Assembly: GCA_030266845.1 (NCBI GenBank)
Contig: JAJDIT010000007.1
Coordinates: 1 to 56,922 of the forward strand
Direction: 5' to 3'
DNA length: 56,922 nucleotides
Origin: Acholeplasma sp. OttesenSCG-928-E16
Lineage (GTDB): Bacteria > Bacillota_I > Bacilli_A > Acholeplasmatales > Acholeplasmataceae
Made by a program: the position numbers and the translations under genes
Shown here: piece by piece, positions 1 through 56,922 of the stretch
Layout: each line of letters begins with the position of its first letter
Numbering within the stretch: the stretch's first letter is position 1
The notes under the pieces: model-generated
The model's input: the letters and a program-made list of their open reading frames with translations, nothing else
Database searches by the model: none
Told to the model about the DNA's origin: nothing

Positions 1-885
1 AAGTACATCAATCCAAGCAATGAAAAAATAGTAAACTTTGCTAACAAAATTAAAGATAACCTATCTTCACTAGACGAAATAATTAATCGCCTTTTTTCCT
101 TTTTCGACGAAAACATCAAATATAGTAGACTGAATGCCCCTTTTACTCCACTACAAAGAAGCGATATCGATGTATTAGAAATGAAATGTGGAACATGTGG
201 GGATTATTCAAACTTAATTGTTTCTATATTAACAGCTCTCGGATTTGATATGATGTATGCTTTTGTGGATATTGATTGCTATGGTGATTCCCAAAGCCAT
301 ATCTGTTCTGCGGTGAAAGTAAATGATGAATACAAATTAATCGATGCTACAAATCCATATCGAAAATTTTTCAGACCCTTTTGTCCACATATAAAATATC
401 GATTAGTCTCAATAGATGATTTTGAAAAAGAGAAGAAAGAAGAAGAAATTTACTATTTGAATAAATCGCTTAAGGATTATGGGTCTAAGAAATTAGCTGG
501 TATTTTATATGCACCATGGATTCATGATGAAGTAGTAATCGAAACTAAAGATAAGATTGAATCAGTTTTTTTCCTCTTAATGGTAGAAAAAGACAACTGG
601 GAATTATATATTTATTACATTTCATATACGAAAGATTATGGACATATCCATTTTGAAATATTAAATAGTAAGGATGACTTGAGTATTAGGATATCCGATA
701 GAGAAAGAATAGACATATGGGATGATGACCAATTTGGAAAAAAATACGATTTGAAAGAAGTACCTTATGTTTGGATTAAAGAAAAGGTTAATAAAACTAT
801 AGAAACGATTAATAGATTTGATAAGGAAATAAAAAAAATTACCCAATCACTAAAAAAATATAAACAAAACACCGCTTCAAATTAA
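1..885 (+). CDS. Transglutaminase-like domain protein, 5' end outside the window
   Basis: The frame is open from the first base, so the gene starts upstream and at least 294 residues are visible; the Met at 181 is internal. The visible catalytic-triad candidates are a Cys in KCGTCGDYSNL, a His in SQSHICSAVKV and an Asp in YKLIDATNPYR, which is the order and spacing of transglutaminase/protease-like (papain-fold) domains. The rest is a charged region ending in a Lys-rich helix. The last codons (NTAS) are encoded by the 5' arm of the terminator hairpin at 868-897, and the stop codon lies in its loop. This suggests the natural C-terminus was replaced when the terminator was joined on. Substrate and role cannot be told. 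The transglutaminase-like assignment is from motif reading only. Confidence 0.6.
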   Translation, partial: KYINPSNEKIVNFANKIKDNLSSLDEIINRLFSFFDENIKYSRLNAPFTPLQRSDIDVLEMKCGTCGDYSNLIVSILTALGFDMMYAFVDIDCYGDSQSHICSAVKVNDEYKLIDATNPYRKFFRPFCPHIKYRLVSIDDFEKEKKEEEIYYLNKSLKDYGSKKLAGILYAPWIHDEVVIETKDKIESVFFLLMVEKDNWELYIYYISYTKDYGHIHFEILNSKDDLSIRISDRERIDIWDDDQFGKKYDLKEVPYVWIKEKVNKTIETINRFDKEIKKITQSLKKYKQNTASN

Positions 886-897
886 TGAGGCGGTGTT
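868..897 (+). terminator. Terminator hairpin overlapping the end of the transglutaminase-like gene
   Basis: An 11-bp stem (868-878 with 887-897) has an 8-nt loop and is followed by TATTAGT. It closely resembles the hairpin at 3466-3495 next to tRNA-Arg. Both are followed within about 10 nt by the same tRNA 3'-end sequence. Confidence 0.6.
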
Positions 898-907
898 ATT
901 AGTATAA

Positions 908-923
908 TGGCGTTCCCGATTGG
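908..923 (-). repeat. Remnant copy of the tRNA-Arg 3' end (left copy)
   Basis: Sixteen bases match the 3' end of the tRNA-Arg at 3505-3520 with one difference (TGGCGTTCCCGATTGG against TGGCGTTCCCAATTGG). The T-loop and the rest of the tRNA are absent here. Together with the neighbouring hairpin it forms a direct repeat of about 55 bp, 2597 bp from the right copy. It looks like an attachment-site or duplication scar. No integrase gene is visible between the copies. Confidence 0.55.
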
Positions 924-1175
924 GGGAATGCTTTTAAAAATAATCCAAGGAAAAATGGCTTTATAAAACAATTTTAATACACGATGAAATGGGAAACTAA
1001 TATTTAGGCATAAATAAAGTTACTATACTTTATCTATACTTATACGTTCAATTAAAGTAATAGAAATTCTTAGTATTATAAATGATTAATGCTTCTTAGT
1101 GCTATATCGTGTCAATTCATGGAATAATGGTGCATCAATTATAGGATTATAAAGGTGACAACTGGGTGATTTATT
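924..1175. other. Non-coding stretch after the tRNA remnant
   Basis: About 250 bp of AT-rich sequence without a convincing gene, RNA or strong hairpin. It separates the tRNA-Arg remnant from the first small gene of the putative inserted segment. Confidence 0.4.
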
Positions 1176-1397
1176 ATGTGCCATTTTGGTGAATTAGATG
1201 ATAATAATTTAATCTCATTGATTTCAAGTCACGTAGAGGGAACAAACAAATTCGAAATCACTCCAAAAGGCTTTTCAATTCATGAGGGGTTTGATGGTTA
1301 TTATATTTTTCTTAAAGTAATAGTAGATAGATTTACTTTTGAAGAAATCGGTTTAAATGATGAATCAATTATTATCCATGTTTTTGACTTAAAATAG
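1176..1397 (+). CDS. Small hypothetical protein (73 aa)
   Basis: I do not recognise this protein. It is soluble and acidic, with no membrane segment or known motif. A weak ribosome site (GGGTGA) lies about 9 nt before the ATG. It sits alone inside the segment flanked by tRNA-Arg 3'-end copies. The reading frame is short enough to be chance, but its composition (Glu/Asp/Ile-rich, no runs) resembles real protein. Confidence 0.4.
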   Translation: MCHFGELDDNNLISLISSHVEGTNKFEITPKGFSIHEGFDGYYIFLKVIVDRFTFEEIGLNDESIIIHVFDLK

Positions 1398-1514
1398 GTT
1401 TTTAACAAGTATGATAATGTTGAAACATTTTTGCATTAATATTAGTGGTTAGCGAACTTTTTAATGAAAAAATGATCTCTTTTGGAATTATTTAATCAAG
1501 GCAGCGAAAAACAG

Positions 1515-1575
1515 CGATTGAATCGTCCGAAAATCACGGAATGGAATTGACGAAAATCGCGGAGTATGATATAAT
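1515..1575 (+). promoter_or_regulatory. Promoter with operator-like repeats for the DUF4143-type ATPase
   Basis: A near-consensus promoter is visible: TTGACG (1547-1552), a 17-nt spacer, then TATAAT (1570-1575) with TGA before it (extended -10). A 13-base direct repeat, CGAAAATC(A/G)CGGA, occurs at 1528-1540 and 1551-1563. The second copy overlaps the -35 and the spacer. A perfect inverted repeat CGATT-G-AATCG lies at 1515-1525. The arrangement suggests repressor binding. Confidence 0.6.
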
Positions 1576-1599
1576 AAAGTCGAAAAGAGGGATTATATT

Positions 1600-2886
1600 A
1601 TGTCATTAAGAAAAGAAGGCTATAAGTCGAGAATTATTGATAAGGTAATTGAGAACAAACTAAATACATTTGGTGCTGTTTGCATAGAGGGACCAAAATG
1701 GTGTGGTAAAACATGGGCTTCACTTAATCACTCAAATAGTGTTGTTTTTTTAGGAGATCCAACAAATAATTATCAAAATAAAAGGCTCGCAGAAACCAGT
1801 ACTCATCTAGTATTGAATGGTGATATGCCTAGGTTAATTGATGAGTGGCAAGAAGTCCCTGAAATATGGGATGCCGTTAGACACAAAGTGGACGAAAGTA
1901 TTGGAGTCGGCAAATTCATCTTAACCGGCTCATCTACACCAACTCATAAAGGAATATTACATTCAGGAACTGGAAGAATAGCCAGGATTAGAATGAGACC
2001 AATGACATTATATGAATCGGGAGACTCGAGTGGTACTGTTTCTCTAAATGATTTGTTTGAAAATAAAGAATTTGCTTTTTTAACAAGCGACGTGTCTCTT
2101 GAAAAAATAATAGATATTATAGTAAGAGGGGGTTGGCCAAATAGCATCAACAAGTCAAGAAAACAAACATTAGATATTACAAAGGAGTATATTAATTCAA
2201 TTATAGAAGAAGACTTCACAAGAGTAGATGGAATAAAGAGAAACAAAGTAAAAGTAGCATATTTATTAAGGTCTTTGGCAAGAAATGAAAGCACAATGGC
2301 AAGTAATAGTACCTTAAGAAAAGATATTACCGAAAACGAAGATGATTCAGTTGACATTGATACAATTGCAGATTATTTAGATGTGTTTGAAAGATTATTT
2401 TTAATTGACAATCAACCTGCTTTTAATCCTAACTTTAGATCATCAATAAGAGTTGCACGTTCTCCTAAACGACATCTGGTTGATCCATCATTAGCTATTG
2501 CTGCATTAGACTTATCACACGAAAAGCTACTAGATGATTTGGATACGTTAGGTCTTATGTTTGAAAGTCTTGTAGTTAGAGATTTAAGAATTTATGGTGA
2601 AACTAATGGGGGAAAAATTTACCACTACCGAAACTTTAATACGAATAAAGAATTAGATGCAGTTATAGAGTATCCTGATGGAAGATGGGGTGGTTTCGAA
2701 ATTAAACTTGGCTTTAATAAAGTCGATGAAGCAGCAAAGAACCTTATTGATATCGCAAATTATATGGAATCACAGGACAAGTCAAAGAAACCAGCATTTC
2801 TATGTGTTATATGTGGGCTAACAACCGCAGCATACAAAAGAGAAGATGGGGTATATGTTATACCAATAACTGCTTTAAAACATTAA
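1600..2886 (+). CDS. AAA-type ATPase with DUF4143-like C-terminal domain
   Basis: This 428-residue protein has a Walker A loop GPKWCGKTW (about residues 31-39), a Walker B-like LIDEWQEVPEIWD near 80, and a sensor-1-like FILTGSS near 108. The C-terminal part contains ELDAVIEYPDGR and GFEIKLG, a D...E.K arrangement typical of the PD-(D/E)XK nuclease-like fold of the DUF4143 family. Members are common accessory genes of low-GC and anaerobic bacteria and archaea, often near mobile DNA, and their role is not settled. An AGAGGG ribosome site precedes the ATG. It is the only large gene in the segment between the two tRNA-Arg 3'-end copies and has its own operator-like promoter. The family call is firm; the function is unknown. 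Confidence 0.85.
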   Translation: MSLRKEGYKSRIIDKVIENKLNTFGAVCIEGPKWCGKTWASLNHSNSVVFLGDPTNNYQNKRLAETSTHLVLNGDMPRLIDEWQEVPEIWDAVRHKVDESIGVGKFILTGSSTPTHKGILHSGTGRIARIRMRPMTLYESGDSSGTVSLNDLFENKEFAFLTSDVSLEKIIDIIVRGGWPNSINKSRKQTLDITKEYINSIIEEDFTRVDGIKRNKVKVAYLLRSLARNESTMASNSTLRKDITENEDDSVDIDTIADYLDVFERLFLIDNQPAFNPNFRSSIRVARSPKRHLVDPSLAIAALDLSHEKLLDDLDTLGLMFESLVVRDLRIYGETNGGKIYHYRNFNTNKELDAVIEYPDGRWGGFEIKLGFNKVDEAAKNLIDIANYMESQDKSKKPAFLCVICGLTTAAYKREDGVYVIPITALKH

Positions 2887-3098
2887 ACGAGAAGAAACTA
2901 TAGGTAAAATCGTACTTGATGATATATAGATAATTCATCAGCTGACTAAAAGTGGCGGTTGGGTCAAAAAAAGTAAGCTGGTTGAAAGATAAAGCCACAT
3001 TTGAAAAATATATAATAATTGGTGATAATGTTACAGATATAGAGTAAAAAAAATATTAAATTCTAATGGTTTAGATGAATAACTTAGAAGGATGAATT

Positions 3099-3434
3099 AT
3101 GAATAAATATACAAGACAGTTAATCGTAGTAATAATATTTTCGATTGTTCTTTCATTCGGAGCAGTGATTTTGATTTACTTAGATCCAAATCCTGATCAA
3201 ACTGGTCAGATATTAACATATATATGGTTACCAATATGGATTTTTAGTATAATTCCAGCCTATATTTTTTGGATTAATTGGTTTAACTCAAAAAGTTTTG
3301 AACAGGGAGTATGGATTGGCCTAGTATTGAGGGTAGGACTTTTTATTCTTCCAATACTAATTGCACCGTTTTTAGCTGTTAAATATTTTATTTTTATTGC
3401 AAAAAATATAAAGAATGAAAATTCTACAGGGTAA
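3099..3434 (+). CDS. Small membrane protein (111 aa), unknown function
   Basis: Three hydrophobic segments are visible: about residues 7-28, 42-60 and 72-98. A short polar linker lies between each, and the tail is basic. A good ribosome site (AGAAGG) precedes the ATG. No family is recognised. It is the last gene before the terminator and tRNA-Arg and lies inside the putative inserted segment. Confidence 0.6.
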   Translation: MNKYTRQLIVVIIFSIVLSFGAVILIYLDPNPDQTGQILTYIWLPIWIFSIIPAYIFWINWFNSKSFEQGVWIGLVLRVGLFILPILIAPFLAVKYFIFIAKNIKNENSTG

Positions 3435-3465
3435 CAGTTACCTAAAATATAATAAGTATAGATAA

Positions 3466-3495
3466 AACACCACCTCATTAACTTGAAGTGGTGTT
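3466..3495. terminator. Bidirectional terminator beside tRNA-Arg
   Basis: An 8-bp stem (AACACCAC with GTGGTGTT), extended by three more pairs past one mismatch, has A/T runs on both sides. It can end the small membrane-protein transcript from the left and the tRNA-Arg transcript from the right. It is paralogous to the hairpin at 868-897. Confidence 0.7.
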
Positions 3496-3504
3496 ATTTA
3501 TAAA

Positions 3505-3581
3505 TGGCGTTCCCAATTGGATTCGAACCAACGACCTGTCGCTTAGGAGGCGACCGCTCTATCCATCTGAGCTATGAGAAC
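3505..3581 (-). tRNA. tRNA-Arg (anticodon CCU), CCA encoded
   Basis: Read on the minus strand, the sequence folds into a full cloverleaf. The acceptor is GTTCTCA/TGGGAAC, the D arm GCTC...GAGC and the anticodon arm GTCGC-CTCCTAA-GCGAC. The T arm is GTTGG-TTCGAAT-CCAAT, and the discriminator G is followed by CCA. The anticodon CCU reads AGG. A promoter lies just upstream on the minus strand. The 3' end is duplicated in part at 908-923. Confidence 0.97.
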
Positions 3582-3589
3582 GTAATAAA

Positions 3590-3619
3590 ATTATACAATT
3601 TTAGGTTATTGATAGTCAA
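3590..3619 (-). promoter_or_regulatory. tRNA-Arg promoter
   Basis: On the minus strand: TTGACT, 18-nt spacer, TATAAT, ending 8 bases before the mature tRNA 5' end. Confidence 0.7.
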
Positions 3620-3675
3620 GATACATTGTTGTTTCCATTGTAATTCGCTTTATAAAACACTTTTCAGTTATTGTA

Positions 3676-3704
3676 TTGTATATATTTTGAAAATTTGATA
3701 GAAT
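3676..3704 (+). promoter_or_regulatory. Promoter of the Sel1-repeat operon
   Basis: TTGTAT (3676-3681), 17-nt spacer, TAGAAT (3699-3704) preceded by TGA. The start site would fall about nine bases before the ribosome site GGAGGTG at 3714. Confidence 0.6.
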
Positions 3705-3727
3705 ATATATAAATGGAGGTGTTAACC

Positions 3728-4771
3728 TTGGATGATCATTTAAACAAAAAACTACTTCAAGATAAGAGTGTCTTTAATAAAGGAGCTTATTGGCTTATTA
3801 AAGCGGCAGATAAAGGAAACAAAGAAGCTCAAAAAGAACTAGCGGATAGCTATCTTTTAGGCTTAAATGGTTTAGAAAAAAGCACCGTTAAGGCTGATTT
3901 TTGGAATCGCCAATACGAAAAGCAACCAACTCCTGCCAGATTTGAAAAAGCAATTAAGCCAGAGGTAAAAAAAGTTGAAGAGCAACCAAATAAGCAAGAA
4001 AAACCCATAAAAAAACTATCTGAGGCTACACTAATTCTTTTAAAAAGTGCTGAGGCAGGCATCAAAGAATCGCAATTTTTAGTTGGAGAAAAATATGCTC
4101 AGGGCGAGGACTTTGATAAAAATGATAAAATCGCGTTTGAGTGGTACTTAAAAGCAGCTAACGGTGGTTTAGAGAGAGCTATGGTTACTGTAGGTATCTG
4201 TTATAAAGAAGGTATCGGAGTAAGAAAAAATGAAGATGTAGCTTATGAGTGGTTTGAAAAAGCGGCTGACTTAGGGTACCCACCTGCATATTTTGAGATA
4301 GGATTATGCCATTTTGAAGGAGTTGCCGTTGTTTTAAACAAAAGGATCGCTTTTGAATATATCAATAAATCGATTGAAGCTGGATATCCAAGAGCTATCT
4401 CCTTTCTAGCTGATTGTTATTTAAGTGGAAATGGTGTTCAAAAAGACTCTGTTAAAGCTAAAGAACTATATGAAGAAGCAGCTAAGAAAAATAATCCCCA
4501 TGCACTATATAAACTTGGTGAGATGTACGGTGGAAATTATTTAAGCGTTGAAAAAAATGAGAAAAAAGCAGCTGCATGGTATGCCAAAGCGGCAGCGTTA
4601 AATCATGAAGATGCAGAATATATGTTAGGTTACTATTACGCATATGGCAAGGGTGGTTTAAAACAAAACATGCAAAAAGCGCACGATTTATTTATGAAAT
4701 CCGCTAAAAAAGGTAATAAATTCGCAATTGCTGGCCTTAAAAAATTATTTGATGAGGAGGTCACTAAATGA
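3728..4771 (+). CDS. Sel1-repeat (TPR-like) protein
   Basis: The protein (about 347 residues) consists of Sel1-like repeats of about 36 residues, such as AFEWYLKAANGG...AMVTVGICYKEGIGVRKN and the run AYEWFEKAADLGY. Around eight are readable, broken by a charged Lys/Glu/Pro linker near residues 75-105. Such alpha-solenoids mediate protein contacts. No signal peptide is seen, so it is probably cytoplasmic. I prefer the TTG at 3728, because the strong ribosome site GGAGGTG (3714-3720) sits 7 nt before it. The ATG at 3713 overlaps that site and would be almost leaderless. The gene overlaps the next one by 4 nt, so the two are translated together and may interact. The partner process is unknown. 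Confidence 0.8.
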   Translation: MDDHLNKKLLQDKSVFNKGAYWLIKAADKGNKEAQKELADSYLLGLNGLEKSTVKADFWNRQYEKQPTPARFEKAIKPEVKKVEEQPNKQEKPIKKLSEATLILLKSAEAGIKESQFLVGEKYAQGEDFDKNDKIAFEWYLKAANGGLERAMVTVGICYKEGIGVRKNEDVAYEWFEKAADLGYPPAYFEIGLCHFEGVAVVLNKRIAFEYINKSIEAGYPRAISFLADCYLSGNGVQKDSVKAKELYEEAAKKNNPHALYKLGEMYGGNYLSVEKNEKKAAAWYAKAAALNHEDAEYMLGYYYAYGKGGLKQNMQKAHDLFMKSAKKGNKFAIAGLKKLFDEEVTK

Positions 4772-5754
4772 GAGTATTTCGAGGAATATGGCGTGTAATA
4801 CGTTGGATAATCTATCTAGTATTATTATTGGCCCTTCCAATAGCCATTACTTTTGGAGTGGGATGGATAAAAAACGGCGATGAATCGTTTGCTGTTCAAT
4901 TAAAAACGGACCTAATTAAGCTTAACTACAACGTTACACTTGTTAAGGTGACAACTTTTGGTGAAGAAAAAATAGATTATATCAACTGTGATGATGAAAC
5001 ATCTATCATGTTATTTGATATTAGTGGATTTGGAGTATCTTATTATCAAGGAGAGGGAGATTTATCAAAAGTAAAAGTGGTAACTACCTCGCTACCTCCA
5101 AATAGTAATGTAATAGATAAAGATAACATATTAAGCGTTGAGGCAACCTTTTTGGTTGGTGGATCATTAATAATCTATATTGTGTTATTAATTTTGATGT
5201 TAGTACATATCAAAAAAAGAGGGAAAAACGAAAATAGTCAAAATCAGATTGCCGCTGCAAGAGAATCTATTTCATCTCCAAATGATTTAGAAATAAATTT
5301 AAAAGAAGAAATAGAAGTTTCAGAAGAAGTCGTAGCTGTAGATGAAAATGAAGAAAAAAAATACGATGATGATCTATTCGAACCAATATCTGATGAACAA
5401 AATATTGACGAACCGGAAGAAAAAATAAGTTTCAACGATGAAGATATCTTCCACGAAGAAGAAAAAGGCCTTATTATTTCAAGAGAAGAGAATAAAGAAA
5501 AAATAGAATCATATAAGTATGTAGATGAAGTGAACAAGGCAAAAGAAAAAGAAAATTTAGTTGAAATAGAAACAAAATGGTGTAAAATATTGGCAGAGCA
5601 AGGTGATAAGGAGGCTCAATACGCGCTTGCAGTATACTATGCAAACGGGTATAAAGATGTTGAAAGAAGTGAAATATTATCTCAATATTGGCTAAGGAAA
5701 GCTGCCGACAATGGTCACGAAAAAGCCATTGAAATTTTAAAAGAAAACGAATAA
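4768..5754 (+). CDS. Membrane-anchored protein with C-terminal Sel1 repeats
   Basis: The protein (328 residues) has a hydrophobic segment at about 12-32 and a second at about 128-148. Between them is a small extracytoplasmic domain of about 95 residues. After the second segment comes a very acidic, low-complexity cytoplasmic linker (about 155-270) rich in Glu and Asp. It ends in one to two Sel1 repeats (KWCKILAEQGDKEAQYALA and SQYWLRKAADNGHEKAIEIL). The start overlaps the stop of the preceding Sel1 gene (ATGA), so the pair forms one operon. The layout suggests a membrane anchor or receptor for the soluble Sel1 partner, which is inference. No family name is recognised for the extracytoplasmic part. 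Confidence 0.75.
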   Translation: MRVFRGIWRVIRWIIYLVLLLALPIAITFGVGWIKNGDESFAVQLKTDLIKLNYNVTLVKVTTFGEEKIDYINCDDETSIMLFDISGFGVSYYQGEGDLSKVKVVTTSLPPNSNVIDKDNILSVEATFLVGGSLIIYIVLLILMLVHIKKRGKNENSQNQIAAARESISSPNDLEINLKEEIEVSEEVVAVDENEEKKYDDDLFEPISDEQNIDEPEEKISFNDEDIFHEEEKGLIISREENKEKIESYKYVDEVNKAKEKENLVEIETKWCKILAEQGDKEAQYALAVYYANGYKDVERSEILSQYWLRKAADNGHEKAIEILKENE

Positions 5755-5778
5755 GAGAATAGTAACATATATCTATTG

Positions 5779-5950
5779 TTAAGAGAGTCTATGGTTGGTG
5801 AGAATAGATGAATGGAAATATGCGAATCTACTCTTAAGTGATGCTAATCCCATCCGTATGTCTGCGTTAAAGATAAAAGGGCTAGAACATCTAGAACTAA
5901 GGTGGTACCGCGATTTCAAGTCGTCCTTATTATGAGGGCGACTTTTATAT
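5779..5950 (+). promoter_or_regulatory. Serine T-box riboswitch with terminator
   Basis: The leader begins with stem I (TTAAGAG at 5779-5785 pairing with CTCTTAA at 5831-5837). The specifier loop holds GCGAATCTA, giving the Ser codon UCU at 5827-5829. The T-box core AAGGTGGTACCGCG is at 5899-5912. It is followed by a 9-bp terminator stem, GTCGTCCTT with GAGGGCGAC, and TTTTATAT (5920-5950). Uncharged tRNA-Ser is expected to favour the antiterminator and raise serS expression. Confidence 0.95.
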
Positions 5951-5976
5951 TTAAAAGAAGATAAAAGGAGAGACAC

Positions 5977-7248
5977 ATGTTAGATTTAAAATTTGTCGTA
6001 GACAACATTGAAGAAGTAATAAAAAAACTGGATACCAGAAAAGGTGATCACAGTTATTTAAGAGAGTTACTACCACTTCAATCAAGAAGAAAAGAAATAA
6101 TTGTAGAAGTCGAAAAGTTAAAAGCCAAGAGAAATGATGCCTCAAAAAGAATTGGCGAACTTAAAAGAGAAAAAAAGGATGCAACCAAACTTTTAAACGA
6201 AGTATCGGATATAGGCACTAATATTCAAAAATTAGACGATTCGTTAAAAGAAATAGAAGAAAAAATTCAAGGCATCCTTGATATAACCCCAAATATCCCA
6301 AATGTTGATACTCCAATAGGATCAAGCGAAGATGATAATGTAGAGTTATATAAAGTAGGAAAAATAAGAGATTTTACTTTTAAACCCAAAGATCATATCG
6401 CTCTTGGTGAAAAACTAGGCATCTTAGATTTTGAAAGAGCCGGGAAAATTACAGGCGCAAGATTTGTTATTGATAAAGGACTAGGTGCGAGACTAGAAAG
6501 AGCACTAATTCAGTTTATGATGGATTTGCATGCTATCGAGAATGGATATACCGAATGTATACCTCCATATATAGTTAATGGTGACTCAATGTATGGAACG
6601 GGACAGTTTCCTAAATTTAAGGAAGATGCTTTCAAATTAGAAGGATTTGATTGGTACTTAAACCCAACAGCTGAAGTACCAACAATTAATATGTATCGTA
6701 ATGAAATTATTGATGGAGATTCTCTTCCACTAAAATTTGTATCATATACTACAGCCTTTAGGTCAGAAGCTGGCTCTGCCGGTAAAGACACAAGAGGAAT
6801 TCTAAGGCAACATCAATTTAACAAAGTAGAATTAATCAAATTTTCTAAACCAGAAGAATCATATAATGACTTATTAGAACTTCTAAGAAACTCAGAAGAA
6901 GTATTAAAACGTCTAGAGATACCTTACCGAGTAGTTGCATTATCGACTGGAGATTTAGGTTTTGGAGCAGCCAAAACCTATGATATTGAAGTTTGGCTTC
7001 CTGGTCAGGATTGCTACCGCGAGATTGCTTCGATATCAAATGATGAAGACTTTCAAGCAAGAAGAGCGAATATTAGATTTAAGAGAAATAAAGAGGCTAA
7101 AACTGAATATGTTCACACACTAAATGGTTCTGGTTTGGCAGTTGGAAGAACGATGATAGCTGTTATCGAAAATTATCAAAATGAAGATGGAACGATCACT
7201 ATTCCAAAAGCCCTAATTCCATATATGAAAGTAGACATAATCAAATAA
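5977..7248 (+). CDS. serS: Seryl-tRNA synthetase
   Basis: A class II aminoacyl-tRNA synthetase that charges tRNA-Ser with serine in the cytosol. At 423 residues it has the usual bacterial length. The N-terminal antiparallel coiled-coil arm that binds the tRNA long extra arm is seen at about residues 30-105. Motif 2 is [14 protein letters not shown]...RQHQF at about 262-282. Motif 3 is [19 protein letters not shown] near 380-400. The ribosome site AAAGGAG precedes the ATG. Expression is controlled by the Ser T-box directly upstream. The gene stands alone downstream of the T-box, and the next promoter is at 7334. Confidence 0.98.
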
Positions 7249-7333
7249 CATAATTTTACATAAAAAAACAATTGTAATCACATAATAAAATGATAATATA
7301 AAGGTGCTTCAATTTTCTCTCTTTAATATTTGA

Positions 7334-7368
7334 TGCTATAATAAGTGTGCCTAGGCATACTTATTATA
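7334..7368 (+). promoter_or_regulatory. Extended -10 promoter embedded in a 32-bp palindrome
   Basis: TGC-TATAAT lies at 7334-7342. Positions 7337-7368 form a near-perfect palindrome (15 of 16 symmetric pairs) centred on CCTAGG at 7350-7355. It covers the -10 hexamer and the predicted start site. It can act as an operator for a dimeric regulator, probably the response regulator itself, or as a hairpin at the 5' end of the mRNA. Confidence 0.65.
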
Positions 7369-7388
7369 CTATATGTAGGAGGTATAAA

Positions 7389-8042
7389 ATGAAAATATAT
7401 TATGTAGAAGATGAAAAAGATTTATCTGAGTTAATTAGAAAGTATTTAACAAGAGAAGGTTATGATGTAACCTGTTTTTACAATGGTGAAGACGCAATGC
7501 AGCATATTAAAGACGATTGCGATCTATGGATACTTGATATTATGTTAACTGGAGAAATAAGTGGTTATGATTTAATCAAGGCTTTAAAAGACAACCATAG
7601 TCCTTCTAGTGTTATCTTTACCTCAGCTAGGGATCAAGATTTAGACAAAATAATGGGACTAGAATTGGGCAGTGACGATTATCTTGCTAAACCATACTCA
7701 CCACGAGAACTTATTTTAAGAGTTAAGGCGATATTAAAAAGAAGTACTGCAAATTCACCGCAAGTTATTTCATACGATAGCTATGAAATAAATGTAGATA
7801 GAAGAGAGATAAAAGATAAAGAAGCGATAGTTGATTTAACTAACAAAGAATTTGAACTATTATTATTTTTTCTAAAAAATAAAAACGTTGCTTTTGAAAG
7901 AGAAGTTATTCTTAGAAATGTATGGGGTGACAACTATTATGGAAGCGATCGTGTTGTAGACGATTTATTAAGAAGGTTAAGAAGAAAGATGCCAAGTCTT
8001 AGAATTGAAACTATCTATGGTTTTGGGTATCGACTCCTCTAA
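7389..8042 (+). CDS. OmpR-family response regulator
   Basis: The protein (217 residues) has a receiver domain at about 1-115 followed by an OmpR/PhoB winged-helix DNA-binding domain at about 125-217 (ending ETIYGFGYRLL). Receiver residues are visible: acidic pocket E7-D8, phospho-acceptor D50 (DLWILDIML), a Thr/Ser in FTSARD, and the Lys of YLAKPYSP. The ATG at 7389 is chosen because AGGAGG precedes it by 6 nt; the upstream in-frame GTG at 7347 lies inside the promoter palindrome. It is followed by its histidine kinase 9 nt downstream. The palindrome over the promoter suggests autoregulation. The stimulus is unknown. Confidence 0.93.
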   Translation: MKIYYVEDEKDLSELIRKYLTREGYDVTCFYNGEDAMQHIKDDCDLWILDIMLTGEISGYDLIKALKDNHSPSSVIFTSARDQDLDKIMGLELGSDDYLAKPYSPRELILRVKAILKRSTANSPQVISYDSYEINVDRREIKDKEAIVDLTNKEFELLLFFLKNKNVAFEREVILRNVWGDNYYGSDRVVDDLLRRLRRKMPSLRIETIYGFGYRLL

Positions 8043-8051
8043 AAATATTTA

Positions 8052-9392
8052 ATGAAGAAATTTAAACTGACTACACAAATTAATTTAATTTTTACGTTAG
8101 TTACAGTTCTTATCGGATTGATTTTTATTTTTATATTAGAATATTCTTATCAAAAAGAAAGAGAAAGTATCAATATCAATCAATTGAGTCGATACTTTGA
8201 AGAGGTGTTTAATGGTTATAAGGCGGGAGAGTTTCCAAGCAATAACAAGAAATATCACGACAAGTTTAATGGTCATATAATTTGGGAAAGAAAAAGTAAT
8301 GGCATTATCGAGTTTGACCTTGCTAATATATATCCTCAAAATGAAAACAACGCTGAAAACTTAGTTAGAGAAATTCGAGAAAAAACTCCCAATTTAACAC
8401 TAAATCATTATTTTGGGAAATTAAGACACGAAGGAAGAGAAATATCATATTTCGTTTCAACCAACTCATTGAAAGCGACAGACCCTATAGATTTCATGGT
8501 AATTGCATTTACTGATAATTCATATATATTAAGTATGGAAAATATGTCAAATACAATCGTCAGAATTGTTTTCATAATCTTAATTATAATAGGAAATCTA
8601 ATAATACTTATGTGGAGTAGAGCCTTAGCAGATCGAATCACAAAACTTGAAAGTCAGATTAAAAATTTAGATGACAATAACTATTCAAAAGAAATATTAA
8701 TTACTGGCAATGATGAAATAACAGATCTAGCAAGAACCGTTGATAATATGAGGAAAACAATCAAAAACAACGAAACTACAAAACAAGAGATGATTCATAA
8801 TGTTAGCCACGATTTTAAAACTCCTATTGCTGTTATCAAATCATATGCAGAAGCAATCTCTGATGGGATATCAGATCCAAATGAGGCTGAGGTTATTATT
8901 AAACAAGCAGATGCACTGACATTAAAAGTTCAGCAATTGCTAGAACTTAATAAGTTAGCATATTTAGAAAGTAGTGATAACTTCGAAGAGATCAAAATAA
9001 AAGATGTTATCATTAATGTTGTAAATAATCACAAATATCAAAGCAATGTTAAGGTATTCATGGATTTAGATGATTCAACATTATTGGGATTAAAAGAAAA
9101 CTTTTATGTCATCTTCAGTAATATACTAGAAAACGGCTTTAGATACGCAAAAACCAAGATTGTTGTCACCTTGAAAAACAAAACAATTTCTTTTTATAAT
9201 GATGGCGAGCACATTGATCAAAAATATATTGATGAGGGATTCAAACCATATGAAAAGGGAGACAAAGGACAATTCGGTTTAGGTATGAGCATTGTACAAA
9301 AAACAGCCGAACACTTTAATTTACGTTTGAAAGTTGATAATATAGACCAAGGAGTAATTTTTATTCTAGAACCAAAACAACAAAAGGACTGA
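8052..9392 (+). CDS. Sensor histidine kinase
   Basis: A membrane histidine kinase of 446 residues. Membrane segments are at about 11-29 and 169-188, enclosing an extracytoplasmic sensor of about 140 residues with no recognised fold. A HAMP-like linker follows (about 190-245). The phosphoacceptor is H253 in MIHNVSHDFKTPIAV. The ATPase domain has the N box NILENGFRYA and a G box QFGLGMSIVQKTAEHF. The D-F-K-T after the His is typical of HisKA kinases. It is co-transcribed with the preceding response regulator and probably with the cupin-like gene after it. The ligand cannot be inferred. Confidence 0.93.
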   Translation: MKKFKLTTQINLIFTLVTVLIGLIFIFILEYSYQKERESININQLSRYFEEVFNGYKAGEFPSNNKKYHDKFNGHIIWERKSNGIIEFDLANIYPQNENNAENLVREIREKTPNLTLNHYFGKLRHEGREISYFVSTNSLKATDPIDFMVIAFTDNSYILSMENMSNTIVRIVFIILIIIGNLIILMWSRALADRITKLESQIKNLDDNNYSKEILITGNDEITDLARTVDNMRKTIKNNETTKQEMIHNVSHDFKTPIAVIKSYAEAISDGISDPNEAEVIIKQADALTLKVQQLLELNKLAYLESSDNFEEIKIKDVIINVVNNHKYQSNVKVFMDLDDSTLLGLKENFYVIFSNILENGFRYAKTKIVVTLKNKTISFYNDGEHIDQKYIDEGFKPYEKGDKGQFGLGMSIVQKTAEHFNLRLKVDNIDQGVIFILEPKQQKD

Positions 9393-9399
9393 TGTTATA

Positions 9400-9714
9400 A
9401 TGCTTTTTAAAAACTTGCGTAATAGTGAAATTCACCTTTTTGATGAATATGCTATCGGAGAAAATAAAAACAGTTATGAGTGGTTAGATTACTTATATCC
9501 AAGTATCCAGTTAGAGAAAAATCATCAAGTAACCCACGTTACCCCAAAAGGCGATGTTTTATTGACTTGTCGGAAAGGATTGATAGAAGTATTAATGGCT
9601 GGCGAATTATTTATAATAGATAAAGATCAATCAATTTTAATTCCTAACAATTTAGAATATACGATAAAGGCAATAGAACAAAGCAGAATATCTTTAGTGA
9701 CACTATTTAGCTAA
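9400..9714 (+). CDS. Small cupin-like protein
   Basis: The protein has 104 residues, is beta-rich, and has a glycine/proline spacing that resembles a single cupin barrel (...GDVLLTCRKGLIEVL...GELFIIDKDQSILIPNNLEYTIKA). No metal-binding HxH...E...H set is obvious, so it may bind a ligand without metal. It starts 7 nt after the histidine kinase stop with only a weak ribosome site, and is followed by a terminator, so it is the third gene of the two-component operon. A role as ligand sensor or target of the kinase system is possible but unproven. Confidence 0.5.
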   Translation: MLFKNLRNSEIHLFDEYAIGENKNSYEWLDYLYPSIQLEKNHQVTHVTPKGDVLLTCRKGLIEVLMAGELFIIDKDQSILIPNNLEYTIKAIEQSRISLVTLFS

Positions 9715-9728
9715 ATAAATAAATTTAT

Positions 9729-9757
9729 AAAACACTCCATATTTTTGGAGTGTTTTT
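9729..9757 (+). terminator. Terminator of the two-component operon
   Basis: AAAACACTCC pairs with GGAGTGTTTT across a short loop, followed by T residues, 14 bp after the cupin-like gene. Confidence 0.85.
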
Positions 9758-9811
9758 ATCGAATAAAAAACATTGTTGCAAATAGAAAACTCACATTATA
9801 TCAAATTAAAT

Positions 9812-9838
9812 ATAAAAACGGTAGGACAGAATTTGTCC
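9812..9838 (-). terminator. Weak terminator of the HIT-family gene
   Basis: On the minus strand a 5-bp hairpin GGACA/TGTCC is followed after five bases by TTTTT. It lies just past the HIT gene stop. The stem is short, so termination may be partial. Confidence 0.4.
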
Positions 9839-9843
9839 GATTG

Positions 9844-10266
9844 TCAAATCTCCTTAATTTTTTCGATGATTAAATCCATACAATTTTGATAGTCTTCTTT
9901 TTTTAATATACTCGCATTATTATTCATTTCCAATTTAATTTCAGATAGATCATATCTTGGAATAATGTGAAGGTGGTAATGCATAACAGATTGGAATGCA
10001 GATATCCCATTATTATTCAAAATATTTACACCCGTTGGATTCAATCCTTCCTTAATTGCTTTTGCAATACGGATTGTAACTTTAAACAAATGAGCTCCTA
10101 GATTTTCATCAAGCTCAAAAATGTTTTCTACCTCTTTTTTTGGGACAACTAGAGTATGGCCTTTCGTTGCCTGTGAAATATCAAGAAAGGCAAGACATAA
10201 ATCATCTTCATACACAATATATGCAGGTATTTCTTTATCAATTATTTTTTTAAAAATTGTTGACAT
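9844..10266 (-). CDS. HIT-family nucleotide hydrolase/transferase
   Basis: A histidine-triad protein of 140 residues. The catalytic HxHxH motif is in MHYHLHIIPRY, and the family signature KGHTLVVPKK is near residue 40. HIT proteins hydrolyse nucleoside phosphoramidates or dinucleotides such as AMP-lysine or Ap4A. I chose the ATG giving MSTIF because AAGGATGG sits 8 nt upstream; an in-frame GTG four codons earlier overlaps that site. It is transcribed divergently from pduL and convergently to the two-component operon, so it is a single-gene unit. Confidence 0.93.
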   Translation of the reverse strand: MSTIFKKIIDKEIPAYIVYEDDLCLAFLDISQATKGHTLVVPKKEVENIFELDENLGAHLFKVTIRIAKAIKEGLNPTGVNILNNNGISAFQSVMHYHLHIIPRYDLSEIKLEMNNNASILKKEDYQNCMDLIIEKIKEI

Positions 10267-10305
10267 AATTATCACCATCCTTTATCTTATTTTACTACAA
10301 TTAAA

Positions 10306-10334
10306 TTGAAAGATATCATGTAAAATGATATAAT
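10306..10334 (+). promoter_or_regulatory. pduL promoter
   Basis: TTGAAA (10306-10311), 17-nt spacer, TATAAT (10329-10334) with the extended TGA just upstream. It lies in the divergent HIT/pduL intergenic space. Confidence 0.75.
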
Positions 10335-10361
10335 ACATGCGAAATGAATGGAGGAACACTT

Positions 10362-10949
10362 ATGAAAATACCAGTTGGAGTATCAGGAAGACATGCTCAC
10401 GTAACAAAAGAACACTTAGAAATACTATTTGGCAAAGATTATCAACTAACACCCATGAAAGACTTATCACAACCAAACCAGTATGCTAGCGAAGAAAAGA
10501 TCGATGTTATTAGTAAAGAAGGCAAAATATTATCAGGAGTTAGAATATTAGGTCCAGTAAGAAAAGAATCGCAAGTAGAAATATCAAGAAGCGATGCAAT
10601 AAGAGGTAAATTTGATGCCCCAGTTCGTTCAAGTGGTGACATTAAAGGAAGTGGAGCTTGTACATTAGTTGGTCCAAAAGGAAAAGTGGAATTATCAGAA
10701 GGAGTTATCATTGCTGATCGCCATATTCACCTTTCACTAGAAGATGCAAAAAAAGCAGGTGTTAAAGATAGGGATATCGTTTCTGTGAAAGTACCTGGAA
10801 TTAAAGGCGGAATTATGGATAACGTATTATGCCGAGTTTCCGATGCTTTTGCCCTAGATTTTCATATTGATACCGATGATGCTTGTGCCTTTTTATTAAG
10901 CAACAACGATGAAGTGGAAATCGTATTGGAATATAAAATCGTTAAATAA
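10362..10949 (+). CDS. pduL: PduL-type phosphate acyltransferase
   Basis: PduL transfers acyl groups between CoA and phosphate (acyl-CoA + Pi to acyl-phosphate + CoA). The 195-residue protein shows the duplicated PduL fold with metal-binding motifs GRHAHVT (about 9-15) and DRHIHLS (about 119-125), and the typical start MKIPVGVSGRHAHV. The ATG at 10362 has GGAGG 7-8 nt upstream. There are no microcompartment shell genes nearby and no encapsulation extension at the N-terminus. It therefore probably works in the cytosol in place of Pta, making acetyl-phosphate from the acetyl-CoA produced by PflB at 31693. A partner acetate kinase is not in the window. Confidence 0.92.
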   Translation: MKIPVGVSGRHAHVTKEHLEILFGKDYQLTPMKDLSQPNQYASEEKIDVISKEGKILSGVRILGPVRKESQVEISRSDAIRGKFDAPVRSSGDIKGSGACTLVGPKGKVELSEGVIIADRHIHLSLEDAKKAGVKDRDIVSVKVPGIKGGIMDNVLCRVSDAFALDFHIDTDDACAFLLSNNDEVEIVLEYKIVK

Positions 10950-10970
10950 ATGCCAACAATGGCATTTTTT
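10947..10970 (+). terminator. pduL terminator
   Basis: ATGCCA pairs with TGGCAT around a 4-nt loop and is followed by TTTTT, immediately after the pduL stop. Confidence 0.7.
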
Positions 10971-10988
10971 AAAATGGAGAGACAATAA

Positions 10989-12185
10989 ATGAAAAAATTA
11001 GCCAGGCAACAAGTTTTTAGAGATCCACTATACGGATATATTCATGTAGATTATGTGATAATTAAAAAACTAATCAATAGTTTTTGTTTTCAAAGACTAA
11101 GAAGGATAAAACAACTAAGTGGAGTTTACATGGTTTTTCACTGTGCCGAACACTCCAGGTTTCAACATTCACTAGGAGTGTATGAAGTTGCCAATCGATT
11201 TTTATCTGTACCTGAATTAAAATCAGAACTAAATGAAAGAGAACAATTACTTTTTCTTTCAGCTGCTCTTTTGCATGATATTGGGCACGGGGCATATTCT
11301 CATGCTTTTGAAGATGTTTTTTTAGTGAATCACGAAAAAATTGGAGCTAGCATCATTGTTAAAAATGAAGAAATTAGATCAATTTTAGACGAAGTTGATA
11401 AAAATTTCGCCTCTGATGTTTCCTCTGTGATTGCTAAAGATGGTAAGTTTCCATTAATAGAGACATTAATTTCTAGCCAATTGGATGTTGATAGATTAGA
11501 TTATTTAGCTAGAGATGCTTATTATACAGGCACAACATATGGCAGAATAGATTTTGAAAGAATTGTTAGAGTACTTAGGATAAAAGATTCGAAAGTCGTT
11601 TTTAAATCATCTGGGATTCACGCAATTGAGAATTATTTAATCAGCCGCTATCATATGTATTGGCAAGTTTATTATCATCCAACAGCAAGAGCTTACGAAG
11701 TAGTATTGGAAAAAATATATCAGAGAATTAGAGATTTAATTAATGAAAACTATCAATTCAACGAAAACATTGAGTATTTAAAAAATATAATGGAAGATCC
11801 TACTGATATAACTTCATATCTAGAAATAGATGATAATTATATAAACTCTCTAATCGCAAGATTCACAAAAACGAAAGATGAAGTTTTAAGAAACCTATCT
11901 ATCGATTTTTTAAACCGGCACATTTGGGAATATCTTGATGACAATGAGGAAAACAAAGAACAAATTGCTAAAATCAAAAATAAACTATCAAAATATTATT
12001 ACTCTAGTCGAACCGTTGAGCAAAACACTTATAAAGTGGATGGAAAGAAATTTGGCTTAGAAATAGATATTTTATTAGAAAATGGAGATATTCAAACACT
12101 AACCGAGTTTTCCTCGGTTATTAATAGTTTAGCAACTGGTGGTTTCAAAAAAGATCCTAAGTTTTTTTATAAAAATGAAAAATAA
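10989..12185 (+). CDS. HD-domain phosphohydrolase (YwfO-like)
   Basis: The 398-residue protein matches the HD superfamily of dNTP triphosphohydrolase-like enzymes. Features are DPLYGYIHVD near the N-terminus, the first His in EHSRFQHSLG (about 54-63), the HD pair in LLHDIGHGAYSHAFE (about 95-109), and a later Asp in SSQLDVDRLDYLARDAYYTG. Bacillus YwfO and relatives have this layout. The substrate is probably a nucleotide, by family. It overlaps the RNase M5 gene by 11 nt, so it joins the front of the rnmV-ksgA-ispE unit. Confidence 0.85.
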   Translation: MKKLARQQVFRDPLYGYIHVDYVIIKKLINSFCFQRLRRIKQLSGVYMVFHCAEHSRFQHSLGVYEVANRFLSVPELKSELNEREQLLFLSAALLHDIGHGAYSHAFEDVFLVNHEKIGASIIVKNEEIRSILDEVDKNFASDVSSVIAKDGKFPLIETLISSQLDVDRLDYLARDAYYTGTTYGRIDFERIVRVLRIKDSKVVFKSSGIHAIENYLISRYHMYWQVYYHPTARAYEVVLEKIYQRIRDLINENYQFNENIEYLKNIMEDPTDITSYLEIDDNYINSLIARFTKTKDEVLRNLSIDFLNRHIWEYLDDNEENKEQIAKIKNKLSKYYYSSRTVEQNTYKVDGKKFGLEIDILLENGDIQTLTEFSSVINSLATGGFKKDPKFFYKNEK

Positions 12186-12711
12186 AATCTATGTTGTAGA
12201 AGGAGCCCATGACGAGGCAAAACTAAAAAGCATATATAAAGACATTAAGGTAATTTCTATCAACGGGTCTGAAATTAATGAAGATAAAGTGAAATCACTA
12301 ATTGCTCTTAAAGATGAATTCGAAATAGTATTAATGCTAGATCCAGATGCCCCAGGAAATAAAATAAGAAACACGTTAGAAAAAAGAATTGGTAATGTAA
12401 AGCACATATACTTTAAGAAAGAAGATGCCATCAGCAAAAATGGTAAGAAAGTTGGAATTGAACATATAGATGATCAAATCATCAAAGAATATCTTCAATA
12501 TGAAATTCAAAACGAAAATAAAAAAAGCGATTTGACGATGGCAGTATTGTATGAATTAGAACTAGTAGGGACTCCCAATTCAAAAGAAAAGAGGGAACTA
12601 ATAACGGATCATTTCCATATAGGCAAGTCAAATTCAAAAAACCTATTAAAAAAACTAATATGGTTAGGAATCAATAAAAAAGAATTACTAGAGGTTTTAA
12701 TAAATGAATGA
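12175..12711 (+). CDS. rnmV: Ribonuclease M5 (5S rRNA maturation)
   Basis: RNase M5 cleaves pre-5S rRNA in low-GC Gram-positives. The 178-residue protein has an N-terminal Toprim domain with the catalytic Glu in VVEGAHDE (about 6-13) and the DxD of MLDPDAPGNKIR (about 54-65). The C-terminal DUF4093-like part ends in WLGINKKELLEVL. The ATG at 12175 is chosen since the protein then starts MKNKIYVVEG, as in homologues. It overlaps the HD gene by 11 nt and ksgA by 8 nt. The rnmV-ksgA pairing is the conserved Bacilli order. Confidence 0.93.
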   Translation: MKNKIYVVEGAHDEAKLKSIYKDIKVISINGSEINEDKVKSLIALKDEFEIVLMLDPDAPGNKIRNTLEKRIGNVKHIYFKKEDAISKNGKKVGIEHIDDQIIKEYLQYEIQNENKKSDLTMAVLYELELVGTPNSKEKRELITDHFHIGKSNSKNLLKKLIWLGINKKELLEVLINE

Positions 12712-13504
12712 AGCAAAAAAGAAATATGGCCAAAATTTCTTAACAGATAAAAATCTATTACAAAAAATTGTTAAAGATTCTTTTTTGGATAATAAAACAG
12801 TTATTGAGGTAGGACCAGGTAGAGGAGCCTTGACTGAATATATATGTCAATATGCCAAAAAAGTAATCGCTTTTGAAATTGACAGTGATTTAAAACAATA
12901 TCTAGATAAATTAGAACAGAAGCACGAAAACTTAAAAATTACCTATCAAGACTTTCTTAAAGTTGACCTAAACACTATAAAGATAAAAGAAAATCTAGAT
13001 CAAGAAGTTATCTTAATTGGTAATCTTCCCTATTACATTACCACACCAATTTTATTTAAGTTTATTGAAACGCCATTCTTAAAACAAGCGACTATTATGA
13101 TTCAAAAGGAAGTTGCTGAACGCATCAGTTCAAAACCCAATTTAAAGACATATAACGCTCTATCAGTTATTGTTCAGTACCAAGCTGAAGTAAAAAAAAT
13201 AATGAATGTAAGTAGAAAACTATTTAGTCCAGTTCCTAAAGTAGATAGCATTGTCCTAAACATTTTAAAAAAGGAAAACATAGATAATGCTTTTTTAAAC
13301 TTATTTACCACCTTTGTAAAAGCTTCTTTTACCCAAAAAAGGAAAACATTAATCAACAATCTACATGATTTTTTTAATATACCTAAGACTGTAATCGAAG
13401 AATTTCTTATTAAAAACGGATTTGAACCAAACGCTAGAGCAGAACAATTATCAATAACCGACTTTGAAAGACTAACAAAAGAATGGAGCAATCTTTTAAA
13501 ATGA
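12704..13504 (+). CDS. rsmA: 16S rRNA dimethyladenosine transferase
   Basis: KsgA/RsmA dimethylates two adjacent adenosines (A1518/A1519) in helix 45 of 16S rRNA during 30S maturation. The 266-residue protein has KKYGQNFLTDKNLLQKI at the start, the SAM-binding loop EVGPGRGALTEY (about 36-47) and the catalytic NLPYYITTP (about 106-114). The C-terminal helical domain includes FSPVPKVDS and RRKTL-like QKRKTLINNL. It overlaps rnmV and ispE, so the three are co-translated. Confidence 0.97.
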   Translation: MNEAKKKYGQNFLTDKNLLQKIVKDSFLDNKTVIEVGPGRGALTEYICQYAKKVIAFEIDSDLKQYLDKLEQKHENLKITYQDFLKVDLNTIKIKENLDQEVILIGNLPYYITTPILFKFIETPFLKQATIMIQKEVAERISSKPNLKTYNALSVIVQYQAEVKKIMNVSRKLFSPVPKVDSIVLNILKKENIDNAFLNLFTTFVKASFTQKRKTLINNLHDFFNIPKTVIEEFLIKNGFEPNARAEQLSITDFERLTKEWSNLLK

Positions 13505-14325
13505 AAGTCATAGAAAAAGCATACGCTAAAATAAATTTAGCTTTGCAAGTAGAAAACAAGAGAGGAGACGGCTATCATAATCTTAAAATGATTATGGTCC
13601 CTTTAGAGCTACACGATACAATTACTGTCTGTAAAGGAAAAAAAGATGAGGTAATTACTGACAAAGATATTAAGAATAATATAATTTATGAAGCCATAAG
13701 ACTATTTAAAGAGGAGTTCTTGATTAAAGAACACGTAAAAGTTAAGTTAAAAAAAAGAATCCCAATTGGATCTGGTCTTGCTGGTGGTTCTGCGGATGCA
13801 TCAGCCACAATAAGGGCACTAAATAGATATTTTGGGATTAACAAGAGTTTGAAGGAACTAGAAAGTATCGTTTTAAAACTAGGCTCAGACACTTTATTTT
13901 GTTTATATAACGAACCAGCACATATTTATGGAAGAGGGGAGTATTATGAGTTCATTAATTACCCTTCTTTTGAGAAAATCACGTTGTTTAGCCCAAACAT
14001 TGAAGTAAGCACTAAAAAAGTATTTGATTTATTTACAAAAAGTAAGATTAAAAGAGATTTCAACGTTATCCTGGATCTTTATAAAGAAGATAGCAATCGC
14101 TTTTTAAATGCTACCTATAATGACTTATTGTCAACAACTATGGATGGTTATCCCGCTTTAAAAGCGCTTTATGAAAGAATAAAAGGAGATAATGAGACTC
14201 TTTATATGACGGGAAGTGGGTCTACTTTTTACATAATCGGACATGATTTTAGCAAAAATATTAAAAAAATACCTAATATAAGGATAATTAAAACATTTAT
14301 TAAGCAAAAAAACGCTTACAAATAA
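13501..14325 (+). CDS. ispE: 4-diphosphocytidyl-2-C-methyl-D-erythritol kinase
   Basis: IspE phosphorylates CDP-methylerythritol in the MEP isoprenoid pathway. The 274-residue GHMP kinase shows AYAKINLALQV near the start, the ATP loop PIGSGLAGGSADASATI (about 88-104) and the late MTGSGSTFYIIG. The start is set at 13501, where ATGA overlaps the ksgA stop; an upstream ATG at 13483 would add six residues not seen in homologues. Its presence shows isoprenoids are made by the MEP route. Confidence 0.95.
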   Translation: MKVIEKAYAKINLALQVENKRGDGYHNLKMIMVPLELHDTITVCKGKKDEVITDKDIKNNIIYEAIRLFKEEFLIKEHVKVKLKKRIPIGSGLAGGSADASATIRALNRYFGINKSLKELESIVLKLGSDTLFCLYNEPAHIYGRGEYYEFINYPSFEKITLFSPNIEVSTKKVFDLFTKSKIKRDFNVILDLYKEDSNRFLNATYNDLLSTTMDGYPALKALYERIKGDNETLYMTGSGSTFYIIGHDFSKNIKKIPNIRIIKTFIKQKNAYK

Positions 14326-14331
14326 AAAGTA

Positions 14332-14340
14332 TGCTATAAT
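14332..14340 (+). promoter_or_regulatory. spoVG promoter (extended -10)
   Basis: TGC-TATAAT is present without a recognisable -35 at the usual distance, so recognition probably depends on the extended -10. Confidence 0.6.
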
Positions 14341-14376
14341 AAAGCTAAACAAGAGATACGCTTGAGGGAGGGCAAT

Positions 14377-14649
14377 ATGAAAATTACAGATGTAAGAATT
14401 AAGTTAGTGAGTGGAGAGAGTCGTTTAAGAGCAATCGCAACTATTACTTTCAATGATAGTTTTGTTGTTCATGACATTCGCGTGATCGAAGGAGAAAAAG
14501 GTTTGTTTGTAGCGATGCCAAGTAAAAAAATGGCTAACGGAGAATTTAGAGATATCGCTCATCCAATTCATGCGGAAATGAGAAAAGAAATCGAAGATGC
14601 CGTTAAAGATTCTTACGAAAAAGCACTAACCGAACAACCGGCTGAATAA
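14377..14649 (+). CDS. spoVG: SpoVG-family regulator
   Basis: SpoVG is a small nucleic-acid-binding regulator found in Bacilli, including non-spore-formers. The 90-residue protein carries the signatures [32 protein letters not shown] and DIAHPI, which match the family over its full core. The ATG at 14377 follows GAGGGAGGG; a TTG five codons earlier sits within that ribosome site. It is a single-gene unit with its own promoter and terminator, between ispE and prs as in Bacillus. Confidence 0.95.
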
Positions 14650-14667
14650 AAAGGTTGAAAATTTTAA

Positions 14668-14696
14668 GAAACGAACGAATAGTTCGTTTTTTTTTA
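14668..14696 (+). terminator. spoVG terminator
   Basis: AACGAAC pairs with GTTCGTT around a short loop and runs into nine or more T residues. Confidence 0.9.
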
Positions 14697-14845
14697 TGAA
14701 TGGTCAGTTTAATAAATATATGTTTCATAACGATTACTGATTGTTTAATCCATGATGTATTTTAACCTTTTTATTGAATAATCAAGAGATTTATTATTTA
14801 TTATAATAAAATGAACCAAAATAATGACATAGTCATTTTAGTTCG

Positions 14846-14854
14846 TGCTATAAT
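14846..14854 (+). promoter_or_regulatory. prs promoter (extended -10)
   Basis: TGC-TATAAT lies 22 nt before the prs start codon. The promoter lies inside an upstream in-frame extension of prs, which argues for the start at 14877. Confidence 0.65.
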
Positions 14855-14876
14855 AAATTTGTCAAAGGGGGACCAT

Positions 14877-15845
14877 ATGTCAATCATATCTGGAAAAAAA
14901 GTTAAGTTATTTACTTTAAATGCTAATAGAGATTTAGCAGAGGAGATTTCTAAACAGTCAAAAATACCATTAAGTTCGGTTGATGTTGTTAGGTTTGCTG
15001 ATGGAGAGATTAGTATTAACATCGTTGAAAGTGTCAGAGGTCATGACGTTTTTGTGGTTCAACCGACGAGTGCACCGGTTAATGAACACTTAATGGAAGT
15101 TTTAATAATGTGTGATGCCTTAAGAAGAGCATCAGCGAAGACGATAACTATATTAATGCCTTATTATGGATATTCTAGGCAAGATCGAAAAGCTCAATCA
15201 AGACAACCAATCACCGCAAAACTAGTTGCTGACTTACTTCAAGTTGCTGGTGCAGATAGAGTAATATGTATCGATTTGCATGCCGCACAAATTCAAGGCT
15301 TTTTTGATATTCCGATTGACAATTTTCCTGCAGCACCCATGTTAGCCAATTATTTTATAAAGAAAAAAATAAAGGATATTGTCGTTGTATCGCCTGATCA
15401 TGGGGGAGCTACCAGAGCAAGAGTGTTCGCAAGACTCCTAGATGCTCCACTGGCAATCATTGATAAAAGAAGACCTCGCCCAAATGTTGCAGAAGTAATG
15501 AATATTATTGGTGAAGTTGAGGGAAAGGTAGCCATAATGATAGATGATATCATCGATACAGCAGGCACATTAGTGGTTGGAGCGGAAGCGTTATTAAAGG
15601 CAGGAGCCAAAGAAGTATATGCTGCGGCAACTCACCCAATCTTTTCGCATGATGCAATTTCAAAAATAGAATCATCTAATCTTACTCAAGTCGTCGTTAC
15701 TAACACTATTCAAATTCCACATAAGGATAAGTCTACTAAAATAGTTCAATTATCAATTGGTAGTCTGCTAGGAGAAGCTGTTTTACATGTCGTTCAAGAT
15801 GAACCAATCAGCCAGATTTTCGATAGTATTAGGTCTGCAGAATAA
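14877..15845 (+). CDS. prs: Ribose-phosphate pyrophosphokinase (PRPP synthetase)
   Basis: Prs makes PRPP from ribose 5-phosphate and ATP for nucleotide synthesis. The 322-residue protein shows FADGEISI, PYYGYSRQDRKAQSRQPITAKL (ATP-binding and flexible loop), CIDLHAAQIQGFF and the PRPP/ribose-phosphate loop MIDDIIDTAGTL (about 219-230). The ATG at 14877 follows AAAGGGGG by 5 nt. An in-frame ATG at 14811 would add 22 residues not found in the family and crosses the promoter. The stop overlaps the pth start by one base, so prs, pth and mfd form one operon. Confidence 0.97.
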   Translation: MSIISGKKVKLFTLNANRDLAEEISKQSKIPLSSVDVVRFADGEISINIVESVRGHDVFVVQPTSAPVNEHLMEVLIMCDALRRASAKTITILMPYYGYSRQDRKAQSRQPITAKLVADLLQVAGADRVICIDLHAAQIQGFFDIPIDNFPAAPMLANYFIKKKIKDIVVVSPDHGGATRARVFARLLDAPLAIIDKRRPRPNVAEVMNIIGEVEGKVAIMIDDIIDTAGTLVVGAEALLKAGAKEVYAAATHPIFSHDAISKIESSNLTQVVVTNTIQIPHKDKSTKIVQLSIGSLLGEAVLHVVQDEPISQIFDSIRSAE

Positions 15846-16426
15846 TGAAATTAATTATTGGTATCGGCAATCCTGGAGAAAAATATGATAACACAAGACA
15901 TAATATTGGATACCTTGTTGTTGATGAAATCTTAAAAAAAATAAAGCTGACTGCTAGATTGGAAACCAAATTTGAAGCATATATATCAATATTCATCCAC
16001 AAAGGAGAAAAGGTAATAGTTGCTAAACCAATAACATATGTTAACCTTTCTGGGAATGCAGTTTATAAGATAATGAAATACTATAAAATAGACATAGAAG
16101 ATTTACTAGTGGTAGTTGATGATATTAATCTACCAATTGGCAAGATTAGACTTAGAGAGCTTGGCAGCGATGGAGGACATAACGGTTTAAAGAACATCAT
16201 CGAAGTGCTAGGAACTAAAGACTTTAAAAGAATTAGAATTGGAATTGGATTAGATAAAGAATTGCCGCTTAACAATTATGTTTTGGGTAAAATAACTCAG
16301 TCAGAATACAAAATATTAAGCCCTATCATAGAGGCATGCTCATCAGCAGCCTTAGAGTTTGCTGAAAAAGTGTATTTTAAGGATATTATGACTAAATATA
16401 ATTCTAAAAAGGATAACGATGATTAA
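15845..16426 (+). CDS. pth: Peptidyl-tRNA hydrolase
   Basis: Pth releases peptides from tRNAs dropped by ribosomes. The 193-residue protein has N9 in IGIGNPG, the catalytic H19 in NTRHNIGY and the later DDINLPIGKIRLR and GSDGGHNGLKNI motifs. It starts in the overlapping TAATG of prs and overlaps mfd by 8 nt. This is the classic prs-pth-mfd order, without the ctc gene found between prs and pth in Bacillus. Confidence 0.97.
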   Translation: MKLIIGIGNPGEKYDNTRHNIGYLVVDEILKKIKLTARLETKFEAYISIFIHKGEKVIVAKPITYVNLSGNAVYKIMKYYKIDIEDLLVVVDDINLPIGKIRLRELGSDGGHNGLKNIIEVLGTKDFKRIRIGIGLDKELPLNNYVLGKITQSEYKILSPIIEACSSAALEFAEKVYFKDIMTKYNSKKDNDD

Positions 16427-19400
16427 GAATTACTTATTAGAAAAAATAGATATAAAAAAAATAAAAGGCGATAATAATCGCTTTTTTAAACATTCTAATA
16501 TTTATTTTAATACCCTTATGATCTTAAAAGATTTTTATCAAGGGGAAAACTCCATTTTTGTATGTCTTCCCAACTTGTATGAAGCCCAAAAATATTATGA
16601 TCAATTGGTGGAATTGACCAAGGAGGAAAATATCCTTTTTTATCCATCAGATCAAACACTAACTTCAATGATGGCCCTTGGGAGCCCAGAATTTAAATCT
16701 GAAAGATTATTTACGCTTAGAAAATTATTAACAAATGACAAATTCATTGTAGTAACGACCAAAGACGGATTAAGTCAAAGACAACTAAGACCAGAAGATT
16801 ATCAAAACTCAGTTATTAAGATAAATAAAAATCAAGAATATGGGTTTCAAAAGCTAATCAGATTATTAATAAATAATGGGTTTGAACGTGTATTTACTGT
16901 AGAAAAACCGGGTGAATTTAGCGTTCGCGGTTCAATAATTGATTTTTTCTCTTTAGACACAAACCATCCCCACAGATTAGATTTTTTTGGAGATACCGTT
17001 GAAGATATAAAGATTTTTGACATAGAAACCCAAAGATCAATCGAGGAAAGAGAAAACGTCTTACTAACTCCAATGAATGAGCTTTTCTATACTGAATCCA
17101 TAAAAGAAATTGCCATAGATAGTATTAACCATTACTTTAAAAATTATACCTTATCAACTAGAGAACAAGAAAAGTTAGATAAAGATATTGAGTCAATAAG
17201 AGAGAGAAAAAAACTAGAAGGATTAAATCTTTATATCCCATTTTTCAATTCAGATGAGACAACCATACTAGATTTTTCTTCAAAAAAGCTCATCTATGCT
17301 ATTGATTATCATAAAATGGAAATCAATGAAAAACAAATAAATGATGACTTAAATACATTCGCAAGAACTCTAAATGGAAGAGCTTTTATTGATATTCCAT
17401 TTCGTTTACCACTAAGCGAGTTAAAGAATAAAATTGATTTTTTTGTTGGTAATGAAGGAATAGACTTAAAAGTTATAGAGACAAACGAATATAAAGGAAA
17501 TCTGGATTTATTAATTTTAGACTTAAATTCATATCCTTCCTATACTAAAATAATTACAATCAAGGATGAAAAAAGGCTTCAAGAATTAAAAGAAAAGCTT
17601 GACCAAGAGCAAATTTATTATAATGATCAAGGAATCCTCGAAAAAGAGTTGAATATAATCAAAGAATCAAATGGACTTTCATTTATTTTTGCGGAAGAAC
17701 AAATACTTTTAATCAATGAAGAAAAAATTTATAACATAAAAATAAGGGGTAGAATACAATACCGCAGTGTTATGAACCAATCAACTAGAGTGCGACATAT
17801 TGATGACCTAAGAGTGGGAGACTTTGTTGTTCACTATGATTATGGGATTGGTGAATATCTTGGCTTAAAAACTATGGAGTTAGGTAGTGGGAAAAGAGAT
17901 TATCTTCAAATAATGTATCAAGACAATGAAATGCTCTATGTACCAGTTGATCAAATTGATCTAGTATTAAAGTATAGCAATTATGAGGGAACAAGACCAA
18001 AACTATCAAAGATGAGCGGAAGGTCTTGGAGTAGAACCAAGCTAGCAGTAAAACAAAAAATCAAAGAACTAAGCGATCGCTTAATAAGCCTTTATGCTAG
18101 AAGACACGAAGCCCAAGGATTTGCGTATCCGAAGGATGATTCTATGCAACAGCAACTAGAAGATGATTTTTTATATCAAGAGACAATAGATCAGAAAAAA
18201 GCTATTTTAGATGTTAAACATGATATGGAGTCAACTGAACCAATGGATAGATTAATCTGTGGGGATGTTGGCTTTGGGAAAACCGAAGTAGCCCTACGTG
18301 CAGCATTTAAAGCTATCCTGGCAGCAAAACAAGTTGTCTATTTAGTTCCAACAACTGTCTTAGCTAGACAACATTACTATACATTTAAGGAAAGATTAGA
18401 GAAATACGGATGCAACGTTGCCATATTGAGTAGATTTGTAAGCAATAAGAAGCAAAAAGAAATAATCGATAAATTAGCAAAAGGATTAGTTGATATAGTA
18501 ATAGGGACACATCGATTGTTGTCCAATGACATTAAATTTAAGGATCTTGGTTTATTCATTATTGATGAGGAGCAAAGATTTGGTGTTATTCACAAAGAAA
18601 AAATTAAAGAAATGAAAATAAATGTAGACACCCTAACCTTATCAGCTACTCCAATCCCAAGAACTCTCCAAATGTCCATGATGGGACTAAAAGACTTATC
18701 GATGATCGAAACTCCTCCACTAAATAGATACCCAGTGCAAACTTATGTCCTAGAAAGAGAAGAAGCTTTAATCAAAGAAGCTATCGAAAGAGAAATAGCA
18801 AGAGGCGGACAAGTTTTTTACTTATTTAACGATACCGCAAGAATTGAATTTATGGTTGAAAAAATCAAAGAATTAGTGCCAACCGCTAAAGTTACATTTG
18901 CTCACGGAAAAATGCAAAAAGACAAGCTAGAAGATGTTTTATCAGATTTTATCGATCATTATTATGATGTATTGGTTGCGACAACAATTATTGAAACGGG
19001 TATTGATATTCCAAACACTAACACCTTGATAATTCATGATGCCGATAAGCTTGGGCTTTCTCAGTTATATCAAATTAGAGGTAGAGTAGGAAGGTCTGAT
19101 CGCATTGCATATGCCTATTTGATGTATGAAAGAAATAAAAATATCAACGATGAAGCAAGAAAGAGACTAACAGCTATTGAAGATTTCACAGATTTGGGTA
19201 GTGGATATAAAATCGCTATGCGCGATTTATCAATTAGAGGAGCCGGAGATATTTTAGGTAGTGAACAATCTGGCTTTATTGATACAGTTGGGATAGAATT
19301 ATATATGAAGTTATTGGAAGAAGCAATTCAAAACAAGGATTATTTTGAGGATATCAAATTAAGGACCAACGATGAAGTATTTGCAGATCGACATATTGAT

Positions 19401-19808
19401 GATACATATATAAGTGACGATGCAGTTCGGATAGAGATTCATAAAAGAATAGCTGGGGTTGAAAACCTTCATGATTGTGAAGATCTAAGAAATGAACTTA
19501 CAGATAGATTCGGTGTTTTAGGACCTGACCTAGTCTTATATATATATGAAAAACTATTTAAGAAGTTATCAAGCAGAATCGGAGTAGAGAAGACGATTAA
19601 ACAGAAGGACAGCATAATACTTCAGATATCAAAAGATGCATCTTTAAGAATTGATGGCCAAAAACTATTTGAATTAGTAGTTAATTATAAATTTCCAATA
19701 AGATTGGGATATGTTAAAGAAAGAGTAACAATGTCTTTTGATGTAAGTAAGGAAAAACAACATTGGTTGTTCTTGTTAGCTGAGTTTTTAAATAAGTATT
19801 TTACGTAG
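16419..19808 (+). CDS. mfd: Transcription-repair coupling factor
   Basis: Mfd removes RNA polymerase stalled at DNA lesions and recruits UvrA. The 1129 residues carry a UvrB-like N-terminal module (GSPEFKSERLFTLRKLL, RGSIIDFFS). The CarD/RID RNA-polymerase-interacting domain is at about 459-514 (LRVGDFVVHYDYGIGEYLG). The translocase motor has Walker A CGDVGFGKTE (about 614-623), the Walker B variant DEEQRFGV (about 716-723), SATPIPRTLQMSM and GRVGRSDR. The C-terminal D7 regulatory domain follows. Length is near the family's usual 1100-1180. Its start overlaps pth. Confidence 0.97.
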   Translation: MIKNYLLEKIDIKKIKGDNNRFFKHSNIYFNTLMILKDFYQGENSIFVCLPNLYEAQKYYDQLVELTKEENILFYPSDQTLTSMMALGSPEFKSERLFTLRKLLTNDKFIVVTTKDGLSQRQLRPEDYQNSVIKINKNQEYGFQKLIRLLINNGFERVFTVEKPGEFSVRGSIIDFFSLDTNHPHRLDFFGDTVEDIKIFDIETQRSIEERENVLLTPMNELFYTESIKEIAIDSINHYFKNYTLSTREQEKLDKDIESIRERKKLEGLNLYIPFFNSDETTILDFSSKKLIYAIDYHKMEINEKQINDDLNTFARTLNGRAFIDIPFRLPLSELKNKIDFFVGNEGIDLKVIETNEYKGNLDLLILDLNSYPSYTKIITIKDEKRLQELKEKLDQEQIYYNDQGILEKELNIIKESNGLSFIFAEEQILLINEEKIYNIKIRGRIQYRSVMNQSTRVRHIDDLRVGDFVVHYDYGIGEYLGLKTMELGSGKRDYLQIMYQDNEMLYVPVDQIDLVLKYSNYEGTRPKLSKMSGRSWSRTKLAVKQKIKELSDRLISLYARRHEAQGFAYPKDDSMQQQLEDDFLYQETIDQKKAILDVKHDMESTEPMDRLICGDVGFGKTEVALRAAFKAILAAKQVVYLVPTTVLARQHYYTFKERLEKYGCNVAILSRFVSNKKQKEIIDKLAKGLVDIVIGTHRLLSNDIKFKDLGLFIIDEEQRFGVIHKEKIKEMKINVDTLTLSATPIPRTLQMSMMGLKDLSMIETPPLNRYPVQTYVLEREEALIKEAIEREIARGGQVFYLFNDTARIEFMVEKIKELVPTAKVTFAHGKMQKDKLEDVLSDFIDHYYDVLVATTIIETGIDIPNTNTLIIHDADKLGLSQLYQIRGRVGRSDRIAYAYLMYERNKNINDEARKRLTAIEDFTDLGSGYKIAMRDLSIRGAGDILGSEQSGFIDTVGIELYMKLLEEAIQNKDYFEDIKLRTNDEVFADRHIDDTYISDDAVRIEIHKRIAGVENLHDCEDLRNELTDRFGVLGPDLVLYIYEKLFKKLSSRIGVEKTIKQKDSIILQISKDASLRIDGQKLFELVVNYKFPIRLGYVKERVTMSFDVSKEKQHWLFLLAEFLNKYFT

Positions 19809-19814
19809 GTGAAT

Positions 19815-20492
19815 ATGAGTTTTTATGATGAATTTTCCAAATATTATAACGATATTTTTCCACTAGATAAGAATTTAGCGGATTCTTTAGTGATGGGCCA
19901 AAAAATAAAAAACATTTTAGATATTGGATGTGCAACCGGCGAATATGCAAAATATTTTTCTAGGCAAGGATACATTGTAGATGCATTTGACCTTTCAAAA
20001 CAGATGATAGATATCTCAGTTCAAGACAATCCCCATAATGTCAATTTTTTCGTTTCAAACATGATCACATATAAAAGAAAAAAATCATATGATTTAATAT
20101 ATTGCATAGGGTCAACAATTGCTCATATCAATACTAAGGAAAATCTAAAAAAATTTATTAAAAACTCATATGATAATTTGAGGGAAAAAGGCGTTATTAA
20201 AATAAAATCACTCGATTACATGTTTTTATTTAATAATGGCATTAATAGATTAGAAGACTTAGTTTCTGCTAACCAAGAAGTAATATTGAAAAGAAACTTT
20301 GAGTTTTCAAATACTGACGTTTTATTTAAAACAACTTTAGTGACTAAAGAAAAAACATATAACAGTATAACCAAACTAATGTTGCTTTCAAGGCGAATTC
20401 TAGAAGATGTATTATTAGAGTTGAATATATCAAACTATTCGTTTGGTGAAGATAAAAGAACTATTTTTTTGACAATTACTAAGAATATCTAA
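19815..20492 (+). CDS. Class I SAM-dependent methyltransferase, substrate unknown
   Basis: The 225-residue protein has the SAM-binding motif I NILDIGCATGEYAKYF and motif II VDAFDLSKQMI. It then has YDLIYCIGSTIAHI, typical of small-molecule methyltransferases of the UbiE/MenG-like fold. I take the ATG at 19815 (MSFYDEF), preceded by AGGTG. The GTG two codons earlier immediately follows the mfd stop and overlaps that site. It is the last gene of the mfd operon. The substrate cannot be predicted. Confidence 0.85.
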   Translation: MSFYDEFSKYYNDIFPLDKNLADSLVMGQKIKNILDIGCATGEYAKYFSRQGYIVDAFDLSKQMIDISVQDNPHNVNFFVSNMITYKRKKSYDLIYCIGSTIAHINTKENLKKFIKNSYDNLREKGVIKIKSLDYMFLFNNGINRLEDLVSANQEVILKRNFEFSNTDVLFKTTLVTKEKTYNSITKLMLLSRRILEDVLLELNISNYSFGEDKRTIFLTITKNI

Positions 20493-20534
20493 GAATCAAG
20501 GGTTTCCCATAGTTTTATAAAAATTGATTATATG

Positions 20535-20590
20535 TTGTAAATGTAACTAGATAATGTTAAAATTACTTTGGTCCTAAGGACCAATTTTAT
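20535..20590 (+). promoter_or_regulatory. Promoter and hairpin before the flavin dehydrogenase
   Basis: TTGTAA (20535-20540), 17-nt spacer, TAAAAT (20558-20563) with TGT before it. Immediately after is an inverted repeat TTGGTCC-TAA-GGACCAA (20568-20584), followed by TTTTATTTT. The hairpin would sit at the 5' end of transcripts from this promoter. It also looks like a terminator for transcripts arriving from mfd. Confidence 0.6.
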
Positions 20591-20603
20591 TTTGGAGGTA
20601 ATC

Positions 20604-22010
20604 ATGTACGATTGTATTATTGTAGGTGCGGGTCCAGCTGGAATATTTTGTGCGTATGAGTTAATTACTAAGAATCCAAACTTTAAAGTATTATTAGTAG
20701 ATAAGGGTCATAATATTTATAACAGAAGATGCCCTATATTAGAGGGTAAACTAGAAAAATGCCCGGTGGATAAAAAAGGTATTTCTGGTTGTCATCCGGC
20801 TTGTTCAATAACCAGTGGTTTTGGTGGAGCTGGAGCATATTCTGACGGGAAATTCAACATTACCGAGGAATTTGGAGGCTGGCTTACTGATTATTTATCC
20901 AATGAAACAGTTTTAGAATTAATTAATTACGTTGATAAAATCTATCTAGATCATGGAGCAACCAAGACAATAACCGATCCCAATACTTCCCACGTTAAGG
21001 AAATAGAAAAAAGAGGTATCGCTGTTGGGTTAAAACTCCTAAGAGCTAAAGTTAGACATTTAGGTACCGAAGAAAACCTTAAGATAATGAAATCAATTTA
21101 TGATTTTTTAGAAAACAAAATTGATATGAAATTTAAAACAGAAGTTATAGATATCAAGGTAGAAGACAATAAGGTGATCGGAATTATACTAGACAATGAC
21201 GAATTAATCGAAGGGTCAAACATTTTGTTGGCTGCCGGCAGAGATGGTTCTATGTGGATATCAAAACTTTGTAGAAAACATGATATTAAGCAAACTAATA
21301 ATCAAGTTGATATCGGGGTTAGAGTTGAAACAAACAATATCATAATGGAAGAAATAAATGAACATCTATATGAAGGAAAATTTGTTTATAATGCATCAGT
21401 TGGAACTCAAGTGAGGACGTTTTGTTCGAATCCGAGCGGTCACGTTGTTATTGAAAACTATAATGGCACCATGTTAGCAAACGGACATTCATATCACGAT
21501 CCTAAGCTTGGAAGCGATAATACTAACTTTGCAGTCTTAGTATCCCATGTTTTTAAAGACCCATATGATAATCCAAACGAGTATGGGCATTCAATCGGTA
21601 AAATAGCTAATAAATTAAGCTTAGGTTCTATCATAGTTCAAAGATACGGGGATTTAAAAACCGGAAGAAGAACCACTGATAGCAAACTAAAAAAAGGATT
21701 TGTTAAGCCGACACTAAATAAAGCGATTCCAGGCGATTTAGGCTTAATTTTACCTTACAACACCTTAAAATCAATTGTTGAAATGATCGAAGCATTAGAT
21801 CATGTCACCCCAGGAATTGCTAATGAGCACACTCTTTTATATGGGGTAGAAACAAAATTCTATTCAGCAAGACCGGAAACCGATCAATTTTTCGAGACAA
21901 AAGTTTCTGGATTATACATGGCTGGTGATGGAGCCGGTTTAACGAGAGGATTAGCACAAGCGGGAGCTAATGGAGTATGGATTGCAAGACGAATTCTTTT
22001 TAAAAAATAA
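20604..22010 (+). CDS. FAD-dependent dehydrogenase (COG2509-like)
   Basis: The 468-residue flavoprotein begins with the Rossmann motif DCIIVGAGPAGIFCAYEL. It has a Cys-rich stretch RRCPILEGKLEKCPVDKKG...CHPACSITSGFGG, and ends GLYMAGDGAGLTRGLAQAGANG, which closes the FAD site. This pattern fits the uncharacterised FAD-dependent dehydrogenases related to HI0933/GidA-like flavoproteins. The ATG at 20604 follows TTGGAGG; upstream in-frame codons precede the promoter hairpin. It is followed 12 nt later by the dehydratase activase gene. The reaction is unknown. The Cys-rich N-terminal part might bind metal. Confidence 0.8.
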   Translation: MYDCIIVGAGPAGIFCAYELITKNPNFKVLLVDKGHNIYNRRCPILEGKLEKCPVDKKGISGCHPACSITSGFGGAGAYSDGKFNITEEFGGWLTDYLSNETVLELINYVDKIYLDHGATKTITDPNTSHVKEIEKRGIAVGLKLLRAKVRHLGTEENLKIMKSIYDFLENKIDMKFKTEVIDIKVEDNKVIGIILDNDELIEGSNILLAAGRDGSMWISKLCRKHDIKQTNNQVDIGVRVETNNIIMEEINEHLYEGKFVYNASVGTQVRTFCSNPSGHVVIENYNGTMLANGHSYHDPKLGSDNTNFAVLVSHVFKDPYDNPNEYGHSIGKIANKLSLGSIIVQRYGDLKTGRRTTDSKLKKGFVKPTLNKAIPGDLGLILPYNTLKSIVEMIEALDHVTPGIANEHTLLYGVETKFYSARPETDQFFETKVSGLYMAGDGAGLTRGLAQAGANGVWIARRILFKK

Positions 22011-22022
22011 GGAGATAAGACA

Positions 22023-25000
22023 TTGTTACATATCGGTTTTGATATAGGATCGACAACTATAAAGATAGTTGTTTTAGACGACAATAAACAAATTTTATAT
22101 AGCGACTACCAAAGACATTTTTCAGACATTGCTAAAACATTCAAAAAGCTAATAAAGGGAGCAATGAAAAAATTTCCAAGAGCCGAGTTTACTGCGAAGA
22201 TAACAGGTTCTGGGGGATTATCTATCTCAAAATGGCTGGGAATTGAATTTATCCAAGAAGTTATCGCCTCAGTCAATTCGGTTGAACATAATTTTAAAAA
22301 CGTTGACTGTGTGATAGAACTTGGTGGCGAGGATGCCAAAATAACTTTCTTCAAAAACGGGATAGAGCAAAGAATGAATGGAACTTGTGCCGGTGGAACC
22401 GGAGCATTCATTGATCAGATGGCATCACTTTTAAATACTGATCCAATGGGTGTTAATGAATATGCAAAAAAAGCCACAATGACTTACCCAATAGCGGCAA
22501 GATGTGGTGTTTTTGCAAAATCAGATATTCAACCATTATTAAATGAAGGGGCAAAAAAAGAAGATATCTCAAAATCTATCTTTCAAGCCGTTGTTAATCA
22601 GACAATATCGGGATTAGCCTGTGGAATGCCAATTAGAGGGGTTGTTGTTTTTTTAGGAGGACCTTTAAAGTTTTTAAGCGAACTAGGAGCAACTTTTAAA
22701 GAAACTCTAAATTTAGATGATTCTCATGCGATTTTTCCTGAAAATGGTGAATTGTACGTCGCCTTAGGAGCTGCCCTTGATTCTTTTAATAGTAAAATCC
22801 ATTCCTTTGATAAATTACTAAAAAAGCTTGATACGGCTGTAGAAACGGAGTTTGATGTTGGAAGACTAGAACCCTTATTTAATAATGAAACGGAATATCA
22901 AGTTTTTAAAGAAAGACATCAAGAAAGAGTAAAAAGAACGCAACTATCTTCTTATAAAGGAGATGCTTTTTTAGGAATCGATTGTGGATCGACAACAACT
23001 AAAATGGTTTTAGCCGGTAGCAAGGGGGAACTATTATATGAGTTTTATAGTAATAATCAAGGAGAACCTCTAAGAGTTATTAGAGAGGCAGTTCTAAAAT
23101 TATATAATATATTACCAGATGATGTCAGTATAAAAAGTAGTTGCGCAACCGGATATGGAGAAGCATTAGTTAAAGCAGCATTAAAAATGGACTTAGGTGA
23201 AATAGAAACCGTAGCACACCAAAGGGCGGCTGAGGAATTTTTACCTGGTGTTGATTTTATTTTGGATATTGGCGGGCAGGATATGAAATGTATTACCGCA
23301 AAAGATGGAGTAATATACTCTGTTCTATTGAATGAAGCCTGTTCAGCTGGTTGTGGTTCTTTTTTAGAGAACTTCGCAGGATCACTAAATATCTCAATGA
23401 ATGACTTTGTAAAACAAGCAATTTCAGCTCAAAATCCGGTTGATTTAGGTTCTAGATGCACCGTTTTCATGAACTCAAAAGTAAAACAAGCTCAAAAAGA
23501 AGGGGCATCAGTGGGAGATATAGCTTCTGGATTAGCTTATTCGGTCGTCAAAAACTCATTATATAAAGTAATTAGGTTAAGAAATAAAGATGAATTAGGA
23601 AAAAGAATTATCGTTCAAGGGGGAACCTTCTTAAATGATGCTGTTTTAAGAGCTTTTGAGAAAATAACAGAAAGAGAAGTCGTTAGACCAGACATATCTG
23701 GCATTATGGGGGCATACGGCTGTGCATTAATTGCCAACGATCGCTATAAAATAGGATATAAAACTTCACTGGTTGATGAAAATGAGTTGAAGAATTTAAA
23801 TATTTCTTCTACGATTAGAAGATGTGGTCTGTGTTCTAATAATTGTGCGATGACAATTTATCATTTTTCAGAAAACGATGAATACATCACTGGAAATAGA
23901 TGCGAAAGAGGATTAGGAAGAGAAATAGTTAAGTCAGAACTACCTAATCTATATAAATTCAAATACGAAAGGATTTTTAGATACAAATCCCTGCCCAAAA
24001 AAGAATCAAAAGGAGTTGTTGGAATTCCAAGAGTTTTGAATATGTATGAAAACTACCCTTTTTGGCATGCTTTTTTTACTAAGTTAGGGTATAGTGTTGT
24101 ATTATCTTCTAAAAGTTCAAGAAAAGTATACGAAAAGGGTATCGAAACCATTCCATCAGAATCAGTATGTTATCCGGCAAAGTTATCTCATGGTCATATT
24201 ATTGATTTGATCGAAAAAAAAGTTGATTTTATATTTTATCCATCTGTTTTCTTTGAAGAAAAGAAAGTAATGGAGGCAAATAATCAATTTAACTGTCCAA
24301 TTGTTATGAGTTATCCAGAAGTTATTAAAAATAATGTTGATAGTATAGAAGAAAACAATATAGAATATATACATCCTTTTGTCTCATTTCATGATAGAGC
24401 CGCTTTAATAAAAACATTGATAAAAGTATTCACAGAAAAAGGTCATCTAAAAGAAGATATCATTCTTGCCTGTCAACAAGGTTTCATTGAGGATAAACGG
24501 TTTAAAGATGACGTTAGAATAGAAGGCGAAAGAGCATTATGTTATATCAAAGATAACAATTTAAAGGGAATTGTTTTAGCCGGTAGGCCATATCATATTG
24601 ATCCAGAAATTAATCATAAAATTGATGAATTGATTGTAGGTTTTGGGTACCCTGTTTTAACAGAAGATGCTATATATCATCTTGGCAATGTTGATCGCCC
24701 ACTTAGAGTTGTTGATCAATGGGTATACCACTCAAGATTATATCAGGCTGCTGATTATGTTTGTCATAATCCAAATCTAGAGATGATTCAGTTAAACTCA
24801 TTTGGCTGTGGACTGGATGCAGTAACAACAGATCAGGTGCAAGAGATTTTAGAAAGACACAATAAAATATATACAGTTTTAAAAATAGATGAGGTCTCAA
24901 ATCTAGGAAGTGCCCGAATTCGAATTAGATCTTTAAAGGCAGCTATAGATGCTAGAGAAGATAAAAACATATGTTTTGACCCAATATATCAAGTATCTGC

Positions 25001-26234
25001 GCCGCTAGAATTTACAAAGGAAATGAAAAAAGAGTACACTATTTTAGGCCCACAAATGGCACCTTATCAATTTAACTTATTAGAGTCTGCAATAAGATCT
25101 GGCGGTTATAACTTGGAGTTATTAAAGGTTGCTGATGCAACGGATTTAGAATACGGATTAAAATATGTTCATAATGATGCGTGTTACCCTTCCTTGATCA
25201 CAACTGGACAATTGATGAGAGCCATCGATAGCGGTAGATATGATACAAATAAGTTGGCTGTCATTATTACACAAACAGGTGGAGGATGTCGCGCAACCAA
25301 TTATATCGCTTTTATTAGAAAAGCTCTCAAAGATGCTGGATATTCAAATATTCCAGTTATTGGATTAGGTTCGGTTGAAAAGCACGAAGGATTCAAAATG
25401 GGTATAAAAATCGGACTGAAAGCTGGACATGCTTTATTGTTTGGGGACGCTATTATGCGAATGACCTTTAGAATGAGGCCATATGAACTAAATAAGGGTG
25501 AGACCGATAGACTCGCAACCATGTGGACAAATAAACTAAGAAAGAGCATCGAAGAGGGACATTACAATTTTAAAAAAGATATTAAGAAAATGGTTTTTGA
25601 TTTCGATAATATTCCAATTGATGAAACATTAAGGAAGCCTAAGGTTGGATTGGTGGGAGAAATACTAGTTAAATTTCATCCTTTCGCTAATAATGATGTT
25701 GTAGGGTTAGTCGAAAAAGAAGGCGGAGAAGCAGTTATGCCTGACTTATATGATTTTTTTCTTTATGGAATGAAGAATTCTGAGTATAAGAAAAAACTAT
25801 TTAATTTTGTCAATAAAGCTACCTATTTTAATCCAATCGCGATTCAAGTCCTAGAAAGAATAAGGAAGCCTTTAAAGGATGCCCTAAATGAATCCAAACA
25901 CTTTCTTGCACCACACTCGATCCATCAAACCGCCAAAGGAGCAGAAGAAATTGTGTCACTTGGCAATCAAACCGGTGAAGGATGGTTCTTAACTGGCGAA
26001 ATGGTTGAATTGATTCATGATGGAGTTGAAAATATCATTTGTATGCAACCATTTGCCTGTTTACCAAACCATGTCACCGGAAAAGGAATGATAAAAGCCC
26101 TAAAGAAAAAATATCCGATGAGCAATGTTGTTGCTATTGACTATGACCCAGGAGCAAGCGAGGTAAATCAAATTAACCGTATTAAATTAATGATGGCGGT
26201 TGCTCACAAAAATCTTCACCTCAAACAAAAATAA
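22023..26234 (+). CDS. Acyl-CoA dehydratase activase-like protein, 1403 aa
   Basis: This protein fuses two ASKHA ATPase domains of the BadF/BcrA/HgdC type with long C-terminal CoA-dehydratase-like regions. Domain 1 (about 1-260) has FDIGSTTIKIVV, ELGGEDAKI and NGTCAGGTGAF. Domain 2 (about 315-590) has IDCGSTTTKMVLAG, DIGGQDMKCI and NEACSAGCGSF, whose Cys would bind the bridging [4Fe-4S]. A DUF2229-like region follows with many Cys (RRCGLCSNNCAMT; PSESVCYPAKL). The C-terminal region includes NDACYPSLITTG and GGGCRATNYI. It starts with TTG after AAGGAG. Similar proteins of about 1400 residues occur in many anaerobic Bacillota, and their substrate is unknown. No separate dehydratase subunits lie nearby. 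It may drive a low-potential electron to its own C-terminal Fe-S region. Confidence 0.9.
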   Translation: MLHIGFDIGSTTIKIVVLDDNKQILYSDYQRHFSDIAKTFKKLIKGAMKKFPRAEFTAKITGSGGLSISKWLGIEFIQEVIASVNSVEHNFKNVDCVIELGGEDAKITFFKNGIEQRMNGTCAGGTGAFIDQMASLLNTDPMGVNEYAKKATMTYPIAARCGVFAKSDIQPLLNEGAKKEDISKSIFQAVVNQTISGLACGMPIRGVVVFLGGPLKFLSELGATFKETLNLDDSHAIFPENGELYVALGAALDSFNSKIHSFDKLLKKLDTAVETEFDVGRLEPLFNNETEYQVFKERHQERVKRTQLSSYKGDAFLGIDCGSTTTKMVLAGSKGELLYEFYSNNQGEPLRVIREAVLKLYNILPDDVSIKSSCATGYGEALVKAALKMDLGEIETVAHQRAAEEFLPGVDFILDIGGQDMKCITAKDGVIYSVLLNEACSAGCGSFLENFAGSLNISMNDFVKQAISAQNPVDLGSRCTVFMNSKVKQAQKEGASVGDIASGLAYSVVKNSLYKVIRLRNKDELGKRIIVQGGTFLNDAVLRAFEKITEREVVRPDISGIMGAYGCALIANDRYKIGYKTSLVDENELKNLNISSTIRRCGLCSNNCAMTIYHFSENDEYITGNRCERGLGREIVKSELPNLYKFKYERIFRYKSLPKKESKGVVGIPRVLNMYENYPFWHAFFTKLGYSVVLSSKSSRKVYEKGIETIPSESVCYPAKLSHGHIIDLIEKKVDFIFYPSVFFEEKKVMEANNQFNCPIVMSYPEVIKNNVDSIEENNIEYIHPFVSFHDRAALIKTLIKVFTEKGHLKEDIILACQQGFIEDKRFKDDVRIEGERALCYIKDNNLKGIVLAGRPYHIDPEINHKIDELIVGFGYPVLTEDAIYHLGNVDRPLRVVDQWVYHSRLYQAADYVCHNPNLEMIQLNSFGCGLDAVTTDQVQEILERHNKIYTVLKIDEVSNLGSARIRIRSLKAAIDAREDKNICFDPIYQVSAPLEFTKEMKKEYTILGPQMAPYQFNLLESAIRSGGYNLELLKVADATDLEYGLKYVHNDACYPSLITTGQLMRAIDSGRYDTNKLAVIITQTGGGCRATNYIAFIRKALKDAGYSNIPVIGLGSVEKHEGFKMGIKIGLKAGHALLFGDAIMRMTFRMRPYELNKGETDRLATMWTNKLRKSIEEGHYNFKKDIKKMVFDFDNIPIDETLRKPKVGLVGEILVKFHPFANNDVVGLVEKEGGEAVMPDLYDFFLYGMKNSEYKKKLFNFVNKATYFNPIAIQVLERIRKPLKDALNESKHFLAPHSIHQTAKGAEEIVSLGNQTGEGWFLTGEMVELIHDGVENIICMQPFACLPNHVTGKGMIKALKKKYPMSNVVAIDYDPGASEVNQINRIKLMMAVAHKNLHLKQK

Positions 26235-26235
26235 T

Positions 26236-26922
26236 ATGAGACTAGATAAATTTTTAAGTTTAAACGGATATGGCTCAAGAAAAACCGTCAAGGAATTAAT
26301 CAGAAAAGGAAGAGTATCTGTTAATGGAAACACAATCAAAAATGATGACCACAAAATTGATGAAAATATAGATGAAGTCTTCATTTTTGATAATAACGTA
26401 GAGTATAAGGAGTATAAATACTTCATGCTTAATAAGCCAAAAGGCTATTTAAGCGCGGCAAGAGACTCATACCATCAGACGGTCATGGATTTGATTTTCG
26501 AGGATACCAAGAATTTATTTTTGGTTGGTAGATTAGATATCGATACTGAAGGACTTCTGCTAATTACCAATAATGGTCAATTGGCGCATAAATTATTATC
26601 TCCCAAAAATGAAATTACAAAAAAGTACTATGTTGAGTTTGAAGGATCTTTTTTGGATGAATACTATCAAAATTTCGAAGAAGGCATTATCCTAGAAGAC
26701 GGATATAAGACAAAGCCTGCCACAATAAAGATTCTTAAGAAAGGGACCTGTTACCTATCGATACACGAAGGAAAATTTCATCAAGTGAAAAGAATGTTTA
26801 AGGCATTAAAGATGGAAGTGAAGTATCTTAAGAGAGTTGCATTTGGTAGTTTAGAACTTGATCAAAGTTTGAAATTGGGAGAGTATCGAGAACTTACAGA
26901 AGAAGAAATACGTCAATTATAA
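26236..26922 (+). CDS. RsuA/RluB-family rRNA pseudouridine synthase
   Basis: The 228-residue protein has an N-terminal S4 RNA-binding domain (MRLDKFLSLNGYGSR) and a catalytic domain with the Asp in GRLDIDTEGLLLITNNG. It ends with HQVKRMFKAL. The single-domain length fits RsuA-type enzymes acting on 16S rRNA, though RluB/RluE-type activity on 23S cannot be excluded. The ATG at 26236 lies 1 nt after the activase stop with no clear ribosome site, suggesting translational coupling. A strong terminator follows. Confidence 0.9.
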   Translation: MRLDKFLSLNGYGSRKTVKELIRKGRVSVNGNTIKNDDHKIDENIDEVFIFDNNVEYKEYKYFMLNKPKGYLSAARDSYHQTVMDLIFEDTKNLFLVGRLDIDTEGLLLITNNGQLAHKLLSPKNEITKKYYVEFEGSFLDEYYQNFEEGIILEDGYKTKPATIKILKKGTCYLSIHEGKFHQVKRMFKALKMEVKYLKRVAFGSLELDQSLKLGEYRELTEEEIRQL

Positions 26923-26926
26923 AAAT

Positions 26927-26959
26927 AAAACTAATCAAGAGATTAGTTTTATTTTTTTC
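26927..26959. terminator. Bidirectional terminator between convergent genes
   Basis: AAAACTAATC pairs perfectly with GATTAGTTTT across an AAGA loop. T residues follow on the plus strand, and A residues precede it for the minus-strand receptor gene. Confidence 0.9.
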
Positions 26960-27014
26960 TTTATTCTATAATGTAAAAATGTTTTTATTAAGCAATAATC
27001 CAAAATATCACTAG

Positions 27015-29999
27015 TTAATTTTTTCCATAGTGTTTTGAAGAAATCTCCAATATTTTGTTAGTAACTTCAGCATTTATTCCTTTTGGCAGAGGAAGAGGTC
27101 TTCCAAAATAGAATCCCTGACCATAATCGCAGCCAAGCTTGATTATTACTTCAAGCTCTTCTAGCGTTTCTACTCCCTCAGCTATTGTCTTAATGCCCTT
27201 ATCTCTAGCACGCATGATAATATTTAATAAAACGCTAACCTTATCCATATCTTGATCGATATTTCTAATTAGTGACATATCAATCTTAATATAATCAATT
27301 GAGGAGTTTAATAGTCCTGAGTCGCTCGTAAATCCTTTTCCGTAATTATCCAAAGCAATTTTACCCTCATGTTTTCCAAGAATTGTTTTCTTTGTATTAA
27401 AGAAGGCTGGCACTGATTTGTCGTAATTAGTCATTTCAACAACCAGATTTTTAAAGAGATCTTTATAGTCTTTTAAAAATAAATCAATATCAAGAGGAGA
27501 CATTATTTGATTTGAAAAAGAGTTAATAAATAATTTCTTATCTTCAAACAATTTTTTATGAGCTTGGTATTTTTCTAGTGTTTTGAAAAAAGTCAATTTT
27601 TCTAACTGGTTGATTTTATGTTGAGATTGAGCAACGCCAATAATCTCTAAAGGGGTTTTAAATGTATCAACTTTTGAACGCATTAATGATTCATATCCAA
27701 ACACTTCGCCAGTTTTTAAATTAACAATCGGTTGAAAGTGGTAATCAACTAGTTCTTTTTCAATTAACGTATCCAAAGCTTCTTTATTTTGGATAATATA
27801 TGCATTCTTTTCGTATGAATCACGATCGAAGTATTTAATAGATCCCTTAGCCGATGTCTTTGCTTCATACATCGCATAATCTGCAAGATGCATTAACTCA
27901 TCAGGGTCAAGAGAATCTTGCGGGTATAAACTTATACCAGAAGATATTCTAACACGATGTTTTCCGCCATCGGGTACAGATAAACTAGCTGCGTTAATGT
28001 TTTTTAATATTTCCATTACACTATCAGAAAGATCTCCAAAACCATCATAACCATAAAGGAATATATAAAATTCATCCCCGCTTCTTCGTCCATATAGACA
28101 ATGTTTTAATTTGCGGCATGACGCATGAATGATAGACCCTGTTAAACGCAAGTATTCATCACCAAAGTCATGACCATAGGTGTCATTAATAAATTTTAGG
28201 TTATCTAAATCCATCATTACGAAGGCGGCTTGTTTTAGGCTTTGAGGATTTGAAAAGACACTAGATATTTTATCAGAGAATGCGCGACGATTATAAATAC
28301 CCGTTAAGGAGTCGATGTTTCTCTCAAATATTAGTTTTTCTTTTTCAATATATTGAGCTGTAACATCAACCATAATTCCGCTTTTTTGTTTTTCATAGTC
28401 AATATGCATTCTTAAATCAAGCCAATGAGGAAGTTGGTCATTTCCCATATACTTGATAGTATATACCTTGCCTTCATTTGATATTTGCATAGTGTTCAAC
28501 TCTAGAATAAGGTCATGAAGCGTAGACGGGTTTAGTTTTTTCGAATCAATATCTAAATAAATAACCTTAGACAAATCCCCAGATAAGAAATGGGTGTTAT
28601 CGATAACGTTATATTCAAATGCGACTATTGGTAAGTCTACTAAAGATAAAATGTTTGATAGTTTCGTTTCTGATTCTACAACTTCGTGATTTAGTTTTCC
28701 AATCGCGTCAGTTAAATTATCGATTTCCTTGATATTAGTGTCCTTAAAATGAACCGAACGTTTATCGGAAGATGACTTAATTTGATGAGTTAACTCCATG
28801 ATTGGCTTACTAAAGTAAAATGATGAAAAAGCGATGATGAGTATTCCAAGTAAAAAGGAAGCTGTTACAGTTATTGAGAATATAGTGATCAGTGTGTTTG
28901 ACTTTGAAAACAAATCCCTTTCGGGAACCAACCCAATTATATACCACACTTCAGATTCATATGGCGAATTATTAGGATAGGTTTTTAAAACTTTGATAGA
29001 AGAAAGGTAATTAGTACCGCCAATATTATATTTATATAATCCATCAAAGGAATTATCTTTTTGTACTTTAATTTCGGCATCCTTAAATAATGTATTGTCA
29101 GTAACAACAATAGAAGAAAGATCCATTTTTTCAAAATCACTTATCACGCCTAGTGCATATACTCCATTAGAAGTATAAGGTAGTTTCTCATGAGGAAGCA
29201 AGGATGTTAAATAAGTATCACAATCAAGTTCTACACCAAAGACACCTATTAAAGAACCGGTCTTTGAAACAAGAGGTAAACTATATGTAATAATCCTAGC
29301 ATCATGAAAAGAGAATGCTGGACTAAACCAAGCATATGAGGTAGCGGAAGCAGTAGATCCCCGTAGTATATACTGAGACAAAGGCGTATTATAAAAACTA
29401 TTCCATCCATCAGAACCCTCAGAAGGGTTATCAAAATAAAAATATTGTTTCCAATTAAAGCCTCTTTCTAATCCGACTTGTTTTGGAAAATCATTTGGGG
29501 ATATGACTACTCTAACATCAGACTCCGAAGAATTGTTTTGGGGGGTTGAATCTTTTAAATATAAGCCATATCTAGTCCCGCCAGTAGAATTTCCAAAAGC
29601 TACAAAAGAGCCGGTTACAGAATTAATTCTAAGGGATTGGAACAGAGTTTCGTTAATTGCCAAAGAAACCTTTAAATATAAAGAATCATCTGTTTTATTA
29701 ATCAAATCTTCATAACTGGCACCTTCATTAATTATTGTTTCATCAATGTTATCAATTAAATCGTCGTATGATTGATCAAGGTTTGTCCAATGGTCTGCAT
29801 AGTAAGTATCAATACTATTTTTCGCAGTAGTTGTCGCTCCATCTAAAAATTCAATGGAAGTGTTATTGATATGACTAAAAGTACCACCAATTATCATTGA
29901 CCCAACAAAAGCGATTGTTTGGACAAATAAAACAATTAGCATCGGTACTAAAAAGGACATAAAGATTGACTTTTTTTTCTTTGGAACACGTTTTGTCAT
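27015..29999 (-). CDS. Membrane receptor with Cache, GGDEF and EAL domains
   Basis: The 994-residue protein has membrane segments at about 10-36 and 365-390 enclosing a large dCache-like extracytoplasmic domain. A HAMP-like segment and a PAS-like region (about 450-550) follow. The GGDEF domain has DSLTGIYNRRAF, and its active-site loop reads SGDEF (640-644). The EAL domain has ESL at 770-772 and a DNYG in place of DDFG at 884-887; the terminal AEGVET and QGFYFGRPLP are intact. The ATG at 29999 has GGGAG 6 nt upstream. It lies 38 nt downstream of the solute-binding lipoprotein in the same operon, which suggests the lipoprotein presents its ligand to the Cache domain. It probably makes or degrades c-di-GMP. 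The second metal-binding Asp of the EAL loop is lost. Confidence 0.9.
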   Translation of the reverse strand: MTKRVPKKKKSIFMSFLVPMLIVLFVQTIAFVGSMIIGGTFSHINNTSIEFLDGATTTAKNSIDTYYADHWTNLDQSYDDLIDNIDETIINEGASYEDLINKTDDSLYLKVSLAINETLFQSLRINSVTGSFVAFGNSTGGTRYGLYLKDSTPQNNSSESDVRVVISPNDFPKQVGLERGFNWKQYFYFDNPSEGSDGWNSFYNTPLSQYILRGSTASATSYAWFSPAFSFHDARIITYSLPLVSKTGSLIGVFGVELDCDTYLTSLLPHEKLPYTSNGVYALGVISDFEKMDLSSIVVTDNTLFKDAEIKVQKDNSFDGLYKYNIGGTNYLSSIKVLKTYPNNSPYESEVWYIIGLVPERDLFSKSNTLITIFSITVTASFLLGILIIAFSSFYFSKPIMELTHQIKSSSDKRSVHFKDTNIKEIDNLTDAIGKLNHEVVESETKLSNILSLVDLPIVAFEYNVIDNTHFLSGDLSKVIYLDIDSKKLNPSTLHDLILELNTMQISNEGKVYTIKYMGNDQLPHWLDLRMHIDYEKQKSGIMVDVTAQYIEKEKLIFERNIDSLTGIYNRRAFSDKISSVFSNPQSLKQAAFVMMDLDNLKFINDTYGHDFGDEYLRLTGSIIHASCRKLKHCLYGRRSGDEFYIFLYGYDGFGDLSDSVMEILKNINAASLSVPDGGKHRVRISSGISLYPQDSLDPDELMHLADYAMYEAKTSAKGSIKYFDRDSYEKNAYIIQNKEALDTLIEKELVDYHFQPIVNLKTGEVFGYESLMRSKVDTFKTPLEIIGVAQSQHKINQLEKLTFFKTLEKYQAHKKLFEDKKLFINSFSNQIMSPLDIDLFLKDYKDLFKNLVVEMTNYDKSVPAFFNTKKTILGKHEGKIALDNYGKGFTSDSGLLNSSIDYIKIDMSLIRNIDQDMDKVSVLLNIIMRARDKGIKTIAEGVETLEELEVIIKLGCDYGQGFYFGRPLPLPKGINAEVTNKILEISSKHYGKN

Positions 30000-30037
30000 T
30001 ATATCTCCCATCGTGAGCAAAAACTATAAAAAATGTC

Positions 30038-31501
30038 TTACATACTTAAAGCAGCTTTTATTTTTGCGATTACCGCCTCTGACCATGAGTCAAAACTATA
30101 TTCCTCCGTGGAGTTATCTAAATAATAATCTGCGTTTTTAAAGTCAGCCATCAATGTTTTTATATCATTACTTGGGGTTCCCCAAATAGAACATTCGAAA
30201 ATGTTTCTTATATATGATAATCCGTTAAATGGCTTTTGCGAATGTAATATATAATCGGAAGAAGAACTCACCACGTTAGTTAGAATAGTATCAAAGGTAG
30301 CTAACTGATTCTTAACGGAATTTGATGCTAATACATCAGCAAGAGTGGCATTAGGATCTTTTTCTTTAAAGATACTTAATTGTGAAGTAGTATATTTTTC
30401 CTTGATCAATTCAAAATCAATCGCATCTTTAAGTGAAGGGATATATCCCATAGAAGAAGAAATAGTAGCATTATTATCAGCATTAGAAGCGGAATATTTT
30501 AAAAATGATACACAGGCTTTTATTACAGATTCATCTTCGTTTTTAGCAACAGCATATCCAGCACCTTGTTGTATAGTGTATTTATCTTTTCCTAAAAATG
30601 TCGGAGCGGGTAGAAACACCATGTCTAATTCACTAGGTAAGTATTTAACTCCAGATATAGAACCAACAAAACTAGCAAAATGTCCAGATGAGAAGTCTTC
30701 AGTTTTTGCTTTTCCTTCATAGTGTCCTTCCATATAAGGAACAAAGAAATTATCATACATAACTCTTAATACATCTTTAGCCTTGTCTTCATGAAAAGTT
30801 GCAGAACCATCTGATTTTAGCGTAAACACTTCATCACCCAAGGATTTAATTGCATTGTAAAATTCATTTGCAATAGAGTCTCTTGCGAAAAATGATTTAC
30901 CCTCATTAAGAAGATAATATTCATTAGATATTTCTAAAATTTTCTCTATAGTTTGCAAGTCATCATAAGTATATGCTGTTTTCGAAGCAGAAACTAATTT
31001 AGAATTAAAAGAGTCCCACATTGTTTTATTAAGCATCAAAACCTCTGTCGATTTAGCGAAAGGGATAATTCTTAAACTGTTGTCGGCATAAATTCTACCA
31101 TCATTTAAAAATCCTTCAACATATTTTGATAAATCGGCATCTGAAAAATAATCATCAAGCGGAACAGAGATATCAAATTGTTTATCTAGGGTAGTTAAAA
31201 AATCCCCATATGTTTGAAACATATCTGGAAAATCCAAAGCTCCAACTTCTTTGTTGGCTGATTTTGTAAGCTCAACTTGTAGATCCGTTGTTTTGTTAAA
31301 AGGGACATGGTTAGCTTTTATGCCCAGTTTTTTTCCTTCACCGGCATTGAAGGTGTCCACAAAATCTTTAAATGTTTTGGCATCGGTACTGTTGTAGTAT
31401 GACCAAATAGTTATTTCAACGGGTTCCTTATTGGTGTTATCGCAAGCAAAAAAAGATATGCTGATTAGCGATGCAAATAAAATTAAAAATACTTTTTTCA
31501 T
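30038..31501 (-). CDS. Extracellular solute-binding lipoprotein (ABC type, family 1-like)
   Basis: The 487-residue protein starts MKKVFLILFASLISISFFAC, a lipoprotein signal with the lipobox Cys at residue 20. It is followed by EITIWSYYNSTDAKTF..FVDTFNA, the typical opening of sugar or peptide binding proteins of family 1. The ATG at 31501 has AGGAGG 7 nt before it; an in-frame start 22 codons earlier would hide the signal. No permease or ATPase genes are adjacent. The next gene is a Cache-GGDEF-EAL receptor, so a sensing role is likely, either instead of transport or besides it. Confidence 0.88.
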   Translation of the reverse strand: MKKVFLILFASLISISFFACDNTNKEPVEITIWSYYNSTDAKTFKDFVDTFNAGEGKKLGIKANHVPFNKTTDLQVELTKSANKEVGALDFPDMFQTYGDFLTTLDKQFDISVPLDDYFSDADLSKYVEGFLNDGRIYADNSLRIIPFAKSTEVLMLNKTMWDSFNSKLVSASKTAYTYDDLQTIEKILEISNEYYLLNEGKSFFARDSIANEFYNAIKSLGDEVFTLKSDGSATFHEDKAKDVLRVMYDNFFVPYMEGHYEGKAKTEDFSSGHFASFVGSISGVKYLPSELDMVFLPAPTFLGKDKYTIQQGAGYAVAKNEDESVIKACVSFLKYSASNADNNATISSSMGYIPSLKDAIDFELIKEKYTTSQLSIFKEKDPNATLADVLASNSVKNQLATFDTILTNVVSSSSDYILHSQKPFNGLSYIRNIFECSIWGTPSNDIKTLMADFKNADYYLDNSTEEYSFDSWSEAVIAKIKAALSM

Positions 31502-31538
31502 TTTGCCTCCTAAAACTGAAGTTTTAAATACTATATAC

Positions 31539-31567
31539 ATTTTATATTGTTTATCCAAATAATGCAA
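31539..31567 (-). promoter_or_regulatory. Promoter of the lipoprotein-receptor operon
   Basis: Minus strand: TTGCAT (31567-31562), 17-nt spacer, TAAAAT (31544-31539). It is divergent from the pflB promoter. Confidence 0.6.
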
Positions 31568-31639
31568 ATAATAAAACCTTTTGATACCGCACTATTATTG
31601 AAAAAAGAATGAAAATTTATGAAAGTGTTTGCATGCTGT

Positions 31640-31668
31640 TTGAACTAGGTGGGTCATTGTTGTATAAT
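31640..31668 (+). promoter_or_regulatory. pflB promoter
   Basis: TTGAAC (31640-31645), 17-nt spacer, TATAAT (31663-31668). TGTTTG occurs twice, at 31626-31631 and 31637-31642, 11 bp apart; the second copy overlaps the -35, which could be an activator or repressor site. Confidence 0.7.
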
Positions 31669-31692
31669 GACTTTACTTAGGGGGATTATTGT

Positions 31693-33948
31693 ATGAAAGA
31701 GTGGGAAAAATTCAAGGTTGGAAAATGGCAAAACGAGATAAATGTGTCAGATTTTATTAAGAAAAATTATGAAGAATATCTAGGGGATAGTTCTTTTTTA
31801 CAAGGGCCTACTGAATCTAGTAGACTATTGCATGAAAAATATAACGAGTTACTAAACCAGGAGAAATCAAATGGTGGGGTTATTGACATGGATACTAAAA
31901 TTCCGGCAACACTTACCTCACATGGTCCAGGATATATCCTTAAGGATTTAGAAAAAATAGTTGGGTTACAAACTGACTATCCTTTCAAAAGGGCTTTTTT
32001 CCCGTTTGGAGGTATTCATGTTGCCACAAAAGCAAGCGAAGCATATGGATACCATGTCAGCGATGAAACTGTAAAATTATTCACTGAAATAAGAAAAACA
32101 CATAATCAAGGGGTTTTTGATATCTATACCCCTGAGATTAGAAAAGCAAGAAAGTCACACGTTATTACTGGGCTCCCAGATGGATATGGGAGGGGCAGAA
32201 TTATTGGAGATTATCGGAGAGTAGCTCTTTATGGAGTGGATCGATTAATCGAGGAAAAGAAAAAAGATAAAATGAAAATTGGTTTTCCAATGACGGAAAC
32301 TAGAATGAGAGCAAGAGAAGAAATACAAGAACAGATCAATGCGTTAAGTGACTTAAAAAAAATGGCGGCCACATATGGCTTTGATATTTCAAAACCTGCT
32401 AATACTGCACAAGAGGCAATTCAATGGTTATACTTTGGATATCTAGGAGCTGTTAAAGAACAAAATGGGGCAGCGATGTCATTAGGAAGAACTTCGACCT
32501 TTTTAGATATTTATATTGAAAGAGATTTAAAAAATAACGTAATAAACGAAATAGAAGCGCAAGAACTTATTGATCATTTTGTTATGAAGTTAAGAATGGT
32601 TAGGTATGCTAGAACACCAGAATATAATTCCTTGTTCACTGGAGATCCAACCTGGGTAACAGAATCAATAGGAGGCATGCAAAAAAACAACAAAAAATCA
32701 TTAGTTACAAAAACATCTTTTAGATACCTGCAAACTCTTTATAATTTAGATACATCGGCAGAACCCAATTTAACGGTTTTGTGGAGCGAAAATCTGCCGA
32801 ACAACTTCAAAGAATTTTGCGCTAAAGTATCAATTGATACTAGCTCAATACAATATGAATCTGATGACCAAATGAGACCTGTTCACGGTGATGATTATGC
32901 AATCGCTTGTTGTGTATCACCGATGGAGGTTGGAAAAACAATGCAATTTTTTGGGGCTAGAGCTAACTTAGCTAAAGCATTATTATATGCTATTAATGGT
33001 GGCAAAGATGAATTATCTGGAGAACAGATTGCTCCAGTAATTGAACCATATAAGAAAGATATTTTAGAATTTGATGATATTTGGAATAGATTCGATAAAA
33101 CTATGGATTGGTTGGCTGAAATTTATGTTAATGCACTAAACATCATTCACTATAGTCACGATAAATATGCCTATGAAAGATTACAGATGTCTCTTCATGA
33201 TTCAAAAGTTCATCGTACTTTTGCGACCGGTATTGCCGGATTATCAGTGGTTGCCGATTCCTTAAGTGCTATCAAATACGCTAAGGTTAAACCAGTACAA
33301 GACGAAAGAGGTATTATAGTAGACTTCATTACAGAAGGTGAATTTCCACAATTTGGAAATAACGATGATAGGGTAGATAGCTTAGCGGTCAAAGTCGTTT
33401 CAACCTTTATGGAAAAAATAAGAAAAAATAAAACCTACAGAAACGCTGAACATACTATGAGCATTTTAACGATCACTTCAAATGTCGTATATGGAAAAAA
33501 TACTGGCAATACTCCTGATGGAAGAAGAGAGGGTGAACCGTTTGCCCCAGGAGCAAATCCAATGCACGGCAGAGATAGAACAGGTGCTCTAAATTCGTTG
33601 TTGTCGGTGGCAAAATTGCCATGCAATGATTGCCAAGACGGAATTTCAAACACATTCACCATGGTTCCACAGGCATTAGGAAAAGATGAAACAATCGATG
33701 AATACATAGGTAGCAGTAACATAAAAGAGAAAAATCTTGTTGATATCTTAGATGGCTATTTTAAGAAAGGTGGCTATCACTTAAATGTTAATATTTTAAA
33801 TAGAGAAACTCTGCAAGACGCATACAATCATCCAGAAAAATATCCGAACTTAACTATTAGAGTTTCAGGATATGCTGTTAACTTTGCGAACCTTACTAAT
33901 GAACAAAAGTTAGACGTTATTCATCGAACTTTCCATGAAAATCTCTAA
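31693..33948 (+). CDS. pflB: Pyruvate formate-lyase
   Basis: This glycyl-radical enzyme converts pyruvate and CoA to acetyl-CoA and formate under anaerobic conditions. The 751 residues include the adjacent catalytic cysteines C406-C407 ([11 protein letters not shown]) and the glycyl-radical site G726 in RVSGYAVNF. The paired cysteines identify it as true pyruvate formate-lyase rather than a diol dehydratase. GGGGGA precedes the ATG. It overlaps its activase by 14 nt. Product formate can feed Fhs (34857), and acetyl-CoA can feed PduL (10362). Confidence 0.97.
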
Positions 33949-34687
33949 AAATATAGGAAATATTCACTCTATCGAACACTTTGGTGCTGTTGATGGTCCA
34001 GGAATAAGATATGTTGTTTTCTTTCAAGGTTGTCCATTAAAGTGTAAGTATTGCCACAATAGAGACACGTGGAGCAATAATATCAATAAAGAAATGACAA
34101 CAAAAGAAATAATTGATGACTATAAAACATACGAGTCCTTTTATAACCACGGAGGAATTACTGCTTCTGGTGGAGAACCAACCAGGCAGATAGATTTTTT
34201 AATCGAGTTATTTAAGGCGATGAAAGAGCTAAGGATCCATACAACTCTAGATACGTCGGCAGGTTGTTATTTAGAGAGTAAAAAAGACAAATATTTGGAG
34301 CTATTAACTTACACTGATTTGGTGTTGTTAGATATTAAACATATTGATCCTTATAAACACATTAGTTTGGTTGGTATCGCAAATGATAATATTCTTCAAT
34401 TTGCCAATTTACTTAATGAGATAGATAAGCCGGTTATTATTAGGTATGTGTTAGTGCCTGGGTACACAGATGAAATAGACGACCTCATTAGACTAAGAAA
34501 GTTTTTAGATGGATTAAAAAACATAGTAAAGATAGAAGTTCTTCCTTATCATAAAAAAGGTCAAACAAAATGGGAGAAGTTGAATCTTTCATATCCTTTA
34601 GAAGGGATAGAAGAGGCAACGGAAGACCAAACAAAAGAAGCTTTGAATATACTAACCAAAGGTTTTATATTCAAAAAGACTAATTAA
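33935..34687 (+). CDS. pflA: Pyruvate formate-lyase activating enzyme
   Basis: A radical SAM enzyme that installs the glycyl radical on PflB. The 250-residue protein has the [4Fe-4S] motif C33-x3-C37-x2-C40 ([11 protein letters not shown]) and the SAM-binding ASGGEP. DTSAGC and [11 protein letters not shown] are typical of PFL activases. The start lies within the end of pflB, so the two are translationally coupled. Confidence 0.96.
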
Positions 34688-34714
34688 AATAATATCAATA
34701 TAATAAATGATTAT

Positions 34715-34745
34715 AAAGTTTAGGCATTGTCCTAAGCTTTTTTAA
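34715..34745 (+). terminator. pflBA terminator
   Basis: AAGTTTAGG pairs with CCTAAGCTT (one G-U) around CATTGT and is followed by TTTT. Confidence 0.85.
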
Positions 34746-34824
34746 AAGTTAAAATGAGCCGTTTGACAGAAATGGTTTACATGCAAAAATAAAAATATAT
34801 TATTCATTTTCTTAATATTAGATA

Positions 34825-34833
34825 TGTTATAAT
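34825..34833 (+). promoter_or_regulatory. fhs promoter (extended -10)
   Basis: TGT-TATAAT lies 23 nt before the fhs start, with no good -35 at 17 nt. Confidence 0.55.
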
Positions 34834-34856
34834 TTATTTAATAGGGGTGATAAGAT

Positions 34857-36464
34857 ATGAAAATAATCAAATTATTAGATGAAATTGGGATAAGCGAAGA
34901 ATACTATGAAACTTATGGTAAAAATAAAGCGAAAATAAATGCATCTTATCTAGAAAATCTTCAAAATAAAAAAGATGGAAAATTAATATTAGTTACAGCG
35001 ATTACACCAACTAATTCTGGAGAAGGAAAAACAACAGTATCGATTGGTCTAGCTGACGCCTTAAAAAAACTAAACCAAAATGTTGTATTAGCACTAAGAG
35101 AACCTAGTTTAGGCCCAGTTTTTGGACTAAAAGGAGGAGCAATAGGAGGGGGAAAATCATCTTTATATCCTGAGGTTGATATAAATCTACATTTTACTGG
35201 TGATTTTCATGCCTTAACTACTGCTAATAATCTTTTATCCGCACTGATTGATGCCCATATTTTCCATGGTAATAGTCTAAAAATTAAAGAGGTAGTATTC
35301 AAAAGAACTCTAGACATTAATGATCGCTCATTGCGTGAAATAGAAACACCACTTAGGAAAGATGGTTTCAATATAACTGCCGCATCAGAAATAATGGCAA
35401 TAATGTCCTTAGCTAACAACCTGAAAGACTTAAAACAACGATTAGGAAATATACTTATTGGTTTTAATGAAGAAGAACAACCTATCTACGCAAGGCAACT
35501 CAATTGTATTGATTCTTTAACTATATTACTTAAAGACGCCCTAAACCCTAATTTGGTAAGAACGCTTGAAGGAACACCTGCGATTGTCCATATGGGACCA
35601 TTTGCTAATGTAGCAACAGGATGCAATTCATTAATAGCGACAAAACTAGCGTTGAAATTAGGCAATTATTGTGTAACAGAAGCCGGATTTGGATCTGACT
35701 TAGGAGCAGAGAAATTTTTAGATATAAAAACTAGATTATTACCTAAACATCCTGATGTTGTGGTCATAGTTGCTACTATTAGAGCCTTAAAATCTCATGG
35801 AGGAGTTCAAGATGATCTTACCGATTTAGAGAACGTCAAAGCTCTTGAAAAAGGGATTCCTAATTTAGAAAAACATATTGAAAATATTGCCAATATGGGA
35901 CTTAATTATTTAGTTGTTTTAAATAAATTTGAATCAGATAGTAATAAAGAAATCGATGTGTTCATGAAATGGGCGGAAAAAAACGGTCATCAAGCATCGA
36001 TATCTACAGCATTTATAGATGGAGGAGAAGGAGCGCTAGATGCTGCAAGAAAGGTTATGGATCTATCTTCCAAAGAGAACAACTTTAAATTTAACTATAG
36101 CCTTGAAGATTCTATCATCGATAAAATAAAAACTATTGCAAAAAAAGTGTATGGAGCAGTTGATGTGGATTTTTCAAAGAAGGCACTAAGGAAAATTGAG
36201 AGCTTCAATAAACACGGATGGGATAATCTACCAATTTGTATTGCAAAAACCCCACTTTCTTTGAGCGGTGATTCAAAGCTAAAAGGAAGACCCAGTGATT
36301 TTATACTATCAATAAGTGATGTTAGAGTATCTTTAGGGGCGGGATTTATCGTGGCCTTAACTAAGGGAATAGTAACAATGCCTGGACTTGGTAGCCATCC
36401 GCTTGCATATGATATGAGCATTGATAATAATGGAAACATAAAATTAACGGGTGATAAAAAATGA
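34857..36464 (+). CDS. fhs: Formate-tetrahydrofolate ligase
   Basis: Fhs joins formate to tetrahydrofolate with ATP, giving 10-formyl-THF. The 535 residues contain the ATP loop TPTNSGEGKTTVSIGL (about 51-66), the family signatures LREPSLGPVFGLKGGAIGGG and GGGKSSLYPEV-like continuation, and EAGFGSDLGAEKF. It overlaps folD by 4 nt (ATGA). Formate from PflB immediately upstream is the obvious substrate. The protein is slightly shorter than the usual 555-560. Confidence 0.97.
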   Translation: MKIIKLLDEIGISEEYYETYGKNKAKINASYLENLQNKKDGKLILVTAITPTNSGEGKTTVSIGLADALKKLNQNVVLALREPSLGPVFGLKGGAIGGGKSSLYPEVDINLHFTGDFHALTTANNLLSALIDAHIFHGNSLKIKEVVFKRTLDINDRSLREIETPLRKDGFNITAASEIMAIMSLANNLKDLKQRLGNILIGFNEEEQPIYARQLNCIDSLTILLKDALNPNLVRTLEGTPAIVHMGPFANVATGCNSLIATKLALKLGNYCVTEAGFGSDLGAEKFLDIKTRLLPKHPDVVVIVATIRALKSHGGVQDDLTDLENVKALEKGIPNLEKHIENIANMGLNYLVVLNKFESDSNKEIDVFMKWAEKNGHQASISTAFIDGGEGALDAARKVMDLSSKENNFKFNYSLEDSIIDKIKTIAKKVYGAVDVDFSKKALRKIESFNKHGWDNLPICIAKTPLSLSGDSKLKGRPSDFILSISDVRVSLGAGFIVALTKGIVTMPGLGSHPLAYDMSIDNNGNIKLTGDKK

Positions 36465-37312
36465 TATTATTAGATGGAAGAAGTATTGCAGAAAAAAGAA
36501 ACAACGAATTAAAACTTAAAATAGATGAACTGAAGGAAAGTGGAATCAGAGTACCTACTCTTGCGATCATCCAAGTGGGGAATGATGCCGCAAGCAATTC
36601 ATATATCAAAGGTAAAATTAAAGCCGCCAAAAAAGTAGGAATGATTCCCCTACATTTTCATTTTGAAGATCATATAAGCGAAAAAGAATTAGAAGAAGCA
36701 ATCTTAAATATAAATCAAGATAACAATATAGATGGAGTGATTTTGCAACTTCCGTTACCCAATCATCTTAATGAGGCAAAACTAACAAATCTCATAAAAA
36801 TTGATAAAGATGTTGACGGGTTTCATATATTAAATAAAGGACTACTATTTGAAGGTAAACCAGGAATTAGGCCGGCTACTCCGCAAGGAATTATTACTCT
36901 TTTGAATGAATATGAAATTGATGTAAAAGGACTTAATGCGGTAGTAGTAGGGAGAAGTAATATTGTCGGTGTCCCAATTTCAAAAATGCTTCTTGATCTA
37001 AACGCTACAGTAACGATTTGTCATTCGAAAACGAAGAATCTATCAGATATTACAAGTAAAGCTGATGTGTTAATAGTCGCTATTGGTAAGCCCCATTTCA
37101 TTACAAATAATATGGTTAAAAATAATGCTATTGTTATCGATGTGGGAGTGAACAGAGTAAACGATAAACTGATTGGAGATGTTGATTTTGAAAACGTAAA
37201 AGAGAAAGTTAGTTACATTACCCCGGTTCCAAAAGGGGTTGGACCGATGACAATTTCTGCTCTTTTAGAGAATACCTACAAAGTTTTTTTGAAAAAAAAT
37301 AAGGAAGTTTAG
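36461..37312 (+). CDS. folD: Methylene-THF dehydrogenase / methenyl-THF cyclohydrolase
   Basis: The bifunctional enzyme interconverts 10-formyl-, methenyl- and methylene-THF with NADP. The 283-residue protein shows the substrate Lys region GNDAASNSYIKGKIKAAKKVG, DGVILQLPLP, RPATPQGI, the Rossmann motif VVVGRSNIVGVP and the closing PVPKGVGPMTISALLENT. Together with fhs it brings formate into C1 metabolism for purine and thymidylate synthesis. Confidence 0.97.
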   Translation: MILLDGRSIAEKRNNELKLKIDELKESGIRVPTLAIIQVGNDAASNSYIKGKIKAAKKVGMIPLHFHFEDHISEKELEEAILNINQDNNIDGVILQLPLPNHLNEAKLTNLIKIDKDVDGFHILNKGLLFEGKPGIRPATPQGIITLLNEYEIDVKGLNAVVVGRSNIVGVPISKMLLDLNATVTICHSKTKNLSDITSKADVLIVAIGKPHFITNNMVKNNAIVIDVGVNRVNDKLIGDVDFENVKEKVSYITPVPKGVGPMTISALLENTYKVFLKKNKEV

Positions 37313-37451
37313 AACCTCAGTTATTTGCTTTAAATATAGAAAACCTAGTAAAGCATTAGAAAAACAATGTTTTCAAGACGAAACTGCTAAACAATGCGAA
37401 AAAACAGTATTTTTATTAATTAATGCTACAAACAGAAATTTTAAAATTGTA
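37313..37451. other. Non-coding gap after folD
   Basis: No gene, strong hairpin or repeat is recognised. No clear terminator for fhs-folD is visible, so read-through into the riboswitch region is possible. Confidence 0.3.
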
Positions 37452-37480
37452 TTTACAAAGGGTATCTTCTTTGATATAAT
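37452..37480 (+). promoter_or_regulatory. Promoter of the purine riboswitch RNA
   Basis: TTTACA (37452-37457), 17-nt spacer, TATAAT (37475-37480) with TGA before it. It is one of the best promoters in the window, with transcription expected from about 37487. Confidence 0.75.
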
Positions 37481-37486
37481 TAATTT

Positions 37487-37676
37487 GTATTTAAGGTTGT
37501 ATAATTGTCAAATATGGTGACAAGTTTCTACCGCGAACCTAAAATTTGCGACTACTGCTGAAGGATATAACTGTTAAATACGAAGGACACTTTGTTGGGG
37601 GATAAAGTATGCCTTAAATTTAACGTCTTACGATTTAGTGCCAGAAAAGCCTAAGTTATAAGAGGTTTTTTTTTAT
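37487..37676 (+). ncRNA. Guanine-class purine riboswitch with switching stems
   Basis: The aptamer (37495-37559) matches the purine class. P2 is TTGTCA/TGACAA with loop AATATGG. J2/3 is GTTTCTACC. P3 is GCGAA/TTTGC with loop CCTAAAA. J3/1 is GACTAC, where the specificity base is C37552 (guanine type; adenine type has U). P1 is weak, with one mismatch. The 5' strand GTATTTAAGG (37487-37496) can pair with TTAAATAC (37574-37581) or with CCTTAAAT (37612-37619). GTTAAAT (37573-37579) can pair instead with ATTTAAC (37617-37623). These exclusive pairings are what a switching platform needs. A weak terminator (37645-37676) follows. The downstream gene is ppa. Confidence 0.8.
37645..37676 (+). terminator. 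Riboswitch terminator
   Basis: AAAA(G)CCT pairs with AGGTTTT, with a bulged G and a 10-nt loop, followed by more than six T residues. The stem is modest. Confidence 0.5.
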
Positions 37677-37693
37677 CAAAAAAGCCATTATGG

Positions 37694-37702
37694 TGCTATA
37701 AT
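37694..37702 (+). promoter_or_regulatory. ppa promoter (extended -10)
   Basis: TGC-TATAAT lies between the riboswitch terminator and the ppa ribosome site, so ppa can be expressed independently of the riboswitch RNA. Confidence 0.6.
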
Positions 37703-37731
37703 ATAAAAAGAAATAAGAGGAGATGATTTAT

Positions 37732-38271
37732 ATGAACATTTGGCATGATATCGACAAAGAAAGAATCACACCAGAAACATTCATAGCGTGTATAGAAATA
37801 TCAAAGGGGAGTAAAAAAAAGTATGAACTAGATAAGAAAACTGGAATGATTATTTTAGATAGAATACTCTACACTTCCACACATTATCCCGCTAATTATG
37901 GTTTTATCCCAAGAACATATGGCGATGACAACGATCCGTTAGATGTTTTAGTTTTATGTCAAGAAGATCTTGAGCCGATGAGTTTGGTTCAATGTTATCC
38001 AATAGGTGTTATAAAGATGGTAGATTCAAATCAAGTCGATGAGAAAATTATCGCAATTCCAGTTGGCGATCCTTCATTAACTTTATATCAGGACATAGAT
38101 GAAATTCCTAATCATCTGTTGACTGAGATGAGACATTTTTTTGAGGTTTATAAAGAACTAGAGGGTAAAAAAACTTTTGTTGTTAATGCCGAAGGAAAAG
38201 AAGAAGCAAAAAGAATTATTAAACAATCAATCCAAAGATATGAAAAAGTGTATGGAAGCAGAAAGGATTAA
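37732..38271 (+). CDS. ppa: Inorganic pyrophosphatase (type I)
   Basis: The soluble family I enzyme hydrolyses pyrophosphate to phosphate. The 179-residue protein has HYPANYGFIPRTYGDDNDPLD, including the metal-binding DxDPxD, and the Lys/Tyr active-site residues of the family. The ATG at 37732 has GAGGAG 9 nt upstream. A Met three codons earlier would overlap that site. It is the first gene of a set with a YebC homologue, a Nudix gene and a thioesterase, all tightly spaced. Confidence 0.96.
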   Translation: MNIWHDIDKERITPETFIACIEISKGSKKKYELDKKTGMIILDRILYTSTHYPANYGFIPRTYGDDNDPLDVLVLCQEDLEPMSLVQCYPIGVIKMVDSNQVDEKIIAIPVGDPSLTLYQDIDEIPNHLLTEMRHFFEVYKELEGKKTFVVNAEGKEEAKRIIKQSIQRYEKVYGSRKD

Positions 38272-38276
38272 AGACG

Positions 38277-38993
38277 ATGGGAAGAGCGTTCGAAGTTAGA
38301 AAGGTAGCTATGGCAAAAACTGCCGCTGCCAAAAGTAAAGTATATGCAAAATATGGAAGAGAAATATTTGTTGCCGCTAAAAGTGGAACACCAGATCCTG
38401 AAACAAACCAAAATCTAAAAAGAATAATTGAAAAAGCAAAACGAGATCAAGTAAGTGCTGATGTTATCAAAAGAGCTATAGATAAAGCAAAAGGTGGAAG
38501 TGATGAGACGTATACCTCAGTTAGATATGAAGGGTTTGGACCAGGGAACACATTATTTATTGTTGAGTGTTTAAGTGATAATGTAAATCGTACAGTTGCT
38601 GAAGTGAGAAATTGTTTTACAAAAACTGGCGGGAAGTTAGGAGTAGCTGGATCTGTATTGCATCAATTTGAACATAAATCAATTTTTTCAACAAATGAAC
38701 TTACTGAGGAAGAAGTATTAGAAGCTCTAATCGAAAACGACATTAATGCGGACATTGAGGACGAGGATGGAATGGTTTTAGTATATGGTGATACTTCAGA
38801 TTATTATAAGATTAAAACTGCTCTATTAGAAAAAAAGGAAGACATTAATTTTGAAGTTGATGAAATTACTTTTATACCAATAATGGTAAGTGTCCTAGAA
38901 AATGATGAGGATATACAAAAGTTTGAAAGATTAGTCAATATGTTAGATGAATTAGACGACGTTCAAGAAGTCTACAATAATGCCAAATATTAA
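38277..38993 (+). CDS. YebC/TACO1-family protein (YeeN-type)
   Basis: The 238-residue protein begins MGRAFEVRKVAMAKT, which is the YeeN-type variant of the YebC family rather than the MAGHSKW type. It contains YEGFGPGN, DNVNRT and KTGGKLG...GSVLHQF, which match the family. Members are regulators or translation factors that relieve stalling at polyproline-type sequences; which applies here is unknown. The gene starts 5 nt after ppa. Confidence 0.93.
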   Translation: MGRAFEVRKVAMAKTAAAKSKVYAKYGREIFVAAKSGTPDPETNQNLKRIIEKAKRDQVSADVIKRAIDKAKGGSDETYTSVRYEGFGPGNTLFIVECLSDNVNRTVAEVRNCFTKTGGKLGVAGSVLHQFEHKSIFSTNELTEEEVLEALIENDINADIEDEDGMVLVYGDTSDYYKIKTALLEKKEDINFEVDEITFIPIMVSVLENDEDIQKFERLVNMLDELDDVQEVYNNAKY

Positions 38994-38995
38994 AA

Positions 38996-39409
38996 ATGCA
39001 AAAATATAACGTGATAATGGTTATAAACAAAGCATTTGATAAATTACTTATGTGTAAAAGAAAAAACGAACCATATAAGGGATTGTTAAATTTGGTGGGC
39101 GGAAAAGTTGAAGCAAACGAAAATAATATAGATGGAGCCTACCGAGAACTGTTGGAAGAAACTGGGATATCAAATAATGATATATCATTAATTCATATAA
39201 TGAATTTTGATTATTTGATAGACAAGGTGGAAGTCCAATTCTTCGCTGGAGCTCTCAATAAAGAGGTTACTTTGGAAGAAGAAATAAATGCGCTATGCTG
39301 GATTGATATAACTGAGAATTTTTTTGATAAAAATAAATTCGCAGGAGAAGGAAACATAGGGCATATGCTAGAACACGCATTAATAAATAGAAAATACTTG
39401 GAGAAATAA
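38996..39409 (+). CDS. Nudix hydrolase
   Basis: The 137-residue protein has a complete Nudix box: G(K..)E, seven residues, then RELLEETG (VGGKVEANENNIDGAYRELL..). The box coordinates Mg2+ for hydrolysis of nucleoside diphosphates linked to X. The short, single-domain form suggests an 8-oxo-dGTP- or NDP-type housecleaning activity, but substrate cannot be told. It starts 2 nt after the YebC-family stop. Confidence 0.9.
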   Translation: MQKYNVIMVINKAFDKLLMCKRKNEPYKGLLNLVGGKVEANENNIDGAYRELLEETGISNNDISLIHIMNFDYLIDKVEVQFFAGALNKEVTLEEEINALCWIDITENFFDKNKFAGEGNIGHMLEHALINRKYLEK

Positions 39410-39410
39410 A

Positions 39411-40148
39411 GTGAATAGAGAAAAAGAAATAACGTATAAAGTTAACCCACCGTTACCAGATTTTGATTATAACGGTAATCTAAAATCATATGGTTATCAA
39501 AACCTTGTAGCAACCCTAATAGATATTCATTTAAGCAAAACAAATATAAGTTTAGGAGAAGCGCTTCCTGGAAACCTAGCTTGGGTATTGGTTTCTATGC
39601 ACATTGAAGTCATTAAACCATTAAAACTTCATGATAGTTTTGTAGCCAAGACATGGCACGTTCAAAGAAGAGGCCCTTTTTTTAGGAGAGATTTTGAGTT
39701 TATTAACGAAAATGGAGAAATTTTATTTCATGGAACAACTTTTTCGGTATTGCTAGACTTGACCAAAAGAGCTATTTACTTAAAAAAAGAGTTACCTTTT
39801 GAGCTGATCGAAGGAAATGAAGAGTATACTATCGAAGCAACCCCTAATTTTAATAATCGTTTGGATTATGAAATGATTGAAAAGAGAGTTGTTAGAAATT
39901 CATTTATTGATCCAGTAAAACATATGAATAATGGAAAGTATGGGGAGGTTGCATATGATGCCCTTTTCGAAGAAGAAATAAATAATATTCAAAAAGTAAG
40001 ACGAATGGATTTATATTTCCATTCAGAAATGTCACTACACGATGAATTTGAGGTGCAACGTTCCAAAGCGGACAAGATCTTAGTTATTCAATTGTTTAAC
40101 AAAACGAAGGATAAGAAATCATTCACCATAAAATTCGAATGGGAATAA
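39411..40148 (+). CDS. Acyl-ACP thioesterase-like protein
   Basis: The 245-residue protein looks like two hot-dog folds in tandem, as in bacterial FatA/FatB-type acyl-ACP thioesterases. Features are LGEALPGNLAWVL, the helix-to-strand RGPFFRRDFEF and the second-domain DPVKHMNNGKYGEVAYDAL, which resembles the catalytic N-H/C region. It would release fatty acids from ACP. The GTG start is supported by GGAGAA 7 nt upstream. It is last in the ppa operon, ending at a strong terminator. Confidence 0.85.
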   Translation: MNREKEITYKVNPPLPDFDYNGNLKSYGYQNLVATLIDIHLSKTNISLGEALPGNLAWVLVSMHIEVIKPLKLHDSFVAKTWHVQRRGPFFRRDFEFINENGEILFHGTTFSVLLDLTKRAIYLKKELPFELIEGNEEYTIEATPNFNNRLDYEMIEKRVVRNSFIDPVKHMNNGKYGEVAYDALFEEEINNIQKVRRMDLYFHSEMSLHDEFEVQRSKADKILVIQLFNKTKDKKSFTIKFEWE

Positions 40149-40165
40149 TCAATTAGGCTAAAAAG

Positions 40166-40192
40166 ATAAGATGGAATCACCATCTTTTTTCT
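40166..40192 (+). terminator. Terminator of the ppa operon
   Basis: AAGATGG pairs with CCATCTT around AATCA and runs into TTTT. Confidence 0.9.
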
Positions 40193-40310
40193 TTCTTTAT
40201 AAACATTTGGATTGATAATTAGCTAAATTAGACGAGTATAGAGAAAGTAAAAACAGTAGGTAACCACCATATTGATAATATGCCACATAAAGATATTCAA
40301 AATAAAAAAA

Positions 40311-40351
40311 AGAATATATTCTATATTTATATCATTTTATGATATTATAAT
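40311..40351 (+). promoter_or_regulatory. Promoter region of the Rnf operon
   Basis: TATAAT (40346-40351) lies 19 nt before rnfC. No strong -35 is seen. The perfect 12-bp palindrome AGAATATATTCT at 40311-40322 lies just upstream of the -35 position, so it may be a regulator site. No Rex-like TTGTGA...TCACAA sequence is present. Confidence 0.4.
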
Positions 40352-40370
40352 CTTTGATGGGAGGAATAAT

Positions 40371-41669
40371 ATGATAGAGAAAACCAGACATATTCCAGAC
40401 GGGAAGGGCGAATTAAAGAAATTAGAGGTAGTTGAATATTTAAAAGCAGCTAAGCTTTTTTATCCTCTAACTAATTCTAGATGCTCTTTTGCTGAGGTAT
40501 TAATAGAAGAAGGACAGGAAGTAAAAGTTGGACAGATGCTTGGTATTAGAAAGGGATCTTTTTTTGATCAACCAATTCATTCAACAGTAAGCGGTAAATA
40601 TATTGGTAAAGAAAGACACTTAGACAATACAGGAAAAATGGTAGAGCACCTAGTGATTGAAAACAACTTTAAAGATGAAGTTGATTTAGGAATTAAAGCA
40701 AGATCAAACGATGAAATAAATTCTCTTGAACAAAAAGATTTTGTTGAAATAATGAAAAATAAAGCACTAGTTGGCCTAGGAGGGAGCGCATTTCCTACTT
40801 TCGTAAAATTTGATACGAATGAAAAAATAAATGTGATCATTGGAAATGGTGTTGAATGTGAACCATATTTAGTAAGCGATTATGACGTAATGCTGTTTCA
40901 AACAAGAGAGATGCTCCAAGGATTGGTGTATGCAATGAGAGCAGTTAATGCTCCACGAGGTATTATTGCCATCAAATCTAAATACGAAAAAGTTAATGAA
41001 GTAATTACAAAGATGATAGATGAAGAGTTTCCTAATTTAGGTTTAGAGGTTAAAAAAATCGGTAATTACTATCCTCAAGGTTGGGAATTGGAAGTAATCA
41101 AAAACGCTGTTGGGATTACTGTTCCACAAGGAGAATTGCCTGCTAAATACGGTGTGATAAATGTGAATGTCGCTACTTTGGTTAGCATCTATGAAGCAAT
41201 CAAAAATGATTTGCCAGTACTTACGAGATATTTTGTGATTAGTGGTGATGGAATTCAAAATAAAGCATTCAAGGTTAGACTTGGAACTCCCGTAAAAGAG
41301 TTAGTCGAATCGGTTGGTGGTTTTATTGATAATGGACAAAATAAGGTTTTAATCATTGGTGGGCCGATGATGGGAAGCAATGTCACTAGCGAAGATGTCA
41401 TTGTATCACATACGGTTTCGAGTCTTATTGTTTTAAATGAAGAACCAATTGTTGAATTACCTTGTTTAAGGTGCGCTTCTTGTGTATATTCTTGTCCTGC
41501 ATTACTACAACCAGTACAAATTATGAATGCATATAAAGCAAAAGACAAAGAAATGGCCGAGAAATTAGAAGTCTCAAAATGTATTGAGTGTGGAATGTGT
41601 TCCTACACATGTCCTTCAAGGATACCATTAACAGATTTCATGAAATTGGCTAAGAAATTAACGAAATAG
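40371..41669 (+). CDS. rnfC: Rnf complex subunit C
   Basis: RnfC is the peripheral NADH/FMN and Fe-S subunit that couples ferredoxin to NAD. The 432-residue protein has the Rossmann-type GLGGSAFPTFVKF and GNGVECEPYL region and two [4Fe-4S] motifs, CLRCASCVYSCP (about 365-376) and CIECGMCSYTCP (about 404-415). The ATG at 40371 has GGGAGG 7 nt upstream. The longer frame from 40272 would add 33 hydrophobic residues lacking in homologues. It opens the rnfC-D-G-G'-E-A-B cluster. Confidence 0.96.
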   Translation: MIEKTRHIPDGKGELKKLEVVEYLKAAKLFYPLTNSRCSFAEVLIEEGQEVKVGQMLGIRKGSFFDQPIHSTVSGKYIGKERHLDNTGKMVEHLVIENNFKDEVDLGIKARSNDEINSLEQKDFVEIMKNKALVGLGGSAFPTFVKFDTNEKINVIIGNGVECEPYLVSDYDVMLFQTREMLQGLVYAMRAVNAPRGIIAIKSKYEKVNEVITKMIDEEFPNLGLEVKKIGNYYPQGWELEVIKNAVGITVPQGELPAKYGVINVNVATLVSIYEAIKNDLPVLTRYFVISGDGIQNKAFKVRLGTPVKELVESVGGFIDNGQNKVLIIGGPMMGSNVTSEDVIVSHTVSSLIVLNEEPIVELPCLRCASCVYSCPALLQPVQIMNAYKAKDKEMAEKLEVSKCIECGMCSYTCPSRIPLTDFMKLAKKLTK

Positions 41670-41681
41670 GGGTATACAAAA

Positions 41682-42803
41682 ATGGAAGTTGTAAAAAAAA
41701 CCAGTCCTTATATAAGAAAAAAAGAAACAAGTACAACAAGAATGATGATAGATGTACTTATTTCGTTGTTGCCGGTGGTTGCATTTTCGGTCTATCGTTT
41801 TGGAACTGATGCGTTGATAAGAGTCATAGTCTCTATTACCGTTATGATAGCATTAGAAGTTTTAATGATTGGCTTTATTAAAACGCCAAAAGAAGCGGCA
41901 TCAAATAAGGCTTTAGAGGGAAATTTATGGACTAGATTTCTTGCAAGATATAAACATTTAAGAGCTAATAATTTTATAGCTCCAGCTGTAAGTGGAGTTA
42001 TATATGCGATGTTATTGCCAAGCACACTAAGCATATATGTATTGATAGTTGGTGCAATATTTGCTATTTTAGTTGGAAAAATGGTTTTTGGTGGATTTGG
42101 ACAAAACATTTTTAATCCAGCAGGATTAGGAAGAATATTTGTTGGAGCATTTTTTGGAGCTGCATTAACATATACACAAACAAATGATGTCATTGCTGGG
42201 GCAACACCATTGGGGCCTTTAAAAGATATGTTGACTGTAGGTTCCGCAAATGGAGGAGTTCAACAATTACTAACATACTATTCTTTTAATGATTTGTTTT
42301 TAGGGAACATTCCAGGTTCAATGGGAGAGATATCTAAACTTGCTATTATTATTGGTGGCATTTATCTAGTAGTTAGAAAAGCTGCGGATTTTAGAGTAAT
42401 GTTAAGTACAATTGGGGCATTTGCAATAATGATTCTTTTTGCGGGCATGGCATTAAATCCGGCAAATCCTTTTGAATTTTTACTTGCCCATTTATTAACC
42501 GGGGGGATTATCTTTGGAGCAGTTTATATGGTGACCGATCCAGTTACTTCTCCTGTAACAAAACCGGGCAGAGTACTATATGGAGTTATTATTGGTATCT
42601 TGGCTGCGTTGATAAGAATATTCGGATCAATGCCAGAAGGAATGGCATTTGCTATTATGATAGTTAATATGTTTGTACCGCTAATCGACTATTACAAATG
42701 GGCAAAACCGAAATACACATGGCAATTTGCAGTTGTTTTAGGAGCACTTATTTTAGTGTGTATACCTGTATTTTATTTCGCTGCAGGAGGTAATATAAAA
42801 TGA
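41682..42803 (+). CDS. rnfD: Rnf complex subunit D
   Basis: RnfD is a membrane subunit with covalent FMN and a likely ion path. The 373-residue protein has about 10 hydrophobic segments and the FMN-Thr motif DVIAGATPLGPL, with the attached residue at T175 (usually SGAT). The C-terminal VTDPVTSPVTKPGRVLYG is typical. The start lies 12 nt after rnfC; the ATG of rnfG overlaps its stop. Confidence 0.94.
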   Translation: MEVVKKTSPYIRKKETSTTRMMIDVLISLLPVVAFSVYRFGTDALIRVIVSITVMIALEVLMIGFIKTPKEAASNKALEGNLWTRFLARYKHLRANNFIAPAVSGVIYAMLLPSTLSIYVLIVGAIFAILVGKMVFGGFGQNIFNPAGLGRIFVGAFFGAALTYTQTNDVIAGATPLGPLKDMLTVGSANGGVQQLLTYYSFNDLFLGNIPGSMGEISKLAIIIGGIYLVVRKAADFRVMLSTIGAFAIMILFAGMALNPANPFEFLLAHLLTGGIIFGAVYMVTDPVTSPVTKPGRVLYGVIIGILAALIRIFGSMPEGMAFAIMIVNMFVPLIDYYKWAKPKYTWQFAVVLGALILVCIPVFYFAAGGNIK

Positions 42804-43840
42804 AAAAACTATTTTCCAATACTATTTTTAAAGCTACCTTTGTTTTGACTTGTGTTGCTTTGGGTTGTGCTTTATTAATTGCATTAGTCAATTTAGTAGC
42901 CGCCCCTGCAATAGCGGAAGGACAAAGACAAAGAGAAGTAGCTAGCTACAAAAGAGTTTTTTCCGATATGGAAGAATATGAGACTTTATATATGGATGAA
43001 TTGTTAGCTGATACAGCCGTTTGGCCATCTGGAGTTTCAAAAAAAGTGATAAAAGCATCAAAAGGTGATTCAGAACTAGTTGGTTATATCTATACTGTGC
43101 TTAAGAGTAATTCTTATGGAAATATCAAGTTGATTATTGGAATTGGAGCCGATAAAAAAATTGGTAATTACATAGAAATTTTAGAAAACGGACAAACAAG
43201 CGGTAGAAATGCCCAAGTTGTAAAACAAGTTGTCGAGTTTTATGGAGTTGATTATCGTGAACTAAACTCAGTTCAAAATGTCGGTGCGAACGCTACTAGA
43301 GCTTTTGAGACTATTACAGAAATTATGTTAGCAGCAGGTGAGGCATTTGAGGTTACTGTGGAAAATGATGGCAGCGGTTCAGATGATACGATAACCGAAA
43401 TAGATGAATCATTCACAAAAATCACAGAAGGAACAGTAGAGATTCAAGCTAAATATAATGTCAAAAAAGAAAATGAATTAATCGGATATGTATATGAAGT
43501 AGTAAACCAAGCAGTGTATCAAGAAGGATCCGAAGAACAAAAGAAGGTTGCCTTCAGTATAACGGTAGATAAAGAAATGAATATAACAGGTTACCATATT
43601 TTTAAGACAGAGACAGATGCAAGCGTAGATGGTGATTACTATGAACACACAAAAGGAAACAGAATAAAGACAGTAGAACAATTTATGGATGGAATGATAG
43701 GGAAAGCGTTAAGTGTGGTTGCAGGATATGGAACAACAGATTTTATAAATGGAACAGGAAACGCTAGTGCAACACTATCACAAACAGCAGTTTTAGATGC
43801 AATCAAGGTTTTATATAATAAAGTAGGGGGTGGGGAATAA
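42800..43840 (+). CDS. rnfG: Rnf subunit G-like protein with an extra FMN-binding domain
   Basis: A 346-residue protein with one N-terminal membrane segment (about 11-33). Residues about 40-185 form an RnfG-type domain, but its flavinylation motif reads NVGANATRAF, so the usual SGAT is degraded. A second FMN_bind-type domain (about 195-345) ends with GTGNASATLSQTAVLDAI; T325 is the likely FMN-bearing Thr. The DNA for the second domain (43382-43827) is almost identical to 44380-44825 in the next gene. Normal RnfG has one domain of about 200 residues, so the protein is enlarged. It overlaps rnfD and abuts the next gene. Confidence 0.85.
   Translation: MKKLFSNTIFKATFVLTCVALGCALLIALVNLVAAPAIAEGQRQREVASYKRVFSDMEEYETLYMDELLADTAVWPSGVSKKVIKASKGDSELVGYIYTVLKSNSYGNIKLIIGIGADKKIGNYIEILENGQTSGRNAQVVKQVVEFYGVDYRELNSVQNVGANATRAFETITEIMLAAGEAFEVTVENDGSGSDDTITEIDESFTKITEGTVEIQAKYNVKKENELIGYVYEVVNQAVYQEGSEEQKKVAFSITVDKEMNITGYHIFKTETDASVDGDYYEHTKGNRIKTVEQFMDGMIGKALSVVAGYGTTDFINGTGNASATLSQTAVLDAIKVLYNKVGGGE
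43382..43827 (+). repeat. 446-bp direct repeat, copy 1 (FMN-binding module)
   Basis: This segment is the same as 44380-44825 except for three substitutions I can see by eye. Two are silent (GCG/GCA and GTG/GTA) and one changes Asp to Glu. The repeat period is 998 bp. Confidence 0.97.
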
Positions 43841-44835
43841 TGTCTAAATTACTTAAAGATAAGAATTTCCTTATTTGGATTGGTAGCGCCCTTTTAGTTG
43901 TCATATTAACAATCGTTTTTATAATTTTATATAGTGGAGCATTTCCAGCGAATTTAAAAACTGATTTAGATAAATTTTTAAAAACTGAAGTAAAATTAGA
44001 AAATGGTGAAGCAGTTACAGGCGTTAATGATAATACTACTAAATATGAAATAACCGCTAAAAACAAAGATCTAGTAATATATGAAAGTAAGGGTTCTCAC
44101 GGATATGGAACTGTTGAAGTATGGGTCATAATCGATGGTGAAACCGTAAGCGCAGTCCCAAAAGAAATAAAAGAATCATATGGTAATACTAATTATGAAG
44201 TAAGTACTTATTATTTCATTGTTAACACTTTGCAGAATTTGAACTATAAAGAGATCGGTGAAATAAAAGAATTTGTATTAGCGGGGTCAACTACATCAGA
44301 AAGTAATGAAGCATCGGTTGTTATTGTTGCTAATGTTGTTAATAAGCACTTCGGTGATGATGAACCAACAGAAGAGCCTGATGATACGATAACCGAAATA
44401 GATGAATCATTCACAAAAATCACAGAAGGAACAGTAGAGATTCAAGCTAAATATAATGTCAAAAAAGAAAATGAATTAATCGGATATGTATATGAAGTAG
44501 TAAACCAAGCAGTGTATCAAGAAGGATCCGAAGAACAAAAGAAGGTTGCCTTCAGTATAACGGTAGATAAAGAAATGAATATAACAGGTTACCATATTTT
44601 TAAGACAGAGACAGATGCAAGCGTAGATGGTGATTACTATGAACACACAAAAGGAAACAGAATAAAGACAGTAGAACAATTTATGGATGGAATGATAGGG
44701 AAAGCATTAAGTGTAGTTGCAGGATATGGAACAACAGATTTTATAAATGGAACAGGAAACGCTAGTGCAACACTATCACAAACAGCAGTTTTAGAAGCAA
44801 TCAAGGTTTTATATAATAAAGTAGGAGGTAATTAA
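43840..44835 (+). CDS. Second FMN-binding Rnf accessory protein (RnfG paralogue)
   Basis: A 331-residue protein with one membrane segment (about 10-32). Its N-terminal domain (about 40-175) is unlike the preceding gene's but ends with LAGSTTSESNEASVVIVANVV, a SGAT-like flavinylation site. The C-terminal domain (about 180-330) is the repeated FMN_bind module with its own candidate T311. The ATG overlaps the last base of the rnfG stop. It may carry two flavins and extend the electron path of RnfG, or supply an alternative RnfG. Confidence 0.75.
   Translation: MSKLLKDKNFLIWIGSALLVVILTIVFIILYSGAFPANLKTDLDKFLKTEVKLENGEAVTGVNDNTTKYEITAKNKDLVIYESKGSHGYGTVEVWVIIDGETVSAVPKEIKESYGNTNYEVSTYYFIVNTLQNLNYKEIGEIKEFVLAGSTTSESNEASVVIVANVVNKHFGDDEPTEEPDDTITEIDESFTKITEGTVEIQAKYNVKKENELIGYVYEVVNQAVYQEGSEEQKKVAFSITVDKEMNITGYHIFKTETDASVDGDYYEHTKGNRIKTVEQFMDGMIGKALSVVAGYGTTDFINGTGNASATLSQTAVLEAIKVLYNKVGGN
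44380..44825 (+). repeat. 446-bp direct repeat, copy 2 (FMN-binding module)
   Basis: Partner of 43382-43827. The boundaries start exactly at GATGATACG, after different upstream linkers in the two genes, and end next to the ribosome site of the following gene. This indicates a recent tandem duplication or gene conversion. Confidence 0.97.
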
Positions 44836-44836
44836 A

Positions 44837-45523
44837 ATGACAGAAACAAATAACGTTAACGATCAAAAAGTTGTTAAAAAAGAAAAAAAATTACTTCCCA
44901 TTTTTACAAACGGAATAATCAAAGAGAATCAAATTCTTATTATGATGTTAGGGCTTTGTCCTGTTTTAGGAACGACCACTTCTTTAGAAGGGGGCTTTGG
45001 AATGGGAGTATTAACAATGTTAGTACTTGTAATGTCTAATGTGACAATTTCTCTAATTAGAAAAGTAGTTCCAGATCAAGTCAGAATTCCTTCTTATATT
45101 TTGATTATTGCTACAGAAGTGACAGTAATAGGATTACTAACTGAAGCTTTTGCATACGAATTATTTAGAACGCTAGGAACCTTTATACCTCTAATAACAG
45201 TTAATTGTATTATTTTTGGTCGAGCAGAGGCTTTTGCTTCTAAAAATTCGGTTGGACATGCTGCACTAGATGGACTAGGTGTTGGAATAGGCGTGATTTT
45301 GGTATTAAGTATTATGGGACTTTTTAGGGAATTACTAGGAACGGGTAATATTACAATAGGTGCATTATTACCGCTTGGTTTAGATAATCCTTTAGTTGCT
45401 AGAATAATTCCGGAAGACTATATTATTCCATTTTTTACTAGTTCTTCAGGGGCATTTATTGTGCTCGCCATCATGCTAGCGATAACGACCGTAGTAACGC
45501 AAACAAGGGGGGCTAAAAAATGA
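44837..45523 (+). CDS. rnfE: Rnf complex subunit E
   Basis: RnfE is a six-segment membrane subunit that with RnfA holds an intramembrane [2Fe-2S]. The 228-residue protein has Cys in GLCPVLGTTTS and in NCIIFGRAEAFAS, both at the expected places. It starts after GGAGG; its stop overlaps rnfA (ATGA). Confidence 0.95.
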   Translation: MTETNNVNDQKVVKKEKKLLPIFTNGIIKENQILIMMLGLCPVLGTTTSLEGGFGMGVLTMLVLVMSNVTISLIRKVVPDQVRIPSYILIIATEVTVIGLLTEAFAYELFRTLGTFIPLITVNCIIFGRAEAFASKNSVGHAALDGLGVGIGVILVLSIMGLFRELLGTGNITIGALLPLGLDNPLVARIIPEDYIIPFFTSSSGAFIVLAIMLAITTVVTQTRGAKK

Positions 45524-46224
45524 ATCCAGTAATTTTCTTTTCAGCAATCGGAAGTGCGATGTTAATCAATAACGTAATATTTCATTGGAACTGGGGAATC
45601 TGCTCTTTTGTAGGAGTATCGACTAAAATGAAACCAGCAGTAGGAATGAGTCTTGCCGTCATTGCAATAATGGTTTTGGCAACTGCTGTGACATATCCAA
45701 TTTACCAGCTTTTACTAGTTCCGCTACAAATCACATATATTAAAACAATTGTGTTTATATTAGTGATTGCCGTTTTAGTTCAATTAACAGAAATTTTATT
45801 AAAGAGATTCAATAATGGATTATATAAAACACTAGGTATTTATTTGCCATTAATAACAACTAATTGTGCTATTTTAGGGATTGCTGACATTGTTTCAATG
45901 AACTACTTGATTGAGTTAGACACATTAACAAAAGTATTAACTGATAGCGGAGTTGGAGCGTATTTTGATTTAATTATCGGAAATAGTGCCCTTTTTGGAA
46001 ATGGTTTTCTTAAGGCTCTTGCTGTAGCATTTGGTTCTGGACTAGGATTTGCCTTAGTAATGGTTTTATTTACTGCAATAAGAGTAAGATTAAATTCCGC
46101 TAATATTCCAAAAGCATTTAAAGGTGCTCCAATTTCATTCGTGATAGCAGGAATTATGGCGATCGCTTTTCTCGGCTTCGGAGGAATTTTCCCAGAAGTA
46201 TCAGAACTTTTAAAGAATTTTTAA
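45520..46224 (+). CDS. rnfA: Rnf complex subunit A (with an insertion)
   Basis: RnfA pairs with RnfE around a [2Fe-2S]. Cys residues are in NWGICSFVG and TTNCAILG. The 234 residues exceed the usual length of about 190. The excess is a stretch of about 35 residues (MNYLIELDTLTKVLTDSGVG and following) between two membrane segments. It overlaps rnfE. Confidence 0.93.
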   Translation: MNPVIFFSAIGSAMLINNVIFHWNWGICSFVGVSTKMKPAVGMSLAVIAIMVLATAVTYPIYQLLLVPLQITYIKTIVFILVIAVLVQLTEILLKRFNNGLYKTLGIYLPLITTNCAILGIADIVSMNYLIELDTLTKVLTDSGVGAYFDLIIGNSALFGNGFLKALAVAFGSGLGFALVMVLFTAIRVRLNSANIPKAFKGAPISFVIAGIMAIAFLGFGGIFPEVSELLKNF

Positions 46225-46225
46225 T

Positions 46226-46390
46226 ATGTGGCCAATTTTCGTAGCGATAGCAATCATTTTGATTCTTGCGGCCTTGTTTATCTTTTTATATACTAAAAAC
46301 TCAAAAATTGAAGTGCCAGAAGGATGCGAAGAATTAAGAAATGAGGCTTGCAGAGGATGTTCAATCGCTGAGAGCTGTAAGATTAAATAG
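46226..46390 (+). CDS. 54-residue Cys-rich membrane protein in the Rnf operon
   Basis: An ORF of 54 codons begins 1 nt after the rnfA stop. It has a single hydrophobic segment (about 3-22) and four Cys in the cytoplasmic tail, spaced C-x7-C-x2-C-x5-C (PEGCEELRNEACRGCSIAES then C). The spacing could bind one [4Fe-4S] or [2Fe-2S] cluster. It ends 15 nt before rnfB, which also starts with MW and one TM segment. It resembles small FeoB-associated Cys-rich membrane proteins in layout. A role as an electron relay next to the short RnfB is inference. Confidence 0.75.
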   Translation: MWPIFVAIAIILILAALFIFLYTKNSKIEVPEGCEELRNEACRGCSIAESCKIK

Positions 46391-46405
46391 GAGGAACGCA
46401 AAAGT

Positions 46406-46723
46406 ATGTGGTTTTTATGGACTGTAATAATTATTGGTGTTGTAGCCTTGATTTTTGGATTAGGACTAGGTTTTGCTAATAAATATTTTGAAGTGAAAGA
46501 AGATGAAAGAATTGCTGATATTGAGAAATTATTACCAGGATATAATTGCGGAGCCTGCGGGATGGCAGGATGTAAGGCTTTCGCCGAAGGAGTTATATCT
46601 GGACAAATAGATCAATTATCCAGATGCAAACCAGGTAAAAAAGATAAGAATTTTGAGCCTATCTTAGAATATCTAAAAAACCATCCTAATGAAGATGGTA
46701 GTGTACAAGAAATCAAATTATAA
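46406..46723 (+). CDS. rnfB: Short RnfB lacking ferredoxin domains
   Basis: RnfB normally has an N-terminal membrane segment, a CGxCGxxGCxxFA domain and two or more [4Fe-4S] ferredoxin domains (over 260 residues). This 105-residue protein has only the first two: TM at about 3-24, then YNCGACGMAGCKAFAEGVISG...LSRCKPG. The C-terminal ferredoxin repeats are missing, with no sign of a frameshift: the frame closes in TAA and apbE starts 6 nt later. A ribosome site GGAGG precedes the ATG. The small Cys protein upstream may compensate. Confidence 0.9.
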   Translation: MWFLWTVIIIGVVALIFGLGLGFANKYFEVKEDERIADIEKLLPGYNCGACGMAGCKAFAEGVISGQIDQLSRCKPGKKDKNFEPILEYLKNHPNEDGSVQEIKL

Positions 46724-46728
46724 ATAAT

Positions 46729-48435
46729 ATGAAAAAGATTGTTTCGATAATATCCATACTAATGATTTCAGTGATTGCTTTCGGGCAATCTTTTTCTGCT
46801 AATGAGGATATTTCGTGGCGCGATGGAAAATACTATTATTTTGGATCTGATGAGGACATAAGTAAATCTGTTACGGTAAGTTTATACGTATATACAGATG
46901 AAGAGACCTTTAACGGTTATTATAATGATATTGATCAGATTTTAAAGAGATATCACATCTTAACTAATAATAAAGTGGATTTAACAACAGGAGCCGAAAA
47001 CGGAGTTTATGATATCAATGAAAATCCAAATGAATGGGTAAGTATTCCTAAAGACTTGTATGATTTACTAGAAGATTGTCAACAATATTCAACCGAAACA
47101 AACGGACTGTTTGATATTACAATTGGTAATGTAATTGATCTATGGAAAGAAGCGATAGATAATAATTTTTTTGACACTATATCACAAGAGGATTTTCAAA
47201 AATTGATAACAGACGTCGAAAATCTTAAGGAAAACTTTCCAAAAGAAGAACGACTGGTCTTAAAAGAAGAAAGCGACTTTTTTTATGCAAAAATAAAGAG
47301 TAATGTAAAATTAGATTTAGGAGCTATTTCCAAAGGATATGCTATTCAAAAAGCGAAAGAATATCTAGTGACAAAAGGAGTCGTTTATTACCAAATAAAT
47401 GCTGGAGCAAGTTCGATCAACCTCGGTAAATTTATTAATAGGGATGGAGTAACTTCTGGTTTTAGTGTCACGCTAACCGATCCGTTTTCCCCCTTCTCTA
47501 ATTATGGGCAATTCCTGAATGTTGCTGATTTATCGGTTACTACAAGCGGTAATAACAACCAATACTTTTTGTTTAACGGAAGAAGATATCACCACATCAT
47601 CTCTCCTTTAACATTTATGCCAACCATAGGTATATCATCTGTGACTATAGTTGGAGAAAATTCATCAGAGTTAGATGCTTTTTCCACGGCTGTTTTTTCA
47701 ATGGAAATAAATGAGGCTATTGGATTTTTAAAAAACAAAGGATATAGTTATTCAATGTACAAAGATGATGGTTCTTTATCGGTGGACGTAAAAAATGGAA
47801 TAACTTTTAAAGAGAACGAGGAAAGAGAAAAGCCTAATGGTTCTTCAGATAATCCAAGCGACTTTCATTACGGAAATTGGATTTTAATTGGTATAATTTC
47901 TCTTGTTTCCATCGTTTTATTAACAGTATCAATAAAGTTTATCATAAAGATTACTAAACAGATTAAAATGGGCGATCTCAAACAACAGGAACAAAAAGAA
48001 GAACCGAAGATCAAAAAATCAACAATAAGAGATATTATAATGGTTGCATCCTTGACGATTTTAATTGGGGCCATATTTGGGATTTATTCATTATGGCCAA
48101 AATATGTTTTTGATTATGTAAGAATTAGAAAGAACAATGAAATCATCGCTGAAATTGACTACAAAATTCAAACAGTTAATATTCCGAGCACAGAAAGTAA
48201 TAATGACTTAAACATTACATATGATGTTAGTCAATCGCAGATCATTATCAAAGAAAAACACGGTGAGGAAGAACACATAATAATGATTGTCGGGTTTGAT
48301 TTTTCCAGTAAAACAGCATGGGTAATTGAAGCTAATTGCTCGGATCAATCCTGCGTTAAAATAGGAACAATTCGCGATTCTAGTAAGACAATTATTTGTC
48401 TACCCAATGGAATTCAAATAAGGTTTGAGGAATAA
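46729..48435 (+). CDS. ApbE-type FMN transferase fused to a NusG domain II module
   Basis: The 568-residue protein starts with a signal-like segment (about 4-20). An ApbE domain follows (about 25-365) with LDLGAISKGYAIQKAKEYL, AGASSINLG, TTSGNNNQYFLFNGRRYHHII and DAFSTAVFSM, which transfers FMN to Thr of RnfG/RnfD-type proteins. Two membrane segments (about 383-405 and 436-458) come next. The C-terminal domain of about 105 residues reads AWVIEANCSDQSCVKIG and ICLPNGIQIRFE, which matches the NusG_II family. NusG_II is usually a separate gene beside the Gx transporter gene, as here. The ApbE part likely flavinylates the FMN modules encoded at 42800-44835. Confidence 0.85.
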   Translation: MKKIVSIISILMISVIAFGQSFSANEDISWRDGKYYYFGSDEDISKSVTVSLYVYTDEETFNGYYNDIDQILKRYHILTNNKVDLTTGAENGVYDINENPNEWVSIPKDLYDLLEDCQQYSTETNGLFDITIGNVIDLWKEAIDNNFFDTISQEDFQKLITDVENLKENFPKEERLVLKEESDFFYAKIKSNVKLDLGAISKGYAIQKAKEYLVTKGVVYYQINAGASSINLGKFINRDGVTSGFSVTLTDPFSPFSNYGQFLNVADLSVTTSGNNNQYFLFNGRRYHHIISPLTFMPTIGISSVTIVGENSSELDAFSTAVFSMEINEAIGFLKNKGYSYSMYKDDGSLSVDVKNGITFKENEEREKPNGSSDNPSDFHYGNWILIGIISLVSIVLLTVSIKFIIKITKQIKMGDLKQQEQKEEPKIKKSTIRDIIMVASLTILIGAIFGIYSLWPKYVFDYVRIRKNNEIIAEIDYKIQTVNIPSTESNNDLNITYDVSQSQIIIKEKHGEEEHIIMIVGFDFSSKTAWVIEANCSDQSCVKIGTIRDSSKTIICLPNGIQIRFEE

Positions 48436-48436
48436 A

Positions 48437-48961
48437 ATGAATAAGAAAAATCATCAGTTTATAAAAAAAATCGCTACCCTTAGTATCTTGTTAGCTGCCG
48501 GTATTGTATTAAACATAGTGGATGCTATTATTCCTATGCCATTTGGGTTTAGACTTGGATTGGCAAACGTCGTTGGATTGTTTGTTTTATATGTTTTTGG
48601 GTTTAAAGAAGCTATCATACTTTCATTACTTAGAATAGTGATTGCTAACCTACTTAGGGGGTTAGAGTTTAATACATTTATGATGGCGCTAACTGGAGGT
48701 ATAATATCGATGACTATCATGTGGGGGCTAAAAAAAATAACTCCATTTGGAATAGTTGTAATAAGTACCATTGGGGCGATTTTTCACTCAGCAGGCCAAT
48801 TACTTGTAGCGATGTGGCTTCTTGCCTCTTCAGAAGTGATGACGATGCTCCCAATAATGCTGTTGACCGCTATCCCAACCGGGATTTTAATTGGTATCAT
48901 TGCGGATCGAATTATTAAGGTATATCAAGGTAATAAAAAAATAGATATAAATAACTTGTAA
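48437..48961 (+). CDS. Gx transporter family protein (Hpre_diP_synt_I-like)
   Basis: The 174-residue protein has about five hydrophobic segments and the signatures NIVDAIIPMPFGFRLGLANVVGLF and GLEFNTFMMALTGG, which match the PF07456-type family often next to NusG_II and Rnf genes. The family was named for heptaprenyl diphosphate synthase component I, but the fold looks like an ECF substrate-binding component. The substrate is unknown. The ATG at 48437 follows GAGGAA. Confidence 0.8.
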   Translation: MNKKNHQFIKKIATLSILLAAGIVLNIVDAIIPMPFGFRLGLANVVGLFVLYVFGFKEAIILSLLRIVIANLLRGLEFNTFMMALTGGIISMTIMWGLKKITPFGIVVISTIGAIFHSAGQLLVAMWLLASSEVMTMLPIMLLTAIPTGILIGIIADRIIKVYQGNKKIDINNL

Positions 48962-49019
48962 TTTCGATAATTTAATGCTAAAATTATTAGGCGAAACTTA
49001 CTATGGTTCAATACCATGG
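48956..49019 (+). promoter_or_regulatory. rpmE promoter and leader hairpin
   Basis: TTGTAA (48956-48961), 17-nt spacer, TAAAAT (48979-48984) with TGC before it. In the leader CTATGGT (49001-49007) pairs with ACCATGG (49013-49019). The hairpin is close to the 5' end and might be an L31-type autoregulatory leader; I cannot confirm that. Confidence 0.5.
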
Positions 49020-49034
49020 CGGAAGGAGAAAGAA

Positions 49035-49259
49035 ATGAAAGAGAATATTCAACCTAAATATTATATGGCGAAAGTTAAATGTTCAACATGTGGCGAAGAA
49101 TTTGAAGTTGGATCAACTATTAAGGAAATTAAAATTGATACATGTTCAAAATGTCATCCATTCTACACAGGGCAGCAAACATTTGTTCAAGCGGCTGGTA
49201 GAGTAGAGAAATTTAATAGACGTTATGGCATAGGGCAAAACAACAAAAAAGAAGAATAG
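49035..49259 (+). CDS. rpmE: 50S ribosomal protein L31 (zinc form)
   Basis: The 74-residue protein has the two CxxC zinc pairs (VKCSTCGEEF and DTCSKCHPFYTGQQ) and the closing AAGRVEKFNRRYG of L31. The ATG at 49035 has AAGGAG 7 nt upstream; an earlier Met would add 20 residues that overlap the leader. It precedes tdk as in Bacillus, with its own terminator. Confidence 0.96.
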   Translation: MKENIQPKYYMAKVKCSTCGEEFEVGSTIKEIKIDTCSKCHPFYTGQQTFVQAAGRVEKFNRRYGIGQNNKKEE

Positions 49260-49267
49260 GTAAATAG

Positions 49268-49297
49268 AAAAACGTGATAGCGATATCACGTTTTTTT
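49268..49297 (+). terminator. rpmE terminator
   Basis: AACGTGATA pairs perfectly with TATCACGTT around GCGA and runs into seven T residues. The tdk -10 follows directly at 49300. Confidence 0.93.
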
Positions 49298-49327
49298 GAT
49301 ATAATCATCTATAGGGGGTAGGTAGAA

Positions 49328-49924
49328 ATGTATCATTCTTATCAAGACGGATTTATAGAAGTTGTATGTGGTCCTATGTTTGCTGGGAAAACTGAGGAAT
49401 TGATCAGACGTATTAAAAGATTAGAATACGCAAAGCAGAATTTTTTAGTGTTTAAACCGAAAATTGATAATAGGTATTCTAATAAAAATGAAATAGTGTC
49501 TCATAATTTAAGTACTGCTGAGGCAATATTGGTTGAAAGCAGTGTGGAAATACTAGAACACATTAACAAAAGTCAAATTAAAATGGACGCAATTATAATT
49601 GATGAGGCACAATTTTTTGACGAAGGAATTGTTGGCGTCGTCGATAGACTTGCAGATAAAGGTTTGAGAGTAATAGTTGGGGGACTAGATAGAAATTTTA
49701 AAGGAGAACCTTTTGGACCAATGCCTCAATTGTTGGCGATTGCAGAGTTTGTCACCAAACTAACCGCAATTTGTGTTAAGAGTGGGAAACCAGCCACAAG
49801 AACGCAAAGAATAATTAATGAAAAACCAGCTTTTTACGAAGATCCAGTAATTTTAGTTGGAGCAAAGGAATCATATGAACCTAGGTCAAGACAATGCCAT
49901 GATGTGCCAAGAAAAGAAAAGTAA
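49328..49924 (+). CDS. tdk: Thymidine kinase
   Basis: The 198-residue type II thymidine kinase has the P-loop [15 protein letters not shown] (about 15-29), DEAQFFDEG and [14 protein letters not shown]. The zinc site is altered: the usual CxxC near the lasso reads ICVKSG (second Cys replaced by Ser), while the later C-x2-H pair in RQCHDVP is present. Salvage of thymidine is the role. An extended -10 promoter (49297-49305) lies between the rpmE terminator and this gene. Confidence 0.95.
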
Positions 49925-50366
49925 TGAATATTACATGAAAGAGGCACTTAAGGAAGCAAAAAAAGCAGATAGCATTGGAGAAATCCCGGTAGGGGCGGTA
50001 ATTGTACATAATGACAAAATCATCGCTAGGGGTCATAATAAAAAAGAAACAACCAAGAATCCAATAAATCATGCTGAAATGATCGCTATTCAAAAGGCGG
50101 CAAGAGCATTAGGAGATTGGCGATTAAATGAGTGTTCCTTATATGTCACACTTGAACCTTGCCCGATGTGTGCTGGAGCGATAATTCAATCAAGGATTGG
50201 AAAAGTATTCTATGGAACAAGAGACTTGAAATCAGGCGCAGTAGATAGTATAATTAATTTGCTTGAATTTCCATGGAATCACAAGGTGGAAGTAATGGAA
50301 GGCATTCTGACAGAAGAGTGTATGAAAATACTACAATTTTTTTTCAAAAAAATAAGAAAAAAATAA
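49875..50366 (+). CDS. tadA: tRNA adenosine deaminase
   Basis: TadA makes inosine at the wobble position of tRNA-Arg(ACG). The protein shows [15 protein letters not shown], the zinc/proton HAE ([11 protein letters not shown]) and [10 protein letters not shown] favour the ATG at 49875 because AAAGGA sits 5 nt upstream. The later Met at 49935 is closer to homologue starts but has no ribosome site. The gene overlaps the end of tdk by 50 nt, which is unusually long. The SRP RNA follows directly, as in the Bacillus tadA-scr order. Confidence 0.92.
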
Positions 50367-50476
50367 AATCCTATTAAGCATCATCATTCAATAGTGCAGT
50401 GTGAACCTGGTCAGATCTTGATCGAAGCAGCCATAAGCATTTGTATTATGTGGGTGATGATGCTTAATAGGATTTT
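50365..50476 (+). ncRNA. ffs: Signal recognition particle RNA
   Basis: The conserved SRP core is seen (GTGAACCTGGTCAGATC and GAAGCAGCC), with its apical TTGA loop. It is closed by a perfect 22-bp stem between 50365-50386 and 50455-50476. At about 112 nt it is a small bacterial form. It overlaps the last bases of tadA. Confidence 0.93.
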
Positions 50477-50498
50477 ATAATTTAGAAGAGGGAATAAA

Positions 50499-51398
50499 AT
50501 GATAAAGATAAATGAAGAAGTACTAAATGCACTTAAGAATAAACAGGGAGTAGTGGCTTTGGAGTCAACCATTATTTCTCATGGCATGCCATATCCAGAG
50601 AATTTATTGATGGCAAAAAAAGTTGAAAGAATAATTCGAGAAAATGGATGTGTCCCAGCAACAATCGCTATCATAGAGGGAGTTATAACAATTGGATTGA
50701 CAGAAAAGGAATTAGAGATTATTGCTTCAAGTCAAAATACAATGAAGGTAAGCAAAAGGGATATTGCGTTTGCTGTGGCAGCCAATAAGAACGGTGCAAC
50801 TACTGTTTCAGCAACTATGCTAATTGCCAAAATGGCAAATATAGAAATGTTTGCGACCGGGGGGATTGGTGGAGTTCACAGAGGAGCTGAAAATACTTTT
50901 GATATTTCTAGAGACCTAGAAGAGTTATCAGAAACTGATATCACAGTTGTTTGTGCAGGTGCAAAATCTGTGCTAGACTTAGGTTTAACTATGGAATATT
51001 TGGAAACACAAGGAGTTGAAGTGATTGGATATCAAACACAAAAGTTACCAGCATTCTATACAAGAGAAAGCGAGTTTAATGTTAATTATTGCCTAGAAAC
51101 TCCAGCCGAGATAGCGAGACTAATAAAAACAAAGAGAAAACTTCAGCTTTCTGGAGGGATTTTAGTTACCAATCCAATTCCAAAGGAATACAGTATTGAT
51201 GAAAAATATATAGAATCCATAATTAATGATGCCTTGAAAGAGGCAAAAGATCAAAAAATAGTTGGTAAGGATATAACCCCATTTTTATTAAAACGAATAA
51301 AAGAATTAACCGGAGGAATCAGCTTAAAGGCAAATTTAGAATTAGTGTATAATAACGCAATGCTCGCTGCTCAAATTGCTAAAGAATTAGTGAAATAA
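50499..51398 (+). CDS. psuG: Pseudouridine-5'-phosphate glycosidase
   Basis: PsuG splits pseudouridine 5'-phosphate to uracil and ribose 5-phosphate. The 299 residues include ALESTIISHGMPYPEN, the Lys of TMKVSKRDIAFA, FATGGIGGVHRGAE and GGILVTNPIP. Length is close to the usual 300-310. A companion PsuK-type kinase is not adjacent. It lies right after the SRP RNA, where dnaX would stand in Bacillus. Confidence 0.95.
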   Translation: MIKINEEVLNALKNKQGVVALESTIISHGMPYPENLLMAKKVERIIRENGCVPATIAIIEGVITIGLTEKELEIIASSQNTMKVSKRDIAFAVAANKNGATTVSATMLIAKMANIEMFATGGIGGVHRGAENTFDISRDLEELSETDITVVCAGAKSVLDLGLTMEYLETQGVEVIGYQTQKLPAFYTRESEFNVNYCLETPAEIARLIKTKRKLQLSGGILVTNPIPKEYSIDEKYIESIINDALKEAKDQKIVGKDITPFLLKRIKELTGGISLKANLELVYNNAMLAAQIAKELVK

Positions 51399-51426
51399 CG
51401 GTATCTTAATTAATGTAAGATATATA

Positions 51427-51435
51427 TGATATAAT
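51427..51435 (+). promoter_or_regulatory. Extended -10 promoter before the membrane protein and tkt
   Basis: TGA-TATAAT lies 18 nt before the start of the next gene, with AGAGGAGG as ribosome site. Confidence 0.6.
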
Positions 51436-51453
51436 TTTAGAGGAGGATTTAAA

Positions 51454-52131
51454 ATGAAAATAAAACATTCAATTTTTAAAAAACTAACTGGTGAACCCGA
51501 TGTGGTTCAAGATATAAATGGAAGAAAACTAGAAATTTATTGGATGGATAAAACACCATACCATAAACAATATACCAGCCAAGGGAGATTTTCTTTGTGG
51601 ACTTCAAACGGCAAGGAATATAAATTACTGATTGATAAAGGATACTACGAGGCTATTCCTGAAATTTACTCACCAAAAACCAGTGTTTTATGGGTGAATT
51701 ATTTGGAATTGATGGGAAAGACACAGTTTAAATATAATCTCGTATTTTATTCTGCCGCACTAGTTATAATAGCTGTCGTTGTTTTATTGGCCATTTTACT
51801 TCAAGAACAAATGATAGCATTAATTGGACTAATAGTTGTTTTGATTTTAAGTATGGTCCAAAACGGCATTTTAAGAAAAAAAGTGCAAACCGAGGGTGAC
51901 AGATTACAATATAACCTAATGAATGAAGTTAGCGAAGAAGTTTTTAGGGATGTTATTAATAGACAGCAAGCGTACTATAACAATTTTTTCCAAAAAAACA
52001 CGGTTGTAGAAAACAATACTCAAGATAATGATTCTAAACTTCTTGATAATGAAACAGAAATAACTGAAGCGAGTGAAGAATTAGAGACTTTAAATGAAAC
52101 TGAAACGGTGGAAGACGAATCTAATGAATGA
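51454..52131 (+). CDS. Unrecognised protein with two membrane segments
   Basis: The 225-residue protein has two hydrophobic segments close together (about 93-113 and 117-135). A 90-residue N-terminal part contains SLWTSNGKEYKLLIDKGYYE. The cytoplasmic tail is acidic and low in complexity (rich in Glu, Asn and Thr, about 175-225). No family is recognised. It overlaps tkt by 8 nt (translational coupling), which links it to the transketolase unit in an unknown way. Confidence 0.7.
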   Translation: MKIKHSIFKKLTGEPDVVQDINGRKLEIYWMDKTPYHKQYTSQGRFSLWTSNGKEYKLLIDKGYYEAIPEIYSPKTSVLWVNYLELMGKTQFKYNLVFYSAALVIIAVVVLLAILLQEQMIALIGLIVVLILSMVQNGILRKKVQTEGDRLQYNLMNEVSEEVFRDVINRQQAYYNNFFQKNTVVENNTQDNDSKLLDNETEITEASEELETLNETETVEDESNE

Positions 52132-54082
52132 TATTAGCAAAAAATCGATAAACGCTCTAAGAATACTTGGAGTAGACATGATTAACAACGCCAATAGCGG
52201 TCATCCAGGAATAGTCTTGGGAGCCGCACCGATTGTGGCTACACTATTTTGTAAACATCTTAATATATTTCCCAACCAAAAAGGGTGGATTAATAGAGAT
52301 AGATTTGTGCTATCTGCTGGTCACGGTTCAGCTTTACTTTACGCTATGAACCATTTTGCAGGATATAATATTTCCATTTCCGATTTAAAAAGATTTAGAA
52401 AAATAGGAAATACTGCAGGCCATCCAGAGTATGGACATACTGATGGTGTAGAGGCAACTACCGGGCCATTGGGTCAAGGAATAGCCGATGGAGTTGGTAT
52501 GGCGATCGCCGAAACGTATTTGGCAGCAGTGATTAATGAGGACGGATACGATATTTTCGATCATTATACATATGTCTTGTGTGGAGATGGTGATTTGCAG
52601 GAGGGAGTTGCCATGGAGGCAATTAGTTTGGCGGGTCATCTCAAATTGGGTAAATTAATAATGCTATTCGACTCAAACGACATTCAGCTAGATGGACCAG
52701 TTTCACTAGCCTTCAGCGAAAATCAAAGGAAAAAATTCGAAGCAATCGGATGGCAATATATTGTTGTTGATGACGGGAATGATCCAAAGCAAATTGACAG
52801 TGCAATCAAAAAAGCAAAAAAATGTGGTGATAAACCGACTATTATTGAAGTGAAAACAGCAATAGGTTTTGGCTCTCCTAAGGAAGGAACTTCCAGTGTT
52901 CACGGCTCACCTATCGGAAGTGAGGGAACAAAAGAATTAAGAAAAAATCTAGAATGGGATAACGAACCGTTCTCAATACCTCAAGATGTATACGAGTATT
53001 ATAGAAAAAATGTTTTTGTGCGTGGAAGAAAAACTTATAATCGTTGGAATAAACAATATTCTGAATTTATCAAGTTATTTCCAAAGAAAATGCAACTAAT
53101 AGATAATTTTTACAACAAAAATTTTAAAATCAACGATGAAAATATAAAAAAAGCGTTAGAGGTAAAAAAAATTTCAACAAGAGTGGCAAGCGGAATAATT
53201 CTCAATGAGTTTTCTAAATCTCATTTAAATATAATTGGAGGATCCGCTGATTTAACCAGTTCAACAAAAGCTATGGGGTATGGAAGTAACTATAGCTTTG
53301 AAAATAGAAGTGGGCGAAATATTTATTATGGCGTAAGAGAACACGCTATGGGAGCGATAGCTAATGGAATTCAACTTCATGGTGGATTGCAGACATTCAC
53401 GGGAGCATTTTTTGTTTTTAGTGACTACATGAAACCTGCTATCAGGATGGCAGCATTGATGAACTTGCCGACCACGTTTGTTTTTTCTCACGATAGTATA
53501 GCAGTTGGTGAGGATGGACCGACTCACCAACCAATTGAACAATTGGTAGGATTAAGAAGTGTTCCCAATTTAAACGTAATTAGACCGGCAGATGCAAAGG
53601 AAACATATGGTGCATGGGAGATTGCTTTGAACTCAATAAAAACGCCAACTGCATTGATATTAACTAGACAAGATGTTAAAAACTTTGAATCTACCAGCAA
53701 AGCAAACGTGTCAAAAGGAGCGTATATTGTGGAAGATTTTAAAGATCATTTAGACGGTATTATCTTAACATGTGGGTCTGAATTAGAGATAGCTTTAGAG
53801 GCGAAGAAAAATCTGTACCAACTAGGGCATGATGTAAGAGTAGTTAGTATGCCTTCTGAATTTCTTTTTTGTCAGCAATCTAAAGACTATCAGGAAAATG
53901 TATTGCCAAGCGGAAACAAGATTGTTGCACTTGAAATGGGAAGTCCGTTGTCGTGGTATAAATATACTAAGCATGTGTATGGAATTAACAGCTTTGGATT
54001 AAGCGACAATGCGAGCGTGGTTTTAGATAAATTTGGTTTTACTGTTGAACAATTTTTGAAATATTACATATCAATAGATTAA
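52124..54082 (+). CDS. tkt: Transketolase
   Basis: A thiamine-diphosphate enzyme of the pentose phosphate pathway that moves two-carbon units between sugar phosphates. The 652-residue protein has [26 protein letters not shown] and the ThDP/Mg2+ motif [33 protein letters not shown]. Also visible are [16 protein letters not shown], the second-half [14 protein letters not shown] and [18 protein letters not shown]. The start is the ATG overlapping the preceding stop (52124). Confidence 0.96.
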
Positions 54083-54084
54083 AA

Positions 54085-55936
54085 ATGAAGAAAGTTATAG
54101 TAGTTGGTGGTGGCCACGCGGGAATTGAGGCCGCTTTAGTATTAGCAAAAATGAATATCGATGTAACACTTGTAACAGGCGACCTTGATAAGGTCGCTAC
54201 TTTACCATGCAATCCATCTATTGGTGGCCCAGCAAAGGGAATTGTTGTTAGGGAGATTGATGCTCTAGGCGGTCAGATGGCCAAAAGCGCAGATTTTGCA
54301 GCTTTACAAATAAAGATGCTCAATTCTTCTAAAGGACCTGCCGTAAGGGCGTTGAGAGCTCAAATTGATAAAATAGAATATCCAAAATACATGCTTTCGA
54401 TTCTCAAAAATACCGAAAATTTAAAACTTGTTGAGGGATATGTAGATAAATTGATTATTAAAAATCACAAAATAGAAGGCGTCATTTTGGAAGACGGAAA
54501 AGAGATATTATCTAATGCAGTTATTTTAACTACTGGAACCTATTTAAATAGTAAAATTCTTATTGGAGACAAGACGATAACAAGCGGTCCCAATGGTGAA
54601 AAAACAACTAAAGGGATTAGTGATCAATTAAAAGAAATAGGTTTTGAAATTATTAGACTGAAAACCGGAACTCCTCCGAGATTAGCGAAAGATAGTGTTA
54701 TAGTAGCTGATTTGGTTGCTCAATATGGAGATGATAAAAAGCAATCATTTTGTTATGAAAGCGAGAATGGCATTTATAAAAACGTACCTTGTTATCTCAC
54801 ATACACCAGTAAGGAAACTCACGAAATAATAAATAACAACATTTCAAAATCAGCGATGTATAGCGGTAATGTTAAGGGAGTAGGACCTAGATATTGCCCT
54901 TCTATTGAAGATAAGATCGTAAGATTTAAAGACAAGGAAAGACATCAAATTTTTCTAGAACCAGAAAGTCTAAAAAATAGATGAGTATTATATACAAGGG
55001 TTGTCTACAAGCATGCCCGAAGATATACAAGAAAAAATGGTTCATTCAATACATGGATTAGAAAATGCTACCATCAGAAAGGCAGCTTACGCTATCGAAT
55101 ATGATGCGATAAATCCGCTGCAATTATCTGCGAATTTAGAATCGAAAATGATTGAAAATTTATTTTTTGCTGGGCAGATTAATGGGACAAGTGGTTATGA
55201 AGAGGCAGCTGGACAAGGAATTATGGCAGGGATAAATGCTTGCCTTAAACTGAACAAAAAAGAGCCATTCATTTTAAGAAGAGATGAGGCTTATATAGGG
55301 GTTTTGATTGATGATCTAGTTACGAAGGGAACGAAAGAACCTTATAGACTTTTGACTTCAAGAGCGGAATTTAGACTACTATTAAGACATGATAATGCTG
55401 ACTTAAGGCTTGGAGAATACGGGTACAAGTATGGTCTCGTCAGTGAAGAAAAGTATACAAGGCTTTGCAACAAAAAAGACAGAATAAATGAACTAATAGA
55501 TTATGCTAGAAAAAACTATGTAGAACCCAGTGAAGTCAATAACGAAATACTTTTGAATATTGGCTCATCAACGATTACAAACAGAACAATAATTGAAAAC
55601 ATTATCAAAAGACCAGAGGTTTCATCAAGCATCTTGTCATATTTTTTTGATGAGGATGATAAAGACATCTTAGAACAAGTTGAACTACAGATAAAATATG
55701 ACGGATACATAAAAAAATCTTTTAGAGATGCCGAGAAATTAAAAAGATTAGAAATGAAAGCAATTCCGAGTCAATTAGACTATGACAAAATTTCTAATAT
55801 TTCTTCAGAAGCAAGGGAAAAATTGAAGAAAGTAAACCCATTGACTATTGGACAGGCTTCTAGAATTTTGGGTGTGAACCCAACAGATATTTTGATTCTT
55901 TCATTATATATAGAAGCGGGGAGGCATAAAGAATGA
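54085..55936 (+). pseudogene. mnmG: mnmG split by a one-base frameshift
   Basis: MnmG (GidA), with MnmE, modifies U34 of tRNAs. The first frame (54085-54984) has the FAD motif [27 protein letters not shown] and [13 protein letters not shown], and stops after LEPESLKNR. The second frame (to 55936) has QGLSTSMPEDIQ, GQINGTSGYEEAAGQG and LLTSRAEFRLLLRHDNADLRLGEYGYKYG. Removing one A from the run of six at 54972-54977 joins them as [18 protein letters not shown], the expected family sequence, giving about 616 residues. Its end overlaps rsmG by 4 nt. It may be a real frameshift, a slippage site or a sequencing error. Confidence 0.9.
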
Positions 55937-56646
55937 ACTTTCAGAACAAAGTATTTGAAGAACTTGGGATTACATTAAGCGAGAAGCAAATTAAGCTATT
56001 CGAGGATTACTTTGATTTTTTGATTATGAGCAATAAAGTAACGAATTTGACGCGAATAGTAGAAAAAGAGGAAGTTTATTATAAACATTTCTTCGACTCA
56101 TTAACAGTAACGAAAATAGTTGATTTTAATAAGACAATAAACCTTGCAGATTTGGGATCCGGGGCAGGGTTTCCTGGAATTCCGCTTAAAATAGCTTTTC
56201 CACATCTAAAGATAACCCTTATTGACTCTTTAGGAAAAAGGACGAGTTTTTTAAAAAAGTTAGTCGACCATCTAAATTTGGATCATATTGAGATTATTAA
56301 CGCTCGAGCGGAAGAATATGCCAAGACGGCGATAAATAAGTTTGATTTAGTAATTGCACGAGCTTTTTCGAAGATTCAAATCTTTTTAGAGTTGGCATTC
56401 CCAATTGCTAAAGAAAAGGGATATTTGTTGGCAATGAAGGGGAATAACTATACAGAAGAATTGAAAAAAAGTCAGCAAATAAGAGAAAAAACGAAACTCT
56501 TGGTAGTTAAAACTGAAAAATTGGACTTACCTTTTGGATATGGGGAGCGAACAAATATTCTTTTTCAAAAAACCAAACACGTGGCTGGATATCCAAGAAG
56601 ATACAGCGTTATTCTTAAGGAGGCAACGAGCAATTGTGATATTTGA
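55933..56646 (+). CDS. rsmG: 16S rRNA (guanine527-N7)-methyltransferase
   Basis: RsmG methylates G527 of 16S rRNA. The 237-residue protein has YYKHFFDSLTV, the SAM loop LADLGSGAGFPGIPLKI and DLVIARAFSKIQIFLEL. It starts within the mnmG stop (ATGA) and overlaps the DUF951 gene. mnmG-rsmG order is conserved in Bacillota. Confidence 0.96.
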   Translation: MNFQNKVFEELGITLSEKQIKLFEDYFDFLIMSNKVTNLTRIVEKEEVYYKHFFDSLTVTKIVDFNKTINLADLGSGAGFPGIPLKIAFPHLKITLIDSLGKRTSFLKKLVDHLNLDHIEIINARAEEYAKTAINKFDLVIARAFSKIQIFLELAFPIAKEKGYLLAMKGNNYTEELKKSQQIREKTKLLVVKTEKLDLPFGYGERTNILFQKTKHVAGYPRRYSVILKEATSNCDI

Positions 56647-56803
56647 AGTAGGGAAAATCATAGAAACCAAGAAACCACACTCCTGCAAAGGCAATAAATG
56701 GCAAATTCTAAAGACTGGAATAGACATTAAACTAAAATGCATAAGCTGTGGAAGAGAGATTGTTGTTCAAAAATATGATTTTGAAAAAAAAATCAAAAAG
56801 TGA
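56636..56803 (+). CDS. DUF951-family protein (zinc-knuckle type)
   Basis: The 55-residue protein has ETKKPHSCKGNKWQILKTGIDIKLKCISCGREI, with the Cys set of the DUF951 family, which is a small protein of unknown function in Bacillota. I take the GTG at 56636, with AAGGAGG 12 nt upstream, so it overlaps rsmG by 11 nt. A longer frame from 56534 would run through rsmG. Confidence 0.8.
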   Translation: MIFEVGKIIETKKPHSCKGNKWQILKTGIDIKLKCISCGREIVVQKYDFEKKIKK

Positions 56804-56814
56804 CTACTAACTTC

Positions 56815-56843
56815 TTGCTTTTTTCTATACAATAAGTTAGAAT
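56815..56843 (+). promoter_or_regulatory. tRNA-Tyr promoter
   Basis: TTGCTT (56815-56820), 17-nt spacer, TAGAAT (56838-56843); tRNA begins 18 nt later. Confidence 0.65.
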
Positions 56844-56861
56844 ATAAAAGCAACCAAAAAT

Positions 56862-56922
56862 GGAGGAGTAGCGAAGTGGCTAAACGCGGCAGACTGTAAA
56901 TCTGTTCCCTCAGGGTTCGGCA
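56862..56922 (+). tRNA. tRNA-Tyr (anticodon GUA), 3' end beyond the window
   Basis: Acceptor GGAGGAG, D arm with AGCGAAGTGGCTAAACGC, and anticodon arm CAGA-CTGTAAA-TCTG giving GUA. A long variable arm starts (CCCTCAGGG). The T arm and 3' acceptor lie outside. Confidence 0.93.

Follow-up and report, generated by a model that had tools for sequence, protein, structure and literature searches.

An Acholeplasma Rnf gene cluster with a minimal RnfB and a conserved small cysteine-motif gene between rnfA and rnfB

Minimal RnfB in described Rnf complexes and in the Acholeplasma locus

The RnfB of T. maritima is a 10.56 kDa protein for which a single 4Fe-4S centre is predicted (Kuhns et al. 2020, PMC7414866), shortened to the FdI domain only (Vitt et al. 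2022, PMC9588780), and the purified T. maritima Rnf oxidises C. pasteurianum ferredoxin and transports Na+ (PMC7414866). Since the C-terminal ferredoxin domain of RnfB is absent from this active complex, it is not a required feature of Rnf. Across the structures compared, that domain carries two to seven further 4Fe-4S clusters (PMC12174285). The domain retained in a minimal RnfB is the one feeding RnfA/E (PMC12174285, PMC11889175); in A. woodii this domain, there called B8, has essential cysteines and supplies electrons to the [2Fe-2S] cluster of RnfA/E (PMC11889175).

The window analysed here is a stretch of 56,922 nucleotides from a draft genome of Acholeplasma sp. OttesenSCG-928-E16 (1.13 Mb, 86% complete, 34 contigs). 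The nearest named relatives by RnfB are uncultured Bacilli that bear the label Acholeplasma or Acholeplasmataceae, with an RnfB identity of 58%. RnfC, D, G, E, A and B are all encoded together on the forward strand of the window in the order rnfC-D-G-G-E-A-small gene-rnfB, followed by an apbE-NusG_II fusion and a Gx-transporter/Hpre_diP_synt_I gene. The NADH/FMN subunit gene rnfC (40371-41669) matched the Pfam models Complex1_51K, RnfC_N, SLBB and Fer4_10 and TIGR01945 above cut-off (E 2e-95), and its product harbors two 4Fe-4S motifs, CLRCASCVYSC and CIECGMCSYTC. The product of rnfD (41682-42803), the flavin-carrying membrane subunit, matched PF03116 (E 8.9e-87) and TIGR01946 above cut-off and carries AGATPL, a flavinylation-type motif. 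In NQR, NqrF with its FAD and 2Fe-2S centres stands in place of RnfB, and the RnfC-type FeS and FMN sites are lost in NqrA; the present cluster has no NqrF, and its RnfC retains both 4Fe-4S motifs and the FMN domain.

Two rnfG-like genes lie in tandem. The first (42800-43840, 346 aa, about two FMN-binding-type regions) matched the rnfG model TIGR01947 weakly and below cut-off (E 2e-5) and is named on its position and its tandem partner; the second (43840-44835, 331 aa) is nearly identical to the first in its C-terminal region. They share a perfect direct repeat of 300 nt (43382-43681 and 44380-44679), which can be extended to about 450 nt with 3 mismatches (43382-43827 and 44380-44825) and may represent a recent duplication, gene conversion or an assembly artefact. 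The next gene, rnfE (44837-45523), matched TIGR01948 above cut-off, and rnfA (45520-46224) matched PF02508 (E 8e-44) and TIGR01943 (E 5e-56), the latter at 190.1 bits, below the cut-off of 229.3. All four ligands of the membrane [2Fe-2S] cluster are present, C28 and C116 in RnfA and C41 and C124 in RnfE. Downstream of rnfB, an apbE flavin transferase gene fused to transmembrane helices and a NusG_II domain (46729-48435; PF02424, E 1.2e-48; PF07009, E 2.8e-12) is followed by the Gx-transporter/Hpre_diP_synt_I membrane protein gene (48437-48961; PF07456, E 3.9e-37), a usual neighbour of the cluster. Elsewhere in the window, a gidA/mnmG-like gene is apparently split near 54990 into ORFs of 299 aa (54085-54984) and 311 aa (55001-55936), possibly by a frameshift in the draft.

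The rnfB gene (46406-46723) has an ATG start with GGAGG 5' of it and codes for 105 aa, made up of a transmembrane helix, the FeS (FdI/B8) domain and a tail. PF04060 (residues 43-76, E 7.5e-12) was the only Pfam domain found and no Fer4 domain was matched; cysteines 48, 51, 56 and 74 lie in the FeS domain and the tail of 31 residues is free of cysteine. The protein covers positions 7-82 of the 190 positions of the rnfB model TIGR01944 and scores 63.6 bits, just below the cut-off of 68.7, and the PDB RnfB chains 7zc6_B, 9eri_B and 8ahx_B align with it only through the N-terminal 75 residues of those chains. In an AlphaFold2 model (pLDDT 86.8) a single long helix leads into a small, helical Fe-S domain, and Foldseek gave A. 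woodii RnfB (9eri_B) as the best but weak match to this model (E 9e-3), with CFeSP 4Fe-4S domains next. The first-pass annotation, which had described RnfB as a membrane segment plus the N-terminal Fe-S domain, lacking the ferredoxin domains, is thus supported. Its statement that C, D, G, E and A are of normal or larger size holds for C, D, E and A, which are complete, but understates the two tandem rnfG-like genes, and apbE does adjoin rnfB as it said, although at a spacing of 5 nt and not 6.

The locus shares with T. maritima Rnf the order rnfCDGEAB, an RnfB of roughly 100 residues bearing only one 4Fe-4S motif and an otherwise complete complex. It differs in the tandem rnfG-like genes, the apbE-NusG_II fusion and the small gene, no counterpart of this last gene being reported for T. 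maritima in PMC7414866; the T. maritima genome carries RseC. The Rnf complexes of A. woodii and Clostridium tetanomorphum (9eri, 7zc6) resemble the window complex in the RnfB transmembrane helix and B8/FdI domain, in the RnfA/E [2Fe-2S] ligands and in the cofactor motifs of RnfC and RnfD; their RnfB proteins have an extra C-terminal 4Fe-4S domain, whereas the window RnfB has none. The minimal RnfB is therefore a known working version and not a new kind, and the earlier view of it as a clean departure from textbook Rnf does not stand beside the equally minimal active form of T. maritima.

Among 101 loci with a relative of RnfB, 96 encode a short protein (87-121 aa), and every one of these carries the motif Cx2Cx4Cx(13-22)C, its last cysteine followed by a tail of some 30 residues; the check for short homologues and their cysteine motifs proposed in the first-pass annotation thus came out in favour of the short form. 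The other five loci encode a long RnfB (257-288 aa) and belong to one member of the Clostridia, two Actinomycetota and two Margulisiibacteriota. In the 61 closest genomes the RnfB frames have about 102-131 residues, except for one fragment of 58 residues, and for 149 genomes drawn evenly across the phylum most of the listed hits of the rnfB model's N-terminal half lie in open frames of about 90-135 residues. Four long RnfB proteins (260-267 aa) were found within the phylum (L199, L201, L202 and L203). Some Bacilli genomes (G149, G170, G080 and G103) carry two or more short rnfB genes and thus probably several Rnf complexes.

Although the genome is a draft in 34 contigs, the chance that the window RnfB was shortened by an assembly or sequencing error is practically nil: dozens of independent genomes share its length and stop region, and apbE follows at once. 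This recurrence likewise speaks against an assembly fault in the relatives, the case named earlier as one that would overturn the finding, and agrees with the claim that no reading frame was lost 3' of rnfB. Relocation of the ferredoxin domain to a neighbouring gene was rejected, no Fer4 ORF other than rnfC being present in the cluster, in the window or in the relatives' loci that were read.

The small gene between rnfA and rnfB

The gap upstream of rnfB (46225-46405), which the first-pass annotation had passed over, contains a conserved small gene (46226-46390, MWPIFVAIAIILILAALFIFLYTKNSKIEVPEGCEELRNEACRGCSIAESCKIK) coding for 54 aa. Its product has one predicted transmembrane helix followed by basic residues and a short tail with the pattern C-x8-C-x2-C-x5-C (C34, C43, C46 and C52); as predicted, the tail is probably cytoplasmic, like that of RnfB. 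A gene of this type was found at the rnfA-rnfB place in 75 of the 101 loci by script, and a profile added two more (L078 and L079), so that it is present in 77/96 short-RnfB loci and in 0/5 long-RnfB loci; in a second draw, whose genomes partly overlap, 23 of 26 rnfB loci had it. The consensus is a transmembrane helix, then N-x-K-T-P-x-P-x-G-C-E and then CxxC...C. CxxC with one further cysteine occurs in 87 of 89 distinct members, while the upstream cysteine is absent in 17/89 and the protein of L005/L022 has CxxC only. The median dN/dS of the small gene was 0.072 (n=29 pairs), likewise 0.072 for rnfB. The small gene is a real coding gene under purifying selection; its position, motif and dN/dS reject a chance frame, and no RNA structure was detected in the rnfA-rnfB gap (z 1.5).

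When 392 genomes of the phylum were searched with the small-gene profile, 115 of 149 RnfD-positive genomes matched, compared with 3 of 243 RnfD-negative ones (Fisher p 2e-63, not corrected for phylogeny). In the host's phylum the small gene thus occurs almost only with Rnf. The 34 RnfD-positive genomes that did not match include RnfB-less genomes and the four with long RnfB, as well as genomes with divergent small genes beyond the reach of the profile (L205 and L101); all nine long-RnfB genomes examined (9/9) were devoid of the small gene. In many Acholeplasmatales the gene lies off the rnf cluster, in a constant position flanked by aspS/thiF-like and dCMP-deaminase genes (L177-L188). In genomes with several rnf clusters, extra copies were seen beside pyruvate dehydrogenase genes such as pdhA (L153, L155 and L156), and one (L152) near genes for a heavy-metal-domain protein and a two-component system.

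The small protein has no match at cut-off in Pfam, NCBIfam or PDB. The model of the FeoB-associated Cys-rich membrane proteins (PF12669), which are similar in having one transmembrane helix and a short Cys-rich tail, matched below cut-off (11.8 bits for the window protein against a cut-off of 27; best E value among 22 members 0.0029), and the context of the small gene is Rnf, not FeoB. RseC, a membrane protein, is an interaction partner of Rsx/Rnf that E. coli requires to reduce SoxR and C. ljungdahlii requires for autotrophy (PMC11729352, PMC9124969); in the RseC motif CX5CX2CX5C the first cysteine is dispensable and the CxxCx5C part can hold an oxygen-labile Fe-S cluster (PMC11729352). The small protein, likewise a small membrane protein tied to Rnf, has a CxxCx5C with an optional upstream cysteine that matches this motif. 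In architecture the two differ: RseC has an N-terminal Cys domain, two transmembrane helices and about 140-160 aa, whereas the small protein has 54 aa with one transmembrane helix first and the Cys tail after it. Homology to RseC/MucC was not supported, since HHalign gave a probability of 4-5%, and PF04246 did not match the window protein; among 22 family members it hit two, with E values no better than 1.7. By analogy, the small protein may resemble RseC in role, and membership of that family is not claimed.

RseC gave only two above-cut-off matches in the 392 phylum genomes. It is present in three short-RnfB genomes of spirochaetes and Brevinematales that have no small gene, and in T. maritima, which served as the control of the RseC search. 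A strict alternation between RseC and the small gene fails, since neither was found in the long-RnfB members of the phylum examined, and a few short-RnfB loci, such as L081, also have neither. An accessory role of the small protein is therefore not universal, some short-RnfB and long-RnfB members doing without the small gene or RseC.

Another reading makes the small protein a redox subunit, whose Cys cluster would serve as an added relay or docking site between the carrier and RnfB in place of the lost ferredoxin domains. The adjacency of its gene to rnfB, its company with short RnfB and not with long RnfB in the genomes of the phylum examined, and the topology predicted above are all compatible with such a relay, as is a profile comparison with RnfB that gave a probability of 93% over the transmembrane helix and CxxCx(3-6)C. 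That probability, however, drops to 32% once the transmembrane helix is removed, and the variable cysteines described above make the ligands less strict than a relay would lead one to expect; in addition, spirochaete short RnfB proteins manage without the small protein and the small gene is unlinked from rnf in several Acholeplasmatales. We regard this relay, the chief competitor of the accessory role, as unlikely. The profile probability derives largely from the transmembrane helix, and the small protein could perhaps be a degenerate copy of RnfB.

Related clusters that have lost RnfB

The RnfA ligand cysteines are conserved in 124/125 and 125/125 and the RnfE ligand cysteines in 108/118 (the others being gaps or X) and 117/118 of the RnfB-bearing loci. 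Five members of the same family (G013, G011, G003, G016 and G034; L192-L196) carry instead rnfC-D-G-G-E-A-apbE clusters with neither rnfB nor the small gene. These clusters share their genomic place, with ppa and yebC upstream and rpmE and tdk downstream, and the Gx-transporter/Hpre_diP_synt_I gene adjoins them as well. None of the four RnfA/E ligand positions is a cysteine in them, while both RnfC 4Fe-4S motifs are retained and GAT-type flavinylation motifs survive in RnfD. In a second family, f8 (L197 and L198; G072 and G115), RnfB, the small gene and cysteines at the RnfA ligand positions are also missing, and in L197 at most one RnfE cysteine lies near the expected place; here too RnfC has retained its Fe-S motifs. 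Directly upstream of rnfC, the f8 clusters encode a predicted lipoprotein of 149 aa (L197:10114-10563 and L198:2841-3290) that by eye resembles flavin-binding lipoproteins of extracellular electron transfer.

RnfB and the acceptor cluster of RnfA/E are thus kept or lost together, in a natural co-loss in sister genera. This joint retention and loss indicates that the short RnfB of the window is in use, and the four intact RnfA/E cysteines indicate that the usual electron route into the window complex is open. The RnfB-less relatives themselves may export electrons from NADH to the outside. They resemble in this respect the NQR/RNF-like single-path systems (PMC8238504), part-complexes that carry electrons of NAD(P)H to a flavin outside the cytosol, although those systems consist of two subunits with an NqrF-type domain fused to RnfD, whereas the RnfB-less relatives retain RnfC and degenerate RnfA and RnfE. 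An NQR of Acholeplasma is mentioned in PMC6256511 and might be such an RnfB-less cluster derived from Rnf.

Export of NADH electrons through RnfC, RnfD and RnfG to an outside acceptor, instead of pumping driven from ferredoxin to NAD+, could also be proposed for the window cluster, since its two RnfG-like proteins contain as many as four FMN-binding-type regions, multi-flavin RnfG has been proposed to offer electrons a second way out (PMC8238504), and the sister genera without RnfB or the RnfA/E cysteines retain exactly RnfC-D-G-G-E-A-ApbE at the same locus. The intact and conserved RnfB and RnfA/E cysteines nevertheless show that the inward half of the window complex has been kept, and export could be an added rather than a replacing function; for the window, replacement by export is very improbable.

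A broader reading takes the small protein as an undescribed Rnf subunit or dedicated assembly factor of the Bacilli needed by short RnfB, and couples it to an evolution of Rnf in three stages: first a long RnfB and no small gene, then a short RnfB accompanied by the small gene, and finally forms that have shed RnfB, the small gene and the RnfA/E cluster at once, which would leave an NADH-driven electron exporter. This reading is tentative, and we would put it at slightly below even odds.

Electron donor, proposed working and meaning

The host encodes a PFOR (1173 aa, L190), HydABC-type hydrogenase genes (585, 600 and 122 aa, L189) and a flavodoxin of 149 aa (L191). Searches with PF00037 and PF12838 did not detect a stand-alone 2[4Fe-4S] ferredoxin in the 86%-complete assembly; Fer4 proteins do exist elsewhere in the genome, namely RnfC, PFOR, hydrogenase subunits, a fusion of 1112 aa and one frame of 389 aa. 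The 1112-aa protein (L107:137-3475, host contig C7) has an N-terminal Fer4/FeS hydrogenase-like part and, by eye, a sensor, a histidine kinase and two receiver regions on its C-terminal side, and is perhaps a sensor of H2 or redox state.

The first-pass annotation had concluded that either another protein feeds electrons into the complex or a donor other than ferredoxin is used. The lack of a separate small ferredoxin among the host's Fer4 proteins would agree with a donor other than ferredoxin or flavodoxin, or with a feeder protein that carries the missing domains. That choice is, however, not forced, given the T. maritima precedent and the role of the B8/FdI domain: the minimal RnfB of T. 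maritima works with ferredoxin, the RnfA/E cysteines are intact, none of the relatives' loci that were read has a Fer4 gene accompanying the cluster, relatives show stand-alone ferredoxin-size frames of 58-94 residues, and the host assembly is only 86% complete. What survives of the earlier idea is a candidate, the overlooked small Cys protein; an unusual donor or feeder is improbable, and the donor of the host Rnf is most likely ferredoxin or flavodoxin.

The reading we prefer, with a probability of about 0.68, is that the locus encodes a functional Rnf with a minimal RnfB and that the 54-aa protein works with it, most likely as an RseC-like accessory. A soluble low-potential carrier, ferredoxin or flavodoxin, would pass its electrons straight to the one [4Fe-4S] cluster in the short RnfB, instead of entering by the extra clusters of longer RnfB proteins, and the mobile RnfB domain would then hand them to the [2Fe-2S] cluster that lies in the membrane between RnfA and RnfE. 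From there electrons would pass through RnfG and RnfD to RnfC and NAD+, driving ion export; the direction of electron flow, the pumping and the ion are those we infer for the host Rnf. The 54-aa protein would be a membrane-anchored, cytoplasmic and probably Fe-S or metal-binding factor that helps to build or stabilise the input side formed by RnfB and RnfA/E.

The short RnfB itself was already known; new here are the conserved small Cys gene and the co-loss in sister genera. As the minimal form shows, Rnf can dispense with the additional RnfB clusters, and this form prevails throughout a large group of Bacilli from gut and sediment, most of them uncultured. Because it is so widespread there, automatic annotation at the TIGR01944 cut-off of 68.7 bits will often miss RnfB in these organisms. 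The small gene offers a concrete candidate for a subunit or accessory of Rnf, in a class whose best-studied member, RseC, has a disputed function. The RnfB-less relatives are a natural source of evidence on the interdependence of the Rnf components.
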